Of a DNA stretch of 64,000 nucleotides, positions 1-64,000 are shown piece by piece. Positions within the stretch are counted from its first letter, which is position 1, and each line of letters starts with the position of its first letter. This DNA is from SAR116 cluster bacterium AG-325-I21 (GTDB lineage: Bacteria > Pseudomonadota > Alphaproteobacteria > Puniceispirillales > Puniceispirillaceae). The position numbers and the translations under genes were made by a program. The stretch is taken from assembly GCA_003282865.1 (NCBI GenBank), contig QBYK01000006.1:1-64000 (forward strand), written 5' to 3'. The notes beneath the pieces were generated by a model that ran no database searches, had not been told where the DNA came from, and saw only the letters and a program-made list of their open reading frames with translations.

Positions 1-824
1 TTTGATACAACAATTGCATCCGCTCCAACATTGACAGCAGCGAGCGCATCTTCAACATCAAGGATACCTTTGACGATCAATTTACCACCCCATTGCTTTC
101 GGATCTGAGCTACGTCACCCCATGACAAAGACGGGTCAAACTGGCTGACCGTCCAGTCAGACAATGATGACATGTCTTTCACGCCTTTTACATGGCCAAC
201 AATATTGCCAAATTTCCGTCGGTTTGTCCCCAGCATACCAAGACACCATGCCGGCTTTTGAATTAGGTTTAAAAGGTTTCTTATCGTTGGCTTTGGTGGC
301 GCGGTTAGGCCATTGTGAACATCCTTGTGGCGTTGCCCCAATAGCTGTAGATCAAGGGTCACCATCAAGGCTGAACAGTCAGCATCACGTGCACGTTCAA
401 TCAGCCGCGAGACAAAATCACGATCACGCATCACATAAAGCTGAAACCAGAATGGCTCCGGACTATTTGCAGCGACCTCTTCAATGGAGCAAATTGACAT
501 TGTGGAAAGAGTGAAGGGCACGCCAAACTCGGCCGCTGCGCGTGCTGCCAGAATTTCACCATTGGCTCGCTGCATACCGGTTAATCCGGTTGGCGCCAAA
601 GCAACCGGCATTGGCAGCTTTTGCCCCAGCATGGACATTTCAGTTGATCGTTTGCTGACATCCATAGCAACGCGCTGGCGAAATTTAATAGCAGCCAAAT
701 CAGCTTCATTCGCTCGATAAGTTGTTTCTGACCATGATCCACTATCCGCATAGTCATAAAACATCTTCGGAACGCGACGTTTTGCCAGTTTTTGCAGATC
801 ATCGATACAAGCTATTGACCTCAT
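1..824 (-). CDS. FMN-dependent alpha-hydroxy-acid (L-lactate-type) dehydrogenase, C-terminus cut off by the window edge
   Basis: Manual reverse-strand translation from ATG at 824 stays open to position 1: [52 protein letters not shown]...[15 protein letters not shown]...[15 protein letters not shown]...[13 protein letters not shown]...[43 protein letters not shown], the LldD-family signature. Absent from the ORF track because it has no stop inside the window. Confidence 0.88.
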   Translation of the reverse strand, partial: [274 protein letters not shown]

Positions 825-955
825 GCCCCAATTCCCAATCAAGCTAACAATCAGACTGCTTATGTATACACTCGGTTTACCGCATTGAAGAGAGATTTAC
901 AACAAATGCGTCCAAAGGCTTACTAGCCTGTGAGGTGGACTAGATAGCGGCATGG

Positions 956-2599
956 CTAGCGGTAACGGCGTAGCATCACGCTCATAAAAATTACCGGCAG
1001 CAGTCCAGCAATAATGATCATTAGAGCTGGTAGCGCTGCTACCTCTAACATTTCATCCTTGGCAAACTGGTATGTGTAGGTTGCCAGCGTTTCAAAGTTA
1101 AATGGACGCAAAAGCAGAGTCATTGGCAGTTCTTTCATTAAGTCAACAAACACTAACATCATACCAGCTAGAAAAGAGCTTTGCAGCAAGGGGAAAATCA
1201 CCCGTCTGATGGATTCTATGAAACCTCGCCCCAAAACCCTGCTCGCATTCATCATATTTGATGGAAGGCGTTTGACACCAGAGATCATCGCACCGTATCC
1301 GACCGCCTGAAATCTGACTATATAGGCAAAAAATAGCATCATGATGCTAGTAACTAAAATACCTTGGAACTGCGCACCGAACAGGTTTGAAATTATCCAG
1401 TCAAGTTGGCCGGTAAAAATCAGCACACCAATAGCCACAATGGTGCCGGGGAAAGCATATCCAGTTGACGCAAACAAAACCAGCTTGCGGGTTTTTGGTC
1501 CGCAGCGGAATGTCGCCGTGACGACAATAAAAGATGACAACACCATAATCACGAGCGCTGCCGCACCAGCCATTATCAAAGTATTTGTGATGGTCTCGCG
1601 AATGGCCATAAAGTCAGCCATAAAATCATTTGTGGTAACGAAACTAATAAGCACGCCGACAGGAATAAAGAACCCAAATAGCAGTGGCACAACACAAACC
1701 GTCCAACACATCAAAAAACCCAAAATTCCGGTTGCCAGTAGCGGTGTGGCTGGTTGATTGCGATTGCTGCTTACGTATTGCTGGCGTGACCTTGCATAAA
1801 TTTCTAGCCCCAGAAGCGCGAGGATAAAACAAAAACCAACAATTGATATTTGTGCCGCAGCGACGAGGTTATTCATGCCTAGCCAAACATTGAAAATTCC
1901 CAAAGTAATTGTTTCAATTGCAAAAAATTCAACGGTACCAAAATCTGACACCACTTCCATGAGCACCAGGGCAAGGCCTGCCATGATCGCTGGGCGGGCG
2001 AGTGGGAGACCCACTTTCCAGAATTGCGACTGGTTATGCACTAATGCTATCTCATAAAGGCTGGCCGGGGTCAGACGAAATGCTATACGAGTTACCATGT
2101 AAATGTATGGGTACAAAACTGAAGCCATAACCAGTATGGCACCCCCAAGAGAGCGAATTTCTGGGAACCAGTAGTCTCCTCGGCTCTGCCAATCAAATGA
2201 ATGACGTAACATCGATTGCAATGGTCCGGCGTATTCAAAAAATTCAGTGTAGGTATAAGCAATTATGTAAGCTGGAATTGCGGCTGGCAATAATAGCATC
2301 CATTCCAGAACTCGGCGCCCTCCAAAATCATAGCGATTAATTACCCACGCTGAGCTGACGCCAAACCCGATGGCCAACAAACCAACGCCTATCATCAGGG
2401 TTAACGTATTAGCAACATATCGAGCGAGCACCGTCTCATAGAGGTGGTTCCAAAGACCCTCACTATCACCAACCGCAGTCAGCAGAACGGCGACAATCGG
2501 CCCCAATATCAGTAAGCAGGCTAAAACAACGCTCACCGACCATCCATCAATCGGGCTCCGTTGCGCTCTCGCAAACCTTGATAGAAAAGTTGCTACCAT
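956..2599 (-). CDS. Fe(III)-type ABC transporter permease (FbpB/SfuB-like, two fused permease domains)
   Basis: 547 aa, many TM segments; EAA-loop-like stretches such as 'LVHNQSQFWKVGLPLARPAIMAGLALVLMEVVSDFGTVEFF' and 'ASRVLGRGFIESIRRVIFPLLQSSFLAGMMLVFVDLMKELPMTLLLRPFNFETLATYTYQ'. Confidence 0.88.
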   Translation of the reverse strand: MVATFLSRFARAQRSPIDGWSVSVVLACLLILGPIVAVLLTAVGDSEGLWNHLYETVLARYVANTLTLMIGVGLLAIGFGVSSAWVINRYDFGGRRVLEWMLLLPAAIPAYIIAYTYTEFFEYAGPLQSMLRHSFDWQSRGDYWFPEIRSLGGAILVMASVLYPYIYMVTRIAFRLTPASLYEIALVHNQSQFWKVGLPLARPAIMAGLALVLMEVVSDFGTVEFFAIETITLGIFNVWLGMNNLVAAAQISIVGFCFILALLGLEIYARSRQQYVSSNRNQPATPLLATGILGFLMCWTVCVVPLLFGFFIPVGVLISFVTTNDFMADFMAIRETITNTLIMAGAAALVIMVLSSFIVVTATFRCGPKTRKLVLFASTGYAFPGTIVAIGVLIFTGQLDWIISNLFGAQFQGILVTSIMMLFFAYIVRFQAVGYGAMISGVKRLPSNMMNASRVLGRGFIESIRRVIFPLLQSSFLAGMMLVFVDLMKELPMTLLLRPFNFETLATYTYQFAKDEMLEVAALPALMIIIAGLLPVIFMSVMLRRYR

Positions 2600-3047
2600 C
2601 CCACCTAATCAACAATCTTCTGAACGAGTTTTACAAATATTAAAGGGCAGGACCCACTCGAAGATTTTTTATTCGTAAAAAACAAATCACGCCCCCTGAA
2701 AACCATGTTCCTGCCTAAGAAAAGGATCCAAGAATTTCCCTGAAGTAGCTGTAATTCCGGAGCAGAAAGGTTACTTAGATCACGAGATCGTGTTGCCTTG
2801 CATCAGAGAAAACCGCCCAACAGGTCACGACTATCAAACTAAAATCCTGACTGCAAGATCTAATTTAAGAATCGTTCTCAAAAGAAACATCCTCTGTTTT
2901 TCGATTGCAAAATTAACTGACCGCGCTATTTCTCTTTATACAAATTTCTGAACTAATTGTTCCGTCCCTGATGCTTGTTGCTAAAACAATTTATGAATAG
3001 CTTTTAGATGAGATGACGTTTTTCCGGAACTATTTTGGGGTGTGATT

Positions 3048-3734
3048 ATGGATATCATGGCGGGAATGAGCTCTGACACATTCTTAATCGCACTCGTTCA
3101 GATTGTTGCCATTGACATTGTTCTCGGCGGGGACAACGCAATTATTATCGCACTTGCATGTCGCAACCTGCCAAAAAAACAAAAACGCATTGGCATTTTG
3201 TGGGGAACGGCAGGGGCCATTACTCTACGTGTTATTCTCGTCTTTTTCGCCAGCGCTCTTATGACCACGCCTGGTCTAAGGCTAATCGGCGGGGTATTGC
3301 TTTTGTGGATTGGCATCAAACTTTTAACAGATCAAGCTGGAGATGACCTGGAGGGCAAAATTGCACAAAAAGGTAGCCTAATTGGCGCAATCCAAACCAT
3401 CGTCATCGCTGACTTTGTGATGAGCTTGGACAATGCACTTGCAATTGCGGCTGCTTCAAAAGGCAGTATGTTCCTGGTGGTTTTTGGGCTCGTAGTTAGT
3501 GTACCGATAATTATTGGTGGTAGTGCCATTATCCTTAAAATGATGGAACGCTATCCCTTAATTATCACGCTCGGCGCTGGACTGCTAGGTTGGCTTGGTG
3601 GCGATTTGATCGCCAACGACAAAATTAATGAGACTATCCTTCCAGCCATCATCCTCCAATCTCCATGGATTGCAGCCATTGCTGGTGCGGGCATTGTGGT
3701 AGGTGTTGGCAGTTTAATAGCGGCCCGCCGATAA
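3048..3734 (+). CDS. TerC/YjbE family integral membrane protein
   Basis: ORF 3042..3734; 'VQIVAIDIVLGGDNAIIIALACRNLPKKQKRIGILWGTAGAITLRVILVFFASALM' is TerC-like. ATG at 3048 looks the better start. Confidence 0.88.
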   Translation: MDIMAGMSSDTFLIALVQIVAIDIVLGGDNAIIIALACRNLPKKQKRIGILWGTAGAITLRVILVFFASALMTTPGLRLIGGVLLLWIGIKLLTDQAGDDLEGKIAQKGSLIGAIQTIVIADFVMSLDNALAIAAASKGSMFLVVFGLVVSVPIIIGGSAIILKMMERYPLIITLGAGLLGWLGGDLIANDKINETILPAIILQSPWIAAIAGAGIVVGVGSLIAARR

Positions 3735-3851
3735 TAAGGGCTGAAATATTACGATGACTTTACCGGAAATATGATAACTTAATCATGTGACATAGAATTT
3801 TGCAGGGCTAATGTTTAGTTTTCCTCAATTGTAAGAAGCGGTTTATCTATA

Positions 3852-4748
3852 ATGAAAGATCAAAATAAACCAACGGTTGCTGTCATTGGTTTTGGTGAAG
3901 CTGGATCTTGTCTGTGCAAAGGTTGGGGCCTTGGCGATGTGCGTGCCTATGACATAAAACAACATGGCGATGCAACGCTGGCTGCTAAAAAAGTCACCCA
4001 GATGTTGGCAGCAGGGGTATTAATTGGAGATGATGCGGCTAGCATTGCGAGCGGCACGGATATGATTTTTAGTACAGTGACAGCTGACCAGGCCAATGCC
4101 GCGGCACACACCGTTGCCAAAGCCATCGAGCCCGGTGCCTATTACCTTGACCTTAATAGCTGTGCCCCATCCACTAAGCAAAAAAATGCAGGTCTAATTG
4201 AAGAAGCAGGAGGCTTTTATGTTGATGTAGCTGTTATGGCAACCATCACGCCAAAATATCACCAAACAGCAATGCTTGTTTCCGGCGAGCATGCTGAACA
4301 AGCCATCGCTTTGATGCTGGCCCTTGACATGAAACCGGTTCATGTGCCAGGTCCTGTCGGGCGGGCGTCAACCATCAAAATGATTCGGTCGATTATGATG
4401 AAAGGTATTGAGGCCCTGACCGCAGAATGCTTCACCGCAGCGTGTAAAGCGGGCGTCGCCGACGAAGTTGCGGCATCCCTTGATGCCTCACAAACCAAAG
4501 AAGGATGGAAGGCACAAGCCGCCTACAATATGGAACGAATGACGACACACGGCATCCGTCGGGCAGCAGAAATGCGCGAGGTTGCCATCACTCTTGACGA
4601 TTTGGATATTGATGGATTCATGACAGCAGGTTCAATCAATTGGCAAGAACATTTTGGCAATCTTGGCATATCCCTTCTTGAAACGGAGGGGTTAGAGCGA
4701 CGGATTGACTTTATCCAGAGGGCTATTGAGGCCAAGCAGCAGCGATAG
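3852..4748 (+). CDS. NAD(P)-dependent oxidoreductase (6-phosphogluconate-dehydrogenase-like N domain, DUF1932-type C domain)
   Basis: N-terminal Rossmann motif 'VAVIGFGEAGSCLCKGWG'; 'DLNSCAPSTKQ', 'YVDVAVMATITPKYH', 'GRASTIKMIRSIMMKGIEAL'. Confidence 0.82.
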   Translation: MKDQNKPTVAVIGFGEAGSCLCKGWGLGDVRAYDIKQHGDATLAAKKVTQMLAAGVLIGDDAASIASGTDMIFSTVTADQANAAAHTVAKAIEPGAYYLDLNSCAPSTKQKNAGLIEEAGGFYVDVAVMATITPKYHQTAMLVSGEHAEQAIALMLALDMKPVHVPGPVGRASTIKMIRSIMMKGIEALTAECFTAACKAGVADEVAASLDASQTKEGWKAQAAYNMERMTTHGIRRAAEMREVAITLDDLDIDGFMTAGSINWQEHFGNLGISLLETEGLERRIDFIQRAIEAKQQR

Positions 4749-4770
4749 ATAAATTACGTCATCATGACAC

Positions 4771-5688
4771 TCAATCGGCTTGTTTCGTGACCTTCACTTT
4801 ACCTTCATGAAAACCAATTAACACTCCTGTTGTCAAAATAGTGATAAAACCCAGCCACTGCGAAAGAGATAATGTCTCCCCCAGCCAAATTGCCGCTGAT
4901 AATGCGGCCACCAGGGCCTCAGACAACATCAAAATTCCAACAAGGCCAGGCGAAACATATTGCATGATCCGAAAAACAAGTAACGCGGTAGGTAAAAAGA
5001 TTAGAGCTGACGTTAAAAAAGCGATTGGGGCTGCTCTTAAAAATGCATCAACGGTTGGTGTTGGATGACCAATATACAAGAGGGCTCCAACCACCATGAA
5101 GCCACCAAATAAATACTGCAAAAATGTAACATGTAGAAAATTTATTTTATTAAATCGGCGAACTGTGACCGAACCCAGAGCCCAAAATATTCCAGAAAAA
5201 AGTCCAAGCAAGTCAGCCTGATTGAAATGTATCGCTTGGCCGTTTAAATCAATTACGAGAGCACAGCCAAAAATTCCACCAAATATCGCAAGCCAACGCG
5301 CTAAACCAACTCTCTCGTTGATTACAAAATAAGCAAAAATTGTTGACCATATTGGTGTCATATAAAACAAAACTACAGTTTTGGTAACCGAGGACACGAT
5401 TAACCCAAGAGCGTAAAACACAAAGCCCGCACCCACCAATAGACCAGCAATGGATGCCTTCATCCAATCTTCGCGTGAGGCATTTGGTATGCTCAAAATC
5501 AATGGTAGCATTGCGAGTGCCGGCAAAAAATGAAACATCGTTACAACCCAAAGGCTCGATACACCCATGCTCTCGACGTAGCGCATAGGCATCCAAAGGA
5601 CACCCCAAAAAGATGATGAAATAAAAATAACTAACAGCGCTCGGCTAAGAGAATACTCTCTGGTGAAAAGAGATATGAACCAACTCAT
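4771..5688 (-). CDS. DMT superfamily (EamA) transporter
   Basis: 305 aa with about 10 hydrophobic segments; 'SSSFWGVLWMPMRYVES' and an internal repeat typical of EamA proteins. Confidence 0.82.
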   Translation of the reverse strand: MSWFISLFTREYSLSRALLVIFISSSFWGVLWMPMRYVESMGVSSLWVVTMFHFLPALAMLPLILSIPNASREDWMKASIAGLLVGAGFVFYALGLIVSSVTKTVVLFYMTPIWSTIFAYFVINERVGLARWLAIFGGIFGCALVIDLNGQAIHFNQADLLGLFSGIFWALGSVTVRRFNKINFLHVTFLQYLFGGFMVVGALLYIGHPTPTVDAFLRAAPIAFLTSALIFLPTALLVFRIMQYVSPGLVGILMLSEALVAALSAAIWLGETLSLSQWLGFITILTTGVLIGFHEGKVKVTKQAD

Positions 5689-5723
5689 GAATTAAATCAT
5701 GTCCTTTATTGACCAGCGTCAGT

Positions 5724-6929
5724 CTATTGCAAATCAGAGAAAGCACGGGTTAGCCGGTTGACAGCTTCAATTACTAATTGACGTCGGCAGGCGATATTAA
5801 AACGCAAGAATGTGTCACCACCTGCACCGAAGGTGTTACCATGATTCACCGCAATTTCCGCAACTTGTTCGACGCGTCTCGTAAATTCTTCACGATCCAT
5901 GCCGGTATTAGTAAAATCAACCCAGCAAAGATAAGTCGCTTCAATCTTCATTGCCCGTAAACCGGGAATTGTTCCGACCCCATCTTCAAAAATACGCTTA
6001 TTTTCACTGAGATAATGAATCAATTCATCAATCCATGCATCACCACCTTGCCAGGCAGCGGTACACATTAACATACCAATCCGGTTCCTACCTCCCGTCG
6101 AGGCAGCTGCAACGTGTGCAAGACGGTTCCGCAAAGCATCGTCAGATGCAACCATACTGCCAATCGCACAACCAGCCAGATTAAAGGTTTTGGTGGTCGC
6201 AACAAGCGTGATGAGCCGATGTTGGATTGATGGAACGGCACCAGCTAGAACGTGATGTTTGTAATCCTTGTAAACAAGGTCATTATGGACTTCATCACTG
6301 ACTAAAATCAAATCATGCTGTTCACAAAAATTTGCTAGCTGTAGCAATTCGTCAGGTGACCAAACGCGTCCGCCTGGATTATGTGGCGAACAGAAAATAA
6401 CCATTTTTTCATTGCCTGTTAGGCTTGCTCCGAGCTCTTCAAGATCCATGTAATAGCGGCCGTCATGCTCGACCAACTCAGATTCTAAGATACGCCGATC
6501 TGTTGCGTTGATGATCCTGGCAAACGCATGGTAGACCGGCGAAAATACTATGACCCCCTCACCGGGCTCACTGAATGACCGAATGCAAAGGCTGAGCGCG
6601 TTGCCGAGGCCAGTCGCATTGACAATCCATTCGGGTTGAACATCCCATTGATGGCGGCGTTTCATCCATGAAATCAGCGCAGCACGATAATTACTATCAT
6701 CACCAAAATAACCATGAACACCATGTTCTAAAGCCCTAGCCAACGCATCTTGAACAACTTGTGGCGCGCGAAAATCCATATCCGCGACCCACATTGCAAT
6801 ACCGTTTTTTGGCGAGACACCATATTTTGCTTCCATGGTGTCCCATTTCGACGAGTGTGTTCCAACCCGATTAATCACCTCGTCAAAGTTAAAAGACATC
6901 TTTAATTCCCCAAAGTTCAATTTTTTCAT
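5724..6929 (-). CDS. PLP-dependent C-S lyase / aminotransferase of MalY/PatB type
   Basis: 'KYGVSPKNGIAMWVADMDFRAPQVVQDAL', 'FCSPHNPGGRVWS', 'LVSDEVHNDLVY', 'TTKTFNLAG'. Likely start is the internal ATG at ~6899 (MSFNFDEVINRVGTHSSKWD). Confidence 0.87.
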   Translation of the reverse strand: MKKLNFGELKMSFNFDEVINRVGTHSSKWDTMEAKYGVSPKNGIAMWVADMDFRAPQVVQDALARALEHGVHGYFGDDSNYRAALISWMKRRHQWDVQPEWIVNATGLGNALSLCIRSFSEPGEGVIVFSPVYHAFARIINATDRRILESELVEHDGRYYMDLEELGASLTGNEKMVIFCSPHNPGGRVWSPDELLQLANFCEQHDLILVSDEVHNDLVYKDYKHHVLAGAVPSIQHRLITLVATTKTFNLAGCAIGSMVASDDALRNRLAHVAAASTGGRNRIGMLMCTAAWQGGDAWIDELIHYLSENKRIFEDGVGTIPGLRAMKIEATYLCWVDFTNTGMDREEFTRRVEQVAEIAVNHGNTFGAGGDTFLRFNIACRRQLVIEAVNRLTRAFSDLQ

Positions 6930-7078
6930 CAGTAACTCTTGCTATTCTGCTGCGCAGAAACTTTTTTCTACCCTGCACAAATATCGTTTAGCACAAATGG
7001 CATTCAACAATCATTCACACATCGGTCTCAAAAGCTCATCCCAAAACATTAATCGATAGAAGTTAGTCATCGGCAAGT

Positions 7079-8755
7079 TTACATGTGAGCTTTGCGAAGA
7101 TCATTGATACTTTGACGAGGTGTAATGGCTTCAGTGGCCACAACCAGATCTAGAACTGCACCAGTTTCAGATTCGCAGGCCCGCGCAAAAGCAGCGGCAA
7201 AATCTTCGGTTTTTTCCACACGCTCACCATAAAACCCATAGGCCTTGGCCAAAGTCACAAAATCAGGATTAACGAGTTCAGTGCAAGACACACGTTCTGG
7301 GTAATGACGCTCTTGATGCATGCGAATAGTACCATAGGTGCCATTATTCACGATCAAAATAATTAACGGGAGTCCTGCCTGCATTGCAGAGCCAAGTTCA
7401 TTACCATTCATCTGGAAATCACCATCACCGGCAAAACATAGAACAAATCGACTAGGATCATGAAGTTTAGCAGCAATTGCTGCTGGCACACCGTACCCCA
7501 TCGCACCACTCTGTGGTGCCAGGAGCCGTCCTTTGGGGCCAAATTTCAGGAATTTATTTGGCCAAATGGCAAAATTCCCAGCACCATTGGTGACAATGGC
7601 ATTTTCAGGAATGACATCACGGAGATGCGCCAACACCTCACCCATGTCAAGATCCCCGGGTTGAGCCTTAACGCGATAGCTGGCATCGTAGGCGGACTTG
7701 GCCGCTCGCAACCAGTCAAGCCGGCTCGCATCATCCGCAACCTTGATAGACACAAGCGCATTAGCCATCGCATTTGGTGAGGCCTGAAGCGATAAATCAG
7801 GAGCATATATCTTGCCAAGCTCATTATCTGATGGGTGACAATGGACCAACTTAGCACTCATATTTGGGCACTCAAAAAGGCTATAGCCATCGGTTGTGCA
7901 TTCGCCAAACCTGACATTTACGGCGATGATCAAATCAGCGTCATCAAAAAGGGTTTTGATATAACCAAGTATGCCAATACCAGCGTCACCCACATAAGAG
8001 GGGTGGTAATTATTGCAAATATCATGGAATCGAAACGCGGCTACTATAGGGACTGAATTGGCATCTCCAAAAGCTTCAAGCTGACGAGCTGCATGTTCTG
8101 ACCAGCCGCTACCTCCAAAAAGAACAACGGGCCGTTTTGATTCAGCCAAAAGACTCACAATTTGATCACGCTGTGCCGGCGAGATATCGGGCGCAGGAAT
8201 TGTAACTGCCAAGCAAGGTTTGGCAGTCGTCACCGCAGTTAATATATCTTCTGGCAGCGCCACAACAACTGGGCCGGGCCTCCCACTTAAGGCGGTGGTC
8301 CAAGCCCTCGACATCATTTCAGGGATCCGCTGTACATCGTCAATTTCAACCGCCCATTTAGCGACCTTACCAAAATAATGGGCATAATCAATTTCCTGAA
8401 AGGCCTCACGCCCTTTCATCCTAGTTCCAACTTGGCCAACAAAGACAATCATCGGCGTTGAGTTTTGCATGGCGGTGTGAATGCCTATTGAGGCATTAGT
8501 TGCACCCGGGCCGCGAGTAACAAAGCAAAGGCCCGGCTCACCAGTTAGTTTGCCCCATGCTTCGGCCATGTAGGCTGCACCCCCCTCGTGGCGGCATAAC
8601 ATCAAAGAGAATTCATCTTTCCGGTCATACATTGCATCAAGAACGGCGAGATAACTCTCGCCCGGAACCCCAAAACCTCTCGCACCGCCAAGTGCAATCA
8701 AGCAGTCCATCAACAGAGCGCCGCCAGTAGTTCCATGAGCTGCCATGAAAAGCAT
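7079..8755 (-). CDS. Thiamine-pyrophosphate enzyme, acetolactate-synthase-like
   Basis: 'RHEGGAAYMAEAWGKLTGEPGLCFVTRGPGATNASIG', TPP motif 'GDGDFQMNGNELGSAMQAGLPLIILIVNNGTYG'. Confidence 0.87.
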   Translation of the reverse strand: MLFMAAHGTTGGALLMDCLIALGGARGFGVPGESYLAVLDAMYDRKDEFSLMLCRHEGGAAYMAEAWGKLTGEPGLCFVTRGPGATNASIGIHTAMQNSTPMIVFVGQVGTRMKGREAFQEIDYAHYFGKVAKWAVEIDDVQRIPEMMSRAWTTALSGRPGPVVVALPEDILTAVTTAKPCLAVTIPAPDISPAQRDQIVSLLAESKRPVVLFGGSGWSEHAARQLEAFGDANSVPIVAAFRFHDICNNYHPSYVGDAGIGILGYIKTLFDDADLIIAVNVRFGECTTDGYSLFECPNMSAKLVHCHPSDNELGKIYAPDLSLQASPNAMANALVSIKVADDASRLDWLRAAKSAYDASYRVKAQPGDLDMGEVLAHLRDVIPENAIVTNGAGNFAIWPNKFLKFGPKGRLLAPQSGAMGYGVPAAIAAKLHDPSRFVLCFAGDGDFQMNGNELGSAMQAGLPLIILIVNNGTYGTIRMHQERHYPERVSCTELVNPDFVTLAKAYGFYGERVEKTEDFAAAFARACESETGAVLDLVVATEAITPRQSINDLRKAHM

Positions 8756-8811
8756 TCCTTCAAAAAAATTTAAAGGCAGTATTGCTACCTTTAGTAATAA
8801 TAGTCAAAAGC

Positions 8812-10002
8812 TCAAGGGGCGTTCACAACCTTTGCAACCGCAACCGCAAATGGCATATGGCGGTTACCAGCAAGACCGGCAATGTTGATCCTGCTGTCAC
8901 CAACAATATACATGCCATATTCTTCTCTAAGTGCTAAAACTTGCTCTGCATTTAGCCCAAGGCGCGAGAACATGCCCCGATGATGGGCGATGAAATCAAA
9001 ATGATCAGAATTACATTGCATGCGCAGCTCATCGGCAAGCTTCGATCTGACCGTTAGCATGGCCATCCGCATTTCTTCAAGCTCAACCATCCACTCGCGG
9101 CGTAGTTCAACATCGGATAAGATCATTCCAACCACTGCAGCCCCATGATCAGGCGCGAAAGAATAGTTCATCCGGTTCAATGTGGCAAGATTACCTTGTG
9201 CAATCTCCGCCATTGCGGCGTCTTTTGCAATCATTATTGCAATTCCAACACGGTCACGATAAAGCCCAAAATTCTTGGAACATGATGCCGCAATAAACAT
9301 TTCCTCAACTCGCGATGCCATATGGCGCAATGGCGCGGCATCCGCTTCCAACCCATCGCCAAAACCTTGATAAGCAATATCAATGAATGGCACGACTCCC
9401 TTTTCGATTGTCAGGTCGGTAATTGCCTTCCACGTATCCATGTCAATATTTGCGCCTGTTGGGTTATGGCAACAGCCATGAAGCAGCAGAAGATCACCCG
9501 ACTTCATATCTTGAAGGGACGCCATCATTGAATCAACATCGACCAATCTTGTCTCATTGTCAAAATACGGATAACTGCGCGTTTTGAATCCCATATGCGT
9601 CGCCATACCCATGTGTGATGGCCAACTCGGATCGCTTATCCATATCGTGCATTCAGAGTTCAAAATTTTCATGGTTTCAAAAATCTGCCGGATTGCTCCA
9701 GTGCCGCCAGGGGTTTGCAATGTTGCAACCCGATCAACCATAACTGCATCGCCAAGAACAAGATTACGCATCTGTTCACGAAACAATTCTGCCCCAGCTA
9801 GTGTAACATAAGCCTTTGAAGATTGCTCAGTAAGCAGCCTCATTTCGGCCTTTTTCACCGATGACATAATCGGCGTTATCCCTTGATCATCCTTGTAAAC
9901 ACCAATACCAAGATCCACTTTTTCACTTCGTGGATCAGCTTGAAATAATTGAGACAGGCCAAGGATAGGGTCAAGTTTTGCAGGTTGTAATTTTTCAAAC
10001 AT
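8812..10002 (-). CDS. Aromatic amino acid / aspartate aminotransferase (class I)
   Basis: ORF 8812..10113; MFEKLQPAKLDPILGLSQLFQADPRSEKVDLGIGVYKDDQGITPIM is the canonical TyrB/AspC N-terminus, so ATG at 10002 is preferred. 'LLHGCCHNPTGANID', 'CSKNFGLYRDRVG'. Confidence 0.88.
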   Translation of the reverse strand: MFEKLQPAKLDPILGLSQLFQADPRSEKVDLGIGVYKDDQGITPIMSSVKKAEMRLLTEQSSKAYVTLAGAELFREQMRNLVLGDAVMVDRVATLQTPGGTGAIRQIFETMKILNSECTIWISDPSWPSHMGMATHMGFKTRSYPYFDNETRLVDVDSMMASLQDMKSGDLLLLHGCCHNPTGANIDMDTWKAITDLTIEKGVVPFIDIAYQGFGDGLEADAAPLRHMASRVEEMFIAASCSKNFGLYRDRVGIAIMIAKDAAMAEIAQGNLATLNRMNYSFAPDHGAAVVGMILSDVELRREWMVELEEMRMAMLTVRSKLADELRMQCNSDHFDFIAHHRGMFSRLGLNAEQVLALREEYGMYIVGDSRINIAGLAGNRHMPFAVAVAKVVNAP

Positions 10003-10111
10003 AGTGGCCTCTCTATCTGCATGAGGAATTGGTTTTGTGTAAGGCAAGTCAGATATCTGGTGCAACATTTTTTGCATACCAATTTTAAAAAACCAAACCA
10101 ATTCGGTCAAC

Positions 10112-10438
10112 ATGGCTGAGGCATATATTAGTCAGCAGTCTAGTACAGCCATACCAATCAATATTCATGATATTCGCGAACTGCAACGAGACGGCCGTGT
10201 TAATGGCGCCTTTCATGCGCCGCGATGCATGTTAGAGTTTTAGGCTGATCCGAATAACCCCTATTATAAAGATATTTTTGCAACAAAAACTACGCTGGTT
10301 TTGTTTTACGCCATCAACTGGTGCTCTGCTCTCGCTACAAAAACCCTCGATGATACAGGAATGTATGATTTTTGTGATTTAAAGGGTAGTTGCACGGCTT
10401 GGAAAGCCGCGGGTTTTCCTATCAAAAAGATTGGCTAA
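10112..10438 (+). pseudogene. Rhodanese-like domain protein, inactivated by an in-frame TAG
   Basis: Manual translation from ATG 10112: MAEAYISQQSSTAIPINIHDIRELQRDGRVNGAFHAPRCMLEF*ADPNNPYYKDIFATKTTLVLFYAINWCSALATKTLDDTGMYDFCDLKGSCTAWKAAGFPIKKIG*. One frame throughout, stop at 10241-10243 where the family normally has W; the Cys position of the CxxGxR loop reads Tyr. Confidence 0.82.
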
Positions 10439-10554
10439 AGCGCGATCATCAGACATGTGGTCTCACAATTACAATAGTCTCTGCACTCTTCGCAATTGAC
10501 AACAGGCTGGGCAAAAGGCTAATTGCAAATTAGGTCGGGTATGGGAGTGACGTA

Positions 10555-11973
10555 ATGACCGAGGTAACCGCTGAAATTGATGCAATAATTGCGCGGGCTC
10601 GTAAAGCGCAACAAGTCTTTGAAACGACTGGGAGTCAGGAACGCTTTGACAGTGCGGCAAAGGCTGCTGCATGGGCGTTAATGGAACCAAAACGTAACTC
10701 CGAACTTGCAGCCTTTGCCGTTGCTGAGACTGGGCTCGGAAATGTTGATGACAAGATTATCAAAAATCATAGGAAAACCCTAGGCTTGCTTCGGGATATT
10801 CACGGCAAAACCAGCTTTGGATTGATAAATGATGATGCAAAGTCCGGGATTAGTGAGTTTTTGCGTCCGAAGGGCGTCATTGCTGCTGTTGTGCCATCAA
10901 CCAACCCACTTGCAACTCCAATCAACAACGTAGTGAATGCACTGAAAACCGGCAATGCGATTATTTTAGCACCCTCACCAAAAGGCGCTGCACCCTTAGC
11001 CAAGTTGCTCAAATACATTTATGCAGAATTTGACCGGATCGGCCTTAAGCATGATTTGGTGCAGATGGTACCAAATCCGCCATCAAAGGAAAAGACGGCC
11101 CGGCTGATGCAAGGGGTCGATATGCTGGTTGTTACCGGGTCGCAAAGCAATGTCCGATCTGCCTATTCATCAGGCACACCAGCGCTTGGCGTTGGCATGG
11201 GGAATGTTGTTACTATTATTGATGAGACTGCCAACCTGGATGACGCGGCCCAGAAAATTAGCCGTTCGAAATGTTTTGATAATGCAACATCCTGCTCATC
11301 AGAGAATGCCGTGATTGTAGTCGATGCCGTTTACGACGCGTTTCTTCAATCGATCGCCAAAGCTGGCGGTATGCTTATTGATACCGCACAAACCAACCAT
11401 TTGATCAAAACCCACTGGAATAATGGGCATTTGAACCGCGACATGTTGGCGAAAGATATCAATGCCATTCTGACTAGGCTTGGCTTCAGCGATATTGCGC
11501 CCGAGGGCACCAAGTTTTTGGTCGCCCCAGCAACCGGCATTGGCCCTGAGGCACCAATTTCTGGCGAAAAAATGGCACTATTTTTTGCGTTGTACCGAGC
11601 ATCTAGTTTTGACTCAGCTAAATCAATGGCGCGCGAGATTCATGCCTATCAAGGGCGTGGTCATTCGCTTGGCTTGCATAGTCAGAATGATGATCGCGCA
11701 CACGAACTAGCCATGGATATGCAAGCCTGCCGGATTATCGTTAATCAGGCTCATTGTTTTGCTACCGGCGGATCATTTGATAATGGCCTGCCTTTTTCTC
11801 TATCAATGGGCTGTGGTTCGTGGGGTGGAAACTCAATTGATGATAATTTGAACTGGACGCATTTTGTCAATCGTGTTCGTATTGCTCGCCCTATCCCACC
11901 TGTTGAGCCAACCATTGAAGATATGTTTGCTGATTATTTCGAAATAAGCAAACAGGCTGGCGGGCAATCATGA
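10555..11973 (+). CDS. sauS: CoA-acylating aldehyde dehydrogenase, sulfoacetaldehyde dehydrogenase (SauS)-like
   Basis: 'AFAVAETGLGNVDDKIIKNHRKTLGLLRDIHG', 'KPKGVIAAVVPSTNPLATPINNVVNALKTGNAIILAPSPKG' (window has RPKG), 'CFDNATSCSSENAVIV' with catalytic Cys. Overlaps the downstream ligase by ATGA. Confidence 0.7.
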   Translation: MTEVTAEIDAIIARARKAQQVFETTGSQERFDSAAKAAAWALMEPKRNSELAAFAVAETGLGNVDDKIIKNHRKTLGLLRDIHGKTSFGLINDDAKSGISEFLRPKGVIAAVVPSTNPLATPINNVVNALKTGNAIILAPSPKGAAPLAKLLKYIYAEFDRIGLKHDLVQMVPNPPSKEKTARLMQGVDMLVVTGSQSNVRSAYSSGTPALGVGMGNVVTIIDETANLDDAAQKISRSKCFDNATSCSSENAVIVVDAVYDAFLQSIAKAGGMLIDTAQTNHLIKTHWNNGHLNRDMLAKDINAILTRLGFSDIAPEGTKFLVAPATGIGPEAPISGEKMALFFALYRASSFDSAKSMAREIHAYQGRGHSLGLHSQNDDRAHELAMDMQACRIIVNQAHCFATGGSFDNGLPFSLSMGCGSWGGNSIDDNLNWTHFVNRVRIARPIPPVEPTIEDMFADYFEISKQAGGQS

Positions 11974-13511
11974 GTAGCACAAGTGCGTCAAACATTGCTG
12001 ATCTATTGAGTGTCGCGGCATCCTCTACACCGGATGCTATCTGGTTGACAACGCCAGAGACAAACAAACACTACAGCTGGCAAAACAGCTTTGATCGTGC
12101 GAGTGAAATTGCATGCTATTTGCAAGGGGCTGGCCTTTCTAATGGGGCTTCGGTTGCAATTGCGGCGGCGAATGGTGCAGCCGCAAGCTTTGCGTTCCTA
12201 GGCACGGTTATTGGTGGGTTTCGGGCAACTCCACTAAATCTCCTTGCTGGGGTAAAAACCCTCGGCTTTGTGCTTTCCCACTCGAAAACTGAACTGATTC
12301 TTTGCGCGGATGATTGTCGAACAATGGTTGACGACGCATTAGCAGATATGCCCGATGCTACGAACATCAAGCCACAGATTATCAGCATGGATATTGATGA
12401 TGGCCCCCGCTGGATCGGAAGCGGCATAACCCCGGTAAAAGCCAACGATTTGGAACAACCGACAACTGAAACAACTGGGCTTTTGATGTACACAAGTGGT
12501 ACGACTGGAGTACCAAAGGGTGTTTTGCTGTCACATGGCAATCTAATTGCGGCTGGCAGTAACGTTTGTGTTGCCCACAAACTCGACAGTACTGATACCG
12601 GCATGTGTGTGCTACCAATCTACCATATTAATGGTCTTTGCGTTACCGTGATGGGAACCCTTGTTTCAAAGAGTGAGCTAGTGATGCCACGCCGATTTTC
12701 TGCAACTCATTTCTGGTCGCAAATGTTCCGATTTAATTGCAGCTGGTTTAGTGCGGTTCCCACTTTGTTTGCCTATTTGCTGAATGATAAAACTACACCT
12801 GAAATGAACCACAATCGCTTGCGCTTTTCACGCTCGGCCTCAGCGCCATTGCCGCCGGAGATTCATCGGCAGTTTGAAAAGCGGTTTAAAATTCCAATTA
12901 TTGAAACCATGGGGCTTACGGAAACAGGGGCACAAATCCTGTCAAATCCTCTGCCGCCAGCTGAACGAAAAATTGGATCTCCCGGCACCGGATATGGAAA
13001 CGAAATTGCTATCGCTGACCCAGATTTAAACCTACTGAGCCCAAATATTGAGGGAGAAATTTTGGTGCGCGGTAACAATGTCATGAAAGAGTATTTAGAC
13101 CGTCCAGAGGAAACTCAGAGGACCATTACCTCGGATGGTTGGCTTCGCACCGGTGATCTTGGGAGAATGGATGAAGATGGGTTCATTTTTGTCACTGGCC
13201 GGATCAAGGAATTGATTATAAAAGGCGGTGAAAATATCGCACCACGGGAAATTGATGAGGCATTACTGGAACATGATGCTGTTCTTGAAGCGGCTGCTTT
13301 TGCTCGCAACTGCAAGGATTATGGACAACGAGTGGAGGCCTGCGTTCGGTTAAAGGAAGGGAAAACCATATCTGAAAACGCCCTTCGTGACTTTTGCAAG
13401 AAGAGAATTGGCAACTATAAAACACCAGATCATATCTATTTCCTCGCCGATCTTCCTAAAGGCCCATCCGGCAAGGTACAGCGTCTGAAACTGCTCGATT
13501 TAGTCTCATGA
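11970..13511 (+). CDS. sauT: AMP-forming acyl-CoA synthetase, sulfoacetate-CoA ligase (SauT)-like
   Basis: AMP-binding motif 'LLMYTSGTTGVPKGVLLSHGN', 'TSDGWLRTGDLGRMDEDGFIFVTGRIKELIIKGGENIAPREID', C-terminal 'PKGPSGKVQR'. Starts within the SauS-like stop region (ATGA). Confidence 0.65.
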   Translation: MSSTSASNIADLLSVAASSTPDAIWLTTPETNKHYSWQNSFDRASEIACYLQGAGLSNGASVAIAAANGAAASFAFLGTVIGGFRATPLNLLAGVKTLGFVLSHSKTELILCADDCRTMVDDALADMPDATNIKPQIISMDIDDGPRWIGSGITPVKANDLEQPTTETTGLLMYTSGTTGVPKGVLLSHGNLIAAGSNVCVAHKLDSTDTGMCVLPIYHINGLCVTVMGTLVSKSELVMPRRFSATHFWSQMFRFNCSWFSAVPTLFAYLLNDKTTPEMNHNRLRFSRSASAPLPPEIHRQFEKRFKIPIIETMGLTETGAQILSNPLPPAERKIGSPGTGYGNEIAIADPDLNLLSPNIEGEILVRGNNVMKEYLDRPEETQRTITSDGWLRTGDLGRMDEDGFIFVTGRIKELIIKGGENIAPREIDEALLEHDAVLEAAAFARNCKDYGQRVEACVRLKEGKTISENALRDFCKKRIGNYKTPDHIYFLADLPKGPSGKVQRLKLLDLVS

Positions 13512-13722
13512 AATAAATTTGTATGACCGGTTCGTTGACTAGATTTGCAAACGTTGAGAGCCAAGAATATTATTTTGACATAAAAACGAAATTTATGGTT
13601 GGACACACTCAAAAAATTCGTACAGTCCAAAAACTTTTTTCAAGTCAACGAAGAGAAATGTTTGCATTTTTATCTCAGTAGGCCAAACTAACATCCAAGA
13701 AATACATATAACGGAGGAAATT

Positions 13723-14748
13723 GTGAAATTAGTAAAAACTATTGCAACAGGCGTCCTACTTGCTGGCATGTCAACAGCCAGTTTTGCTGGCGGTCACGGC
13801 TTTAAATGTAAAGTCAGCGAAGACTCGATGGCCAAGCCGGGTGGGTTTCCTGACCGGGCATTGACAATGATTGTTCCATACGGTCCAGCTGGAGGTTCAG
13901 GACAAGTAGCATCAGCAATGGCGAAAGCCGTCACTGAGCTGACAAGTGTCGATATAAATCGTGACCACAAACCTGGTGGTTCCGGGACAGTCGGAATGAC
14001 AGCATATATGGCTTCGCCCGCTGACGGTTATAACGTTTTAGAACACATCGATGATGCTTCTTCCGCACATGCACTGGACTCATCTAAACCAAATCCAGGA
14101 AAAGACCTGATCCCATTGGTGATTTCACAAGTGACCTTTTCACAAATTTACATCAGGTCAAACGAAACACGTTACAATGATTGGAAGTCCTTTGTTGCAT
14201 GGGTCAAGAAACAAGGCGGAAAAGCAACCATTGCAAACGTTTCCAAAGAAGGTTCAATGGAACGCGTTTCGATGAAATTCATTACTGACGCAACTGGAAT
14301 GAAAATCCAGCAGATTTCTTTTGACAAAGGGGCACCGCGCTATGGGGCGCTGATGGGCGGCCAAGTGGATGCACTTTTTGAACAGCCTGGTGACGTTAAG
14401 AAATTCCTTGACTCAGGTGACTTTAAACCAATTCTTACTATATTCAATGAGCGTCCAAAAGCTTTTGCCGATGTACCAACTCACGTAGAAATGGGTATGA
14501 AATTTACACCGCTACTTCGTTTTCGTGGTTTTTATGTAAACGCAAAAGCCCCAGCCGATCGTGTAAAATGGCTGCAGTGGGCTTTTCAGAGAGGCTATTG
14601 TCAAGACAGCTATCAAAAGTTTAACGACTCGAAGTTCATGAGTGTCATCGATAGTTATCGCGACACCGATGGAGCAAAAACGTTAATCAACGGTGCCATT
14701 AAGCAATACCGCGAGGTATACAAATCAATGGGTATGGCTGTTAAATAA
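13723..14748 (+). CDS. tctC: Tripartite tricarboxylate transporter substrate-binding protein (TctC family)
   Basis: Signal peptide 'MKLVKTIATGVLLAGMSTASFAGG'; 'PDRALTMIVPYGPAGGSGQVASAMAKAV', 'HKPGGSGTVGMTAYMASPADGYNVL'. GTG start preceded by ACGGAGGAAATT (strong SD). Confidence 0.88.
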   Translation: MKLVKTIATGVLLAGMSTASFAGGHGFKCKVSEDSMAKPGGFPDRALTMIVPYGPAGGSGQVASAMAKAVTELTSVDINRDHKPGGSGTVGMTAYMASPADGYNVLEHIDDASSAHALDSSKPNPGKDLIPLVISQVTFSQIYIRSNETRYNDWKSFVAWVKKQGGKATIANVSKEGSMERVSMKFITDATGMKIQQISFDKGAPRYGALMGGQVDALFEQPGDVKKFLDSGDFKPILTIFNERPKAFADVPTHVEMGMKFTPLLRFRGFYVNAKAPADRVKWLQWAFQRGYCQDSYQKFNDSKFMSVIDSYRDTDGAKTLINGAIKQYREVYKSMGMAVK

Positions 14749-14774
14749 AATCTCGAAACTATATTAAACATCAT

Positions 14775-14805
14775 AACCCTACGGATTTAAATCCGTAGGG
14801 TTTTT
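14775..14805 (+). terminator. Intra-operon perfect palindrome followed by T residues, between tctC and tctB
   Basis: AACCCTACGGATTT|AAATCCGTAGGGTT (14775-14802), then TTT. Typical position for an attenuator or 3'-stabilising hairpin after a binding-protein gene. Confidence 0.78.
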
Positions 14806-14817
14806 AAGGGTTACCCA

Positions 14818-15375
14818 ATGGGAAAATTGAGATCAATTCATCTAATTGAGGCACTAGCATGGCTTATTATTGCAGCTGTATTTTTTATTTATTCTTTTGA
14901 TTTCAATCAAAAAATTGAAATTTATAAATTTGGTGCCACAGCCTGGCCACGTTCAATCTTATTAATGTTAGTTTTAGTTATTGTAGGAAATTTATTTTAC
15001 CAGAAAGCGAACGGTTCTGAAGCCCAACCAGGGCGCGTTGGCATAACTGAGGATGATATCGGTGAGGCAGATAAATCGGTGTCCTCTTTTCTCAACATTG
15101 GCAGTTTTTTAATTCTTCCACTAATTTTCGCATGGTCTTTAAAACCGGTCGGCTTTTACGCGGCCACACCAATATTTACTGCCCTAGTAATTTTGCTTCT
15201 TGGGGAACGAAGACCGAAATGGGTTTTAGGTATCACACTTTTTATTTATATCCTTATAATACTCTTATTTATGGTTGTTCTAAATGCTCCACTACCTCAG
15301 GGCACGGTATCCCCTTTTTATGATTTTAGCGCTTTCATGCTCCGTATGAATACTCAATTACAACACCTTTTTTAA
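14818..15375 (+). CDS. tctB: Tripartite tricarboxylate transporter small permease (TctB family)
   Basis: 185 aa with four hydrophobic segments, between TctC and TctA. Confidence 0.82.
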   Translation: MGKLRSIHLIEALAWLIIAAVFFIYSFDFNQKIEIYKFGATAWPRSILLMLVLVIVGNLFYQKANGSEAQPGRVGITEDDIGEADKSVSSFLNIGSFLILPLIFAWSLKPVGFYAATPIFTALVILLLGERRPKWVLGITLFIYILIILLFMVVLNAPLPQGTVSPFYDFSAFMLRMNTQLQHLF

Positions 15376-15393
15376 AGTGTAGGCTGTAGTGAA

Positions 15394-16896
15394 ATGATTG
15401 AAAATTTTCTAGCTGGTTCATCTGCACTTTTTGGAGATCCAATTACAATACTGATTTTCGTTTTTGGTGTGATTGGTGGCATGCTGTTCGGGGCCATTCC
15501 TGGGGTTAGCATGCTCACACTTGCAGCTATCCTGTTGCCATTTAGCGCAGGGCTTGAGCCAGCCCAGGGCGTCATGCTGTTTGCGGTTATTTATTGCACT
15601 GGCACTTATGGCGGCGCAATCACAGCCATACTGTTCAATATCCCTGGCGCACCGGAAAATGCTCCTACTGCTTTTGATGGCTACCCGATGACAAAGCAGG
15701 GCAGAGCCGGAAAAGCAGTTGGAGCTGCCGTACTTTGCTCAGCTATCGGCGGTACGGCATCAGCTTTGCTGATGATGGCAGCAACAGAGCCACTAGCAAA
15801 ATGGGCCATTCGTAATATCGGACCACCAGAAATATTTGCCTTGGTTTTCTTTGGCCTAGCAGTAGCTTCATCCGTTGGCGGGAATACGATCTGGAAAGGC
15901 TGGATGTCTGTACTTCTTGGACTGCTGGTGGCAACTATCGGTCAGGATCCTGTTGGCGGAATTAATCGTTACAATTTTGGCATGACTGATCTTGCAGCGG
16001 GAATAGCATTTGTGCCCGCAATTCTTGGTTTTTTCGCGGTTTCAGAAATTTTTATTCAAGCTGAAAAACGTGCATTTGGTAAATACAACGCGCCAAAGCT
16101 TGATGTTAATTTTCCAACATTTCTTGAGCTGTGGCGTTATAAAATAGCAGTTATCAGATCCATTCTTGTTGGATTTTTTTGTGGAATTTTACCTGGTATT
16201 GGGGCAACTCTTGCCGCATTTATGGGTTACGGAGAAGCTGTTCGATGGTCAAAAAACAAAGAAGCCTTCGGCAAAGGAAATCTTGAAGGAGTAATATCCT
16301 CCGAAACTGCAAACAACGCTGCTACTGGCGCTGCGATGATCCCACTTTTGGCTCTCGGTCTCCCAGGGGGCGCTTTAACAGCCATAATGGTTGCAGTGTT
16401 CCAATTCCACGACATGGAGCCTGGACCTCTGGTCTTTTATAATTCTCCAGAACTAATCTGGGTGGTTTTTGCAGCGATGTTCTACGCCAATGTATCTATT
16501 CTTTTCATAGGTCTAATAGAAACAAAAACTATTTTGCAATTACTGCGGATACCATTCCATTTCTTAGCACCAATGATTTTAATGCTAGCGAGCATCGGTT
16601 CGTACATTGGGCGCGGGCTAGTTTTAGATGTTATAGTAATGTTTTTAGCCGGCATGATTGGATTTCTATTGCGGAGGTCAGGCTACTCAATTCCAGGAAT
16701 CGTGCTGGGCATTATTCTTGGAAAAATTGGCGAGCAAAATTTTGCTCAAGGTATGCAAATGGTGCACTATGATTTAGTAGCTTATTTATCGCGGCCAATT
16801 TGCGCACTGCTAATACTTGCCGGCGCAATTACTCTTGGAACCGGTGTTTACAGAGCTCTAGCGTCAAACCGCACTGGTGCAAATCAGAATCAGTAA
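15394..16896 (+). CDS. tctA: Tripartite tricarboxylate transporter large permease (TctA family)
   Basis: 'GGMLFGAIPGVSMLTLAAILLPFSAGLEPAQGVMLFAVIYCTGTYGGAITAILFNIPGAPENAPTAFDGYPMTKQGRAGKA' is diagnostic. Confidence 0.95.
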   Translation: MIENFLAGSSALFGDPITILIFVFGVIGGMLFGAIPGVSMLTLAAILLPFSAGLEPAQGVMLFAVIYCTGTYGGAITAILFNIPGAPENAPTAFDGYPMTKQGRAGKAVGAAVLCSAIGGTASALLMMAATEPLAKWAIRNIGPPEIFALVFFGLAVASSVGGNTIWKGWMSVLLGLLVATIGQDPVGGINRYNFGMTDLAAGIAFVPAILGFFAVSEIFIQAEKRAFGKYNAPKLDVNFPTFLELWRYKIAVIRSILVGFFCGILPGIGATLAAFMGYGEAVRWSKNKEAFGKGNLEGVISSETANNAATGAAMIPLLALGLPGGALTAIMVAVFQFHDMEPGPLVFYNSPELIWVVFAAMFYANVSILFIGLIETKTILQLLRIPFHFLAPMILMLASIGSYIGRGLVLDVIVMFLAGMIGFLLRRSGYSIPGIVLGIILGKIGEQNFAQGMQMVHYDLVAYLSRPICALLILAGAITLGTGVYRALASNRTGANQNQ

Positions 16897-16902
16897 AAAA
16901 CT

Positions 16903-17673
16903 TTGATAGAGGTTGTCACAACTTTCCTACTACCCTCCCAGGATATTGGTGTAACGCTGATCATCTTGGGAGCTTTCTTTTTTGCAGGAATTATAAAAGG
17001 GTTTCTTGGTCTTGGCCTCCCACCAGCAGCAATGGTGATACTCACCTTGGTAATTGATACGCCAATTGCTATTTCCTTGCTAACTTTACCAATTATTTTC
17101 ACTAATCTTTTTCAATATTGGGGGTGTGAATGCCGCGTTGAAATTGCACGAAAGTACTGGCTTTTTGGTTTGTCTATAATGACCAGTATATTCTTAACAT
17201 CTCTTTTTATAATGTCTTTTCCCAAGTCCATTATTTCAGTAGCTATCGGATTTGCGATGATTTCATTTTCGTTAAGTCAGATGGTTGGCACCAAAATGTC
17301 ATTTGGCGCAGGTTCAATTTGGCATGTCGGGGTTGGCTTGTTTGCTGGCGTACTTGGAGGCCTGAGTTCAATTTGGTCACCACCAGTGGCAATGTACCTT
17401 TTCGCCAAAAATGTCTCTAAAGAAGAGTTTATTGGGGCAACCGGCTTCCTTTTTCTGGCAGGCTCAGTTCCATTAGCTATTGGGCTCGGTTTTGCTGGGG
17501 TCTTGAGTATTGAGACAATTCTTCATTCACTGATGGCATTAATCGTTGTTTTGATAGGGTTTTGGTTAGGTGAATGGCTACGCAGCTACGTAAAACAAGA
17601 ATCGTTTCGTCGTATTGTTTTATGGGCATTTTTAATAATGGGTGGACGCCTAATTGCGGTAGGTCTATTTTAA
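16903..17673 (+). CDS. TauE/SafE family permease (sulfite-exporter family)
   Basis: 256 aa; 'GAFFFAGIIKGFLGLGLPPAAMVILTL', 'GVGLFAGVLGGLSSIWSPPVAMYL', 'FLAGSVPLAIGLGFAGVL'. TTG start 7 nt after tctA. Confidence 0.82.
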   Translation: MIEVVTTFLLPSQDIGVTLIILGAFFFAGIIKGFLGLGLPPAAMVILTLVIDTPIAISLLTLPIIFTNLFQYWGCECRVEIARKYWLFGLSIMTSIFLTSLFIMSFPKSIISVAIGFAMISFSLSQMVGTKMSFGAGSIWHVGVGLFAGVLGGLSSIWSPPVAMYLFAKNVSKEEFIGATGFLFLAGSVPLAIGLGFAGVLSIETILHSLMALIVVLIGFWLGEWLRSYVKQESFRRIVLWAFLIMGGRLIAVGLF

Positions 17674-17734
17674 AATATACCATTTGCTAACTTCTCATCT
17701 ATCGCAATTAAATTGAAAAAAGAACGTTATAATG

Positions 17735-18215
17735 AGCGTAAGGTTTATGACGCTGTAAACAGCTAGAGCAGGATAGCCGCTAAGTTGGCGTGTTTTTTTA
17801 AGTTCACCCTGTTTTACCATATGCTTATACTGCAAAAGGTTACTTCGCCAATGCACGACGCCAAGCTCTGAGCCGCTGAAGCAAGTGCTGTTGCAATGCA
17901 TTATCTTGAACAGACGCAAATTGCGGATCAAGCAGGTAAATTTCCAAGCTAGCTTTCAGTTGACTAGCAATAGCGAGTCGCTATCGCTAGAGCATTGGCA
18001 ATAAAGTCACGGGTAATGTTTATTGATGAACCAACCTCTGTAATTGTTCCAGAGATGATCAACAGAGTTCTGGATTTGAAGAGCGAACTTGCCAGCGATA
18101 GCGTGACAACGATGGTTGCAACCCATGAGATAAACTTTCCCACAAGGTTGCCGACCGCGTTGTCTTTATGGATGACGACCGGGTTGAAGAAAATTAAGCA
18201 AGGAAAAAAATTTTG
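17735..18215 (+). pseudogene. Degenerate amino-acid ABC transporter ATP-binding protein (GlnQ/AapP-like)
   Basis: Frame from 17782: KLACFFKFTLFYHMLILQKVTSPMHDAKL*AAEASAVAMHYLEQTQIADQAGKFPS*LSVD*Q*RVAIARALAIKSRVMFIDEPTSVIVPEMINRVLDLKSELASDSVTTMVATHEINF, then a frameshift to ...HKVADRVVFMDD. Signature motif LSGGQQQRVAIARAL is recognisable but carries stops. Confidence 0.85.
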
Positions 18216-18605
18216 CTGGCGGGCATGGTTCTTGTCCCGGTGCGTAATGCATTATAACCTCCAAACATTTCCTTTTCTTACGGTCTGGCCTCTATAAGGA
18301 ATATTTTTTGTTGGGTGACGTTTCTGCCAGACACTAAGTAATTGTTAATATGTTAGCAATTCAGAAGTCAGTCGGTTTGGTTAGAATTTCACGATTGAAA
18401 TGCTTCAATGCTCTGTCAAAAACACTATTCAATCAGTACCAAAAACAGAAGACTAAAAACCCTAAACGCCCTAAAAAAAGTATTGCCTTCAAAAACTAGA
18501 AACCAAACAAAGCCACCCAAAGATTTGTTAATATCATATTTAAACAAACTATTTGTGAACGATCATAATGCATTAATAACTCACACAACTGTTTTACTGA
18601 CACTT

Positions 18606-19241
18606 TTAAGAACTTTCTATTGGAAACCTTAGAACCGAACTGGTGGCAAATTCATGGTCTTCTGCATCATGACTAACAAGAAGGGCCGGTATCTCTCTCA
18701 ATTTGATTTGCTCTGCCACGAACCGCCCAAATTGACGGCGCAAGCTTGGGTCAAGGCTGGAAAAGGCTTCATCCATCAGTAACGCTTTTGGTTCTGCAAG
18801 CAACGCACGCATTAGGGCAATTCGCGCCGCCTGTCCACCTGATAAGCTGGCCGGATCGCGTTCGCCAAACCCTTCAAGGCTAGCTGCTGCTAATGCATTG
18901 TGCACGGCCAAATGTCGCGCTTTTCCCTTAATTGAGGAGGCAAGTCCAAATGCCAGGTTTTCTCCAACCGTTAAATGTGGAAATAGCAATGCCTCTTGAT
19001 ACATTAATCCAACTGCACGTCGATGCGCTGGCAGCGCACTAATGTCAATGCCGTCAAGTTTGATTTTCCCGGTCCAATGTACATTGAATATTGGCGTTCC
19101 AGAAATTAGTGCTAGTAAAGTTGATTTTCCGCAACCACTTGGACCTTGAATCAACCTAATGTGACCTTTTGGCACAGAAAAAGACAGACCTTTGACAAGA
19201 GGTCTATCAAATCCAAATTCAAGCGCATCAACTTCTAGCAT
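18606..19241 (-). CDS. ABC transporter ATP-binding protein (YnjD-like)
   Basis: Walker A 'IQGPSGCGKSTLLALISG', signature 'LSGGQAARIALMRALLAEPKALLMDEAFSSLD'. Confidence 0.88.
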   Translation of the reverse strand: MLEVDALEFGFDRPLVKGLSFSVPKGHIRLIQGPSGCGKSTLLALISGTPIFNVHWTGKIKLDGIDISALPAHRRAVGLMYQEALLFPHLTVGENLAFGLASSIKGKARHLAVHNALAAASLEGFGERDPASLSGGQAARIALMRALLAEPKALLMDEAFSSLDPSLRRQFGRFVAEQIKLREIPALLVSHDAEDHEFATSSVLRFPIESS

Positions 19242-19363
19242 TTGTGTTCAAAGTCCGACTTTCTAGATCTTTAAAAAATGAATTAAACAGAGGATTGCAA
19301 TGTGATCAAACAAGATCAACAATAGTATCGGCGAACTTATTATAAATTTAACGCAAAAAAGCA

Positions 19364-20602
19364 ATGAGGGTCAAAACTATGCAGAAAAGTCGCTTTTACT
19401 ATGCTGCGATCAGAATTTTTTTTGGAATGTGCCTCCTGTTTACAAAGACAATCGTAAACGCCGATGAGTTTACCAGCCTGCAAAAGGAAGCAAAGGGGCA
19501 AACCGTCTATTTCAACGCATGGGGTGGCGATGCCAAAATTAATAGCTACATCGGCTGGGCTGGCAAAATCTTATCGAAGCGGCATGATATTAATATTGTT
19601 CATGTAAAACTGACCGATACAGCAAGCGCCGTTTCGCGTATACTTGCAGAAAAGGTGGCGGGGCGCAGCGATAACGGCTCAATTGACCTTTTATGGGTGA
19701 ATGGTGAAAATTTTTCCGCAATGAAGCAGGCCAGATTATTGCAAGAGCAGCCTTGGGTAAACTCTTTGCCAAATTGGCGCTATACTGATAGCGAGTCCTT
19801 ACCCGCAATCCTGTCAGATTTCGCCGAGCCAACTGATGGGAAAGAAAGCCCCTGGGGACGTGCTCAACTGGTATTCTCCTATGATAGTGCAAGACTAGAT
19901 TCTCCTCCCAAATCTGTAGCAGCACTCGCGGAATTTATAACTAAAAACCCAGGCCGTTTTACCTTTCCCCAGCCACCAGATTTTATTGGCATGTCCTTTC
20001 TTAAACAGATATTGCTTGAACTTAGTAATGATAATCAAGCGCTCTATCAGCCAGCAAATGACTACAACTTTTCCAAAGTAACTGCACCTTTATGGCGTTG
20101 GTTAGACTCAGCAAAACCCAACCTTTGGCGATCTGGCAATACCTATCCAAAAAATTATCCAGTTCTTCGTCAACTTCTTGGCGATGGGGAAATTGATATC
20201 GCCATTGCTTTTAACCCTGCTGATGCATCAGCTGCCATTGCGCGCGGCGAGTTGCCAAGTAGCGTGCGCACCTATGTACACGACGGCGGAACACTTGCTA
20301 ATGTCCATTTTCTGGCCATTCCATTCAATGCAGCCGCGCCCGCAGCGGCCAAGGTAGTCGCCAATTTCATGCTATCACCGGAAGCACAGCTGAAAAAAGC
20401 AGACCCAACCGTTTGGGGTGATCCGACGGTTTTGTCGATGCCAAAACTATCTAAAGCCCAAAGCAAGGCTTTTGAAGAGCTGCCACGTGGTATCGCTACT
20501 CTAAGCGATGCCGAACTGGGTCAGACGCTTGCCGAGCCACATCCAAGCTGGGTTCCACGTCTTGAGGCAGCATGGATTGCGCGGTACGCCAGTGGAAAAT
20601 AA
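19364..20602 (+). CDS. ABC transporter substrate-binding protein (YnjB-like)
   Basis: Signal-peptide-like N-terminus; 'GQTVYFNAWGGDAKINSYIGWAGKILSKRHDINIVHVKLTDTASAVSRI', 'LLWVNGENFSAMKQ'. Confidence 0.82.
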   Translation: MRVKTMQKSRFYYAAIRIFFGMCLLFTKTIVNADEFTSLQKEAKGQTVYFNAWGGDAKINSYIGWAGKILSKRHDINIVHVKLTDTASAVSRILAEKVAGRSDNGSIDLLWVNGENFSAMKQARLLQEQPWVNSLPNWRYTDSESLPAILSDFAEPTDGKESPWGRAQLVFSYDSARLDSPPKSVAALAEFITKNPGRFTFPQPPDFIGMSFLKQILLELSNDNQALYQPANDYNFSKVTAPLWRWLDSAKPNLWRSGNTYPKNYPVLRQLLGDGEIDIAIAFNPADASAAIARGELPSSVRTYVHDGGTLANVHFLAIPFNAAAPAAAKVVANFMLSPEAQLKKADPTVWGDPTVLSMPKLSKAQSKAFEELPRGIATLSDAELGQTLAEPHPSWVPRLEAAWIARYASGK

Positions 20603-22325
20603 CAGCCCACCTGTCCAAAAACAGCAAAATATTGCAATCACTAGCCTGACTGCAATCACTGCCCTACTTTTTGTATTACCAGTAATACTTGGTTTGATTG
20701 GCATCATTGTGCCAGCGTCAGGCTATTTTCCGGCGCTCGGTAAAAACAATTTTTCGATTGATGCTGCACGTGATTTTCTAGCAATACCTGGGCTTGGGCT
20801 TGCTTGCTGGCTGTCTTTAAAAACTGGCCTGCTTGCAACTGGTATTTCCTTAGCTGGAAGTTTTATCATTTTAGCCTCTTTCTCTGGTAGCAAAACAATA
20901 ATTTGGCTGCGACGCCTGCTTGGCCCTTTGATAGCTATACCCCATAGTACAATTGCCGTTGGTCTGGTGTTTCTGCTCGCTCCTTCAGGCTGGTTGATGC
21001 GTCTTATCTCACCAACACTAACCGGCCTCGAACGACCTCCGACTTGGGGGCTAGTACCTGATCCCTACGGTATTACACTTATCTTAGGACTAGTAGCAAA
21101 AGAACTTCCTTTTTTGCTACTCCTAGCCTTATCAGCTTTAGCAAACAAGCCTTTATCACGGCAACTCGCCATTGGTGCAGGGCTTGGCTACGGTCATTTC
21201 ACTAGCTGGGTATTTATTGTATTGCCGTTAATATATCGACAGATCAGATTGCTCGTCATTGCAGTTTTGATCTTCAGCTTATCCGTTGTTGACATGTCCT
21301 TGTTATTGGCACCAAGCTTGCCACCACCATTAGCTATTTTGGTGTTAAATGGCTTTCATGATTCAAACCTTGCCGCCCGTTTACCAGCTTCATTTGGCGC
21401 AATATGGCAAATCGGTCTTGCGCTGGTTGCACTTTTATTTTGGTGCATCAGTGAAAAGGTGGTCAGTAAGGCCGTCAGATTTTGCCGTTGGCGCGGCTGG
21501 CGTGGTCATTCGGCCGAACTTTGGCTAAGGTGTTTATCACTGTTTGCCTTACTGCCGATGCTCATTGGGGTAATGGGGCTTGTTGCTGCGCTTATTTGGT
21601 CACTGGCAAAGAACTGGTTTTTCCCCGAAACCTTTCCAGCAAGCGTCAATTTGCTTCACTGGCAGGATATGGCAAGCTACCTAATGCCAGTGCTAAATAG
21701 TGGGTTACTTGCAACTAGCGCAGCGTTTTTGTCTGTTATGTTAGTGTTTTTGTGGCTTTATAACGAGCAAGGCCTAATCCAACGAAATACCTTGCTGCAA
21801 ATTGCGATATTTCTGCCACTTCTTGTACCTCAAATCAGCTTTTTATTTGGCCTTCAAATTGGGCTTAGTTGGGCTGGGATTGACGGTAGTTGGCTAGCAC
21901 TTATTTATGTCCATATGATTTTTATTATACCTTATGTATGGCTTGTGCTGGCGCCAGCCTTTATGCATATGGACAAACGACACGAGCATGTGGCAAACAG
22001 TCTTGGCCTTGGTCCCGTCAAGCGATTGTTTCGCGTCTACTTACCGCTTCTGGCAATGCCGATTGGCGCATCACTATTCATCGGGTTTGCTGTCTCTATC
22101 TCTCTGTATCTTCCCACCGTTTTTGTTGGTGGTGGAAGAATCACCACGATAACAGTCGAAGCGGTCAGCCTCGCCGCTAATGGCAGTCGCGGTCCAGCAG
22201 GTGTTGCAGCTATTTTGCAAATTTTGATACCACTAGTCTGTTATATGGTAGTCTGGTTATTCTTGAAATACCGTTTTGGCAAGTTTTCCGGTATGCAGGG
22301 GGGTGGCCTATATGAAACGACGTGA
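20592..22325 (+). CDS. ABC transporter permease, two fused domains (YnjC-like)
   Basis: ORF 20508..22325; many TM segments; 'VANSLGLGPVKRLFRVYLPLLAMPIGASLFIGFAVSISLYLPTVFVGGGRITTITVEAVSLAANGSRGPAGVAA'. GTG at 20592 avoids most of the overlap with the upstream gene. Confidence 0.82.
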   Translation: MENNSPPVQKQQNIAITSLTAITALLFVLPVILGLIGIIVPASGYFPALGKNNFSIDAARDFLAIPGLGLACWLSLKTGLLATGISLAGSFIILASFSGSKTIIWLRRLLGPLIAIPHSTIAVGLVFLLAPSGWLMRLISPTLTGLERPPTWGLVPDPYGITLILGLVAKELPFLLLLALSALANKPLSRQLAIGAGLGYGHFTSWVFIVLPLIYRQIRLLVIAVLIFSLSVVDMSLLLAPSLPPPLAILVLNGFHDSNLAARLPASFGAIWQIGLALVALLFWCISEKVVSKAVRFCRWRGWRGHSAELWLRCLSLFALLPMLIGVMGLVAALIWSLAKNWFFPETFPASVNLLHWQDMASYLMPVLNSGLLATSAAFLSVMLVFLWLYNEQGLIQRNTLLQIAIFLPLLVPQISFLFGLQIGLSWAGIDGSWLALIYVHMIFIIPYVWLVLAPAFMHMDKRHEHVANSLGLGPVKRLFRVYLPLLAMPIGASLFIGFAVSISLYLPTVFVGGGRITTITVEAVSLAANGSRGPAGVAAILQILIPLVCYMVVWLFLKYRFGKFSGMQGGGLYETT

Positions 22326-22468
22326 AATTTGAGGTAAGTATGTTTGCAAGAGGGTATGTTTTTTCATCTTGATTTCATCAAAATCGATGTTTTTTTGGTG
22401 TAAATGGACAGAACTTTGCAAACGAAGCGATCATTTGCGCCTTTTGCTATAAGTGGACCTAAACAAAT

Positions 22469-23362
22469 ATGACACAATTCCTCTTGCCTATTATTTTTGT
22501 TATTTTTTGGTCGTCAGGCTTTGTAGGAGGCAAGGCAGATGTGTAGCATGCAAACCATTCGCTTTTTTCGCGATCAAGTTTGCATTTGTTACCCTGATTT
22601 TCATCGCTGCCGAGATCGGTTTTTGGATATCGCGCAAAAAAGACAAAGCAAGAGCCCTTATCCCACGAGACCGCTTAAATGACCCAAGTTTGCAAACTTC
22701 TTTTATTTTTGTGCTGACCCACGGCATCTATGTTGGCAGTGCCTTTTTTGCGATGGCCAATGGTCTCGGCGCAGCACTATCAGCTTTCTTTGTATCAACC
22801 CAGCCATTTCTAACAAGAGCATTGGCAATTTTCATGTTTAATGAAAAACCCCAAACTATTAATGGGTCGGCATTTTTATTGGCTTTGCGGGCGTTGTTGT
22901 TGTGGTATCGCCATCAGCTGGAATAGATGCACTGGTTTTATCAATCATTTCCTGTTTTTTTGGGTTACTAGAAATTACGATTTGAGCTTTGCTTCAAAAA
23001 CGTGTTAGCAGCTCTGTTAGTTTAGTGATAAGCAACATCATCCAAGCCAGCGCCGCTTGCCTGTTTTTTATTAGTTTATTTTAAAAGTTGTAACACCATA
23101 TATGATATGGAATGAAACATTCTTAATAGCACTTGCATGGCAGGTTTTGGCTGTTTCAACCGGTGCTTATGTGGTTTTAATGATTTTGATTAAGCGTGAC
23201 AATATTGCTGCAACAACCTCACTTTTATTTCTAGGTCCATCTGTCACGGCAATTATCGCCTTTTTTGTTTTTAGTGAACCATTAACACCGATCACAATCA
23301 GTGGCTTTTTCATGGCGTCAAATAGGCTGTATCTTGTCACTCACAATAGCTCACAAAATTAA
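22469..23362 (+). pseudogene. EamA/DMT transporter broken by several frameshifts and stops
   Basis: MTQFLLPIIFVIFWSSGFVGGKADV* (frame 2), then CKPFAFFAIKFAFVTLIFIAAEIGFWISRKKDKARALIPRD...LTHGIYVGSAFFAMANGLGAALSAFFVSTQPFLTRALAIFMFNEK (frame 1), then WVGIFIGFAGVVVVVSPSAGIDALVLSIISCFFGLLEITI*, then WQVLAVSTGAYVVLMILIKRDNIAATTSLLFLGPSVTAIIAFFVFSEPLTPITISGFF. Confidence 0.85.
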
Positions 23363-23932
23363 ACGTTATGTCTCAAAAATCGTAGCTGAATATTGTTTTT
23401 AAGAGAGACTCCAGGGTCTAATTATCCAGAGTAAACATATGTTTACGCAACTCGAATGACGTAGGCCCATACGCAATTAATAGGTGCCACTATCCAGTAA
23501 TATTTTTAACCAAACAAATTTAATTGAGGTCCCCACCATACAAATCCAGATAAATTGCAACCTAGTTTTGTTAGTCCCAAGGCCCAATCATTCACTCTGA
23601 TGTGCCCAGCATTTAACCAATTCTTACAGAAGACGATATCACGAACTTATGTTGTCAGCTATCAATTACCCACAATGAGCAACAGTTCGGTTGTTAGCCT
23701 GAGTTTTCAGTTTTTCCAGTTTGGATTGCGAAAAACCATCAATAGGTTTTTAGTAACTGCAAATTGAAAAGGTGATCGGTACAGGTATTAATTGCCATAA
23801 ATTTTATGTTATTGATAAATCCCGCGTGCATATTTACTCTCAAAAGCATGGTGCCATGCTACAAGCTAACGCCCTCGAGAGCACAATGAATTATAAAAAT
23901 AATATGGAAAAACAATATGATAATTAAGTGTA

Positions 23933-25048
23933 ATGTTTGGGCCAACTATTGTAAACCGTGGTATAAGGTCTGTGATGAGCCATTTGACCCATACTTTGTC
24001 TAAAGAAAACAAAGCCTTTTTTATGACCGATGATCTGAAAAGTAGTAAGCCAAGAATTTTAGTATTAGGCGTAGGTGGAAATGTCAGCATAGGCATTTTG
24101 AGAGCTATCAAGGACTCTGACATCGATGCCCATGTCTTTGGGGCATGTGTACAAAAGTACGCTGCAGGTTTTTACTTCTGTGAACATACATTTATTTCTC
24201 CTATGGCTATGGATAAGAGGTTTTTACCTTGGTTAAAAGCTACCATTAAACAAAACAACATAAATTTAGTTCTCTCTGGAGTAGAAGAGGTAATTAAAGT
24301 CCTCACGACAGTCAAAATTTCAACAGAGGTTTGCAAAATCTTAACCCCAGATATTAAGACCTTCAAAATATTCAGTGATAAAATGAAAACAGCAAATTGG
24401 TTGAAATCTCATGGCATCAGCCATCCTAAGACATTAGATCTTCGTAAGCATCTCAACTTTTCTGAGCTGAAGAGTGTTATTTCATTACCGTTTATTGTTA
24501 AACCACGAATGGGAAAGGGCTCATCAAACGTATCAATAATAATGAACGAAAAACAATTTATAGACATAGATCAACCAAATCTATGCGTTGCTCAACAGCT
24601 AATAGGAAACACCGACACAGAGTATACGTGTGGCATTTACAGGTCAAAATTTAATTATACTGAAATTATAATTATGAGGCGATTGTTACGAAATGGTTCA
24701 ACTGTTATGGCAGAGGTAGTCGAGAATCAGTTGATATATGATTACTGTTACAAAATAGCGGAAACTAGTAAAATATTTGGTCCTTTAAATATTCAGCTAA
24801 GACTCTGCACAAAGACCCACAAACCTTATTGCTTTGAGATAAATATGAGACTTTCAGGAACAACTTCGGTTAGACACGGCTTTGGATTTAAAGATTGTCA
24901 AGTATGGATTAAGGAGATGTTGTTTGATAGAGGATTCCGCAAGGATTTTGATGTCAAACCCGCAATTGCGATCCGCCATGAAGCTGAGATTTTTTTGAGC
25001 AAAAATGCTATTGACTCAATCAACAAAGACAAACCAACGATGATGTAG
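23933..25048 (+). CDS. ATP-grasp domain protein (CarB-like)
   Basis: 'KPRILVLGVGGNVSIGILRAIKDSDIDAHVFGACVQ', 'LPFIVKPRMGKGSSNVSIIMNEKQF', 'CFEINMRLSGTTSVRHGFGFKDCQVWIKEM'. Start may be an internal Met. Confidence 0.8.
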   Translation: MFGPTIVNRGIRSVMSHLTHTLSKENKAFFMTDDLKSSKPRILVLGVGGNVSIGILRAIKDSDIDAHVFGACVQKYAAGFYFCEHTFISPMAMDKRFLPWLKATIKQNNINLVLSGVEEVIKVLTTVKISTEVCKILTPDIKTFKIFSDKMKTANWLKSHGISHPKTLDLRKHLNFSELKSVISLPFIVKPRMGKGSSNVSIIMNEKQFIDIDQPNLCVAQQLIGNTDTEYTCGIYRSKFNYTEIIIMRRLLRNGSTVMAEVVENQLIYDYCYKIAETSKIFGPLNIQLRLCTKTHKPYCFEINMRLSGTTSVRHGFGFKDCQVWIKEMLFDRGFRKDFDVKPAIAIRHEAEIFLSKNAIDSINKDKPTMM

Positions 25049-25052
25049 AGAA

Positions 25053-25922
25053 ATGATTATGAAATACCTCATCACAGGGGCAAACGGTGTTGTTGGAAAA
25101 AATTTATTAGAACTTCTACAAAATTACCCTGAGTCTGAGGTTTGGGGTTGTGGCAGAGACTCCAAAAACAGTGATCGTTATTTTAATTTAGATCTAATGA
25201 GTCGAACGGATGTTCAAGAACGCTTTGCTTTGGGAGCTTTTGACTGCGTTGTTCATTGCGCCGCGGATATTAAAAATCCCTCAACCTTTAAATTATTCAA
25301 TAATAACACCACCACAACGCTAAATGTGGTCGAAGCATGCATCGCCACTAAAGTCAAAACTCTCGTTCACACTTCCGGATTGCCAGTTATTGGATCAATT
25401 AAACGCCTACCAATCACGGAGAGCCACCCGGCAAAACCACAGAGTCCATACCACCTTTCAAAGCTTCATTCAGAACAAATCCTCGAACAGTACTGCCAAG
25501 ACAAACTTAAATTAATTAATGTCAGAATACCCTCACCCGTCGGTTTACATATGCCATTACGCTCAGCTTTTCCAATATTTTTAGACAAAATAAAGAAACA
25601 CCAGATCATCCGGATAACTGGCAATCCTGAGACTAAACAGAATTTTCTCGACATGAGAGATTTGGCGGACTTTATTTACAAGACTAGTGTTTTAGAAGGA
25701 AAATCCGGATTGTTCAATGTCGCTGCAAAAATACCATATTCTTACTCAGAGTTGGCTCAAACTATGATCATTCATTTAAATAGTCGTTCACAAATTGAGC
25801 ACATCAACTCAGCTGAACATATTAAAGCAGAGGTATGGGACGTTTCAACCGAGAAGGCAAAAACCTTTTATCAATACGAAGCCAAATTTGATTTGATCCA
25901 AACATTAAACTGGGTTTCATAG
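25053..25922 (+). CDS. NAD-dependent epimerase/dehydratase (extended SDR)
   Basis: 'MKYLITGANGVVGKNLLELLQN', 'FDCVVHCAADIKNP', 'YHLSKLHSEQILEQY'. Confidence 0.85.
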   Translation: MIMKYLITGANGVVGKNLLELLQNYPESEVWGCGRDSKNSDRYFNLDLMSRTDVQERFALGAFDCVVHCAADIKNPSTFKLFNNNTTTTLNVVEACIATKVKTLVHTSGLPVIGSIKRLPITESHPAKPQSPYHLSKLHSEQILEQYCQDKLKLINVRIPSPVGLHMPLRSAFPIFLDKIKKHQIIRITGNPETKQNFLDMRDLADFIYKTSVLEGKSGLFNVAAKIPYSYSELAQTMIIHLNSRSQIEHINSAEHIKAEVWDVSTEKAKTFYQYEAKFDLIQTLNWVS

Positions 25923-25928
25923 ATTCTA

Positions 25929-26633
25929 ATGAAGTTACGTTTTTTTTCTGATATCCACGGAAACAATTACGCCTTCAAAGCATTCATTGATGGGTTCTCA
26001 GTCGACAAAACCGTCAATGAAACCGTATTTCTTGGTGATTTCATGGGTTTTTATTATGGTTCAAATGAAATAATCTCGTTTTGCCGAGAGCGTAATATTA
26101 CCTGCGTCCTTGGCAACCACGATAAATACTTTCTTGACCTGTTGGATGGGAAAATACAACTTGACCACCTTAGATCAAAATACGGAAACTCATACGAGCT
26201 AGCCCTGAAAAGCCTCGACTCGGAAAATATTAATTTTTTAAGAAAACTAAGCACCCACAGAGTTCTGATTTATGGCGACATTCGAGTATACGTATGCCAC
26301 GGATCCCCGATAGACAACCTAGAAGGCAGAATTTACCCAGATACTGATTTGTCAAAATTTGAAAAAATTACGAGAAATTACAAATACGTGGTTACCGGCC
26401 ACACACATCACAGGATGGAAAGGCACTTTGGTGCAACCAGATTTTTGAACCCCGGATCACTTGGCCAGCAGAGAGATGGCAAAGGCTGCTCATACTTGAC
26501 ACTTGATTTAACAACCGGTGGTAGCACATTTCATGTAGTCAAATATCCAATAATTAAATTAGAAAAGGATGTTGACCGGTACGATCACGGACTACAGGGC
26601 CTTAAAGAGGTTTTGAAGCGGAAAAGGTCATAA
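25929..26633 (+). CDS. Metallophosphoesterase (YfcE/calcineurin-like)
   Basis: 'FFSDIHGNNYAFKAF', 'VFLGDFMGFYYG', 'CVLGNHDKYF', 'VCHGSPID', 'VVTGHTHHRMERHFGATRFLNPGSLGQQRDG'. Confidence 0.9.
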   Translation: MKLRFFSDIHGNNYAFKAFIDGFSVDKTVNETVFLGDFMGFYYGSNEIISFCRERNITCVLGNHDKYFLDLLDGKIQLDHLRSKYGNSYELALKSLDSENINFLRKLSTHRVLIYGDIRVYVCHGSPIDNLEGRIYPDTDLSKFEKITRNYKYVVTGHTHHRMERHFGATRFLNPGSLGQQRDGKGCSYLTLDLTTGGSTFHVVKYPIIKLEKDVDRYDHGLQGLKEVLKRKRS

Positions 26634-26942
26634 AGGGAATTGATATTGGCATAAAAATCAACCATTCATTAATTGTTTCGACAAACACAGATCAACCTCA
26701 TATGTTAAATCACCGAAACGAGTTAAAGGCCTACTTTTATGTTCTGATTTTAGAAATATTTGTGGGGAATAATCATTTTTTTTAAAAAAATATTACTGAT
26801 CAAAGTGTTTATGCATAATCATCGATAAACAAAAATCAATCCAAGAGGAATTCTCTCTTCCCTTCAGTATAAATATTTCACAGGATCATCAAGAGATCTA
26901 ACCCAAAAGCTAAAAAATGGCTGCTAAGTAGGAATCACAGGT

Positions 26943-27752
26943 TTGGACTCACAATTTTCAATAAATAATCATAATCTGTACGATTTACTCAAACAAACCA
27001 TAAAATCTTGGCGGTTTTTTCTTTTGACTGTGGTTATACTTAACATCTTGGTACAGCCATTTTTATTAGACTTACAATTAGGGGAGAAAAAACTGCAGAC
27101 GGTTAAAATAGATTTTCGATTCAACAATTTTATTCCTCACCAAGACTTCAATCATACATTAAAGCTGTTCAAAGATGAATTCGCTAAAAGAACAAATTTT
27201 GATAGTTGGAAGGAAAATCATAATGACTCAAAACTTTCTTATAATTACGTTTCGAATTACCCCAGCGAAACCTCCAGTACGAATATTTTAACTGACACTT
27301 TATTGGGTAATTTAAAGGACTTCGGAAACGTTTCTATTAGCCAAAAGGCAAACAGATTTAGTATTCAAACAGAGGTTGAGAAGGTAACAATCATCTCAGA
27401 CGCTTTGAGTTACGTTAATTTTGTTAATGCCAAGATGTGTGAAAAACAACGCAAATTTTTTGAAAGAATGGCTAAAAAAACAATCTCTAATCTCTCAACA
27501 AAAATGGAAAATAAAAACGAAAAAGAATTGGAGGCTACATTAGCTATACTAGCGATGGAAAGGTCGTATCATAATTCGTTTCTCGCAATCCTTGACATGA
27601 ATTGCGATCTCGTAGTTGCATCCAGTCGTATCCTAACGCCAAAGAAAAGCGACCTTTCTTTGCTAGCTTTCCTTCTGTCGTTAATGTTAGCATTTTGGAC
27701 CACTTTTGCTTTGGCACTTATCAGGCTATCCAAGAGCAGCGGCAAGGCCTAA
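26943..27752 (+). CDS. Wzz-like polysaccharide chain-length/co-polymerase family protein (putative)
   Basis: N-terminal TM (WRFFLLTVVILNILVQPFLL) and C-terminal TM preceded by 'TPKKSDLSLLAFLLSLMLAF', the Wzz architecture; no kinase motif. TTG start. Confidence 0.55.
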   Translation: MDSQFSINNHNLYDLLKQTIKSWRFFLLTVVILNILVQPFLLDLQLGEKKLQTVKIDFRFNNFIPHQDFNHTLKLFKDEFAKRTNFDSWKENHNDSKLSYNYVSNYPSETSSTNILTDTLLGNLKDFGNVSISQKANRFSIQTEVEKVTIISDALSYVNFVNAKMCEKQRKFFERMAKKTISNLSTKMENKNEKELEATLAILAMERSYHNSFLAILDMNCDLVVASSRILTPKKSDLSLLAFLLSLMLAFWTTFALALIRLSKSSGKA

Positions 27753-27892
27753 ATTACTTACCACCAATTTGAAGGTCCAAACCGCGGTTAATTCCTCAGA
27801 GTTGTTTGGCAAATTTTATCCAACGCCCTTTTTTAAAGGCTCAAAAATGAACGCGCCCTCGCATTAAAGTCAAAAGATGCAACTGGTAACTT

Positions 27893-28762
27893 TTAATCTC
27901 GCACATTCGGATTGTAAAATTCAGCGCGAGCTTTTTTTAGGTAAGTAGAGCGGAGCCGGAGGGTGAATTCGCCAGGCTTGCCGGTGCCGATAGCAGCCCC
28001 ATCAATCTTGGTAACAGGCAAGACATAAATTGAAGCTGCAGTAATCATCGCCTCATCAGCAAGCATCACTTCTTCAAATTTACTTACTTTTTCAACCAGC
28101 CTAATGTTAAGGTCATTTGCACAGCGAAGCATCGTTTTCCTCGTGATACCGTGCAAAATTTCATTCGTTACAGGTCTAACGAACAGTTCTCTACCTTTAA
28201 TGAAAAAAAAACTTGAAGAGCCAGCCTCTGTGACAAAGCCATTATTATCTACCATTAGCGCCTCAAATGCACCAGCCTTATTGGCAGCTTGTTTTGCCAT
28301 CACTTGTGCCAGAAGATTTGTCGATTTGATATCACGTCGAGCCCACCGCAAATCAGGAACGCTGATTAGCTCAATATTAGGTGGTGTCGAATCTGCTGCA
28401 AATTTTGGGCCTTGAGTGAACGCAAATATATTTGGAATGTAGTGGTCATGATAATGAAAGGCACGATCACCAGCACCACGTGTTATGTGAAGATAAAGGA
28501 ACCCTTCGATTAAGTTGTTTTTCTCGATTAATGACATCAAAATATTAAACATTTCATCGATAGAAAATTTCATGGGTATAGAAAGTTCAGCGAGTGATCT
28601 CTCGAGGCGTTGCATATGATAAAGAAAATCTGCGATTTGTCCGTCAAAGACACCAAATCCCTCATACACAGAATCTGCAAAAAGAAAACCACGGTCAAAA
28701 ATTGAAACTTTTGCCTGACTTTCTAAAAGGTAATCACCGTTAACATAAGTAATACGTTCCAT
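27893..28762 (-). CDS. Class IV aminotransferase, D-amino-acid transaminase-like
   Basis: 'MERITYVNGDYLLESQAKVSIFDRGFLFADSVYEGFGVFDGQIADFLYHMQRLERSLAEL', 'EALMVDNNGFVTEAGSSSFFFIKG', 'ILHGITRKTML'. Confidence 0.9.
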   Translation of the reverse strand: MERITYVNGDYLLESQAKVSIFDRGFLFADSVYEGFGVFDGQIADFLYHMQRLERSLAELSIPMKFSIDEMFNILMSLIEKNNLIEGFLYLHITRGAGDRAFHYHDHYIPNIFAFTQGPKFAADSTPPNIELISVPDLRWARRDIKSTNLLAQVMAKQAANKAGAFEALMVDNNGFVTEAGSSSFFFIKGRELFVRPVTNEILHGITRKTMLRCANDLNIRLVEKVSKFEEVMLADEAMITAASIYVLPVTKIDGAAIGTGKPGEFTLRLRSTYLKKARAEFYNPNVRD

Positions 28763-28785
28763 TAATCTACCTCACCAAAGTTACA

Positions 28786-29859
28786 TCAATTTTCATCAAT
28801 ACGGCTTTTCTTATGATCTTTTTCTAGAAGACACAGGATCATGATGATAGTTTCATAAAGGCAAATGAAACAAAACACTCCAGCCAAAAGCAGAAACTTA
28901 TCATCAAAAAATAAAACAGCCCATAAACAACTTATCAATGGCAAAATTAATGTGAGTAAGGCTGATAAACTATTCTGACTTAATGTTGATAGGCCAGTTC
29001 GAGACTTCAATGTCACAAATATTAGACTGTGTAGGTGCCTGTCATCAGGGTCAAATGCATTCACACCTCTTGTTGATGCTCGACGAATTGCAGATCGGCC
29101 AAGCTCGTATAGAGGAAAAATTACAATCATCAGGCTTGCGAAAGGAGAAATTCCAGGATTATCTTCAGGCATGATAATCGAAAGTCCAGCTATGATAGCG
29201 CCAAGTAAATAAGCTCCCCCATCACCCAAGAATATTTTGCCAAAAGGAAAATTCCAAAATAAAAAACCAACAATTGGAGCTAAAACAAAAAAACAAATAT
29301 TGCTATATGTCATAGCACCAGTTTCACTGCCCAGAACACTAAATCCCAAAAGCATTATAGTAGCAGCTCCAGCTGCCAAACCATTGAGCCCATCAATAAT
29401 ATTAAACGCGTTAACTAGCGCAGAAATTGCAATTACAGTAACAACAGTTGAAATAACAGGTGCTCTGAACAAAAAGTTAACAGCATCAACATCAACTTTT
29501 GTTATGCTATAACCTGTTATCCATACAAATAGCCCCCCACTAATTAATGAGCTTATAAATCTTATTTCTGCAGAAACACCACCGGTAAAATCTTCAATAG
29601 CTCCAGCGAAAAATACTGGGAAAGCAGCAACCATTAACAGCAGCAGTGTTTTTGAGTTGAGAAAAATTAAGGTGCCTGCTAGCACAAAGAAGATTGCAAG
29701 ACCACCAATACGCGGCACCGATCCCTTATGGGTTTTCTGTGGGCCCCGATCGCCATCTTTACCTATTTGGAAGTACTTGTGGAACACAAGAACAGTGAGT
29801 CCAGTCAAAATAACAGACAATATTGCACTGCCAAAATACGCATAAAATTCAAAACTCAT
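28786..29859 (-). CDS. Polyprenyl-phosphate sugar-1-phosphate transferase (WecA/MraY-like, GT4)
   Basis: 'ALVNAFNIIDGLNGLAAGAATIMLLGF', 'FPFGKIFLGDGGAYLLGAIIAGLSIIMPE', 'FDPDDRHLHSLIF'. Confidence 0.88.
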   Translation of the reverse strand: MSFEFYAYFGSAILSVILTGLTVLVFHKYFQIGKDGDRGPQKTHKGSVPRIGGLAIFFVLAGTLIFLNSKTLLLLMVAAFPVFFAGAIEDFTGGVSAEIRFISSLISGGLFVWITGYSITKVDVDAVNFLFRAPVISTVVTVIAISALVNAFNIIDGLNGLAAGAATIMLLGFSVLGSETGAMTYSNICFFVLAPIVGFLFWNFPFGKIFLGDGGAYLLGAIIAGLSIIMPEDNPGISPFASLMIVIFPLYELGRSAIRRASTRGVNAFDPDDRHLHSLIFVTLKSRTGLSTLSQNSLSALLTLILPLISCLWAVLFFDDKFLLLAGVFCFICLYETIIMILCLLEKDHKKSRIDEN

Positions 29860-30021
29860 AAATTTATAAAACCTTTATTAATCGATGCGGTCTTTTATAG
29901 ACGGACGCCTATGCAATGTGACACCAGCGATAGGCCCAATATCCTGCCTTTTTGTTTATAATCCCGATTAAGAAATAAGAAAATCAATCGCTTTACCCCT
30001 GATGACTGAACAAACAATTTG

Positions 30022-31356
30022 TCAGTCAATTGTATTTACCTGAGTAAAACGGGATCTATGAACGTTTAAAGCCAATTCAGGCCAACGGGCGCAAAATCGA
30101 GCCTGATTAATTGAATTAATATTCACTATCATTAACTCATGCCCAAACTTATCATATTGTGAAGACTTAACCATCGCATTTTGATATAGCCAAGCCCGCG
30201 CGGCACCATCGGCTGGCGTTAAATTTATAAAAACCATTTTAGCGGATCTGCTAAGGCGTTGTTTAAGTTGCAGGAGTAAGTTTTCTATTCCACTTCCGGT
30301 TAGCGCTGAAACTACAACGCCCGAAAAGACACCGTGAGAGACATTTTTTTTATTGAAACAATTATTCACGAGGTCCGCCTTATTAAGCACATGAATTATC
30401 CGGGCTTTTTGCATCTCCTCATTAATTCCAAGATTGACCAACACCTGCTTCACGTCTTCTGCTTCTTCCTCCAACAAGGGTGAGGAAATGTCATGAACAT
30501 GCAATAAAACATCGGCCCTCACCACTTCTTCAAGAGTGCTGTGAAAAGCATCAATTAGTTCTGTTGGAAGCTGACTAATGAAGCCAACCGTGTCGGCCAG
30601 CACAACCTCTTGATCTAAATTGAGTTTCAACTCACGCATGGTTGGATCAAGTGTCGCAAAGAGCATATCTTTTGACAACACTTTAGCCCCCGTTAGCAAA
30701 TTAAATAACGTTGATTTCCCTGAGTTCGTGTAACCAACTAGTGCAACAGTTGGAGTTTCACCACGCAAACGATTACTACGCTGTATTGCTCGAGTTCTAG
30801 TCACCTCTCTCAACTCAGTCTTTACGCGCGTCACGCGCTCCAGAAGAATTCGACGGTCAAGCTCTATTTGTCTCTCACCTGGGCCTCCAAGAAACCCTCC
30901 ACCACCACGCTGCCGCTCAAGATGAGTCCAACTCCTTACTAATCGGCTGCGTTGAAAACTTAACGCCGCCAACTCAACCTGCAGTCGTCCAGCATGAGTT
31001 TTCGCCCGATTACCAAATATTTCTAGAATTAACTGAGTGCGATCAATTACCTTTGCACTAATTTGAGTTTCAAGATTACGTTGTTGAACTGGCGAAAGTT
31101 GTGTGTTCACAATAACTAACGACTCTCTATCACCTTTTGTAAAATCACTTACCAGGCTCGCTAAACTTTGAATAACACCTTTTCCAAAATATGACCCAGC
31201 ATGCAGTTTCTTTACTCTAATTACTTCAGCATGGATAACCTCAAGCCCAATAGCACCCGCGAGTGAACAGGCTTCTTGGAGCACACCGTCAGCTGGACGG
31301 ATAGACGGCAGAAATCTCAATTCAGGGCTAATTACGAATGCTAATGGATTATCCAA
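30022..31356 (-). CDS. hflX: GTPase HflX
   Basis: 'RSRLVRSWTHLERQRGGGGFLGGPGERQIELDRRILLERV', G1 'VALVGYTNSGKSTLFNLLTG', 'VLADTVGFISQLPTELIDAFHSTLEEV'. Confidence 0.96.
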   Translation of the reverse strand: MDNPLAFVISPELRFLPSIRPADGVLQEACSLAGAIGLEVIHAEVIRVKKLHAGSYFGKGVIQSLASLVSDFTKGDRESLVIVNTQLSPVQQRNLETQISAKVIDRTQLILEIFGNRAKTHAGRLQVELAALSFQRSRLVRSWTHLERQRGGGGFLGGPGERQIELDRRILLERVTRVKTELREVTRTRAIQRSNRLRGETPTVALVGYTNSGKSTLFNLLTGAKVLSKDMLFATLDPTMRELKLNLDQEVVLADTVGFISQLPTELIDAFHSTLEEVVRADVLLHVHDISSPLLEEEAEDVKQVLVNLGINEEMQKARIIHVLNKADLVNNCFNKKNVSHGVFSGVVVSALTGSGIENLLLQLKQRLSRSAKMVFINLTPADGAARAWLYQNAMVKSSQYDKFGHELMIVNINSINQARFCARWPELALNVHRSRFTQVNTID

Positions 31357-31555
31357 AAAAATCTCATTTCCATTGGATCATATTAATACTTCCATCAATA
31401 GCGTGTGCAAGCGCTACAACCTAGTTCAAATTTGATTTTCTTGTGATAGGAATATTTTAAAGAATAGAGTTATCAGAAGGTTTTTTTTTTATATATTAAA
31501 CCTCAACCATATTGACACTTTAGCACAACAACAAATTTTATGAGGATCAAAGATT

Positions 31556-32293
31556 ATGACCAAAACAATAGTGATTACAGGTGCGGGAAGCGGTATCGGC
31601 GCCGCAACAGCTAGAAAATTTTTAGAAAATCACTACAGTGTTGCGTTAATCGGTCGTCAAGTCAAAAAGCTTATGGAAACCGCAAATGGTCATAAAAATG
31701 CAATAATATTACCATGCGATGTCACTGACCCGGACTCAGTTGATACGGCGTTTGCTAATGCAATGACAGAATGGGGACACATCGATGTTTTGTTTAATAA
31801 TGCGGGAGTTGGAAGCTTTTCAACGACGATTGACAAAATTCCTGTAAAAACCTGGCTTGAAGTAGTCTCAATTAATTTGACTGGATCATTTTTGTGCGCA
31901 CGCGCTGCATTTAAGGTTATGCGTAAGCAATCACCGCAGGGCGGTAGAATCATCAATAATGGTTCAATTTCTGCTCACTCCCCTCGCCCTGGCTCGACGC
32001 CTTACACCTGTAGCAAACATGCAATAACGGGTTTGACTAAAAGTTTGTCCCTCGATGGTCGCCCTTTTGATATTTGTGCATGCCAAATTGATATCGGAAA
32101 TGCTTTGACTGATATGGCAATGAATATGACGACGGGCATGCCTCAACCGGATGGATCAACAAAAGTGGAGGATACTATGAACGTAGATCATGTTGCCGAG
32201 TCAGTTCTACATATGAGCCGATTACCCCTGGAAGCAAATGTCCAATTTATGACTATTATGGCAACGAAAATGCCCTTTATTGGAAGAGGTTAG
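31556..32293 (+). CDS. SDR family oxidoreductase
   Basis: 'IVITGAGSGIGAATARKFLE', 'VLFNNAGVG', 'YTCSKHAITGLTKSLSLDGR'. Confidence 0.9.
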   Translation: MTKTIVITGAGSGIGAATARKFLENHYSVALIGRQVKKLMETANGHKNAIILPCDVTDPDSVDTAFANAMTEWGHIDVLFNNAGVGSFSTTIDKIPVKTWLEVVSINLTGSFLCARAAFKVMRKQSPQGGRIINNGSISAHSPRPGSTPYTCSKHAITGLTKSLSLDGRPFDICACQIDIGNALTDMAMNMTTGMPQPDGSTKVEDTMNVDHVAESVLHMSRLPLEANVQFMTIMATKMPFIGRG

Positions 32294-32334
32294 TCGTGAT
32301 TCATATCTAATGCCCGGCTATTTTCTTCAAACAA

Positions 32335-33345
32335 TCATTTGTTTTGGTAGTATTCAATGTACCAAGTAGCAAAGGCCTTCACTCCGTCCTTTAGAGTAGT
32401 TTCAGGCACATAACCAATAAATTCTCTTAAACTGGTCGTGTCGGCGAAAGTTTCTTTAACATCGCCAGGTTGCATTGGAAATAGTTCCTTTATGGCTTTA
32501 AGACCAAAAGCCAGCTCCAGCTCTGAGATATATGACATCAAAGAAACTGGCGTCCCATTGCCAACATTAAAGATTTTGTATTTTCCCTTTTCTTTTCCAC
32601 CAATGTCCTTTTTTTGCAGTTGATGCTCTTTCATCTCTAGAGTTTTCTTGATTATTCTGCCTATACTCTCCACGACATCACCAATGAAAGTGAGATCACG
32701 CCTCATATCCCCGCCATTGAAAACCTTTATCGGCTTTTTGTTGGTGATTGCGTTAGCAAAAAGAAATGGGGACATGTCCGGTCTACCCCAAGGACCATAG
32801 ACAGTGAAAAATCTTAATCCAATAGTGGATAATCCATAAAGGTGAGAATAAACATGTGCCATAAGTTCATTGGATTTTTTAGTCGCAGCGTATAAGCTTA
32901 GAGGAGTGTCAGCATTATCCAACTCCTCAAATGGTTGTTTCAAGTTTCCGCCGTAAACAGATGAGGAGCTCGCATAAAACAAATGCAAACAATCATTTTG
33001 TTTGCAAGCCTCAAGAATATTAAAAAAACCAACAATATTAGTATCTATATATTTATCTGGGTTAGAAATTGAATATCTCACACCTGCTTGCGCAGCAAGA
33101 TGAAGGACGATGTCCGGTTTGAAATTCACAAACACAGCGTTCAACTGATGCGCCGACAAAATATCAATTTTATGGAACGAAAAATTTTCACGGTTAGCCA
33201 GAAGAGCAAGGCGATCCTTCTTTAATTTTTGATCATAGTAGTCATCAATATTATCGATCCCTAAAACACTATGGCCTTGATCTAACATTTTTGCAGCACA
33301 GTGCATTCCAATGAAACCAGCAACTCCAGTTAGAAGCACTCTCAT
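32335..33345 (-). CDS. NAD-dependent epimerase, UDP-glucuronate 4-epimerase-like
   Basis: 'MRVLLTGVAGFIGMHCAAKMLDQGHSVLGIDNIDDYYDQKLKKDRLALL', 'HLAAQAGVRYSISNPDKYIDTNIVGFFNILEACK', 'LRFFTVYGPWGRPDMSPFLFANAI'. Confidence 0.9.
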   Translation of the reverse strand: MRVLLTGVAGFIGMHCAAKMLDQGHSVLGIDNIDDYYDQKLKKDRLALLANRENFSFHKIDILSAHQLNAVFVNFKPDIVLHLAAQAGVRYSISNPDKYIDTNIVGFFNILEACKQNDCLHLFYASSSSVYGGNLKQPFEELDNADTPLSLYAATKKSNELMAHVYSHLYGLSTIGLRFFTVYGPWGRPDMSPFLFANAITNKKPIKVFNGGDMRRDLTFIGDVVESIGRIIKKTLEMKEHQLQKKDIGGKEKGKYKIFNVGNGTPVSLMSYISELELAFGLKAIKELFPMQPGDVKETFADTTSLREFIGYVPETTLKDGVKAFATWYIEYYQNK

Positions 33346-33619
33346 AAATCAACCCCTTTAGAACAGGTTAGCAAAATATTTTTGGAAATATAGTAAGTCA
33401 CTAGTAGTAAAAAACGATATAGGAAGAAAATCAAAATTCCTAAACTTTTGGTGCATGGCTCCCTAGCATTGAAGCACCAAATTTTTAAATGAAATGATAA
33501 CATTCACGAGTGAGCTGATTAAGATCTACAGGTGTCTCACTTTTATTAATTTACACCATCTTCTAGTAAGTTTATTTTTTTGGTTCAAACGATAATTTAC
33601 GACAATTAAAAAATCACAA

Positions 33620-35138
33620 TTGAAAAACATTATAAAGTCATTGATTGGTAATATTATATTGAAAACATACCACCTTCATGTGAGCCGATTCCTTATGAAA
33701 ATTTCTCACTTTTCATTTTTTCTAGCACGTTGGGCTGAAACTTTTGGCGCTATAAGTCATGTAGAGCAAGGAGTGACTGACGAGGAGTTGAGATTACACC
33801 GAGATGAAGCTCTCAAAAAAACATATTTATGCAATTTGCCTCGTTTCAAAAAAAAATTTTCTTGGTTTCTTCACCTATCATTTATGGAATTGTCGCTGAA
33901 AAAGCAACTCAAACAACAAGGGCGTCTTAGCCAGCTTTCCATTTTCCTAAACTGTTTTTTAAAAAGCTTGAAAAGGCTATATCTATTCATCGTAGTTTTA
34001 TGGAAATTTTTCAGTTTTAAAAAAGATTATTTTGCGTTTTCTTACACTGGAACAACAAGCACTCAACCTGATTTTTTTGATATACCATCCAGACCATTGT
34101 AAATTTCAGGTTACTCAACTGAGTCATCTTAATGGTGTGAGAATTCACACCTCAGTAAAAAATCACAACGCCAGTCATCAAATGAATATAAAAGAGCTCT
34201 CAATGAATTTGGGTGAATTTGTCAAATTGATAGCCGTTTGTCTCCAAAATTCATACATTCCCCCAGACCAAGCACGCAAAGTTTTACTGCTGGATCGGTT
34301 TTTAACCACATTATTAACGCCGGGTGATATTTTTTTTGGTGATATAAAATATTTATTTGTTTACGAGGGTAGCACGCCAGAAACCTGCGTCTTGCAGGAT
34401 GTTGCCAAAGACCTCGGAATTCTAACTTTTCAATACACCTACTGGCCGGTACTGCCATATGAGATTCTTTACAACATAAAATCTGATTTTTTATTACGGC
34501 CAAATTTTTCTCATCCCAAAACGGAGGTATTTAATGTCGTGAAAGACCTCTCAAAAAGCTTGGCATATATTAAGCTTAAAGATCCTGGAATTAACAGGAA
34601 CAACTTCAACGCTAACAATTGTGGAATCGTCTTGGATATGTTTGATTTTAATGATGTTGAAAAGAAAAAGGAAATTTCTTCAGTTATTCAACATTGCGAA
34701 ACAGATCAAAAGTTAAAAGTCACATTAAAATTTCATCCGCAAATTTTAAAAAGGCCACGCTACGTAATCGAACACCACATGAAAAATCTTGGAATAAACC
34801 ATAACAAAAGCGTTTATTGCGAAAAAGAAAAAGATTTTCTTTCTACTGTGAGTTTTATTATCACAAATTCGGAGTCGATGATAATTCAAGATGCGATTAT
34901 GATGGGCACACCCGTTATCTTCTTCAGTAAGTCGAAATCCATTTATGTAAATGAAATAATCGATTTGTGTCCCCAATTGATTTGCCATTGTGGAGATTTT
35001 TTGAAGCTAGATAATGCAATCAGAATTTACACAAAAATGACTATTAAAAACCGCCGCAAAGCACAAAAAGCGTTCCTGTATCACAGAAAATACTCTGATG
35101 TAAGATACCCGCAATTGACTGAAATTTTATCTGATTAA
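33620..35138 (+). pseudogene. Frameshifted (or slippage-controlled) paralogue of the 35982..37523 protein; GT-B/CDP-glycerol-transferase-like C-terminal region
   Basis: ORF 33620..34102 (frame 2) and ORF 34032..35138 (frame 0) together align along the 513-aa downstream ORF: 'FFLARWAETFGAISHVEQGVTDEELRLHRDEALKK' vs 'FGLARWAETFGAFTHAKHGPSDLELRTHRDKALKK'; 'LIYHPDHCKF' vs 'MIYHPNYCQF'; 'LKFHPQILKRP' in both. The frame change maps to the T7 run at 34072-34078. Confidence 0.82.
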
Positions 35139-35141
35139 AAA

Positions 35142-35802
35142 TTAAGCGAGCTCATGCTCCAGTGTTCCAAAAATAACGTCAGGCAGGCCGCGAATGCGAC
35201 GCAAGGCAGAAGCTCTGCACTGTTTATGCTCCTCATTTAAAGAAGCACTTAACGTGGAACCTCCGTTGAAAAGGACTGTCGTTTCCCCTTCAACATCAAA
35301 AAAACATTTCGCTTAGTTGGAGACCAGAATTGATCTAGATTTGATGTGTCCACCCTCTTGGCAACTCTTCGGTCCAAACATTGACCAGGTCAAAGCAGTG
35401 ATCCATAGTCAACGCAAAAACAACTACGGGGGATTAAATAGCTAGATGTAAGGAATTGCCAATTGATATCCGACTCTTAATTTCTCGCTGCCACGTTATC
35501 TTACGCCGTCCAAGATTGACCCAAACGCTGTGGCCATTCGACGTCTCGACGATTCTATCTAGAGCAATATTTGATTGTGATCACGGTTTTTCCAAGAGCC
35601 AGCACTTTGCTTCAATTGATTGCAACAGTCTTAATGACAGCTCATATCCTTTTTCTTGGGGTGTTGATACTATAACTTGGTCGGCAGTTGACTCATTGCC
35701 AACCATAAAATTGAGGTCGGCCCATAAGTTCATTTCAAGTTTGCCCTTTAAATGACTTACTGGATCTGCAATCCATCTCAATGCATTACTAACCCTCTGC
35801 AA
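35142..35802 (-). pseudogene. Possible degenerate reverse-strand CDS of unknown family
   Basis: Protein-like reverse-strand segments with intervening stops and frame changes: 'MQRVSNALRWIADPVSHLKGKLEMNLWADLNFMVGNESTADQVIVSTPQEKGYELSLRLLQSIEAKCWLLEKP*' (35581-35802) and a C-terminal-like '...MFFDVEGETTVLFNGGSTLSASLNEEHKQCRASALRRIRGLPDVIFGTLEHELA*'. Confidence 0.35.
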
Positions 35803-35981
35803 AAAGTCTCAATTCAGCTGACTAAAAAAAAATTTAATTACATTTCGTATTTTTCAACCTGAATACTTTTAATCAACCGAAGGATTTTTTATCTCTTAAA
35901 GGATTTCAAAGCATTAAGTTTAACTACCGCAGATATATCAATTGCAGCGTGATTGTTTTTTTATTAAACAAAAAATGAGAT

Positions 35982-37523
35982 TTGGAGACATGCAATTTCC
36001 TTTTTAAAACCAGAATTCTACTTCAGAGGATCTTAGTTATTTTTTATAGGCTTCTTCCCCATTGCAAACTAACGTTTAAAAAAATTAGCTACTTTATTTT
36101 TGGTTTGGCCCGATGGGCGGAAACTTTTGGGGCTTTTACACACGCAAAACATGGGCCAAGTGATCTCGAATTAAGAACTCATAGAGATAAAGCATTAAAA
36201 AAGGTCTGCCTTCAACAAAATTCTTCCATTGAAAATCATTTTTCATGGTATATCCATCTAGCAATATTTGAACGGTCTCTAAGCCAGGCACTACGCGGCC
36301 AGCATAGATTGAGCCCTGCACCTATTGTTTTCAATTTATCAATACGAGCGTGCAAGGGAACTTTCATTTTCCTTGCTGTAATAGCAGATTTCATCATGCG
36401 TAAAGAAGATAGTTTTGCAATTGCGCGGACGCCAAATTCCAATAGAAGCGCCAGTTATATGATTTATCATCCAAATTATTGTCAATTTGATAAAGAGCAC
36501 CTTGGCCATTTAAGTGGATTTCGGATATTTGCAAACAACGACCCCTCAAGTTTAGAGGGTGTTATTTGCCACACAAAAATTTCAATGTCTTTACAAGACC
36601 TTTTTCAGCTGTTCAGTCTATTTTTTAAGAATCCTATCATTCCCCCCAGTCAAATCCGGAAAGTATTGCTTTTACAAAGGTTTTTAAAGGAACATCTTTT
36701 GTTTCGCGAAGACATTTTAGACAAAATAAAACACATGTTTGTCTATGAAGGCTCTAACCCAACACATAGTACACTCATTGCTTTCGCAAAAGCACGGGGA
36801 ATATCTACGTTCCAATATTATGCCCAACCAGTCATACCTTATGAAATTCTATATCACATCAAAGCTGACTATCTACTAATGACTAAGTTTCCAGACAAAG
36901 AGTCTGAACCTTTCCAAGTAATCGAGGGCCTACCAAATAAACTAGCTTACATCAAACTGAAAAATCCGGGAATAGAACCTACAAAAAACAAAACAATTTC
37001 ATGCGGCATTGTGTTGGATATGTTTGATTTCAATGGAACCAATAAAAGAGAAGAGATCAGAAACGCAATTGAATGCTGCCAAGCAAAAAAAGATCTTCAG
37101 GTTGCCTTAAAATTTCATCCACAAATTTTGAAGAGACCAAGCCATGTTTTGGGGTATCACCTTAAAAAAATTGGATTAACGTCAACAAAAATGGTTTATC
37201 GCGGTAATAAAGATGAGTTTCTTAAAAGTGTCACTGTCATGATTACTAACTCTGAGTCATCGATTATTCAGGATGCACTCTTCCAGGGAATTCCTGTAAT
37301 TTTTTTTAGCGCTTCACCATCAATTTACATAGCGGGGATCTATGAAATATCTCCACGATTACTCCGCATCTGTAAAGATCTGAGCTCATTAAATAAGGCG
37401 ATCCTAGAATTTAGTGACATGAGTTTTAAAAAGAGAATCCAAGGACAAAAGGAATTCTTCGACCACAATGAAAAACAAGACAATGGCTATCCACAACTCG
37501 TTGATATATTATCTGATCTATAG
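35982..37523 (+). CDS. Putative surface-carbohydrate biosynthesis protein with GT-B/CDP-glycerol-transferase-like C-terminal part
   Basis: 513-aa intact ORF; C-terminal 'LKFHPQILKRPSHV...VMITNSESSIIQDALFQGIPVIFFSASPSIY' resembles the nucleotide-sugar-binding half of GT-B enzymes. Intact paralogue of 33620..35138. Confidence 0.6.
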   Translation: METCNFLFKTRILLQRILVIFYRLLPHCKLTFKKISYFIFGLARWAETFGAFTHAKHGPSDLELRTHRDKALKKVCLQQNSSIENHFSWYIHLAIFERSLSQALRGQHRLSPAPIVFNLSIRACKGTFIFLAVIADFIMRKEDSFAIARTPNSNRSASYMIYHPNYCQFDKEHLGHLSGFRIFANNDPSSLEGVICHTKISMSLQDLFQLFSLFFKNPIIPPSQIRKVLLLQRFLKEHLLFREDILDKIKHMFVYEGSNPTHSTLIAFAKARGISTFQYYAQPVIPYEILYHIKADYLLMTKFPDKESEPFQVIEGLPNKLAYIKLKNPGIEPTKNKTISCGIVLDMFDFNGTNKREEIRNAIECCQAKKDLQVALKFHPQILKRPSHVLGYHLKKIGLTSTKMVYRGNKDEFLKSVTVMITNSESSIIQDALFQGIPVIFFSASPSIYIAGIYEISPRLLRICKDLSSLNKAILEFSDMSFKKRIQGQKEFFDHNEKQDNGYPQLVDILSDL

Positions 37524-37671
37524 CTGGGCGACCATTTGTTGGTTAGTATATAAGTCTTTAACAAAACCAAAGAACCGAATAATGGCATTACCACGTATTT
37601 TATCACGACATTGCTATTATAAAATTCTTTCAAATGTTAGCGAGTAATTGAAGAGAATTGGAGAAATTCAC

Positions 37672-38538
37672 ATGCAAAATGAATTACGACACTTAGATCA
37701 TGATGAAATATTACAATCAACTCGTGAGATAGAGGTTCTAGGATATACTAAAGTCGAAAATGTATTATCAGAACAGTTGCTGGAAAACCTGCTGTCGATA
37801 ATTGAAAAGAATAAAACGCTTGGAGCTGGTGCAAAACCGGAATCAGCAGGGGTATCAAAAAATCAAGCGAACGATATGTATGTTTACCATTTGCAATACG
37901 TTGATAAAATATTTTTGGATGTATTGACAGAGTGGAAAGGTGGGCTTGACATACTCCAACATTTCCTGAACGACCCTTACTATAGACAAATTCCAGAGAA
38001 TGAGCCAAACTTTTTGCTCGGCTTTTATAATGCCCGATCCAGCGTTGACTTTTTACCGCTACACATTGACAATTATGTGCCGTCGCTGGGTAATCACCCT
38101 AATGCCATGCAAATTATTTTTTCTTTAAATGGTCAAACAGAGGCTAAAGGTGGAACCTTTGTCGTTCCTGGGTCTCACAGAAGTGGATTACTTCCGGACC
38201 GATCTCTCAATAATATAACAACACCTATAAATTGCAATCCTGGTGACGCTTTAATTTGGGATAGCAGGCTCTGGCATGGCGCCGGTGAAAACAAGACCAA
38301 TGAGGACAGGTGGTCTCTAGTTGCAACGTTTCGTCCATGGTATCTGAAACAAAATTTTGATCCCGTGCGTGGAATGACGAGTCATATGTTTAATAAATTA
38401 TCCGATAGTCAGAAAGCCCTGTTGGGGTTTTTATCAATTCCGCCGCGTGACGAGTACGAGAAAATAGTGTTAAAAGAAGGTTACGACTCCTTATTACCAT
38501 CAATTCAAGAATACAGAGATAAGCCCGCAAATGACTAA
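37672..38538 (+). CDS. Phytanoyl-CoA dioxygenase (PhyH)-family Fe(II)/2OG oxygenase
   Basis: ORF 37648..38538 (ATG at 37672); 'LPLHIDNYVPSLGNHPNAMQIIFSLNGQTEAKGGTFVVPGSHRSGLLP', 'CNPGDALIWDSRLWHGAGENKTNEDRWSLVATFRPWYLKQ': H-x-D and distal H motifs. Confidence 0.85.
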   Translation: MQNELRHLDHDEILQSTREIEVLGYTKVENVLSEQLLENLLSIIEKNKTLGAGAKPESAGVSKNQANDMYVYHLQYVDKIFLDVLTEWKGGLDILQHFLNDPYYRQIPENEPNFLLGFYNARSSVDFLPLHIDNYVPSLGNHPNAMQIIFSLNGQTEAKGGTFVVPGSHRSGLLPDRSLNNITTPINCNPGDALIWDSRLWHGAGENKTNEDRWSLVATFRPWYLKQNFDPVRGMTSHMFNKLSDSQKALLGFLSIPPRDEYEKIVLKEGYDSLLPSIQEYRDKPAND

Positions 38539-39433
38539 TAAATATGAGAAAAAAATTGGTAAATTTGGGGAAGTTTACTCAGTACCGCGTCCCACTGAAG
38601 TGGAACTAGATGCTTTCTATAAAGAAGAATATTATTCGGAAGGTGTTAACTCTACCTATCAGTTGAAGTATACCGATGACGAGTTGGCGCAAAAAAAAAT
38701 AAGAGCCAATATCACAATAAGAAGCATCATGGAAAAACTGGGAGACTTATGTACAAATCCAAAAATGCTAGAGATAGGATGTGGAGAGGGTTTTGTTATT
38801 TCAGCTGGCAGGAAAATGGGGCTTTCCATCAAAGGAGTTGATTTTCAATCAGAGCCAGTAGAAAAATTTAATCCGCATATTGTGGACCATTTCATTCAAT
38901 TTGATCCAAAAGAATTCTTGCGTAACGAAATAAAAGACGGGTGCAAATATGATGCACTGATTTTGCAGAATGTGTTAGAACATGTGATCGACCCGGGGGC
39001 TCTGTTATTACAACTCAAGCAGATGTTAAGTAGTAATGGCGTCTTATTAGTCCAGGTTCCTAATGATTATAGCAAGTTCCAAGAATATGCGAAAAGCAGA
39101 GGCAAATTAAAACATGAAACGTGGTTTCGGCCGCCAGAACACTTGAACTACTGGAATTCGGAGAACATCCGACCATATGTCGAGTCCCTTGGCTACAAAA
39201 TAATTGATCAGTTCTCAGACTTTCCGATTGAGATGTACTACTGGGGGAATGAAACAAATTACAATCTTGATCCAACAAGATTAGGCCCCCATGCACACAT
39301 CGGTCGAGTAGAACTCGATCTTTACTTCGCTCAAGCTGGTGAAGAAGCATATTTGGGTCTGTACAGAGCATTTTCTCGCGTAAGTATGGGAAGGAACTTA
39401 ATTTTGCTCTTGCAAGATCAAAACAGTCGTTGA
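38531..39433 (+). CDS. Class I SAM-dependent methyltransferase
   Basis: 'KMLEIGCGEGFVISAGRKMGLSIKGVDFQ', 'YDALILQNVLEHVIDPGALLLQLKQMLSSNGVLLVQVPND'. Overlaps the PhyH gene end by 8 nt. Confidence 0.88.
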   Translation: MTNKYEKKIGKFGEVYSVPRPTEVELDAFYKEEYYSEGVNSTYQLKYTDDELAQKKIRANITIRSIMEKLGDLCTNPKMLEIGCGEGFVISAGRKMGLSIKGVDFQSEPVEKFNPHIVDHFIQFDPKEFLRNEIKDGCKYDALILQNVLEHVIDPGALLLQLKQMLSSNGVLLVQVPNDYSKFQEYAKSRGKLKHETWFRPPEHLNYWNSENIRPYVESLGYKIIDQFSDFPIEMYYWGNETNYNLDPTRLGPHAHIGRVELDLYFAQAGEEAYLGLYRAFSRVSMGRNLILLLQDQNSR

Positions 39434-39578
39434 AACAAATATTTTAAACGCTTTGACATTATCATTTCTGGTTTGAACACACAGCGTTTTTGTATGGGCT
39501 AAATATCGCATTTTAGATCTTTTTGTTTGCTACAAAATTAATGCGGCTAAATTCATACCAAAATGACACGCCGAAACG

Positions 39579-40817
39579 TCAGCGTTTTAAGAGATACCCA
39601 CCAGCCAAAAAAATACCAACAGCGCTCCAAGTAAATACATTCACAAACTGGCCAAAAAAATCACCCGAAGAGAGCAGTGGGAAAAATAAAAAGATTGGCC
39701 CAACAAAAGCAATGGCCGCAAACACCCCATTGACACCGCTTTTTTTGTTAGCTCGGCACGCAATGATGATGGAAACAATCATCACTGAACCAAATATTGC
39801 ACCTAAAAGTCCAGTTTCAACGAGTAGCTGTATAACGTAATTATGAGAATGATTATCACATGCCCTGCCAACATAATCAGTAAAAAGTTCTTTGCAAAAC
39901 TGCCGGAATCCATCGGGTCCAATGCCAATAATTGGGTTATCGAGAAAGATGGTTTTACTCGCGGTGAAAATTCCAGTGTAAACGGTGCCCGACTGACCAG
40001 GAAGAGAGCTAAAGAAGTTAACGACATATGAATTGAACATAGTTGTGTTAAACGCGAGAATAGTGCCAAACGTGGTTAGCCCCAATCCGAGGAAGACAAA
40101 GAATCTACTCCAGATTGGCTTAACAAATACCACCGCAGTTAAGCCGGCTAAGACCCGATTAAGAAAGTTTACGCGCTCGCCAGTCATAATTGAAACAATA
40201 ATGGATCCCAGAGCAGCAAATCCCGCTAACCAACCTAATTTGCTTCGCACGCTCAGTGCAGAACCTATTAAAAAAAGGTATGCTGGCATCGCCGCTCTAG
40301 TTAAATAAGATCCCGGCATCTCATCACCGTAGGGCCAATGAAGCCTTGAACCTCTTTGCCCGTGATAAAAAAGCTCGGCTAATAAGATACCACACATTAA
40401 AAAAAGACCCGCCAAGGTTGTAAAAAGCATCGCATGAAATAAAATTCGAGAATTTCCGAGCCAAAATACAGTGGCCATCGCAAAAAGAGGAAATCGAAAC
40501 CAAATAAATGCTTCTGATGCGGAATGAATTGGAGCCTCAGACATAAGGCCTGAAATAATGCAGCATAGCCAAAATATTCCGCAACTTCTTACCCACCAGA
40601 TTTTAGTCCAGCAAAAATCTTTATCGCGAAAGCATTTAAATACAAACATTAGGCCACACACTGTTAACCAAATGTCAGCGGGAGTTCTCTCCCAAAGCAT
40701 GATAAAAGGGCCTAAGAGCCAAAAAATAATAGTAACTTGCTCCCAAAGTGGTTTCGGACTCAAGTGACCTTTTAGCTCCGAGAGTTTTTGGATAATCCAA
40801 ATGAACAGAGATTTCAT
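39579..40817 (-). CDS. O-antigen ligase/polymerase family membrane protein (WaaL/Wzy-like)
   Basis: 412 aa multi-TM; 'NPIIGIGPDGFRQFCKEL...CDNHSHNYVIQLLVETGLLGAIFGSVM' is the Wzy_C/WaaL signature. Confidence 0.87.
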   Translation of the reverse strand: MKSLFIWIIQKLSELKGHLSPKPLWEQVTIIFWLLGPFIMLWERTPADIWLTVCGLMFVFKCFRDKDFCWTKIWWVRSCGIFWLCCIISGLMSEAPIHSASEAFIWFRFPLFAMATVFWLGNSRILFHAMLFTTLAGLFLMCGILLAELFYHGQRGSRLHWPYGDEMPGSYLTRAAMPAYLFLIGSALSVRSKLGWLAGFAALGSIIVSIMTGERVNFLNRVLAGLTAVVFVKPIWSRFFVFLGLGLTTFGTILAFNTTMFNSYVVNFFSSLPGQSGTVYTGIFTASKTIFLDNPIIGIGPDGFRQFCKELFTDYVGRACDNHSHNYVIQLLVETGLLGAIFGSVMIVSIIIACRANKKSGVNGVFAAIAFVGPIFLFFPLLSSGDFFGQFVNVFTWSAVGIFLAGGYLLKR

Positions 40818-40893
40818 GTCATAACCTCAATCCACTAACGAGAAACAGAGCTTTATCAATCATGTGGTAAACCATCATATGACGGGGGAGCAG

Positions 40894-42057
40894 CTATTCA
40901 GCTATCATAGAATGATAGATGCTCATATGTTTTTCAACCACCGACAAAACATCAAAATTTTTCTCTGCAAACACCCTTGCTTGTTTTGACATCGACTCTC
41001 TTAGACCCGCATCCGCAATTAGCATTTGAATGGCGTCAGACAACTCGTGAGGCGATTGAACAGGTACCAGAAGCCCCGTTTTTCCATTAACAACCGCGTC
41101 GCGGCAGCCAGGATGGTCAGTGGTAATAATTGGTAAACCGCTTGCAGCAGCTTCACAAAGCACTTTTGGTAGTCCCTCTCCATAAAAAGAAGGGTACACA
41201 AAAATTGAACCCTCTTTAAGGACTTCAGCCATGGAATCACAAAATCCATAATAGTTAAGAACACCAGATGTTTGCCAACAATCAAGCTCATTTTTAGTAA
41301 TGCTGTTCTGCCGACTATCATCAAACTCTCCGTATAGGTCAAAACAAACTTTGTTTTGACAGAGGTGCGAGGTTTCACGAAAAATCTTAATTGCCTCGAC
41401 AAAATCTCTAATACCCTTTTGCACAATTAGTCGGCTCGCCATCACAATGCGAATTTCAAAGGACTTAGTTTTTACACGATGTTTTTTTATTTCAAACTCT
41501 TTTAAATTGACACCAGAACCTAAAATAAGGTTGCACTGCTTTTTGCTTATATTTCTAATTTGAAGCATTCGTTCCCTGTCACTATTATTTTGGAAAATAA
41601 AAGCAGATTTATTTTTCCGTGTTGACAAAAAAAACAGAACATTAAAGAACATCGTTCTAATATTAGACACCCGATTGTCTGTTGCATTAGCTGACCCAAA
41701 GCCAGAAATAGAAAAGATGAGGTGAGGCACTCTCAAAATCTTTGAAGCAGCCCCCCCAATAATTATTCCCTCGGGAGATATTAAATGAACAACATGAGGC
41801 TCAATAGCCCAAATCAGCCTAATTATACTTAGAAGATTTGATAAATTTTTATTTATTGACCAAGAGGCATATCTACTGGGTAGATAATGAAATTTTATTT
41901 TATTCTGATTATTATTCAATTTCATTTTTAGGCCGCGTCCACAAACATGTACCTCGTGGCCAGCTGCGGCCACCTGCTCCACGACCTCTGTGCGATGAGA
42001 AAAAAGAAAACCTAAGTCGTTCACGATATACAGGAATTTGGCCATAAATTCTCTCAA
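40894..42057 (-). CDS. Glycosyltransferase family 4
   Basis: 'VMASRLIVQKGIRDFVEAIKIF', 'EGSIFVYPSFYGEGLPKVLCEAAASGLPIITTDHPGCRDAVVNGKTGLLVP'. Likely start ATG at ~42045 (MAKFLYIVNDLGFLFSHR). Confidence 0.92.
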   Translation of the reverse strand: MREFMAKFLYIVNDLGFLFSHRTEVVEQVAAAGHEVHVCGRGLKMKLNNNQNKIKFHYLPSRYASWSINKNLSNLLSIIRLIWAIEPHVVHLISPEGIIIGGAASKILRVPHLIFSISGFGSANATDNRVSNIRTMFFNVLFFLSTRKNKSAFIFQNNSDRERMLQIRNISKKQCNLILGSGVNLKEFEIKKHRVKTKSFEIRIVMASRLIVQKGIRDFVEAIKIFRETSHLCQNKVCFDLYGEFDDSRQNSITKNELDCWQTSGVLNYYGFCDSMAEVLKEGSIFVYPSFYGEGLPKVLCEAAASGLPIITTDHPGCRDAVVNGKTGLLVPVQSPHELSDAIQMLIADAGLRESMSKQARVFAEKNFDVLSVVEKHMSIYHSMIAE

Positions 42058-43061
42058 ATAGTCGATTTGATTTGAAGAACTGGCTTGAGATTTCCACCAA
42101 ATCCTGCCTTGAACTTTGATATATTTTCATCTTTGTCAGACACATTCAATGTGCCAAATGACTTTGGGAAAACTTCGCCTAAAATAAAATTTCTAAAACC
42201 TTTGTCTTTAGCGTATTGAATCGCCGACCACAAAGCACTGTGCATAACTGGATTTTCAAATTTTTCTCGCCTCGATGCGGACGACATATAATAAACTGAT
42301 GAGTCGTCACAAATGAAAAAGCTGCAAGAAATTAAATCATCCCTTTGCCCAGTTAACACCATAAAGGCTTTTCCCTCACGGACCATTTTCAATCTAAGAA
42401 GCCACGATTCTTTGGAACGCGTAGCGCGCCCAGATACCATTTCATGCAGTTTCTGAAATGCCTCGGATTCTTTCTCAGTAATATTATCTCTATCAAAGAC
42501 GGATATGTTAAAATTACGCTGCCCCCAACTTATGCACGGCTTAAAACTTTTGCGAATGTTATTTCTTATGAAGGACTCGCTTTTGCGTAGATCGACAAAA
42601 GAGGTAATTTCAGTTTTTGCAATTGCAGCCTTTTTGAATAAAAAATTTGTAACGAAATTACAATTGCCATCTATTAAAAAATCAGTGAACCAAAATGCAG
42701 ATTTGCCAGATGATAACAAAGATCCAACATGTTTTTTGACAATTGATTTTAATGCTTTAGCACCCTCAAATTCATCAAGATGTTGATTCACAATTACAGT
42801 AGCGCCAACTTCCCCAAAGCTCAAAATTTTTCCATCTTTTTTGTGAACAATTTCTGTCAATAACAACGCTACCATAGGCGCATCCGAGTGCATCCATAAG
42901 CAACTGTGGTCTTTTATCAAGGATCCTTTCTCTTTATAGCTTTGAGTTAAGTAGTCAAAAAAATATCCATGTACAAAAGGCCACGTAAAGCTACAATTTT
43001 TCACCATTTCCGATAAAGTATGTTGAAAATTTATATTTTCTGGAGTTATTGTTTTCGTCAT
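42054..43061 (-). CDS. FemAB/GNAT-like acyltransferase
   Basis: 335 aa; 'IRNNIRKSFKPCISWGQRNFNISVFDRDNITEKESEAFQKLHEMVSGRATRSKESWLLRLKMVREGKAFMVLTGQRDDLISCSFFICDDSSVYYMSSASRREKFENPVMHSALWSAIQYAKDKGFRNFILGE' is FemAB-type. Confidence 0.75.
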   Translation of the reverse strand: MTKTITPENINFQHTLSEMVKNCSFTWPFVHGYFFDYLTQSYKEKGSLIKDHSCLWMHSDAPMVALLLTEIVHKKDGKILSFGEVGATVIVNQHLDEFEGAKALKSIVKKHVGSLLSSGKSAFWFTDFLIDGNCNFVTNFLFKKAAIAKTEITSFVDLRKSESFIRNNIRKSFKPCISWGQRNFNISVFDRDNITEKESEAFQKLHEMVSGRATRSKESWLLRLKMVREGKAFMVLTGQRDDLISCSFFICDDSSVYYMSSASRREKFENPVMHSALWSAIQYAKDKGFRNFILGEVFPKSFGTLNVSDKDENISKFKAGFGGNLKPVLQIKSTI

Positions 43062-43251
43062 CTGAAATTTTTAACCTCGAATATATTTTTCTTGCAGTTC
43101 AAGAGGGAATTAACAAGAATATTACCTCCCAATGACACTTGTTGAAATTGCAACCGTGTTCGCGGAAATTCAATTACCTTAGCTGTTCTGAACAACACAA
43201 TCGTTTACCGATAATGTTAAACAATGACTGTTTTACGAATTTATCAATATA

Positions 43252-44400
43252 TTAAAATACTGCTCTTTTCAGTGAAGTGCAGATTTTGTTCTGTTGATCA
43301 AGTGATAAATAGGGCGTGATGCTCAAAGACAAAACTTCCCTTCCAAACTTAGTTGCGATAGGACAAGTGTTGTCATCCCAGCCCAAGGTATGCCGATAAA
43401 ATGATAAATCTGTGACACTGGGATAATGTATCCCAACACCCACACCCATATTTGTGAGCTCATCCAAGAGTTCATCACGGCTTTTACATTTTGAGTTCCC
43501 AGAAAACCTGATATAGAACAAGTGGTAGGCATGCGTTTGGTTTTCCTTTGTCTCAGGAGGTAAGATAATATCTAAACCCTTCAAATCTGTTTTGTACTTT
43601 TCCCACACCTCCTGCCTTTTCCTCCAATTAATATCAATTTTTTTGAGTTGCTCTATTCCTAATGCAGCTTGGATATCCATCATGTTATATTTGAAACCAG
43701 CAAATTCTACGTCATATTGGGCGTAACCTTTTGAAGTAAATCTCTTCCAAGCGTCCTTTGACATGCCATGTAAGGAAGCTTTTGTTATGAAATTCGCAAT
43801 ATCTTCATTATTAGTCGTAATCATACCCCCCTCACCAGTTGACAGATTTTTTGTCGAGTAAAAACTGTGACAACCCACATCACCAAAGGTTCCTGCCTTA
43901 CGCCCATCAATTTCAGACTCAATTGCGTGCGCGCAATCCTCCACCACTGCCAATTTGTATTTTCGCGCAATTTTCATCAGCCAAATCATATCACACGGTA
44001 AGCCTGCAAAATGCACAGGCATAATACATTTTGTTTTTGACGTGATTGCAGCTTCAATCGCGAGCAAATTCATATTTCCTGTTCCCGGGTCAATGTCAAC
44101 AAGCACCGGGGTTGCACCACAGTGAATAATGCTATTGATTGTTGCGCAGAAGGTCATTGGAGTCGTAATCACCTCGTCACCTGGGCCAACACCCAAAGCA
44201 AGAAGGCTTAGATGTAATGCTGCTGTGCATGAGTTGACAGCTCTCGCAAATTTTACTCCTTTATATTCGGTAAATGCGTCCTCAAATTCTTTCACCTTGG
44301 GCCCTGTTCCGAGCCATCCATTTTGAAAGCACTGAACCACGGAAGATATCTCGTTGCTGCTATAGTGGGGTTTCCCATACGTGATAAACTCGTCACCCAT
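43252..44400 (-). CDS. DegT/DnrJ/EryC1/StrS-family sugar aminotransferase
   Basis: ORF 43252..44472, likely start MGDEFITYGKPHYSSNEISSVVQCFQNGWLGTGPKVKEFEDAF; 'VEDCAHAIESEIDGRKAGTFGDVGCHSFYSTKNLSTGEGGMITT'. Confidence 0.93.
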   Translation of the reverse strand: MGDEFITYGKPHYSSNEISSVVQCFQNGWLGTGPKVKEFEDAFTEYKGVKFARAVNSCTAALHLSLLALGVGPGDEVITTPMTFCATINSIIHCGATPVLVDIDPGTGNMNLLAIEAAITSKTKCIMPVHFAGLPCDMIWLMKIARKYKLAVVEDCAHAIESEIDGRKAGTFGDVGCHSFYSTKNLSTGEGGMITTNNEDIANFITKASLHGMSKDAWKRFTSKGYAQYDVEFAGFKYNMMDIQAALGIEQLKKIDINWRKRQEVWEKYKTDLKGLDIILPPETKENQTHAYHLFYIRFSGNSKCKSRDELLDELTNMGVGVGIHYPSVTDLSFYRHTLGWDDNTCPIATKFGREVLSLSITPYLSLDQQNKICTSLKRAVF

Positions 44401-44401
44401 T

Positions 44402-45139
44402 TCACCACCCTGCCCCGAATTTAAATTTGCTGTTAAATGCTCTGATTTCAGGGTTTTTGGATAAAAATTCAACTACCTGGTCAACGGTCCCCAAAATATT
44501 ATTTCGTTCAATATGTTCAAAAATATGTTTAATAACATATAAGTCCTCAATGTGATCAAGCGTAAATCGATATCCTGAGGCATCTTCTGTCCTATCCAAC
44601 TGCACGCTAGAAAAATCTTGACGCTGCCAAAATTGATGAGTCACATGCTCCAACTCTTTTAATGAAAGTTGCATTTGGTGAGCGCGCTTAAGAGAGGCAA
44701 GCGTGAAAACCTCAACATCAGATCCATCAGGCCAATGTGATTTTTCAGGGGGCACTGTGTTCGCAGCATAATCAACTTTTGATTTGTCAAACAAATCGAT
44801 GCAGTCATCTATTACTGCGGGATCAATTAATGGGCAATCAGCAGTTATCCTCACTATTGTTTTGGCATCAACTGATTCAGCTGCTTCAAGATATCTTGCT
44901 AGAACGTTGGTTTCACTCCCACGAATAAACTCAAAGTGTTTATCATGGCAAAATGTGGCTAACGCATCATTTCCTGAGGTATCAGGGATAGCAACTAAAA
45001 CTGTATCAATTTTCTTTGAAAGTTTCGCACGCGAAACAACGTGTTCTAAAATTGTTCTACCACAAACTGATTTCAAAACCTTATTAGGCAGACGGCTAGA
45101 CGTCAAGCGCGCTTGGACTATACCAACTACAGACCTCAC
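44402..45139 (-). CDS. Cytidylyltransferase family protein (SpsF/NeuA-like)
   Basis: 'VVGIVQARLTSSRLPNKVLKSVCGRTILEHVVSRAKLSKKIDTVLVAIPDTSGND', 'VRITADCPLIDPAVIDDCIDLF'. Confidence 0.87.
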   Translation of the reverse strand: MRSVVGIVQARLTSSRLPNKVLKSVCGRTILEHVVSRAKLSKKIDTVLVAIPDTSGNDALATFCHDKHFEFIRGSETNVLARYLEAAESVDAKTIVRITADCPLIDPAVIDDCIDLFDKSKVDYAANTVPPEKSHWPDGSDVEVFTLASLKRAHQMQLSLKELEHVTHQFWQRQDFSSVQLDRTEDASGYRFTLDHIEDLYVIKHIFEHIERNNILGTVDQVVEFLSKNPEIRAFNSKFKFGAGW

Positions 45140-46455
45140 GTCATCCTCCCAAACGCATCTGAACGCGTATTTTTACCTTTTTCTAAGGAAATATTTTTGT
45201 CCTGAAGGGCGTGGCTAATAATCCCAAAGACTTCTTCAATAGCCTCGGCATAAACGTCAATTACTCCTTGGTCGTGAGCCCAGCATACGTAAACACTATT
45301 AGACGCCAAATACCCCCTAGCAAGCATCTCTTCACAAAAGATGGTCATTAGGTGGTCATTCAATTCCTCATACTGAAATTTGAAGGTCGCTAACGGATAA
45401 AATTCACCAGTATAAATTGACAAATTATTTTTTTTTGCTGCTTTCTTCCAAACTTTTATAATATTTTGGCCCATTATCTGTAGGTGCTTGTATACATTTT
45501 CGCGGTTCAGTATTTCGATGGTTTTGCGTGCCGCTACGAATCCAACTCGCTCTGTCCACATTGTTGAACTCATAAATGATGCACTGGCTTTTTCCATAGT
45601 CTCCTTGTGGCCAACAATGGCGGATATTGCAAAACCGCCCCCCAATGCTTTCCCAAAAACTTCGATATTCGGCTGGCAACCCAGAGTTTTCAAAACGCCT
45701 CCGGGGCTGACTCGCCAACCAGAAGTTATTTCATCGCTTATTAATATAGCTCCAGTAGCAACTTGTAGCTGCTTTACAGCCTCCACAAATTCTAAAGATG
45801 GATATTCATATCTCGCGCCCTCCACACAAATAACCCCGATGTCATCTTGTTCCTTTTGAATCCTAAGCACATCTTCTGGATCATTGTATCTGAAAGGAAC
45901 GGCTGTTCCCTCAAGTTCCTTTGGGATACCATAAGGTATTAATCCTGGTATCAGATGATCAGACAATTTATCGCCTTTAAGATTCGCTGAAATATACCAA
46001 TCATGCCACCCATGATACCCAGAAAATACAACCTTGCTTCGGCCCGATGCTGCTCTTCCAACTCTTATCGCTTGGGACATAGCCTCTCCCCCTGTACGCG
46101 CAAACTTAACGCGACTTTGTCCATCGGTAAATTTCAGCATTTCCTCGGCAAGCAGAACTTCGTCGGGTGAATTGAGGGTACAATTTACACCACCATTAAT
46201 TGCCTCCACGACAGCTTCGTTAAGCTCGTCATTTGCATAACCAAGCACAGAAGATCCAATTGCCATTTGTGCCATGTCTACGTATCGATTTCCATCTAGA
46301 TCCCAAACCTCGACACCCTTACATTTGGAAAAATAGGTCGGCCACTGCAAGGGAGAATATCGGGAAGGACTTTTTGAAAGCAGTCCGTTTCCACCAAGAA
46401 TGACGCTCTCTGCTTTTGACCACAACCTTAAACCGGTATTAATTGGCATTGACAT
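45136..46455 (-). CDS. Class III aminotransferase, glutamate-1-semialdehyde-aminomutase-like
   Basis: ORF 45136..46515; 'MSMPINTGLRLWSKAESVILGGNGLLSKSPSRY', 'KVVFSGYHGWHDWYIS', 'ILISDEITSGWRVSPGGVLKTLGCQPNIEVFGKALGGGFAISAIVG'. Confidence 0.88.
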   Translation of the reverse strand: MSMPINTGLRLWSKAESVILGGNGLLSKSPSRYSPLQWPTYFSKCKGVEVWDLDGNRYVDMAQMAIGSSVLGYANDELNEAVVEAINGGVNCTLNSPDEVLLAEEMLKFTDGQSRVKFARTGGEAMSQAIRVGRAASGRSKVVFSGYHGWHDWYISANLKGDKLSDHLIPGLIPYGIPKELEGTAVPFRYNDPEDVLRIQKEQDDIGVICVEGARYEYPSLEFVEAVKQLQVATGAILISDEITSGWRVSPGGVLKTLGCQPNIEVFGKALGGGFAISAIVGHKETMEKASASFMSSTMWTERVGFVAARKTIEILNRENVYKHLQIMGQNIIKVWKKAAKKNNLSIYTGEFYPLATFKFQYEELNDHLMTIFCEEMLARGYLASNSVYVCWAHDQGVIDVYAEAIEEVFGIISHALQDKNISLEKGKNTRSDAFGRMT

Positions 46456-47242
46456 TTCTCCTAAAGGCTCGAGTGCCCTTTTCAGCTTCCACGCCCTTAA
46501 TTGTTTTATCACCAATCATATCAACAACTGCCTCAGCTTCTTTTACCATCATTTTGAAAGCTTTTTCGTCTATTGATACAGGAGCATCAATGCAATCTTT
46601 ATCACCGGAGAGCATAAAATGCTTTTCGATTATCTCTGCACCAACAGCAACTGCATACAACGGAACCTCAATACCTTTTGTGTGATCGGAATATCCAATC
46701 TTTATGCCCTTTAACAATTCTTTTAAAGCCATTATTTGGCCAAGGCTTGCGTCCGACTTTTTCAACGGATAAGAAGACACACAATGAAAAACAGAAACTC
46801 TTGCATCACGTTTGACAAATATCTCAATTGCTCTTGAGACTTCCTCATTGTCAGCCATCCCTGTTGACATAAATGTTGTGGCACCTGAGGCCGCAGCGGC
46901 GTCAATCAAAGGCATGTTCACGATATCAAACGATGCGATCTTGTGATAGTTCACATTTATTTCATTTAAAAAATTGATACTTTCGATGTCAAAAGCAGTC
47001 GAAAAAAACTCAACGCCCTGAGCATCAGAGTGGTTTTTTAATTTTTCAAATTCACCAAATGTTAGCTCACAAGATTTCAAAATTTCATAAAGAGGTGAGC
47101 TCTTCCCCACCCTATCTTCAGCGTTATAGGTTTGGAATTTTATAGCATTACACCCAGTCTTAACAGCGCTATCAATAAGCCGGAAAGCCTTATCAAGACT
47201 ACCACCATGGTTTATTCCAATTTCTGCAATAAAAAATGTCAT
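46439..47242 (-). CDS. NeuB/SpsE-like nonulosonate synthase, catalytic domain only (SAF domain apparently absent)
   Basis: 'FFIAEIGINHGGSLDKAFRLIDSAVKTGCNAIKFQTY', 'KIASFDIVNMPLIDAAAASGATTFMSTGMA', 'HCVSSYPL', 'IGYSDHTKGIEVPLYAVAVGAEIIEKHFML'. Ends at '...KGTRAFRRNVNAN*', where a SAF domain would normally begin. Confidence 0.85.
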   Translation of the reverse strand: MTFFIAEIGINHGGSLDKAFRLIDSAVKTGCNAIKFQTYNAEDRVGKSSPLYEILKSCELTFGEFEKLKNHSDAQGVEFFSTAFDIESINFLNEINVNYHKIASFDIVNMPLIDAAAASGATTFMSTGMADNEEVSRAIEIFVKRDARVSVFHCVSSYPLKKSDASLGQIMALKELLKGIKIGYSDHTKGIEVPLYAVAVGAEIIEKHFMLSGDKDCIDAPVSIDEKAFKMMVKEAEAVVDMIGDKTIKGVEAEKGTRAFRRNVNAN

Positions 47243-47276
47243 TTAACTAGACCTTTCACTACGACTGTCCAAGTGC

Positions 47277-48083
47277 TTACCAGATTGACATTCCACCATC
47301 GACAACAAGGTTGTGCCCGTTGATGTACGAGGACGCGTCAGAGAGCAAGAAAATAATTGGGTTGGCTATTTCTTCGGTGAAGGCCAACCGCCCCATGGGA
47401 CAGCGTTCAGAATACTTTGAGATAAAAGCGTTGTTTTGTAATTTTCTATTCAGAATTCCTCCTGGTGATATTGCGTTAAATCTGTGATTTTTATTTACAG
47501 TATTTGCCGCATAGTATTTTGCCAACTGAACAATACCGGCTTTTGTCGCGCCATAAATTTCAGAACTATTTCTTCCACTATCCCCATAAATCCTCGGATC
47601 GGGGCTGATAACGCCATAATGCGATCCAACCAAAACCACTGAAGAGTTTACCGGCTTATCGCCAATCGACGATAAAAATTCATTGACCGTATTAATAGTG
47701 CCAATCAAATTTACATCAATTACGGCTTGCAATTCTTCCTCGGTTCTTTTCGCAGTCGGTGTGAATACACCGACCCCGGCACAACAAATTAAATCGGTTA
47801 TATCATAACCAAAATCTCCAGCTTTTTTAAATGCAGAGCTTAGAGACTTGCGGTCTCTTATGTTACAGTCCACAAAAATAAAGTTTTCATCAGAAGTTTT
47901 ATTAAACTGGCCTGAAGCCGATACTTTTGGTTGGCTTTTATCAAGTGCAACAACCTTTGCACCTTGCTCAAGAATTATGGAAGAAAGCGACGAACCAAGT
48001 TGACCCGTTGCACCGGTAATACAAACAACTTTTCCTTCCATGCCGAACTTGTAAAAATTATTTCTTTGATTATTGCTATCCAT
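47277..48083 (-). CDS. SDR family oxidoreductase
   Basis: ORF 47277..48185; 'GKVVCITGATGQLGSSLSSIILEQGAKVVALDKSQ', 'YGATKAGIVQLAKYYAANTVNKNHRFNAISPGGI', 'NGHNLVVDGGMSIW'. Confidence 0.87.
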   Translation of the reverse strand: MDSNNQRNNFYKFGMEGKVVCITGATGQLGSSLSSIILEQGAKVVALDKSQPKVSASGQFNKTSDENFIFVDCNIRDRKSLSSAFKKAGDFGYDITDLICCAGVGVFTPTAKRTEEELQAVIDVNLIGTINTVNEFLSSIGDKPVNSSVVLVGSHYGVISPDPRIYGDSGRNSSEIYGATKAGIVQLAKYYAANTVNKNHRFNAISPGGILNRKLQNNAFISKYSERCPMGRLAFTEEIANPIIFLLSDASSYINGHNLVVDGGMSIW

Positions 48084-48951
48084 GAAACAGAATATCTCTA
48101 ACAGACTTTGCATAGTCGCTGTGGGTGTACTTTTCCAAATTCTTTTCCAACTGCCGCTCGGAAATCCATCCTGACTCTGCTGCAATCAAATCAACTGAAC
48201 CCACCTGACAATTTAGCCTTTGCTGCGCTTGCCTTATTAAATAGCTGGCCTCAACTAAATTCTGTGGGGTCCCTGCATCGAACCAAAAACAAGCCCTTCC
48301 TAACTCAATAGCTTCGAGTGAACTTTCGTCCAAATAAAAGCTCAAGAGGTCTGTAATTTCGAGTTCACCCCTTGAAGACGGTTTGAGCTCCTTGGATTTT
48401 TCAAAGACCGATGCGTCAAATATATACAGTCCCGTGATGGCCTGGCCCATTTTTAAGTCTTTCGGCTTTTCAATCAAGCTTGATAGTTTTCCATCCTCAT
48501 CAAATAACGCAACACCATACCCGGACGGATCAGCGACTTTTTGTAGAAAAATTGTTGCGCCGCAATTTTTTTGCAAACCCTCAGATATGCTTGAGACTAA
48601 ATTATTGCCAAAAAATACGTTATCACCTAACGCTAGGACCAGACCATGTTTCGAGGCAAAATCTTGAGCTAGTTGGACACCCTCAGCAATACCATTTGCT
48701 CCACTTTGCAATGCGTAGATTAATTTAATTCCTAGGTGAGATCCATCACCCAGCAGTTTTTCATATGCCGGTAAATCGATTTCATTTACAACAATCATAA
48801 TTTCTCTAATTCCACCAAGCATCAGCGTAGAAAGTGGAAAATAAATCATAGGTTTATCAAAAACTGGTAATAGATGCTTGGAAACACATTGGGTAACGGG
48901 TCCCAATCTCGACGCTGTGCCGCCCGCCATTATTAATCCTCTATAAGACAC
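48076..48951 (-). CDS. rmlA: Glucose-1-phosphate thymidylyltransferase
   Basis: 'YRGLIMAGGTASRLGPVTQCVSKHLLPVFDKPMIYFPLSTLMLGGIREIMIVVNE', 'LGDNVFFGNNL', 'GYGVALFDEDGKLSSLIEKP', 'ITGLYIFDASVFE', 'CFWFDAGTPQNLVEAS'. Confidence 0.93.
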   Translation of the reverse strand: MSYRGLIMAGGTASRLGPVTQCVSKHLLPVFDKPMIYFPLSTLMLGGIREIMIVVNEIDLPAYEKLLGDGSHLGIKLIYALQSGANGIAEGVQLAQDFASKHGLVLALGDNVFFGNNLVSSISEGLQKNCGATIFLQKVADPSGYGVALFDEDGKLSSLIEKPKDLKMGQAITGLYIFDASVFEKSKELKPSSRGELEITDLLSFYLDESSLEAIELGRACFWFDAGTPQNLVEASYLIRQAQQRLNCQVGSVDLIAAESGWISERQLEKNLEKYTHSDYAKSVRDILFHG

Positions 48952-49100
48952 TAATTAGTACTCCTTCAATTGCATTACCCCATTAAAGTCTACTTGTATG
49001 TGAGGAGTTGTGTATCAATGTCTTCACATTAGCCGAACATGCAATCAATTTTAATGCAATCTGACTCTTTTGCGTATCGTAAAGCGTTGATAACATATAC

Positions 49101-50144
49101 TTACTCCGTGCTCGTACCCCAAGCATATAATGGATTCTGACAATACCATTCGATAGTTGCAGAAATCCCCTTTTCAAAGGACATTTTTGGTTCCCAACCG
49201 TATTTATCACAGATCTTTGTTGAAGCAATTGAATATTGAAAGTCATGGCCCATTCGATCATCGACATGCAAAATTGGAGCAGTTTGCAAGCTCTTGAATC
49301 GATTATTTAACAAACCCCGCGTCTTCATTTGTTGAAATATTGTCTCAATAATCTTAAGATTTTGAACTTCCGTTTCTGACCCAATATTAAATGTTTCGCC
49401 AAATTCTGGGTTACTTATAATCTTGTTGAGCGCTTTTACGTGATCTTCAACATAAAGCCAATTCCGAATCTGCAAGCCCTCGCCATAAACCGGAACTGGC
49501 TTACCCTCTCTAAAATTTTTTATTGTTAGCGGAACCAGCTTATCAGGATATTGATACGGACCAAAATTATTGGCACAGTTTGTCGTGATTACATTTAACG
49601 AAAATGTCTTGTACCACGATCTTACTAAATGATCAGAAGCAGCTTTAGACGCTGAGTAAGGAGAGTTGGGCAGGTAAGGTGAATTTTCATAAAAAACCCG
49701 ACCATTTTTTGCTGATCCAAACACCTCATCTGTGGATATATTTAGTATAAAACAGCGTTCATTAATGGTTTTTGTAGCTATCATTTCCCTTGTAGTTTCA
49801 AGAATGTTATATGTGCCTATTATGTTGGTCTGAATAAAGTCAGACGGAGCCCCTATTGATCTATCGACATGGGTTTCCGCAGCAAAGTTAACAACGATTG
49901 TGGGGCAAAACATTTCGAATACCTCACGCAGTTTTTTCCTGTCACATATATCCCCTTTTACGAAGGACAGGCGCCTATCCCTCACGTATTTGTTTAAACC
50001 AGACAAATTGGAGCAATATGAGAGCTTATCAAATACCAGGACATCATTCTGCCCTTTCTTCATCTGACTAATGACGAAATTTACCCCAATAAAACCTGCT
50101 CCTCCCAAAATAAGTATTTTTTTGTTAGACATAAATTTCTCCAT
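49101..50144 (-). CDS. rmlB: dTDP-glucose 4,6-dehydratase
   Basis: 'KKILILGGAGFIGVNFVISQM', 'VNFAAETHVDRSIGAPSDFIQTNIIGTYNILE', 'NISTDEVFGS', 'PYSASKAASDHLVRSWYKTFSLNVITTNCANNFGPYQYPDKLVPLTI'. Confidence 0.95.
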   Translation of the reverse strand: MEKFMSNKKILILGGAGFIGVNFVISQMKKGQNDVLVFDKLSYCSNLSGLNKYVRDRRLSFVKGDICDRKKLREVFEMFCPTIVVNFAAETHVDRSIGAPSDFIQTNIIGTYNILETTREMIATKTINERCFILNISTDEVFGSAKNGRVFYENSPYLPNSPYSASKAASDHLVRSWYKTFSLNVITTNCANNFGPYQYPDKLVPLTIKNFREGKPVPVYGEGLQIRNWLYVEDHVKALNKIISNPEFGETFNIGSETEVQNLKIIETIFQQMKTRGLLNNRFKSLQTAPILHVDDRMGHDFQYSIASTKICDKYGWEPKMSFEKGISATIEWYCQNPLYAWGTSTE

Positions 50145-50352
50145 CTTTCAGAGCTATTCACGAAAACTCTACGCGTAAAAGAACGTCCGCCGAATTGATC
50201 GATATCGGTTCTTTGATAATAACTGGCTCTTATGCTTATTCGAGGTGCATGCACAATTTATAAGTCAAAATATTAAAAAAAAATTAATTTAGTGTATTGA
50301 ATTAACTCCGTTATTTTTGTCACCTTGAGAAAAGTAATGCCTTATTCCTTAC

Positions 50353-51123
50353 CTACATTCTTCTTAAACCCGACCATCGACGCATTTGATTAAGGCTAAC
50401 CTTCGCATTTGTGACTGCAATCAAAGCATCATCAAATGGTGATTTTGGCCTATTCGCATATTTTTCTTCAGCAAATTTAAGATCAATTATTGAGTCTTTA
50501 TACAACGATATTTGACCCAAAAAATTATCTACCTTTTTGCTATCCCAATAGTTTATGTGCAAACAAACTGTACTAAAACTGAGCGAGATTCTTGACAGCC
50601 TCCAAGTTCGCTGTGGGACCCAAAACATTCCTCGCGAATCTGTGTAAGGTAAAGCCGAATATCCATCTGAAATTCTTGTTATGCCGTTTAATTTAAGTGC
50701 AGTTAGAGTGTGTTTATCGAAACCATGGGATGGCGCAACCCAAATATCCGGTAACAAAAAATTTTTAGAAAAAATTTCTACGCCTGTTCTAATCATTTCA
50801 GCTTGCTGCTCAAGCGGAAGACCAGAAAACTCAGAAAACTTTGAGGTCTTGATGTAGCTTTTAGAGGATGGGTACAAAACATGATTTAATCCATGGAGTC
50901 CAATAGCCCACCCTAACGATTGTAAATGCCTCATTCTTTCCCAAAAAAAACAAGCCTTATCGCTATATTTCAAAGACTCATCTTTATTATTTGGAACTAG
51001 CGCAATAATAGGTTTTACACCTATCGAGACAATTTCTTTTTCTAGCTTATCCCATACCCCAAAATTCATGTGAGGACAAAAGTCGTCAAACCGAATGAGT
51101 ATTTCTTTTCCTGTGAACGGCAT
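50353..51123 (-). CDS. DUF2334-like polysaccharide deacetylase-family protein
   Basis: 'ILIRFDDFCPHMNF', 'LGWAIGLHGLNHVLYP', 'DIWVAPSHGFDKHTLTALKLNGITRISDGY'. Confidence 0.77.
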   Translation of the reverse strand: MPFTGKEILIRFDDFCPHMNFGVWDKLEKEIVSIGVKPIIALVPNNKDESLKYSDKACFFWERMRHLQSLGWAIGLHGLNHVLYPSSKSYIKTSKFSEFSGLPLEQQAEMIRTGVEIFSKNFLLPDIWVAPSHGFDKHTLTALKLNGITRISDGYSALPYTDSRGMFWVPQRTWRLSRISLSFSTVCLHINYWDSKKVDNFLGQISLYKDSIIDLKFAEEKYANRPKSPFDDALIAVTNAKVSLNQMRRWSGLRRM

Positions 51124-51129
51124 ACCACT

Positions 51130-52131
51130 TCACCCAGCAATTTTATAAAGTTTTTCATAGCTCTCAACACACGCTGATTTTTTGTATTTTTGAGCCACTT
51201 CGACCAAATTTAACAATTGCTTGTTGTATTTACTTGGGTTGTCTAAAAAGTATTTGATTGTTTCAAATAGATCACGCGATGAATGCTGATCAAAGAAAAC
51301 CTCATTTAAACCCACAACTTCGTTATTAATTGCAATATCGGAACAGATTGGCAAGCACCCGTTGAACATTGCCTCAATGGTCGCGACACCAAAACCTTCA
51401 TTATGAGAGGGGACGATGAGAAAATGGTGTTGCCTCATCAAAGACTCTACACTTTTTCGAGGCAACTCTCCGGTAAAAACCACATTTTTTTCTAGTTCAT
51501 AATCCTCAACTAATTTCACAAGGTCTTTTTTCACCGGGCCTTTTCCACAAATAGTCAGACTGACATCAACATTCATTTGTTTGAAAAAAGGCAAGGCTTG
51601 CAAAACGATGTTGAAATTTTTGACCGGTACTAGCCTTCCAACAAGTAGCAACTTAACTGGACGTTTATTGATATCACGCTCCACACTGTAAATTGGTTTA
51701 TCAACTGCATGTGGAATTATCACTGCTTCTGACTGGATTTTTGAAAATGGAATCGAGCTTAATGTCGAATTTGAGTTTACGACAATGACTTTCCTAAAAG
51801 GATAAACAAGAACACAAAAAAAGACTTTTTGAAGCAAATTAAAAGCATAGAAATTTGTATGAAGGGTATGAATTGTTGTAGTTTTTCTAGCTGTTATTGA
51901 ACAAAAAGCACAAAAACAAGAGACCCACAACGCAGAATAGTTTTGGTTTGTATGGATAGCGTCGTAATTCTGGAGGGAGCATAAGATTTTCACTTTTTTT
52001 GCTAAAGAGAATTCTCTAGAAATTTCAATGACATCAATCTGCAATTTTTCAGATTTTTCAAACCAGGATGCAATCATTATGGGAATAGAAGTTACTGTCC
52101 TCTCATTAATAATAATAGCCACCCTGACCAT
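51130..52131 (-). CDS. Glycosyltransferase family 4
   Basis: 'LLLVGRLVPVKNFNIVLQALPFF', 'VFTGELPRKSVESLMRQHHFLIVPSHNEGFGVATIEAMFNGCLPICSDI'. Confidence 0.9.
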   Translation of the reverse strand: MVRVAIIINERTVTSIPIMIASWFEKSEKLQIDVIEISREFSLAKKVKILCSLQNYDAIHTNQNYSALWVSCFCAFCSITARKTTTIHTLHTNFYAFNLLQKVFFCVLVYPFRKVIVVNSNSTLSSIPFSKIQSEAVIIPHAVDKPIYSVERDINKRPVKLLLVGRLVPVKNFNIVLQALPFFKQMNVDVSLTICGKGPVKKDLVKLVEDYELEKNVVFTGELPRKSVESLMRQHHFLIVPSHNEGFGVATIEAMFNGCLPICSDIAINNEVVGLNEVFFDQHSSRDLFETIKYFLDNPSKYNKQLLNLVEVAQKYKKSACVESYEKLYKIAG

Positions 52132-52132
52132 T

Positions 52133-53335
52133 CTAGAAACACCTCAATTTATCTGATTGTAACCTTGCCATTGCTAGAATGAGGGCGGAAAGCGGCCAAA
52201 TAGGCGAGGTTCCAATAGTTGAATGGAAATTCAATGAGATCAGCATACATAAAAACCCAAAACGTAATGCTACATGAAATTCCTTTGGAGTGCGGTTAAT
52301 TACAAAAAACATGAAAACACTAAAAAGAGAGAATAAAAATATTCCAATTGTTCCTGCTTCTGCCCAAAATGTTAGGTACCAATTTATTGCTGTCGAATTG
52401 CTGGATTTAGTTAAATAGCCTAATCCCGAACCAAAAGGATTGTCTCTAATCACAGAAAACGCGTTAATAGCAGCATCGAGTCTTTGGCTTGCTGATTTGA
52501 AACCAGTATTAAGACTAAGTTTTCCATACATATTCTCGATAATTTCTGGCGCTATAAAATACAAAAAACAAAAAAGTGTTAAGCAACACATAACCGCAAG
52601 GCAAATCTCTCTTATCTTACGGTGAACCGCCAAAATCAAAAAAGTCGAAATCAAAACTGTTAAAAAAGCACCTACCGAAAAGGTCAGAAGAAAACACAGC
52701 GCAACAAGAAGAGTTGGTACAGCAATTGTAGTTCTACTCCACTTTTTATTATTTATGTAAGAGTGATGGGTCGCAAAGGCCAATGGAGCAAATGCTGCAA
52801 TGTAATATGCAAACTGAGCCGGCTGGCTAGAGAGGCCATATAATCTTGGAACACCTGATGCAATCGCTGCGGTAGTTGGCTTTAATCTGCCAAACATTTC
52901 AAAAGCATCGAATCCCGAAAAAAAATGTATGCAATAACCAACAAGTGCAAAAACACAGCTTAAATAAATTGCACTCACATTTGTTATCAGTATCTGGGGA
53001 ACAGCATTCAAAACATCAATGATAATCTCAGAACCTTGCACCCAAACAACAAACACAAAAATAGTTGCAAACAAATGAGGGATGAGCACATTATTCCAGT
53101 AGAACAAGCTCACCAAAAGCGAATATAAAATCAAACAAAAAATTGTTAAATTTGACAACCAGGTCTCTTTTGAAAGATATCCTTGCGTAAAAAAGGGTAG
53201 GGCAAAAAAGAACCCAAGAAGTAAAAATACAATTGACAGTGGAAGAGTATAAATTGGGCGTAAAATTCCAGTTACCCCAATCAAACCATATGAGGCACAA
53301 AACATCCACATAGAGATCTTAGCAAAGTTCTTCAT
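52133..53335 (-). CDS. Polysaccharide polymerase (Wzy-like) membrane protein
   Basis: 400 aa, about 11 TM segments; 'VIRDNPFGSGLGYLTKSSNSTAINWYLTFWAEAGTIGIFLFSLF' resembles the O-antigen polymerase loop. Confidence 0.75.
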   Translation of the reverse strand: MKNFAKISMWMFCASYGLIGVTGILRPIYTLPLSIVFLLLGFFFALPFFTQGYLSKETWLSNLTIFCLILYSLLVSLFYWNNVLIPHLFATIFVFVVWVQGSEIIIDVLNAVPQILITNVSAIYLSCVFALVGYCIHFFSGFDAFEMFGRLKPTTAAIASGVPRLYGLSSQPAQFAYYIAAFAPLAFATHHSYINNKKWSRTTIAVPTLLVALCFLLTFSVGAFLTVLISTFLILAVHRKIREICLAVMCCLTLFCFLYFIAPEIIENMYGKLSLNTGFKSASQRLDAAINAFSVIRDNPFGSGLGYLTKSSNSTAINWYLTFWAEAGTIGIFLFSLFSVFMFFVINRTPKEFHVALRFGFLCMLISLNFHSTIGTSPIWPLSALILAMARLQSDKLRCF

Positions 53336-53350
53336 GGTTTTATATCGATA

Positions 53351-54028
53351 CTACGATTGAAGAACACAAAATGTGCGTTCTACATCATCTTGGTCCAAAC
53401 CACTTGGCAATACATAGCGCACTGTGTTGAAGCCTGCGGATTCAAGTGCTCTTTTAATCATACCATTCACTGGAAACGGATGCCCAATCTTAATCCCATA
53501 TTTGTGATACATAAGGCTTCTCAACTTTCCAAGTTTACGGATTGATGGCCTGCCTACGTTGCATGAAACATATACCTGGCCTCTGCCAGTTATAATCGAC
53601 TTCAAAAATGCCGCCATTTTCATGTCATTGTCGGAATAGTACCAACACACAAGACATATTGCCAAATCAAACTTCCCCAGGGCTCCCAGAAAGTCTTCAT
53701 CAATCAATCCACGAGCTGTTTTAATATCAACGCCAGCACTACGGATATTTGAATTTGCTACGGTCTCATAGTTTTTACTTATATCGTACCAGGTGACGTC
53801 TGCTCCTCTTTTTGCCAACTCGATTGATACTAGTCCCGGCCCACCACCGATATCAACAACTCTCCTATTCTTCACTTGTCCAAAAACCAACTCGATAGAA
53901 TCAACCTCTTTTTTGGCATAATCCAGAGCACGATTTTGCTGATATTGAGTGGCAAAGTCCAATGAGACAGGATCTTTCAAAAACTCTTTTTTCATCAAGA
54001 AGCTATATGCAGAATTAATTATTGACAT
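53351..54028 (-). CDS. SAM-dependent methyltransferase
   Basis: 'VKNRRVVDIGGGPGLVSIELAKRGADVTWYDISKNYETVANSN', 'FDLAICLVCWYYSD'. Confidence 0.82.
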   Translation of the reverse strand: MSIINSAYSFLMKKEFLKDPVSLDFATQYQQNRALDYAKKEVDSIELVFGQVKNRRVVDIGGGPGLVSIELAKRGADVTWYDISKNYETVANSNIRSAGVDIKTARGLIDEDFLGALGKFDLAICLVCWYYSDNDMKMAAFLKSIITGRGQVYVSCNVGRPSIRKLGKLRSLMYHKYGIKIGHPFPVNGMIKRALESAGFNTVRYVLPSGLDQDDVERTFCVLQS

Positions 54029-55511
54029 ATTTTCTATCCATTAGATGCAGCAATTCTCCAATTTTTTTTGCACTGCAAGCTGATCCAGTCGTAAAAAATA
54101 TAATTATGATTGAGAGCACGGTGGTGTAGCTAAACATCTCCAAAGAAATAAAATCAAACCACGGTGCAGATCGCGTTCGCATAACATCAAAAACTCTTGA
54201 GAGGATAAATAAAGACCCAAATGTAAACACATGGAAACAACTTGCTGTGAACAAAAAAGCTTTCAGTGCTGTGATCAAGGATCCTCGATAAATAAGAGAA
54301 AACGACACCAAACTCACCAAAATTTGAACAAAAAGGCCAATCACAGTAGCCATAATGACGGCCATTACATTACCATAATCTTCCGCGAACGTTCCCAAGA
54401 AAAGGACAAAAAATGTGAAGCACACTCCAACAAGGTTGAAAGCAAAGACCAAAAATCCTCGTTCAATGATAATAAAAATTGAGTTTGTGATTGAAATGGA
54501 AAGCCGTAAAATCACAACACCCCAAAGGAATGGTAACACCCCCATTACATTTTGAACTAGAATACTTTTATGCTGGAGAACAAAATAAGTTGCCGTAATT
54601 ACCACCCCCCCTCCTAGGGTCCAAAGAAGAATAATAAAAAAACCCAAATTTTGTTTAATTCTAAAACCCTTTGAGGGTTCCAAACCCAGTGAAAACCATT
54701 CTCTAAGCTGTTGCCCGACAAATGATAAGAGTTGTGATGGCATGAAAAGAAAAACAGAGCAGATATAAGCTGCCACGGCGTAGTTACCAAACACATCAAG
54801 TTCCGAAGTTGAAGCAATCAGAACTCTGTCTTGAGTAACCATGAATAGATCCGTTATACCGATAAAAAATACGGGCAGCCCCAGACCCCACAGATCTTTC
54901 AATACGCCTTTATTCGGTATGGAGAATATAGGTTTTTTTCTTTTTCTGAACAATAAAATAGAAGGCGCTAAAAAGACTAGAGGTTCACATAGCAAAAAGC
55001 CAACAATCCCAAAAAACATCGCGCATGGTAATTGGATGAAAACCCTTACACAGGCTGGAGCCATACGTATCATTGAAACATCACGTATTTCAAATTTGTA
55101 CCGATAATACACAATCTGATTTATGTAGAATGCGTAAAAAATATTGCTAAGAGCTACAGATAAGACACCCAGCCAAACACTTCCGCTGAGAGCAGGCCTA
55201 AAAACAAAGAACGCTGCGCCCAAAGTAACAAGAAGACAACAACTGAAAATTAAATGAATGGAGCAAACACTGTTAGAATGGTAGTCAAAATCCTTTTCCT
55301 GATTTGTAACGTTTAAAGATGATAATTTCAGCTTCAAGCCGTCCAACAAACCCAAATGCATTAGAGTAAAATATGAAAAACATAAAATAGCTAAGTTTAC
55401 AGTCCCCACTAGCTCCATATCCCAGGACGCAACTATAAGCATCATGACTAGCGCTTTCGACAGCACATCAATAGCAGTTGGACCTGACCAAAAAAAAAGA
55501 TTATAAAGCAA
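54015..55511 (-). CDS. Polysaccharide flippase (Wzx/MATE-like)
   Basis: 498 aa, about 12-14 TM segments in a Wzx-like arrangement between a polymerase and glycosyltransferases. Confidence 0.78.
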   Translation of the reverse strand: MLYNLFFWSGPTAIDVLSKALVMMLIVASWDMELVGTVNLAILCFSYFTLMHLGLLDGLKLKLSSLNVTNQEKDFDYHSNSVCSIHLIFSCCLLVTLGAAFFVFRPALSGSVWLGVLSVALSNIFYAFYINQIVYYRYKFEIRDVSMIRMAPACVRVFIQLPCAMFFGIVGFLLCEPLVFLAPSILLFRKRKKPIFSIPNKGVLKDLWGLGLPVFFIGITDLFMVTQDRVLIASTSELDVFGNYAVAAYICSVFLFMPSQLLSFVGQQLREWFSLGLEPSKGFRIKQNLGFFIILLWTLGGGVVITATYFVLQHKSILVQNVMGVLPFLWGVVILRLSISITNSIFIIIERGFLVFAFNLVGVCFTFFVLFLGTFAEDYGNVMAVIMATVIGLFVQILVSLVSFSLIYRGSLITALKAFLFTASCFHVFTFGSLFILSRVFDVMRTRSAPWFDFISLEMFSYTTVLSIIIIFFTTGSACSAKKIGELLHLMDRKYVNN

Positions 55512-55733
55512 AGATTGAACCTAAATTAAAATTACACTTGATGATTTAGAAAAAACGCCTGTAACTTCCCAAAAATCAGAGTAAAAGATACAAACCCTCC
55601 TCAAAGTTTATATTGCTAGTCTTGTTTTTGGTACAACAACTTGACACCACAGCGTTACAAATTTTTAAATAACTCAAAAACAATTTCCTTTTTCTTTTTT
55701 TATTTTCACAAAAATTCAATTCTTAAGTAGTGC

Positions 55734-56768
55734 TTGATTATGAAAAACTCAGTTATGCACATTGGCTTTAACGACAAAGACACCAATGTGGCGTTCAATG
55801 AATTCTACATAGAGTCAAAACGAGCCGGTCGAAATGCAAAATTTATGTCCATCGATTCAACTCCGAATTTTACGTCCTCAGATAACAGCATACTGAAATT
55901 CATTAGCGCTGCGATAAAGGTGAGAGATCAAGCTCAAATCTTCCATTTTCACCTTATCCAAGTTTCATGGCTTTTCGTATTAGTTCATCGGCTAATAGGT
56001 GTGAAGAAAGCTGTAATCGTTACAATTCACACTTCTTACGATAACCTAAATTCTTTTTTAAAACAGTGTTTTCTTTTTTTAAACTTGGTTTTAGGTGTTG
56101 AAATTGTATTTTGCAGCAAAGCAAGCAAATTGTCGTTTAAGCGATCATTACTGTGGATATATCTAAAACGGCGTGAAGTTGTTTTGAATGGTTTTAATAT
56201 AAAGATAAGCGAAACTCGCGACAAGCGAGCAAAGTCAATATTAATAGTTAGCCGATTTATTGATCTCAAAAGGCCAATTTTTGCAGCAACAGCATTCAAT
56301 AAGATCAGTAACGACGAAGCAACTCTCTCTTGGGTTGGAGCGGGCAAACTTGAGGCCGGCTTAAAAAAAAACTTTTCCCATGACGAACGAATTAGTTTCA
56401 TGGGCACACTATCCCGTGAAGACACTCAAAGGGTTATGGCAGAATCTTCAATCTTGATGTCGACGTCATTGATTGAAGGGATGCCAATTTCAGTTTTAGA
56501 GGCAGCAGGTCATGGATGTTTACTTATACTTTCGGATATCCCCCCCCATAGAGAGATAGCTAAGGATATCCCAAACACATTTTTGTTCAATGACGAAGAA
56601 GATTTGTTACGCCAAATAAATCTTGTATTTTCTTTTAGTCAGAGAATCTTAAATGAAAAATATCTTGAAAACAAAATTGCAGGCATAAAAAAATTTAACA
56701 TGAAGAATGTGTTTGAACAGTATGATAGAATATATCGAAATAAAATACGTGCTATCGGTCAGGATTAG
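55734..56768 (+). CDS. Glycosyltransferase family 4
   Basis: 'SILIVSRFIDLKRPIFAATAFNKI', 'ISFMGTLSREDTQRVMAESSILMSTSLIEGMPISVLEAAGHGCLLILSDIPPHREI'. Confidence 0.88.
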   Translation: MIMKNSVMHIGFNDKDTNVAFNEFYIESKRAGRNAKFMSIDSTPNFTSSDNSILKFISAAIKVRDQAQIFHFHLIQVSWLFVLVHRLIGVKKAVIVTIHTSYDNLNSFLKQCFLFLNLVLGVEIVFCSKASKLSFKRSLLWIYLKRREVVLNGFNIKISETRDKRAKSILIVSRFIDLKRPIFAATAFNKISNDEATLSWVGAGKLEAGLKKNFSHDERISFMGTLSREDTQRVMAESSILMSTSLIEGMPISVLEAAGHGCLLILSDIPPHREIAKDIPNTFLFNDEEDLLRQINLVFSFSQRILNEKYLENKIAGIKKFNMKNVFEQYDRIYRNKIRAIGQD

Positions 56769-56797
56769 ATAAGCTCACCACTGATAAACGACACGCT

Positions 56798-58036
56798 TTA
56801 ATTCGCTACTTTGGAAATTTCCCTCAGGCATCTATTTCTCAGCGTTTCTTTATCAACATTCCCATCAAGTTTCACAACACGGGCAGCATTTGGACAAAAA
56901 GATTTATATAGCTTTGCCCTTGTCTTTATTTGTATTGCTGTTTCTTTTCCTAATTTATTACGCTCTCTGTTTCGATTTTGTAACTCTAATAATGGGACGT
57001 CTAAATCGATGTACAAATCACATTTAGGCATTGCCCAATATAATAAACGTTCACAAGATGCTAGGACTTGGAGAAATTTACTTACCTCTGAGTCAATAAT
57101 TGGAGAGTCATTCGCTCCAAAAGATTGACCAGGCCACCGGTCTGACACCACTACTACGTTCAAAAACCGTAAAAAAACCGCCCAATAACATAAATAAAGT
57201 CGGATCATCCCAGTAACAAGCATACGTAAAGCCCTAGTTTTTGTTTGTTTTTTATTCTTAAATTTTGGTTTTTTGACTTTGTTTTGTGTCAAACGTCCAG
57301 GACTTAATCTGGCGGTAAGAACAATTGAACTTAGCTCATCATGTATCATTTCTGAGATTGTAGACTTTCCTGCACCGTCAGGTCCACCAATAGCAATAAT
57401 AAGTCCTTTATTTTTCAATCTACGTTTATTAGATAAAAAAATTACTGATATGATTTTCCGGAAAAATTTAACCACGAACACCAACGGCAGAATTGTCGGT
57501 TTAATTCTTCTAGTATAATCCGTAGTTTTTGGCGAAGATTGGGTTGCTGCACCCAAAAAGGCTTTTTCTAAAATATTATCGTTTATGTCTCTCCTCGAGA
57601 CCAATTGATTAAACAACCCATTGGACTTCATTTTTGTTCGAGAGTTAAAAATACTCCGGCCTAACTCATTGCTAACACATCGAACCCCTCTGATAAATTG
57701 AATATTTTTTTCAAGCTCACTTGATTTAATCAGTAACTCATATTCCTTCAACCAGGTATTACCTGTGATCAACTTGTAGTAAACATGCAAGTGGTAAAAC
57801 CGAGATGTATTCTCACAAAATAAGAAATAATGCTCTATGTCGAAGTAAGAGGAGTGATAATACTCAGCGTTGAAAACAATAAAGTCCTTAAGAACGGCCT
57901 CAAAGGAAACACGGTATTTATGATTTAAAAAAAGATCTAGATCTTTCTTACCAAGGAAAAAGTCATCGATTTCGTGAAAGTTTTTCCACAAAACATATTT
58001 TAAATTTCTTCTATTAAGTTCCTTAAAAATTTTCAA
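56798..58036 (-). CDS. Two-domain protein: nucleotidyltransferase-like N-terminus fused to a thymidylate-kinase-like P-loop domain
   Basis: N-terminal 'LKYVLWKNFHEIDDFFLGKKDLDLFL' (DLDL-type acidic motif); C-terminal 'GLIIAIGGPDGAGKSTISEMIHDELSS', 'VVVSDRWPGQSFGANDSPIID'. Confidence 0.68.
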   Translation of the reverse strand: MKIFKELNRRNLKYVLWKNFHEIDDFFLGKKDLDLFLNHKYRVSFEAVLKDFIVFNAEYYHSSYFDIEHYFLFCENTSRFYHLHVYYKLITGNTWLKEYELLIKSSELEKNIQFIRGVRCVSNELGRSIFNSRTKMKSNGLFNQLVSRRDINDNILEKAFLGAATQSSPKTTDYTRRIKPTILPLVFVVKFFRKIISVIFLSNKRRLKNKGLIIAIGGPDGAGKSTISEMIHDELSSIVLTARLSPGRLTQNKVKKPKFKNKKQTKTRALRMLVTGMIRLYLCYWAVFLRFLNVVVVSDRWPGQSFGANDSPIIDSEVSKFLQVLASCERLLYWAMPKCDLYIDLDVPLLELQNRNRERNKLGKETAIQIKTRAKLYKSFCPNAARVVKLDGNVDKETLRNRCLREISKVAN

Positions 58037-58607
58037 ATTTTACGATCTCTGACATTTCATCAACAATTACACACAACTGTTCATTAAATAAATGATAGTT
58101 CTCGGGACAGGTTTTAATTTGTGTTTTTGTCTGCGAGTTCCTGGTAGAAGAGCGGATCACAAATGTATCTAAATCGATATGAAGCGTCCTTACCGTGTAT
58201 TCAAACAAGCTAATCGTATGCTTCAATTCTTTTTCAAATTTTGGAGAGGAAGACCCCCGGTTAATGACACGATTGCAAAGTATAAGTTGGACTAAACTTT
58301 GGTCCAGTACAATATCCTTCCGAGCTGATCGCAGGGTAAATAGTAGCAATATTGCATTAAAAATATAAATTAACCTTACACGATCGTAAAACCCTGCTTG
58401 CAGCACTCGAAGGGATGGATTTAAAAGAAAAATAAAAGCTTTTATAAACAAAACAATTTTAAGTATTACTCGCAGGATCTCGACATTTGTTTTTTCTATG
58501 AAAAAGACATCAACTGTGAAACACCCAGCATGTTTTGTCTTAACAATGGTAGTTTTGCCAGCTCCCGGTAAACCCACATACTCTAGGACCTTTAAATGAT
58601 TTTTCAT
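58023..58607 (-). CDS. P-loop NTPase/kinase-like protein
   Basis: Walker A 'VLEYVGLPGAGKTTIVKT'; overlaps the start of the 56798..58036 gene. Confidence 0.65.
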   Translation of the reverse strand: MKNHLKVLEYVGLPGAGKTTIVKTKHAGCFTVDVFFIEKTNVEILRVILKIVLFIKAFIFLLNPSLRVLQAGFYDRVRLIYIFNAILLLFTLRSARKDIVLDQSLVQLILCNRVINRGSSSPKFEKELKHTISLFEYTVRTLHIDLDTFVIRSSTRNSQTKTQIKTCPENYHLFNEQLCVIVDEMSEIVKFENF

Positions 58608-58803
58608 GGTTTTTCACAAAAAGCAGTTTATCGTATTTCTAGCACATTTAAAGTAGGGCTGAAAGAGACCAAACAAGGGGCAAACAAGCCACAGCACAAA
58701 TTCTCCTAAACCTTGCGTAGACAATGAAATTGGCAACAAACAAGATTATTGTTTAGCAAATTTAGGATTAAATTTTAAACATCAGTGAAGGCCACAATTG
58801 CAA

Positions 58804-59556
58804 ATGAAACAACATGACCAACTAGGTTTGACAGAAGAGAGTGTTCAAATGCTTTTAATGCAGCGGGCTGATCTGAGAGTAAAAGTCGACTTAACTATTT
58901 CAAGATTGCTCTTGAAGATTTTTCCCGAAAAGCCTGTTAGGAAGTTCATTTTCAAAACTGTTTTGCCACTTTATTACAAAGTTGGTCTAAAACCGCTAAT
59001 CAGACGCTATATGAGTTCATGTGAAATAGATTTTCAAAATTTAAAGCCTCATTTGGACATTAATAAACTCGAATGTAAAATTTTAGATATCGGCGCGGGA
59101 TTCAGCGGCATAAGCGTTTTCCTTTTCCATTTCTTAGGAAAAAAGACCAAATTCTGTTTACTAGACCGTGACTCCGTTACAGCAGATTGGAAGATTGGCT
59201 ACCATCACGACGCAAATAGTTTCTCAAGCTATAATAGCTTTCCTCTTGTGAAGATTTTTTTAAAAGCAAGTGGACTACACCATAACAACGTAAAAACGAT
59301 AGATATTAACAAACAACCTTTCCCAGAGAATGCCAAATTTGATATTGTAATATCTTTATTGTCAATGGGTTACCATTATCCGATCGACGTTTATGCTGAT
59401 GGTATACGTAAAACAACAAATAAGGGCGCAAAAATATTTCTTGATTTAAGAGACGGCTATTACAATCTAGCCGAAGTCGAAAACGTGCTCAACGCTAAAG
59501 CCACACTGATCAAAACCTCAAAGAATTCAAAAAGGTATTTATTAATTAGGATTTAG
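58804..59556 (+). CDS. SAM-dependent methyltransferase-like protein
   Basis: ORF 58798..59556, ATG at 58804; 'KILDIGAGFSGISVFLFHFLGKKTKFCLLDRD', 'FDIVISLLSMGYHYPID'. Confidence 0.72.
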   Translation: MKQHDQLGLTEESVQMLLMQRADLRVKVDLTISRLLLKIFPEKPVRKFIFKTVLPLYYKVGLKPLIRRYMSSCEIDFQNLKPHLDINKLECKILDIGAGFSGISVFLFHFLGKKTKFCLLDRDSVTADWKIGYHHDANSFSSYNSFPLVKIFLKASGLHHNNVKTIDINKQPFPENAKFDIVISLLSMGYHYPIDVYADGIRKTTNKGAKIFLDLRDGYYNLAEVENVLNAKATLIKTSKNSKRYLLIRI

Positions 59557-59585
59557 TTGGATGGTCTAACGCTCAGTATTCACGC

Positions 59586-60419
59586 CTAAATGCATTTCAT
59601 CTCATCCAAAGTATTAAAATATCTTAATATTATATTACTCTCGCGGGCAACCGTTCGTAAGCGGGATATGTCTAATTCAGAATGAATCAATTCACGACCA
59701 TCATCGTTTTCATAATTAAACGTAATTGAATCACCAACCTGGGTGCAAATATCACCGATCCGAAATCCATTTGTGTTTTTTATATTTAAACAATTTGTAC
59801 CAATCTTTGTTTTATTATGGAGGGTTAAAATCACATCGCAAAGGAAACTAAATTCACAAAAATCACGTATCTGCCGGCCACCATTCTGAATAATAAAACT
59901 ATGACTTTTTCTAGCTGGAGGATTTAACACCCTGTCAATGAAACTATTAAAACCGTTTTGTGTGAAACATGAGAAAAAGCCTGCTGGCCTCAGCACTAAT
60001 GTGGAAACCTCATTTTCATTCGTGTATTTTTCCAAACATAACTCTAACAAACATTTTTCTTCGCCATACTCGTCAGAAGGATTAAATTCACTAGCTTCAC
60101 GGATAGGGATATTTTTGATTTTTTTCAACCCATATACGGCTGCAGAAGAGATAAATACTATGTTTTTTGGTTTTAGCTTTAAAAGGACATTGGTCAGTTG
60201 AAACTCAAAATCTTTTTGGTTGATTTGAACGTTAAACTTGCGAGAAAGGTAAGGGCTTCCCCCAATTATTACACTATCTGCAAAATCAATGCTTGACGCC
60301 ATGTTAAATAAATTTGGCAACGAAATAAAAATAAAATCTTTTTTCTTCAATTTAGAACTGAGAAACTGATCAAAACGCCGCCCTCCTATCAATACTATTT
60401 TAGGCATCCATTTTCCCAA
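59586..60419 (-). CDS. NAD-dependent epimerase/dehydratase family protein
   Basis: 'IVFISSAAVYGLKKIKNIPIREASEFNPSDEYGEEKCLLELCLEKY', 'LVLRPAGFFS'. N-terminal Rossmann motif is atypical (IVLIGGRRF). Confidence 0.72.
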   Translation of the reverse strand: MGKWMPKIVLIGGRRFDQFLSSKLKKKDFIFISLPNLFNMASSIDFADSVIIGGSPYLSRKFNVQINQKDFEFQLTNVLLKLKPKNIVFISSAAVYGLKKIKNIPIREASEFNPSDEYGEEKCLLELCLEKYTNENEVSTLVLRPAGFFSCFTQNGFNSFIDRVLNPPARKSHSFIIQNGGRQIRDFCEFSFLCDVILTLHNKTKIGTNCLNIKNTNGFRIGDICTQVGDSITFNYENDDGRELIHSELDISRLRTVARESNIILRYFNTLDEMKCI

Positions 60420-61384
60420 TCTATTTTCTCAAATTTGGGAACAGTGAGGTCCTTTAAACATTTTTTTATATAAGCAACAAATTCCTGTGTTGGTTTGGTT
60501 TCACTATCCCAAGTCATAAGGGATTCCCTCATTTTTGGCTCTGAATAATAAAGTGACTCTCTTGCTTTTTCACCGTCACGGAGGCCAATGTATTTTATTT
60601 CAATATCATCTCTTCTGAGTTTTTGTCCAAACGCAACGGCGCGCAAACCCGCGTCTTCAATAAAGTTTCTTGCTAGCGCATCAATGTTCACTTCCGATCC
60701 CATGTCCAAAACAACTACCCTGCTGTCAATTTTGGAAAAAGCTGTATCAATCACCAGTTCAACTGCTTGCTGTATCGACATAAAATAGCGCCATGCTTCT
60801 TTTGATGTGACAGTGACCGGTCCCCCCTCAGCAATTTGTTCTTTAAAGATGGGAAGGACTGAACCACTAGAATTAATAACATTACCAAACCTGATAACTT
60901 GACCGTTTTTAAAGTTTTCATCAAAAATCAGAAGCTCACAAATGCGTTTTGTGAAGCCCATTATATTTATCGGCCAGACCGCTTTATCTGTAGATATAAG
61001 AGTAATTTTTTTTGCATTCGTTTTAGCAAAATCAATGACATTCATAGTTGATTTTACGTTATTGTGAAAATAAAGAAATGGGTTAACTTCCGATAATGGA
61101 ACATGCTTATAAGCCGCAGCGTGAATGACAATTTCGAAGTTTGTTTCCGCCAAATGATTTTTCCATAGCTTTTCACATAAGTTTGCGGGCAGAAATGTAA
61201 TTTTTTTTGAACACTCAGAGAGGCTTTTTTGAAGTCTAAATAACGAATTTTCGTTTGCATCAATGCAATACAACTCCGCGTTGCCTGTAGACTTTGCTAA
61301 TTGTTCAACTATTTCTGAACCAACACTGCCACCCGCGCCAGTTACAAGAATTTTTCCGTTTATTTGCTGCAGTTTGTTACTCAC
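60395..61384 (-). CDS. CapD/FlaA1-like nucleotide-sugar 4,6-dehydratase/epimerase
   Basis: 'GKILVTGAGGSVGSEIVEQLAKSTGNAELYCIDANENSLFRLQKSL', 'VIHAAAYKHVPLSEVNPFLYFHNNVKSTMNVIDFA', 'ISTDKAVWPINIMGFTKRICE', 'RFGNVINSSGSVLPIFKEQIAEGGPVTVTSKEAWRYFMSIQQAVELV'. Confidence 0.93.
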   Translation of the reverse strand: MSNKLQQINGKILVTGAGGSVGSEIVEQLAKSTGNAELYCIDANENSLFRLQKSLSECSKKITFLPANLCEKLWKNHLAETNFEIVIHAAAYKHVPLSEVNPFLYFHNNVKSTMNVIDFAKTNAKKITLISTDKAVWPINIMGFTKRICELLIFDENFKNGQVIRFGNVINSSGSVLPIFKEQIAEGGPVTVTSKEAWRYFMSIQQAVELVIDTAFSKIDSRVVVLDMGSEVNIDALARNFIEDAGLRAVAFGQKLRRDDIEIKYIGLRDGEKARESLYYSEPKMRESLMTWDSETKPTQEFVAYIKKCLKDLTVPKFEKIDWENGCLK

Positions 61385-61538
61385 GTTGCACCTTTTGTTT
61401 CAAATTTTTAAGATCCACCTTAATTCCTAAAGCTTTACAAAATATTCTTGGCAGAAGGTGGAGCTAATCTGCAGGATTTAATAAAAAGGTCGCTCTTACG
61501 ATCAAAAGAAAAGTGTAAAAGGTTTAGGTTAAATAACA

Positions 61539-62351
61539 TCATCTATTGTGCGTAATTTGCCTGATTGATTTTTTTAAATTTTCAAGTGTTTCAATTAGTT
61601 GTACAAGGCTTTTGTAATATTCTACCGTGTAAAATGCACATCTGTCACCAAAGTTTTGTAAACAAAATTTAATTTGGTTACCATCTGGTGGGTTGTGTGC
61701 GTCAATCAGGGAAGTGTCTGTAACTACAGGACTGCTTAAATGAACTTGAAAGACTGCCTCTAGCGGCAAGTTAGAAAAGTATTCTGTAAATGTCTGACGT
61801 TGCGCAACTGCAGAAATCATTGCATGAGCATGATCATATAAGAATTTTATCTGATTTTGTCTTACTAATTCTGCAATAAACCATGGCTCGGTCACCGTCG
61901 TATAAGCACGGCCACCCAAATCGTTGTTATTTTCTACCAATATTTCAAGGCCACTGAAGCGATTTCTAAACCAATCAATATTCGTTTTGGCATTCTTCAA
62001 TAGAACAGATGCTGACAGTTCCTCACCATCTCCAACTGCTCTCCCTCGACATACCTTAAAGCTGGTATTATTCGTTACCATGTGAAACGAAACCCCCTTA
62101 AGCGATCGAAATCCTCGCACTCTTTGCTCAATGAAACCGTGGTCTGAAGCGGACCAACGCTGAGTAATTTCGCACTTACAATGATACATCAGCACATTAT
62201 TACGTTGCGCATGCGGCACCACGTTATCCCTAGCCTCAAGCCCCCCAAAGGCACCAACCAAATTAAAAAAAAATTTATTTTTCGCAAGGTGTGAAATTGG
62301 AGTTAATATTCTAGGATTCAAAAAATTTTCTTTCAAAACTTTATCCAACAC
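61539..62351 (-). CDS. DUF692/UPF0276 (MNIO, multinuclear non-heme iron enzyme)-like protein
   Basis: 'LEILVENNNDLGGRAYTTVTEPWFIAELVRQNQIKFLYDHAHAMISAV', 'LPLEAVFQVHLSSPVVTDTSLIDAHNPPD' match the DUF692 ENNN / D-x-AH-A / H-S-P / DAH pattern. GTG start proposed by the ORF track. Confidence 0.7.
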   Translation of the reverse strand: MLDKVLKENFLNPRILTPISHLAKNKFFFNLVGAFGGLEARDNVVPHAQRNNVLMYHCKCEITQRWSASDHGFIEQRVRGFRSLKGVSFHMVTNNTSFKVCRGRAVGDGEELSASVLLKNAKTNIDWFRNRFSGLEILVENNNDLGGRAYTTVTEPWFIAELVRQNQIKFLYDHAHAMISAVAQRQTFTEYFSNLPLEAVFQVHLSSPVVTDTSLIDAHNPPDGNQIKFCLQNFGDRCAFYTVEYYKSLVQLIETLENLKKSIRQITHNR

Positions 62352-62770
62352 GGCAGTATGTTAGTCGAAGGTGTATTGATATCCTCTTGCCAAGGTAGCT
62401 AACAAATCGGTTTTGGCGCAACCACACTGTTAAATACCTTATTAAACTAATCAAACCAACACGACAAAATTCAAAGAAAAAAAATCTTGAAACCACGGGT
62501 TGTTTGATTTTAGCCAACCGCGCTAGCCCTTTCCTTTTCAAGATGCAAGAAATCTCGATCTGCAATTACAGATCTTTATGCGGGTTGTCTTTTTGCAATA
62601 ATAGCCGTAAGTTAATAAGGCGGATTTGAGTAAGTAACAACATTTTTTGGGCAGCACAAACCATTAATGGGCGTATCAGAAACTCCTAGCGAGGCACTAA
62701 AGGTGAGCCATATTTGATCTCGACCTGCTAATAACCTTTTCTAGATTAATCTAAATGCATTGGAGAAGAA

Positions 62771-63706
62771 ATGTCCCAATTAGATGTTAAAGGTGCGATG
62801 AGCGCCTATGCAGATGGGCAAAACGTAATGGATTACCTGCGCCACAAGCACGGCATTGATCACAACAACAGTGAAATTATTGAACTTTCCTATGATCTCC
62901 AGGCTGGATCCTATGCGAAAAGCACAGAACTTCATATTCAAGAACGTATGGATTACGCAAAATTGATGAGTGAATATATTCGTCCCCACTTAAATGGGGC
63001 CACCAGCCTGCTTGATGTGGGGACTGGAGAACTAAGCACGATCTCATTACTAGCAAATCATTTAGATGAAAACACAAGCGTATTTGCATTTGACATCAGC
63101 TGGTCAAGATTATTCAAAGGGCAAAAGTTTTGGAACAAATGGAATAAAAACAAAACTTTAGAATTAAATTTATTTGTCGCAGATATGAAAGAGATACCGC
63201 TATTAGACAACAGCGTAGATGTTGTTACATCGAATCATGCGATTGAGCCAAATGGTGAATGTCTTAAACAAATATTGTCTGAAATATTTCGTGTTTGCAG
63301 TCAGGTTTGTGTGCTATTTGAACCATCTTTTGAGCTTAACTCCGCTGAAGGAAAGGCAAGAATGGCCAAACATGGTTACATTCGCAACCTTCAACGGGAA
63401 AGTGAGGCACTCGGTGGAACGGTTTTAAGTATTGAATTGTTTCCCCTCACTCACTCAAAATTAAATCCAACTGCCTGCTACGTAATCGCTCCGCCAAAAC
63501 ATTCTAAAATGTCCATAAACTCTAGAAATCATTTCAGCGCGCCAGGAACCAACTTACCGCTGACACCCATTGATAACTTTCTATATTCAGAAGATATGGC
63601 CGTGGCGTTCCCGATCTTAAAAAATATTCCCTTGCTACGCTCTGAAAAAGCGATCTTAGCAACAGCTTTGTTGGCCGACCGCGATCCTGAAGGAGTGAGC
63701 GAGTGA
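62771..63706 (+). CDS. Class I SAM-dependent methyltransferase
   Basis: 'ATSLLDVGTGELSTISLLANHLDENTSVFAFDISWSRLFKGQKF', 'DNSVDVVTSNHAIEPNGECLKQILSEIFRVC'. Confidence 0.8.
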   Translation: MSQLDVKGAMSAYADGQNVMDYLRHKHGIDHNNSEIIELSYDLQAGSYAKSTELHIQERMDYAKLMSEYIRPHLNGATSLLDVGTGELSTISLLANHLDENTSVFAFDISWSRLFKGQKFWNKWNKNKTLELNLFVADMKEIPLLDNSVDVVTSNHAIEPNGECLKQILSEIFRVCSQVCVLFEPSFELNSAEGKARMAKHGYIRNLQRESEALGGTVLSIELFPLTHSKLNPTACYVIAPPKHSKMSINSRNHFSAPGTNLPLTPIDNFLYSEDMAVAFPILKNIPLLRSEKAILATALLADRDPEGVSE

Positions 63707-64000
63707 TATTTGATTGTATTTGTAGATGCCTGTAAATGGAAAGAATTGCTAATAATGTCAGGTATATTGTTGTTTGCAGGTGACGGGCTTTAGCCCGCAA
63801 AACTTTGCTGCAAGCGTAGCATATATAGAAAGAAAATCTAATAATTGCTCATCGTGCTCGTAAAAATTAAAAATCAAAAATGGTTCCGATGCATGTCCAA
63901 TTAATTATCTTTAATGGGATTTTTCGTTTCTCCATCACAAAAGGTGAGTCATAATCCCAGGCTCCGCATGATTTATTGAACCCTTGACAAAATAAGCAAT

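Follow-up and report, generated by a model that had tools for sequence, protein, structure and literature searches.

Among the surface-polysaccharide genes of SAR116 cluster bacterium AG-325-I21 two related genes stand in tandem, and the upstream one, here called copy B, is divided between two reading frames. Has this gene been lost, is it switched or recoded, or is it simply misrepresented in a draft assembly? We addressed this question in a 64,000-nucleotide stretch of DNA (positions 1 to 64,000 of contig QBYK01000006.1), hereafter the window. The preliminary description of the locus had considered a pseudogene, a phase-variable contingency gene and a product of transcriptional slippage; of these three the first is best supported, as a pseudogene or null allele. 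In our assessment, copy B, an orphan GT-B glycosyltransferase-like gene, is probably either a recently inactivated copy or a null allele at strain level. The features needed for the argument are as follows.

33620..34102, plus strand: 5' part of copy B, a 160-residue ORF starting from TTG
34032..35138, plus strand: 3' part of copy B in another frame, with homology to copy A starting at about 34077
34072..34078, plus strand: T7 tract with the best junction score, where the one-base frame change of copy B most probably lies
34614..35135, plus strand: region of copy B for the C-terminal GT-B domain, which would be lost through the frame change
35139..35981, no strand: 843-nt spacer, in which no recognisable gene, gene remnant or third copy was found
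35982..37523, plus strand: copy A, an open 513-codon paralogue with an uncertain start codon (TTG)
36996..37520, plus strand: predicted C-terminal GT-B domain of copy A (structural model and Foldseek), with invariant KFHP and TNSES motifs
37648-38538, plus strand: PhyH-type dioxygenase, a same-strand neighbour
38531-39433, plus strand: methyltransferase, a same-strand neighbour

When copy B is read from frame 2 into frame 0 with one nucleotide skipped, a 505-residue product results. It aligns with the product of copy A over 500 residues at 44% identity and 61% positives, with one 2-residue gap (E=1e-144), so that the earlier claim that the two frames join into a full-length homologue of the 35982..37523 protein holds; the coordinates then given for both ORFs, the T7 tract and an A9 tract (33848-33856) likewise agree with the sequence. 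A single frame change, one nucleotide forward, is all that copy B needs, and comparison with copy A revealed no further lesions in it. The first frame ends at a stop codon at 34100-34102. On the 3' side of the break, 353 codons pass without a stop, and none of 2000 shuffles of this part remained open, which excludes a chance open frame. The 5' part probably begins not at the TTG but at ATG 33695 (MKISHFSFFLARW), from which point its DNA resembles that of copy A; upstream of it no alignable DNA was found between the copies.

Moving the junction codon by codon gave a score peak at 34072-34075 within a near-flat plateau of approximately 34048-34078, and the stop codons would permit a junction anywhere within 33996-34099. 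The T7 tract is the sole homopolymer of at least five nucleotides within the plateau, and the event was probably an indel in this T run. Nonetheless, since the stretch between the flanking conserved residues is poorly conserved and the score is nearly flat, the exact site can only be inferred. In other words, the proposed one-nucleotide advance at T7 is right in its direction and coincides with the score peak, but other positions of the plateau fit nearly equally well.

The two genes are indeed paralogues, as had been suggested, but their tandem arrangement does not reflect a recent duplication. They lie 843 nt apart, and synonymous sites between them are saturated (pS 0.80) while pN is 0.38, which indicates old paralogues, both of them constrained by purifying selection through most of their past. 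Copy A had been called intact. Its 513 codons are open, but its start is uncertain: the earliest possible start is TTG 35982 and the first 138 codons contain no ATG, so that translation must begin at this TTG or at another non-ATG codon. Because non-ATG starts also occur elsewhere among the window's intact genes, hflX (30022-31356) for example, copy A may nevertheless be functional. The ATGs next to its start, at 35975 and 35990, are out of frame and open a short ORF (35975-36007, plus strand; TAA at 36005-36007) that overlaps the presumed TTG. Promoter-like matches near copies A and B did not exceed the shuffle level.

What the two genes encode is less evident from sequence. No Pfam, NCBIfam, PHROGs or PADLOC model matched either product above threshold, and no PDB chain matched by sequence. 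TIGR04326, a surface carbohydrate biosynthesis protein model (O_ant_LIC13510), matched residues 343-448 weakly (E=0.0026), but the match scores 16.2 bits against a curated cut-off of 250. We rejected membership in this family, as profile comparison against three proteins retrieved with the model, two of them above the cut-off, gave no convincing alignment. The isolated C-terminal domain was modelled with a mean pLDDT of 77.2 and a pTM of 0.77, and among the Foldseek matches listed for it nearly all were GT-B glycosyltransferases or UDP-GlcNAc 2-epimerases. Representative structures of GT-B glycosyltransferases and non-hydrolysing UDP-GlcNAc 2-epimerases (PDB 3ot5, 3qhp and WaaG 8b5q) were matched with E-values of about 1e-5 to 3e-4 and query TM-scores of about 0.5-0.63, but at 9-17% identity. 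The full-length model reached a pLDDT of only 44, and the N-domain, where we sought the paired N-terminal Rossmann domain, was not reliably modelled. The fold matches of the modelled C-domain, taken together with two motifs that A and B share unchanged, KFHP and TNSES, suggest that the product is most likely a GT-B-fold glycosyltransferase.

Bacterial sialyltransferases of families GT38, GT52 and GT80 carry D/E-D/E-G and HP motifs (PMC7439481). Copies A and B share the HP motif, present in both as KFHP, and their island also holds genes for a NeuB-like synthase and a cytidylyltransferase. However, both have YEG in place of D/E-D/E-G and match no family model. The protein family had been described as poorly characterised, which is right but understated: it has a predicted GT-B fold in the C-domain, no family model and no relative that we could find. 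No A/B relatives beyond those of the window itself were detected in overlapping samples of 61, 385, 136, 399 and 48 genomes; in particular, none of the 136 genomes of the order contained an orthologue of copy B, and neither did the class and phylum samples. These profile searches of whole genomes, which recovered both A and B in the window's own genome whenever it was included, are stronger evidence than the scans of genome and viral contigs, which were seeded by short exact peptides and whose failure to find a relative is weak evidence. Searches of plasmids and phages with tblastn also found none, and Capsule_synth-type and other HP-motif proteins encoded in the island of a relative showed no homology. 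We therefore regard A and B as a sequence-orphan GT-B glycosyltransferase-like family, which is the mildly novel part of the finding.

The genomic surroundings are those of a surface-polysaccharide island. The hflX and SDR genes upstream of copy B are adjacent in several relatives, and the content beyond them differs; this pair, present at 30022-33345 of the window and in loci L035-L040, is conserved across the family and borders a polysaccharide island of variable content. In G004, a complete genome of the same genus, O-antigen ligase and epimerase genes adjoin at the corresponding place, whereas in the window a block consisting of B, A, the PhyH-type dioxygenase and the methyltransferase stands between them. 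Further along, dTDP-sugar genes, the NeuB-like synthase, the cytidylyltransferase and aminotransferases suggest that the surface polysaccharide contains an unusual sugar, and copy A probably transfers a sugar in polysaccharide synthesis. The NeuB-like synthase (46439-47242, minus strand) is 267 residues long and ends after the NeuB domain; its match to full-length NeuB/PseI models stops at about position 277 of 329, and the SAF part normally present at the C-terminus seems to be missing. Gene loss does occur in this lineage, as seen from a decayed EamA-type transporter gene in the same window (approximately 22467-23366, plus strand), which has at least three frame changes, an internal stop and pieces lying in successive different frames.

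Recent inactivation would account for copy B as follows. A and B would be anciently diverged paralogues encoding a sequence-orphan GT-B-fold glycosyltransferase-like enzyme of the island, and copy B would recently have been hit by a one-base indel, most likely within T7. Ribosomes translating it would halt at the stop of the first frame after at most 160 residues, and the putative nucleotide-sugar-binding domain at the C-terminus would not be made. Copy B would then be null in the sequenced lineage, while copy A is still open. Under random substitutions the probability that 353 codons stay free of stops is about 0.05 at 5.7% divergence, so that copy B was either broken recently or is not really broken at all. 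Relative to copy A, copy B shows the disablement expected of a pseudogene, one frame change, but not the further decay, and for a pseudogene this fits recent inactivation only. It resembles the frameshifted bacterial pseudogenes of the GeneTack survey (PMC3711429) in having one frame change flanked by homology and no recoding motif, but differs from them in having no orthologues with which to form a cluster.

A consensus error or a reversible tract would likewise leave copy B with one lesion. Copy B may be intact in the organism if sequencing, consensus building or the mixing of strains introduced the extra base. In agreement with this, no second lesion is seen; homopolymers are typical error sites, and the draft assembly is fragmented, with 122 contigs and 79.7% completeness. 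Nonetheless, 18 other A/T runs of at least seven nucleotides inside Pfam-matched coding stretches keep their frame, and the ABC_tran matches in the assembly (53/53) are free of internal stops or frame breaks. The error rate at such runs is thus low, and we consider an artefact unlikely.

If, on the other hand, the length of T7 changes reversibly, copy B would be a contingency gene whose switching on and off alters the surface polysaccharide. Surface-polysaccharide genes are classic contingency genes, and it has been argued that phage pressure makes SAR116 surface polysaccharides vary (PMC8547437). However, the tract itself does not stand out. TTTTTTT occurs 110 times in the window against 98 expected, a count reached by 24 of 100 shuffles, and A/T runs of 7-9 are present in many intact genes. 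The A9 and a T8 tract of copy B, both longer than T7, remain in frame, and there is no T-run at the aligned site of copy A. Together with the lack of strong RNA structure downstream of T7 (z=-1.27), these observations speak against both recoding and a switch that is maintained, and phase variation of copy B, one of the readings initially offered, seems quite improbable. The more ambitious proposal combines a new GT-B glycosyltransferase family, possibly transferring a nonulosonate-type sugar (suggested by the NeuB-like and cytidylyltransferase genes in the island), with toggling of expression by T7 in natural populations, and we regard it as more doubtful still. Elsewhere in the window, a C8 tract (56540-56547, plus strand) lies inside an intact GT4-type glycosyltransferase gene (55734-56768) and is a better contingency-tract candidate than T7; chance yields such a tract in 37 of 100 shuffles.

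Transcriptional slippage at T7, or else programmed +1 frameshifting, could also yield full-length copy B. The direction and position would fit, and the 3' frame is intact. Yet many genomes show selection against slippage-prone runs from nine nucleotides up (PMC1088944), and seven Ts fall short of the nine usually implicated. Directly after the tract there is neither a stop codon nor another obvious +1 stimulator, and the downstream folding is unremarkable. A conserved slippery run, which it had been proposed to look for in orthologues, is absent from copy A, the sole homologue available. Lone frameshifted genes, moreover, are likely to be indels or errors (PMC3711429). Recoding in either form is thus very hard to credit. 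Split glycosyltransferases exist and both frames of copy B are open and overlapping, but assembly of one enzyme from two separate polypeptides is just as implausible, since the split falls inside the N-domain, between its first two predicted strands (low-confidence model) rather than at a domain boundary, and the first 50 codons of the 3' ORF lack an ATG.

The finding is real but ordinary, and recent inactivation of copy B is the reading we prefer. Switching at T7 in populations would, if true, provide a cheap switch for escaping phages, but it is not what the evidence favours. As sequence models miss the A/B family, annotation pipelines would call its members hypothetical proteins. The broken copy B would be one more case of turnover in a marine alphaproteobacterial surface-polysaccharide island, whose gene content varies between relatives.
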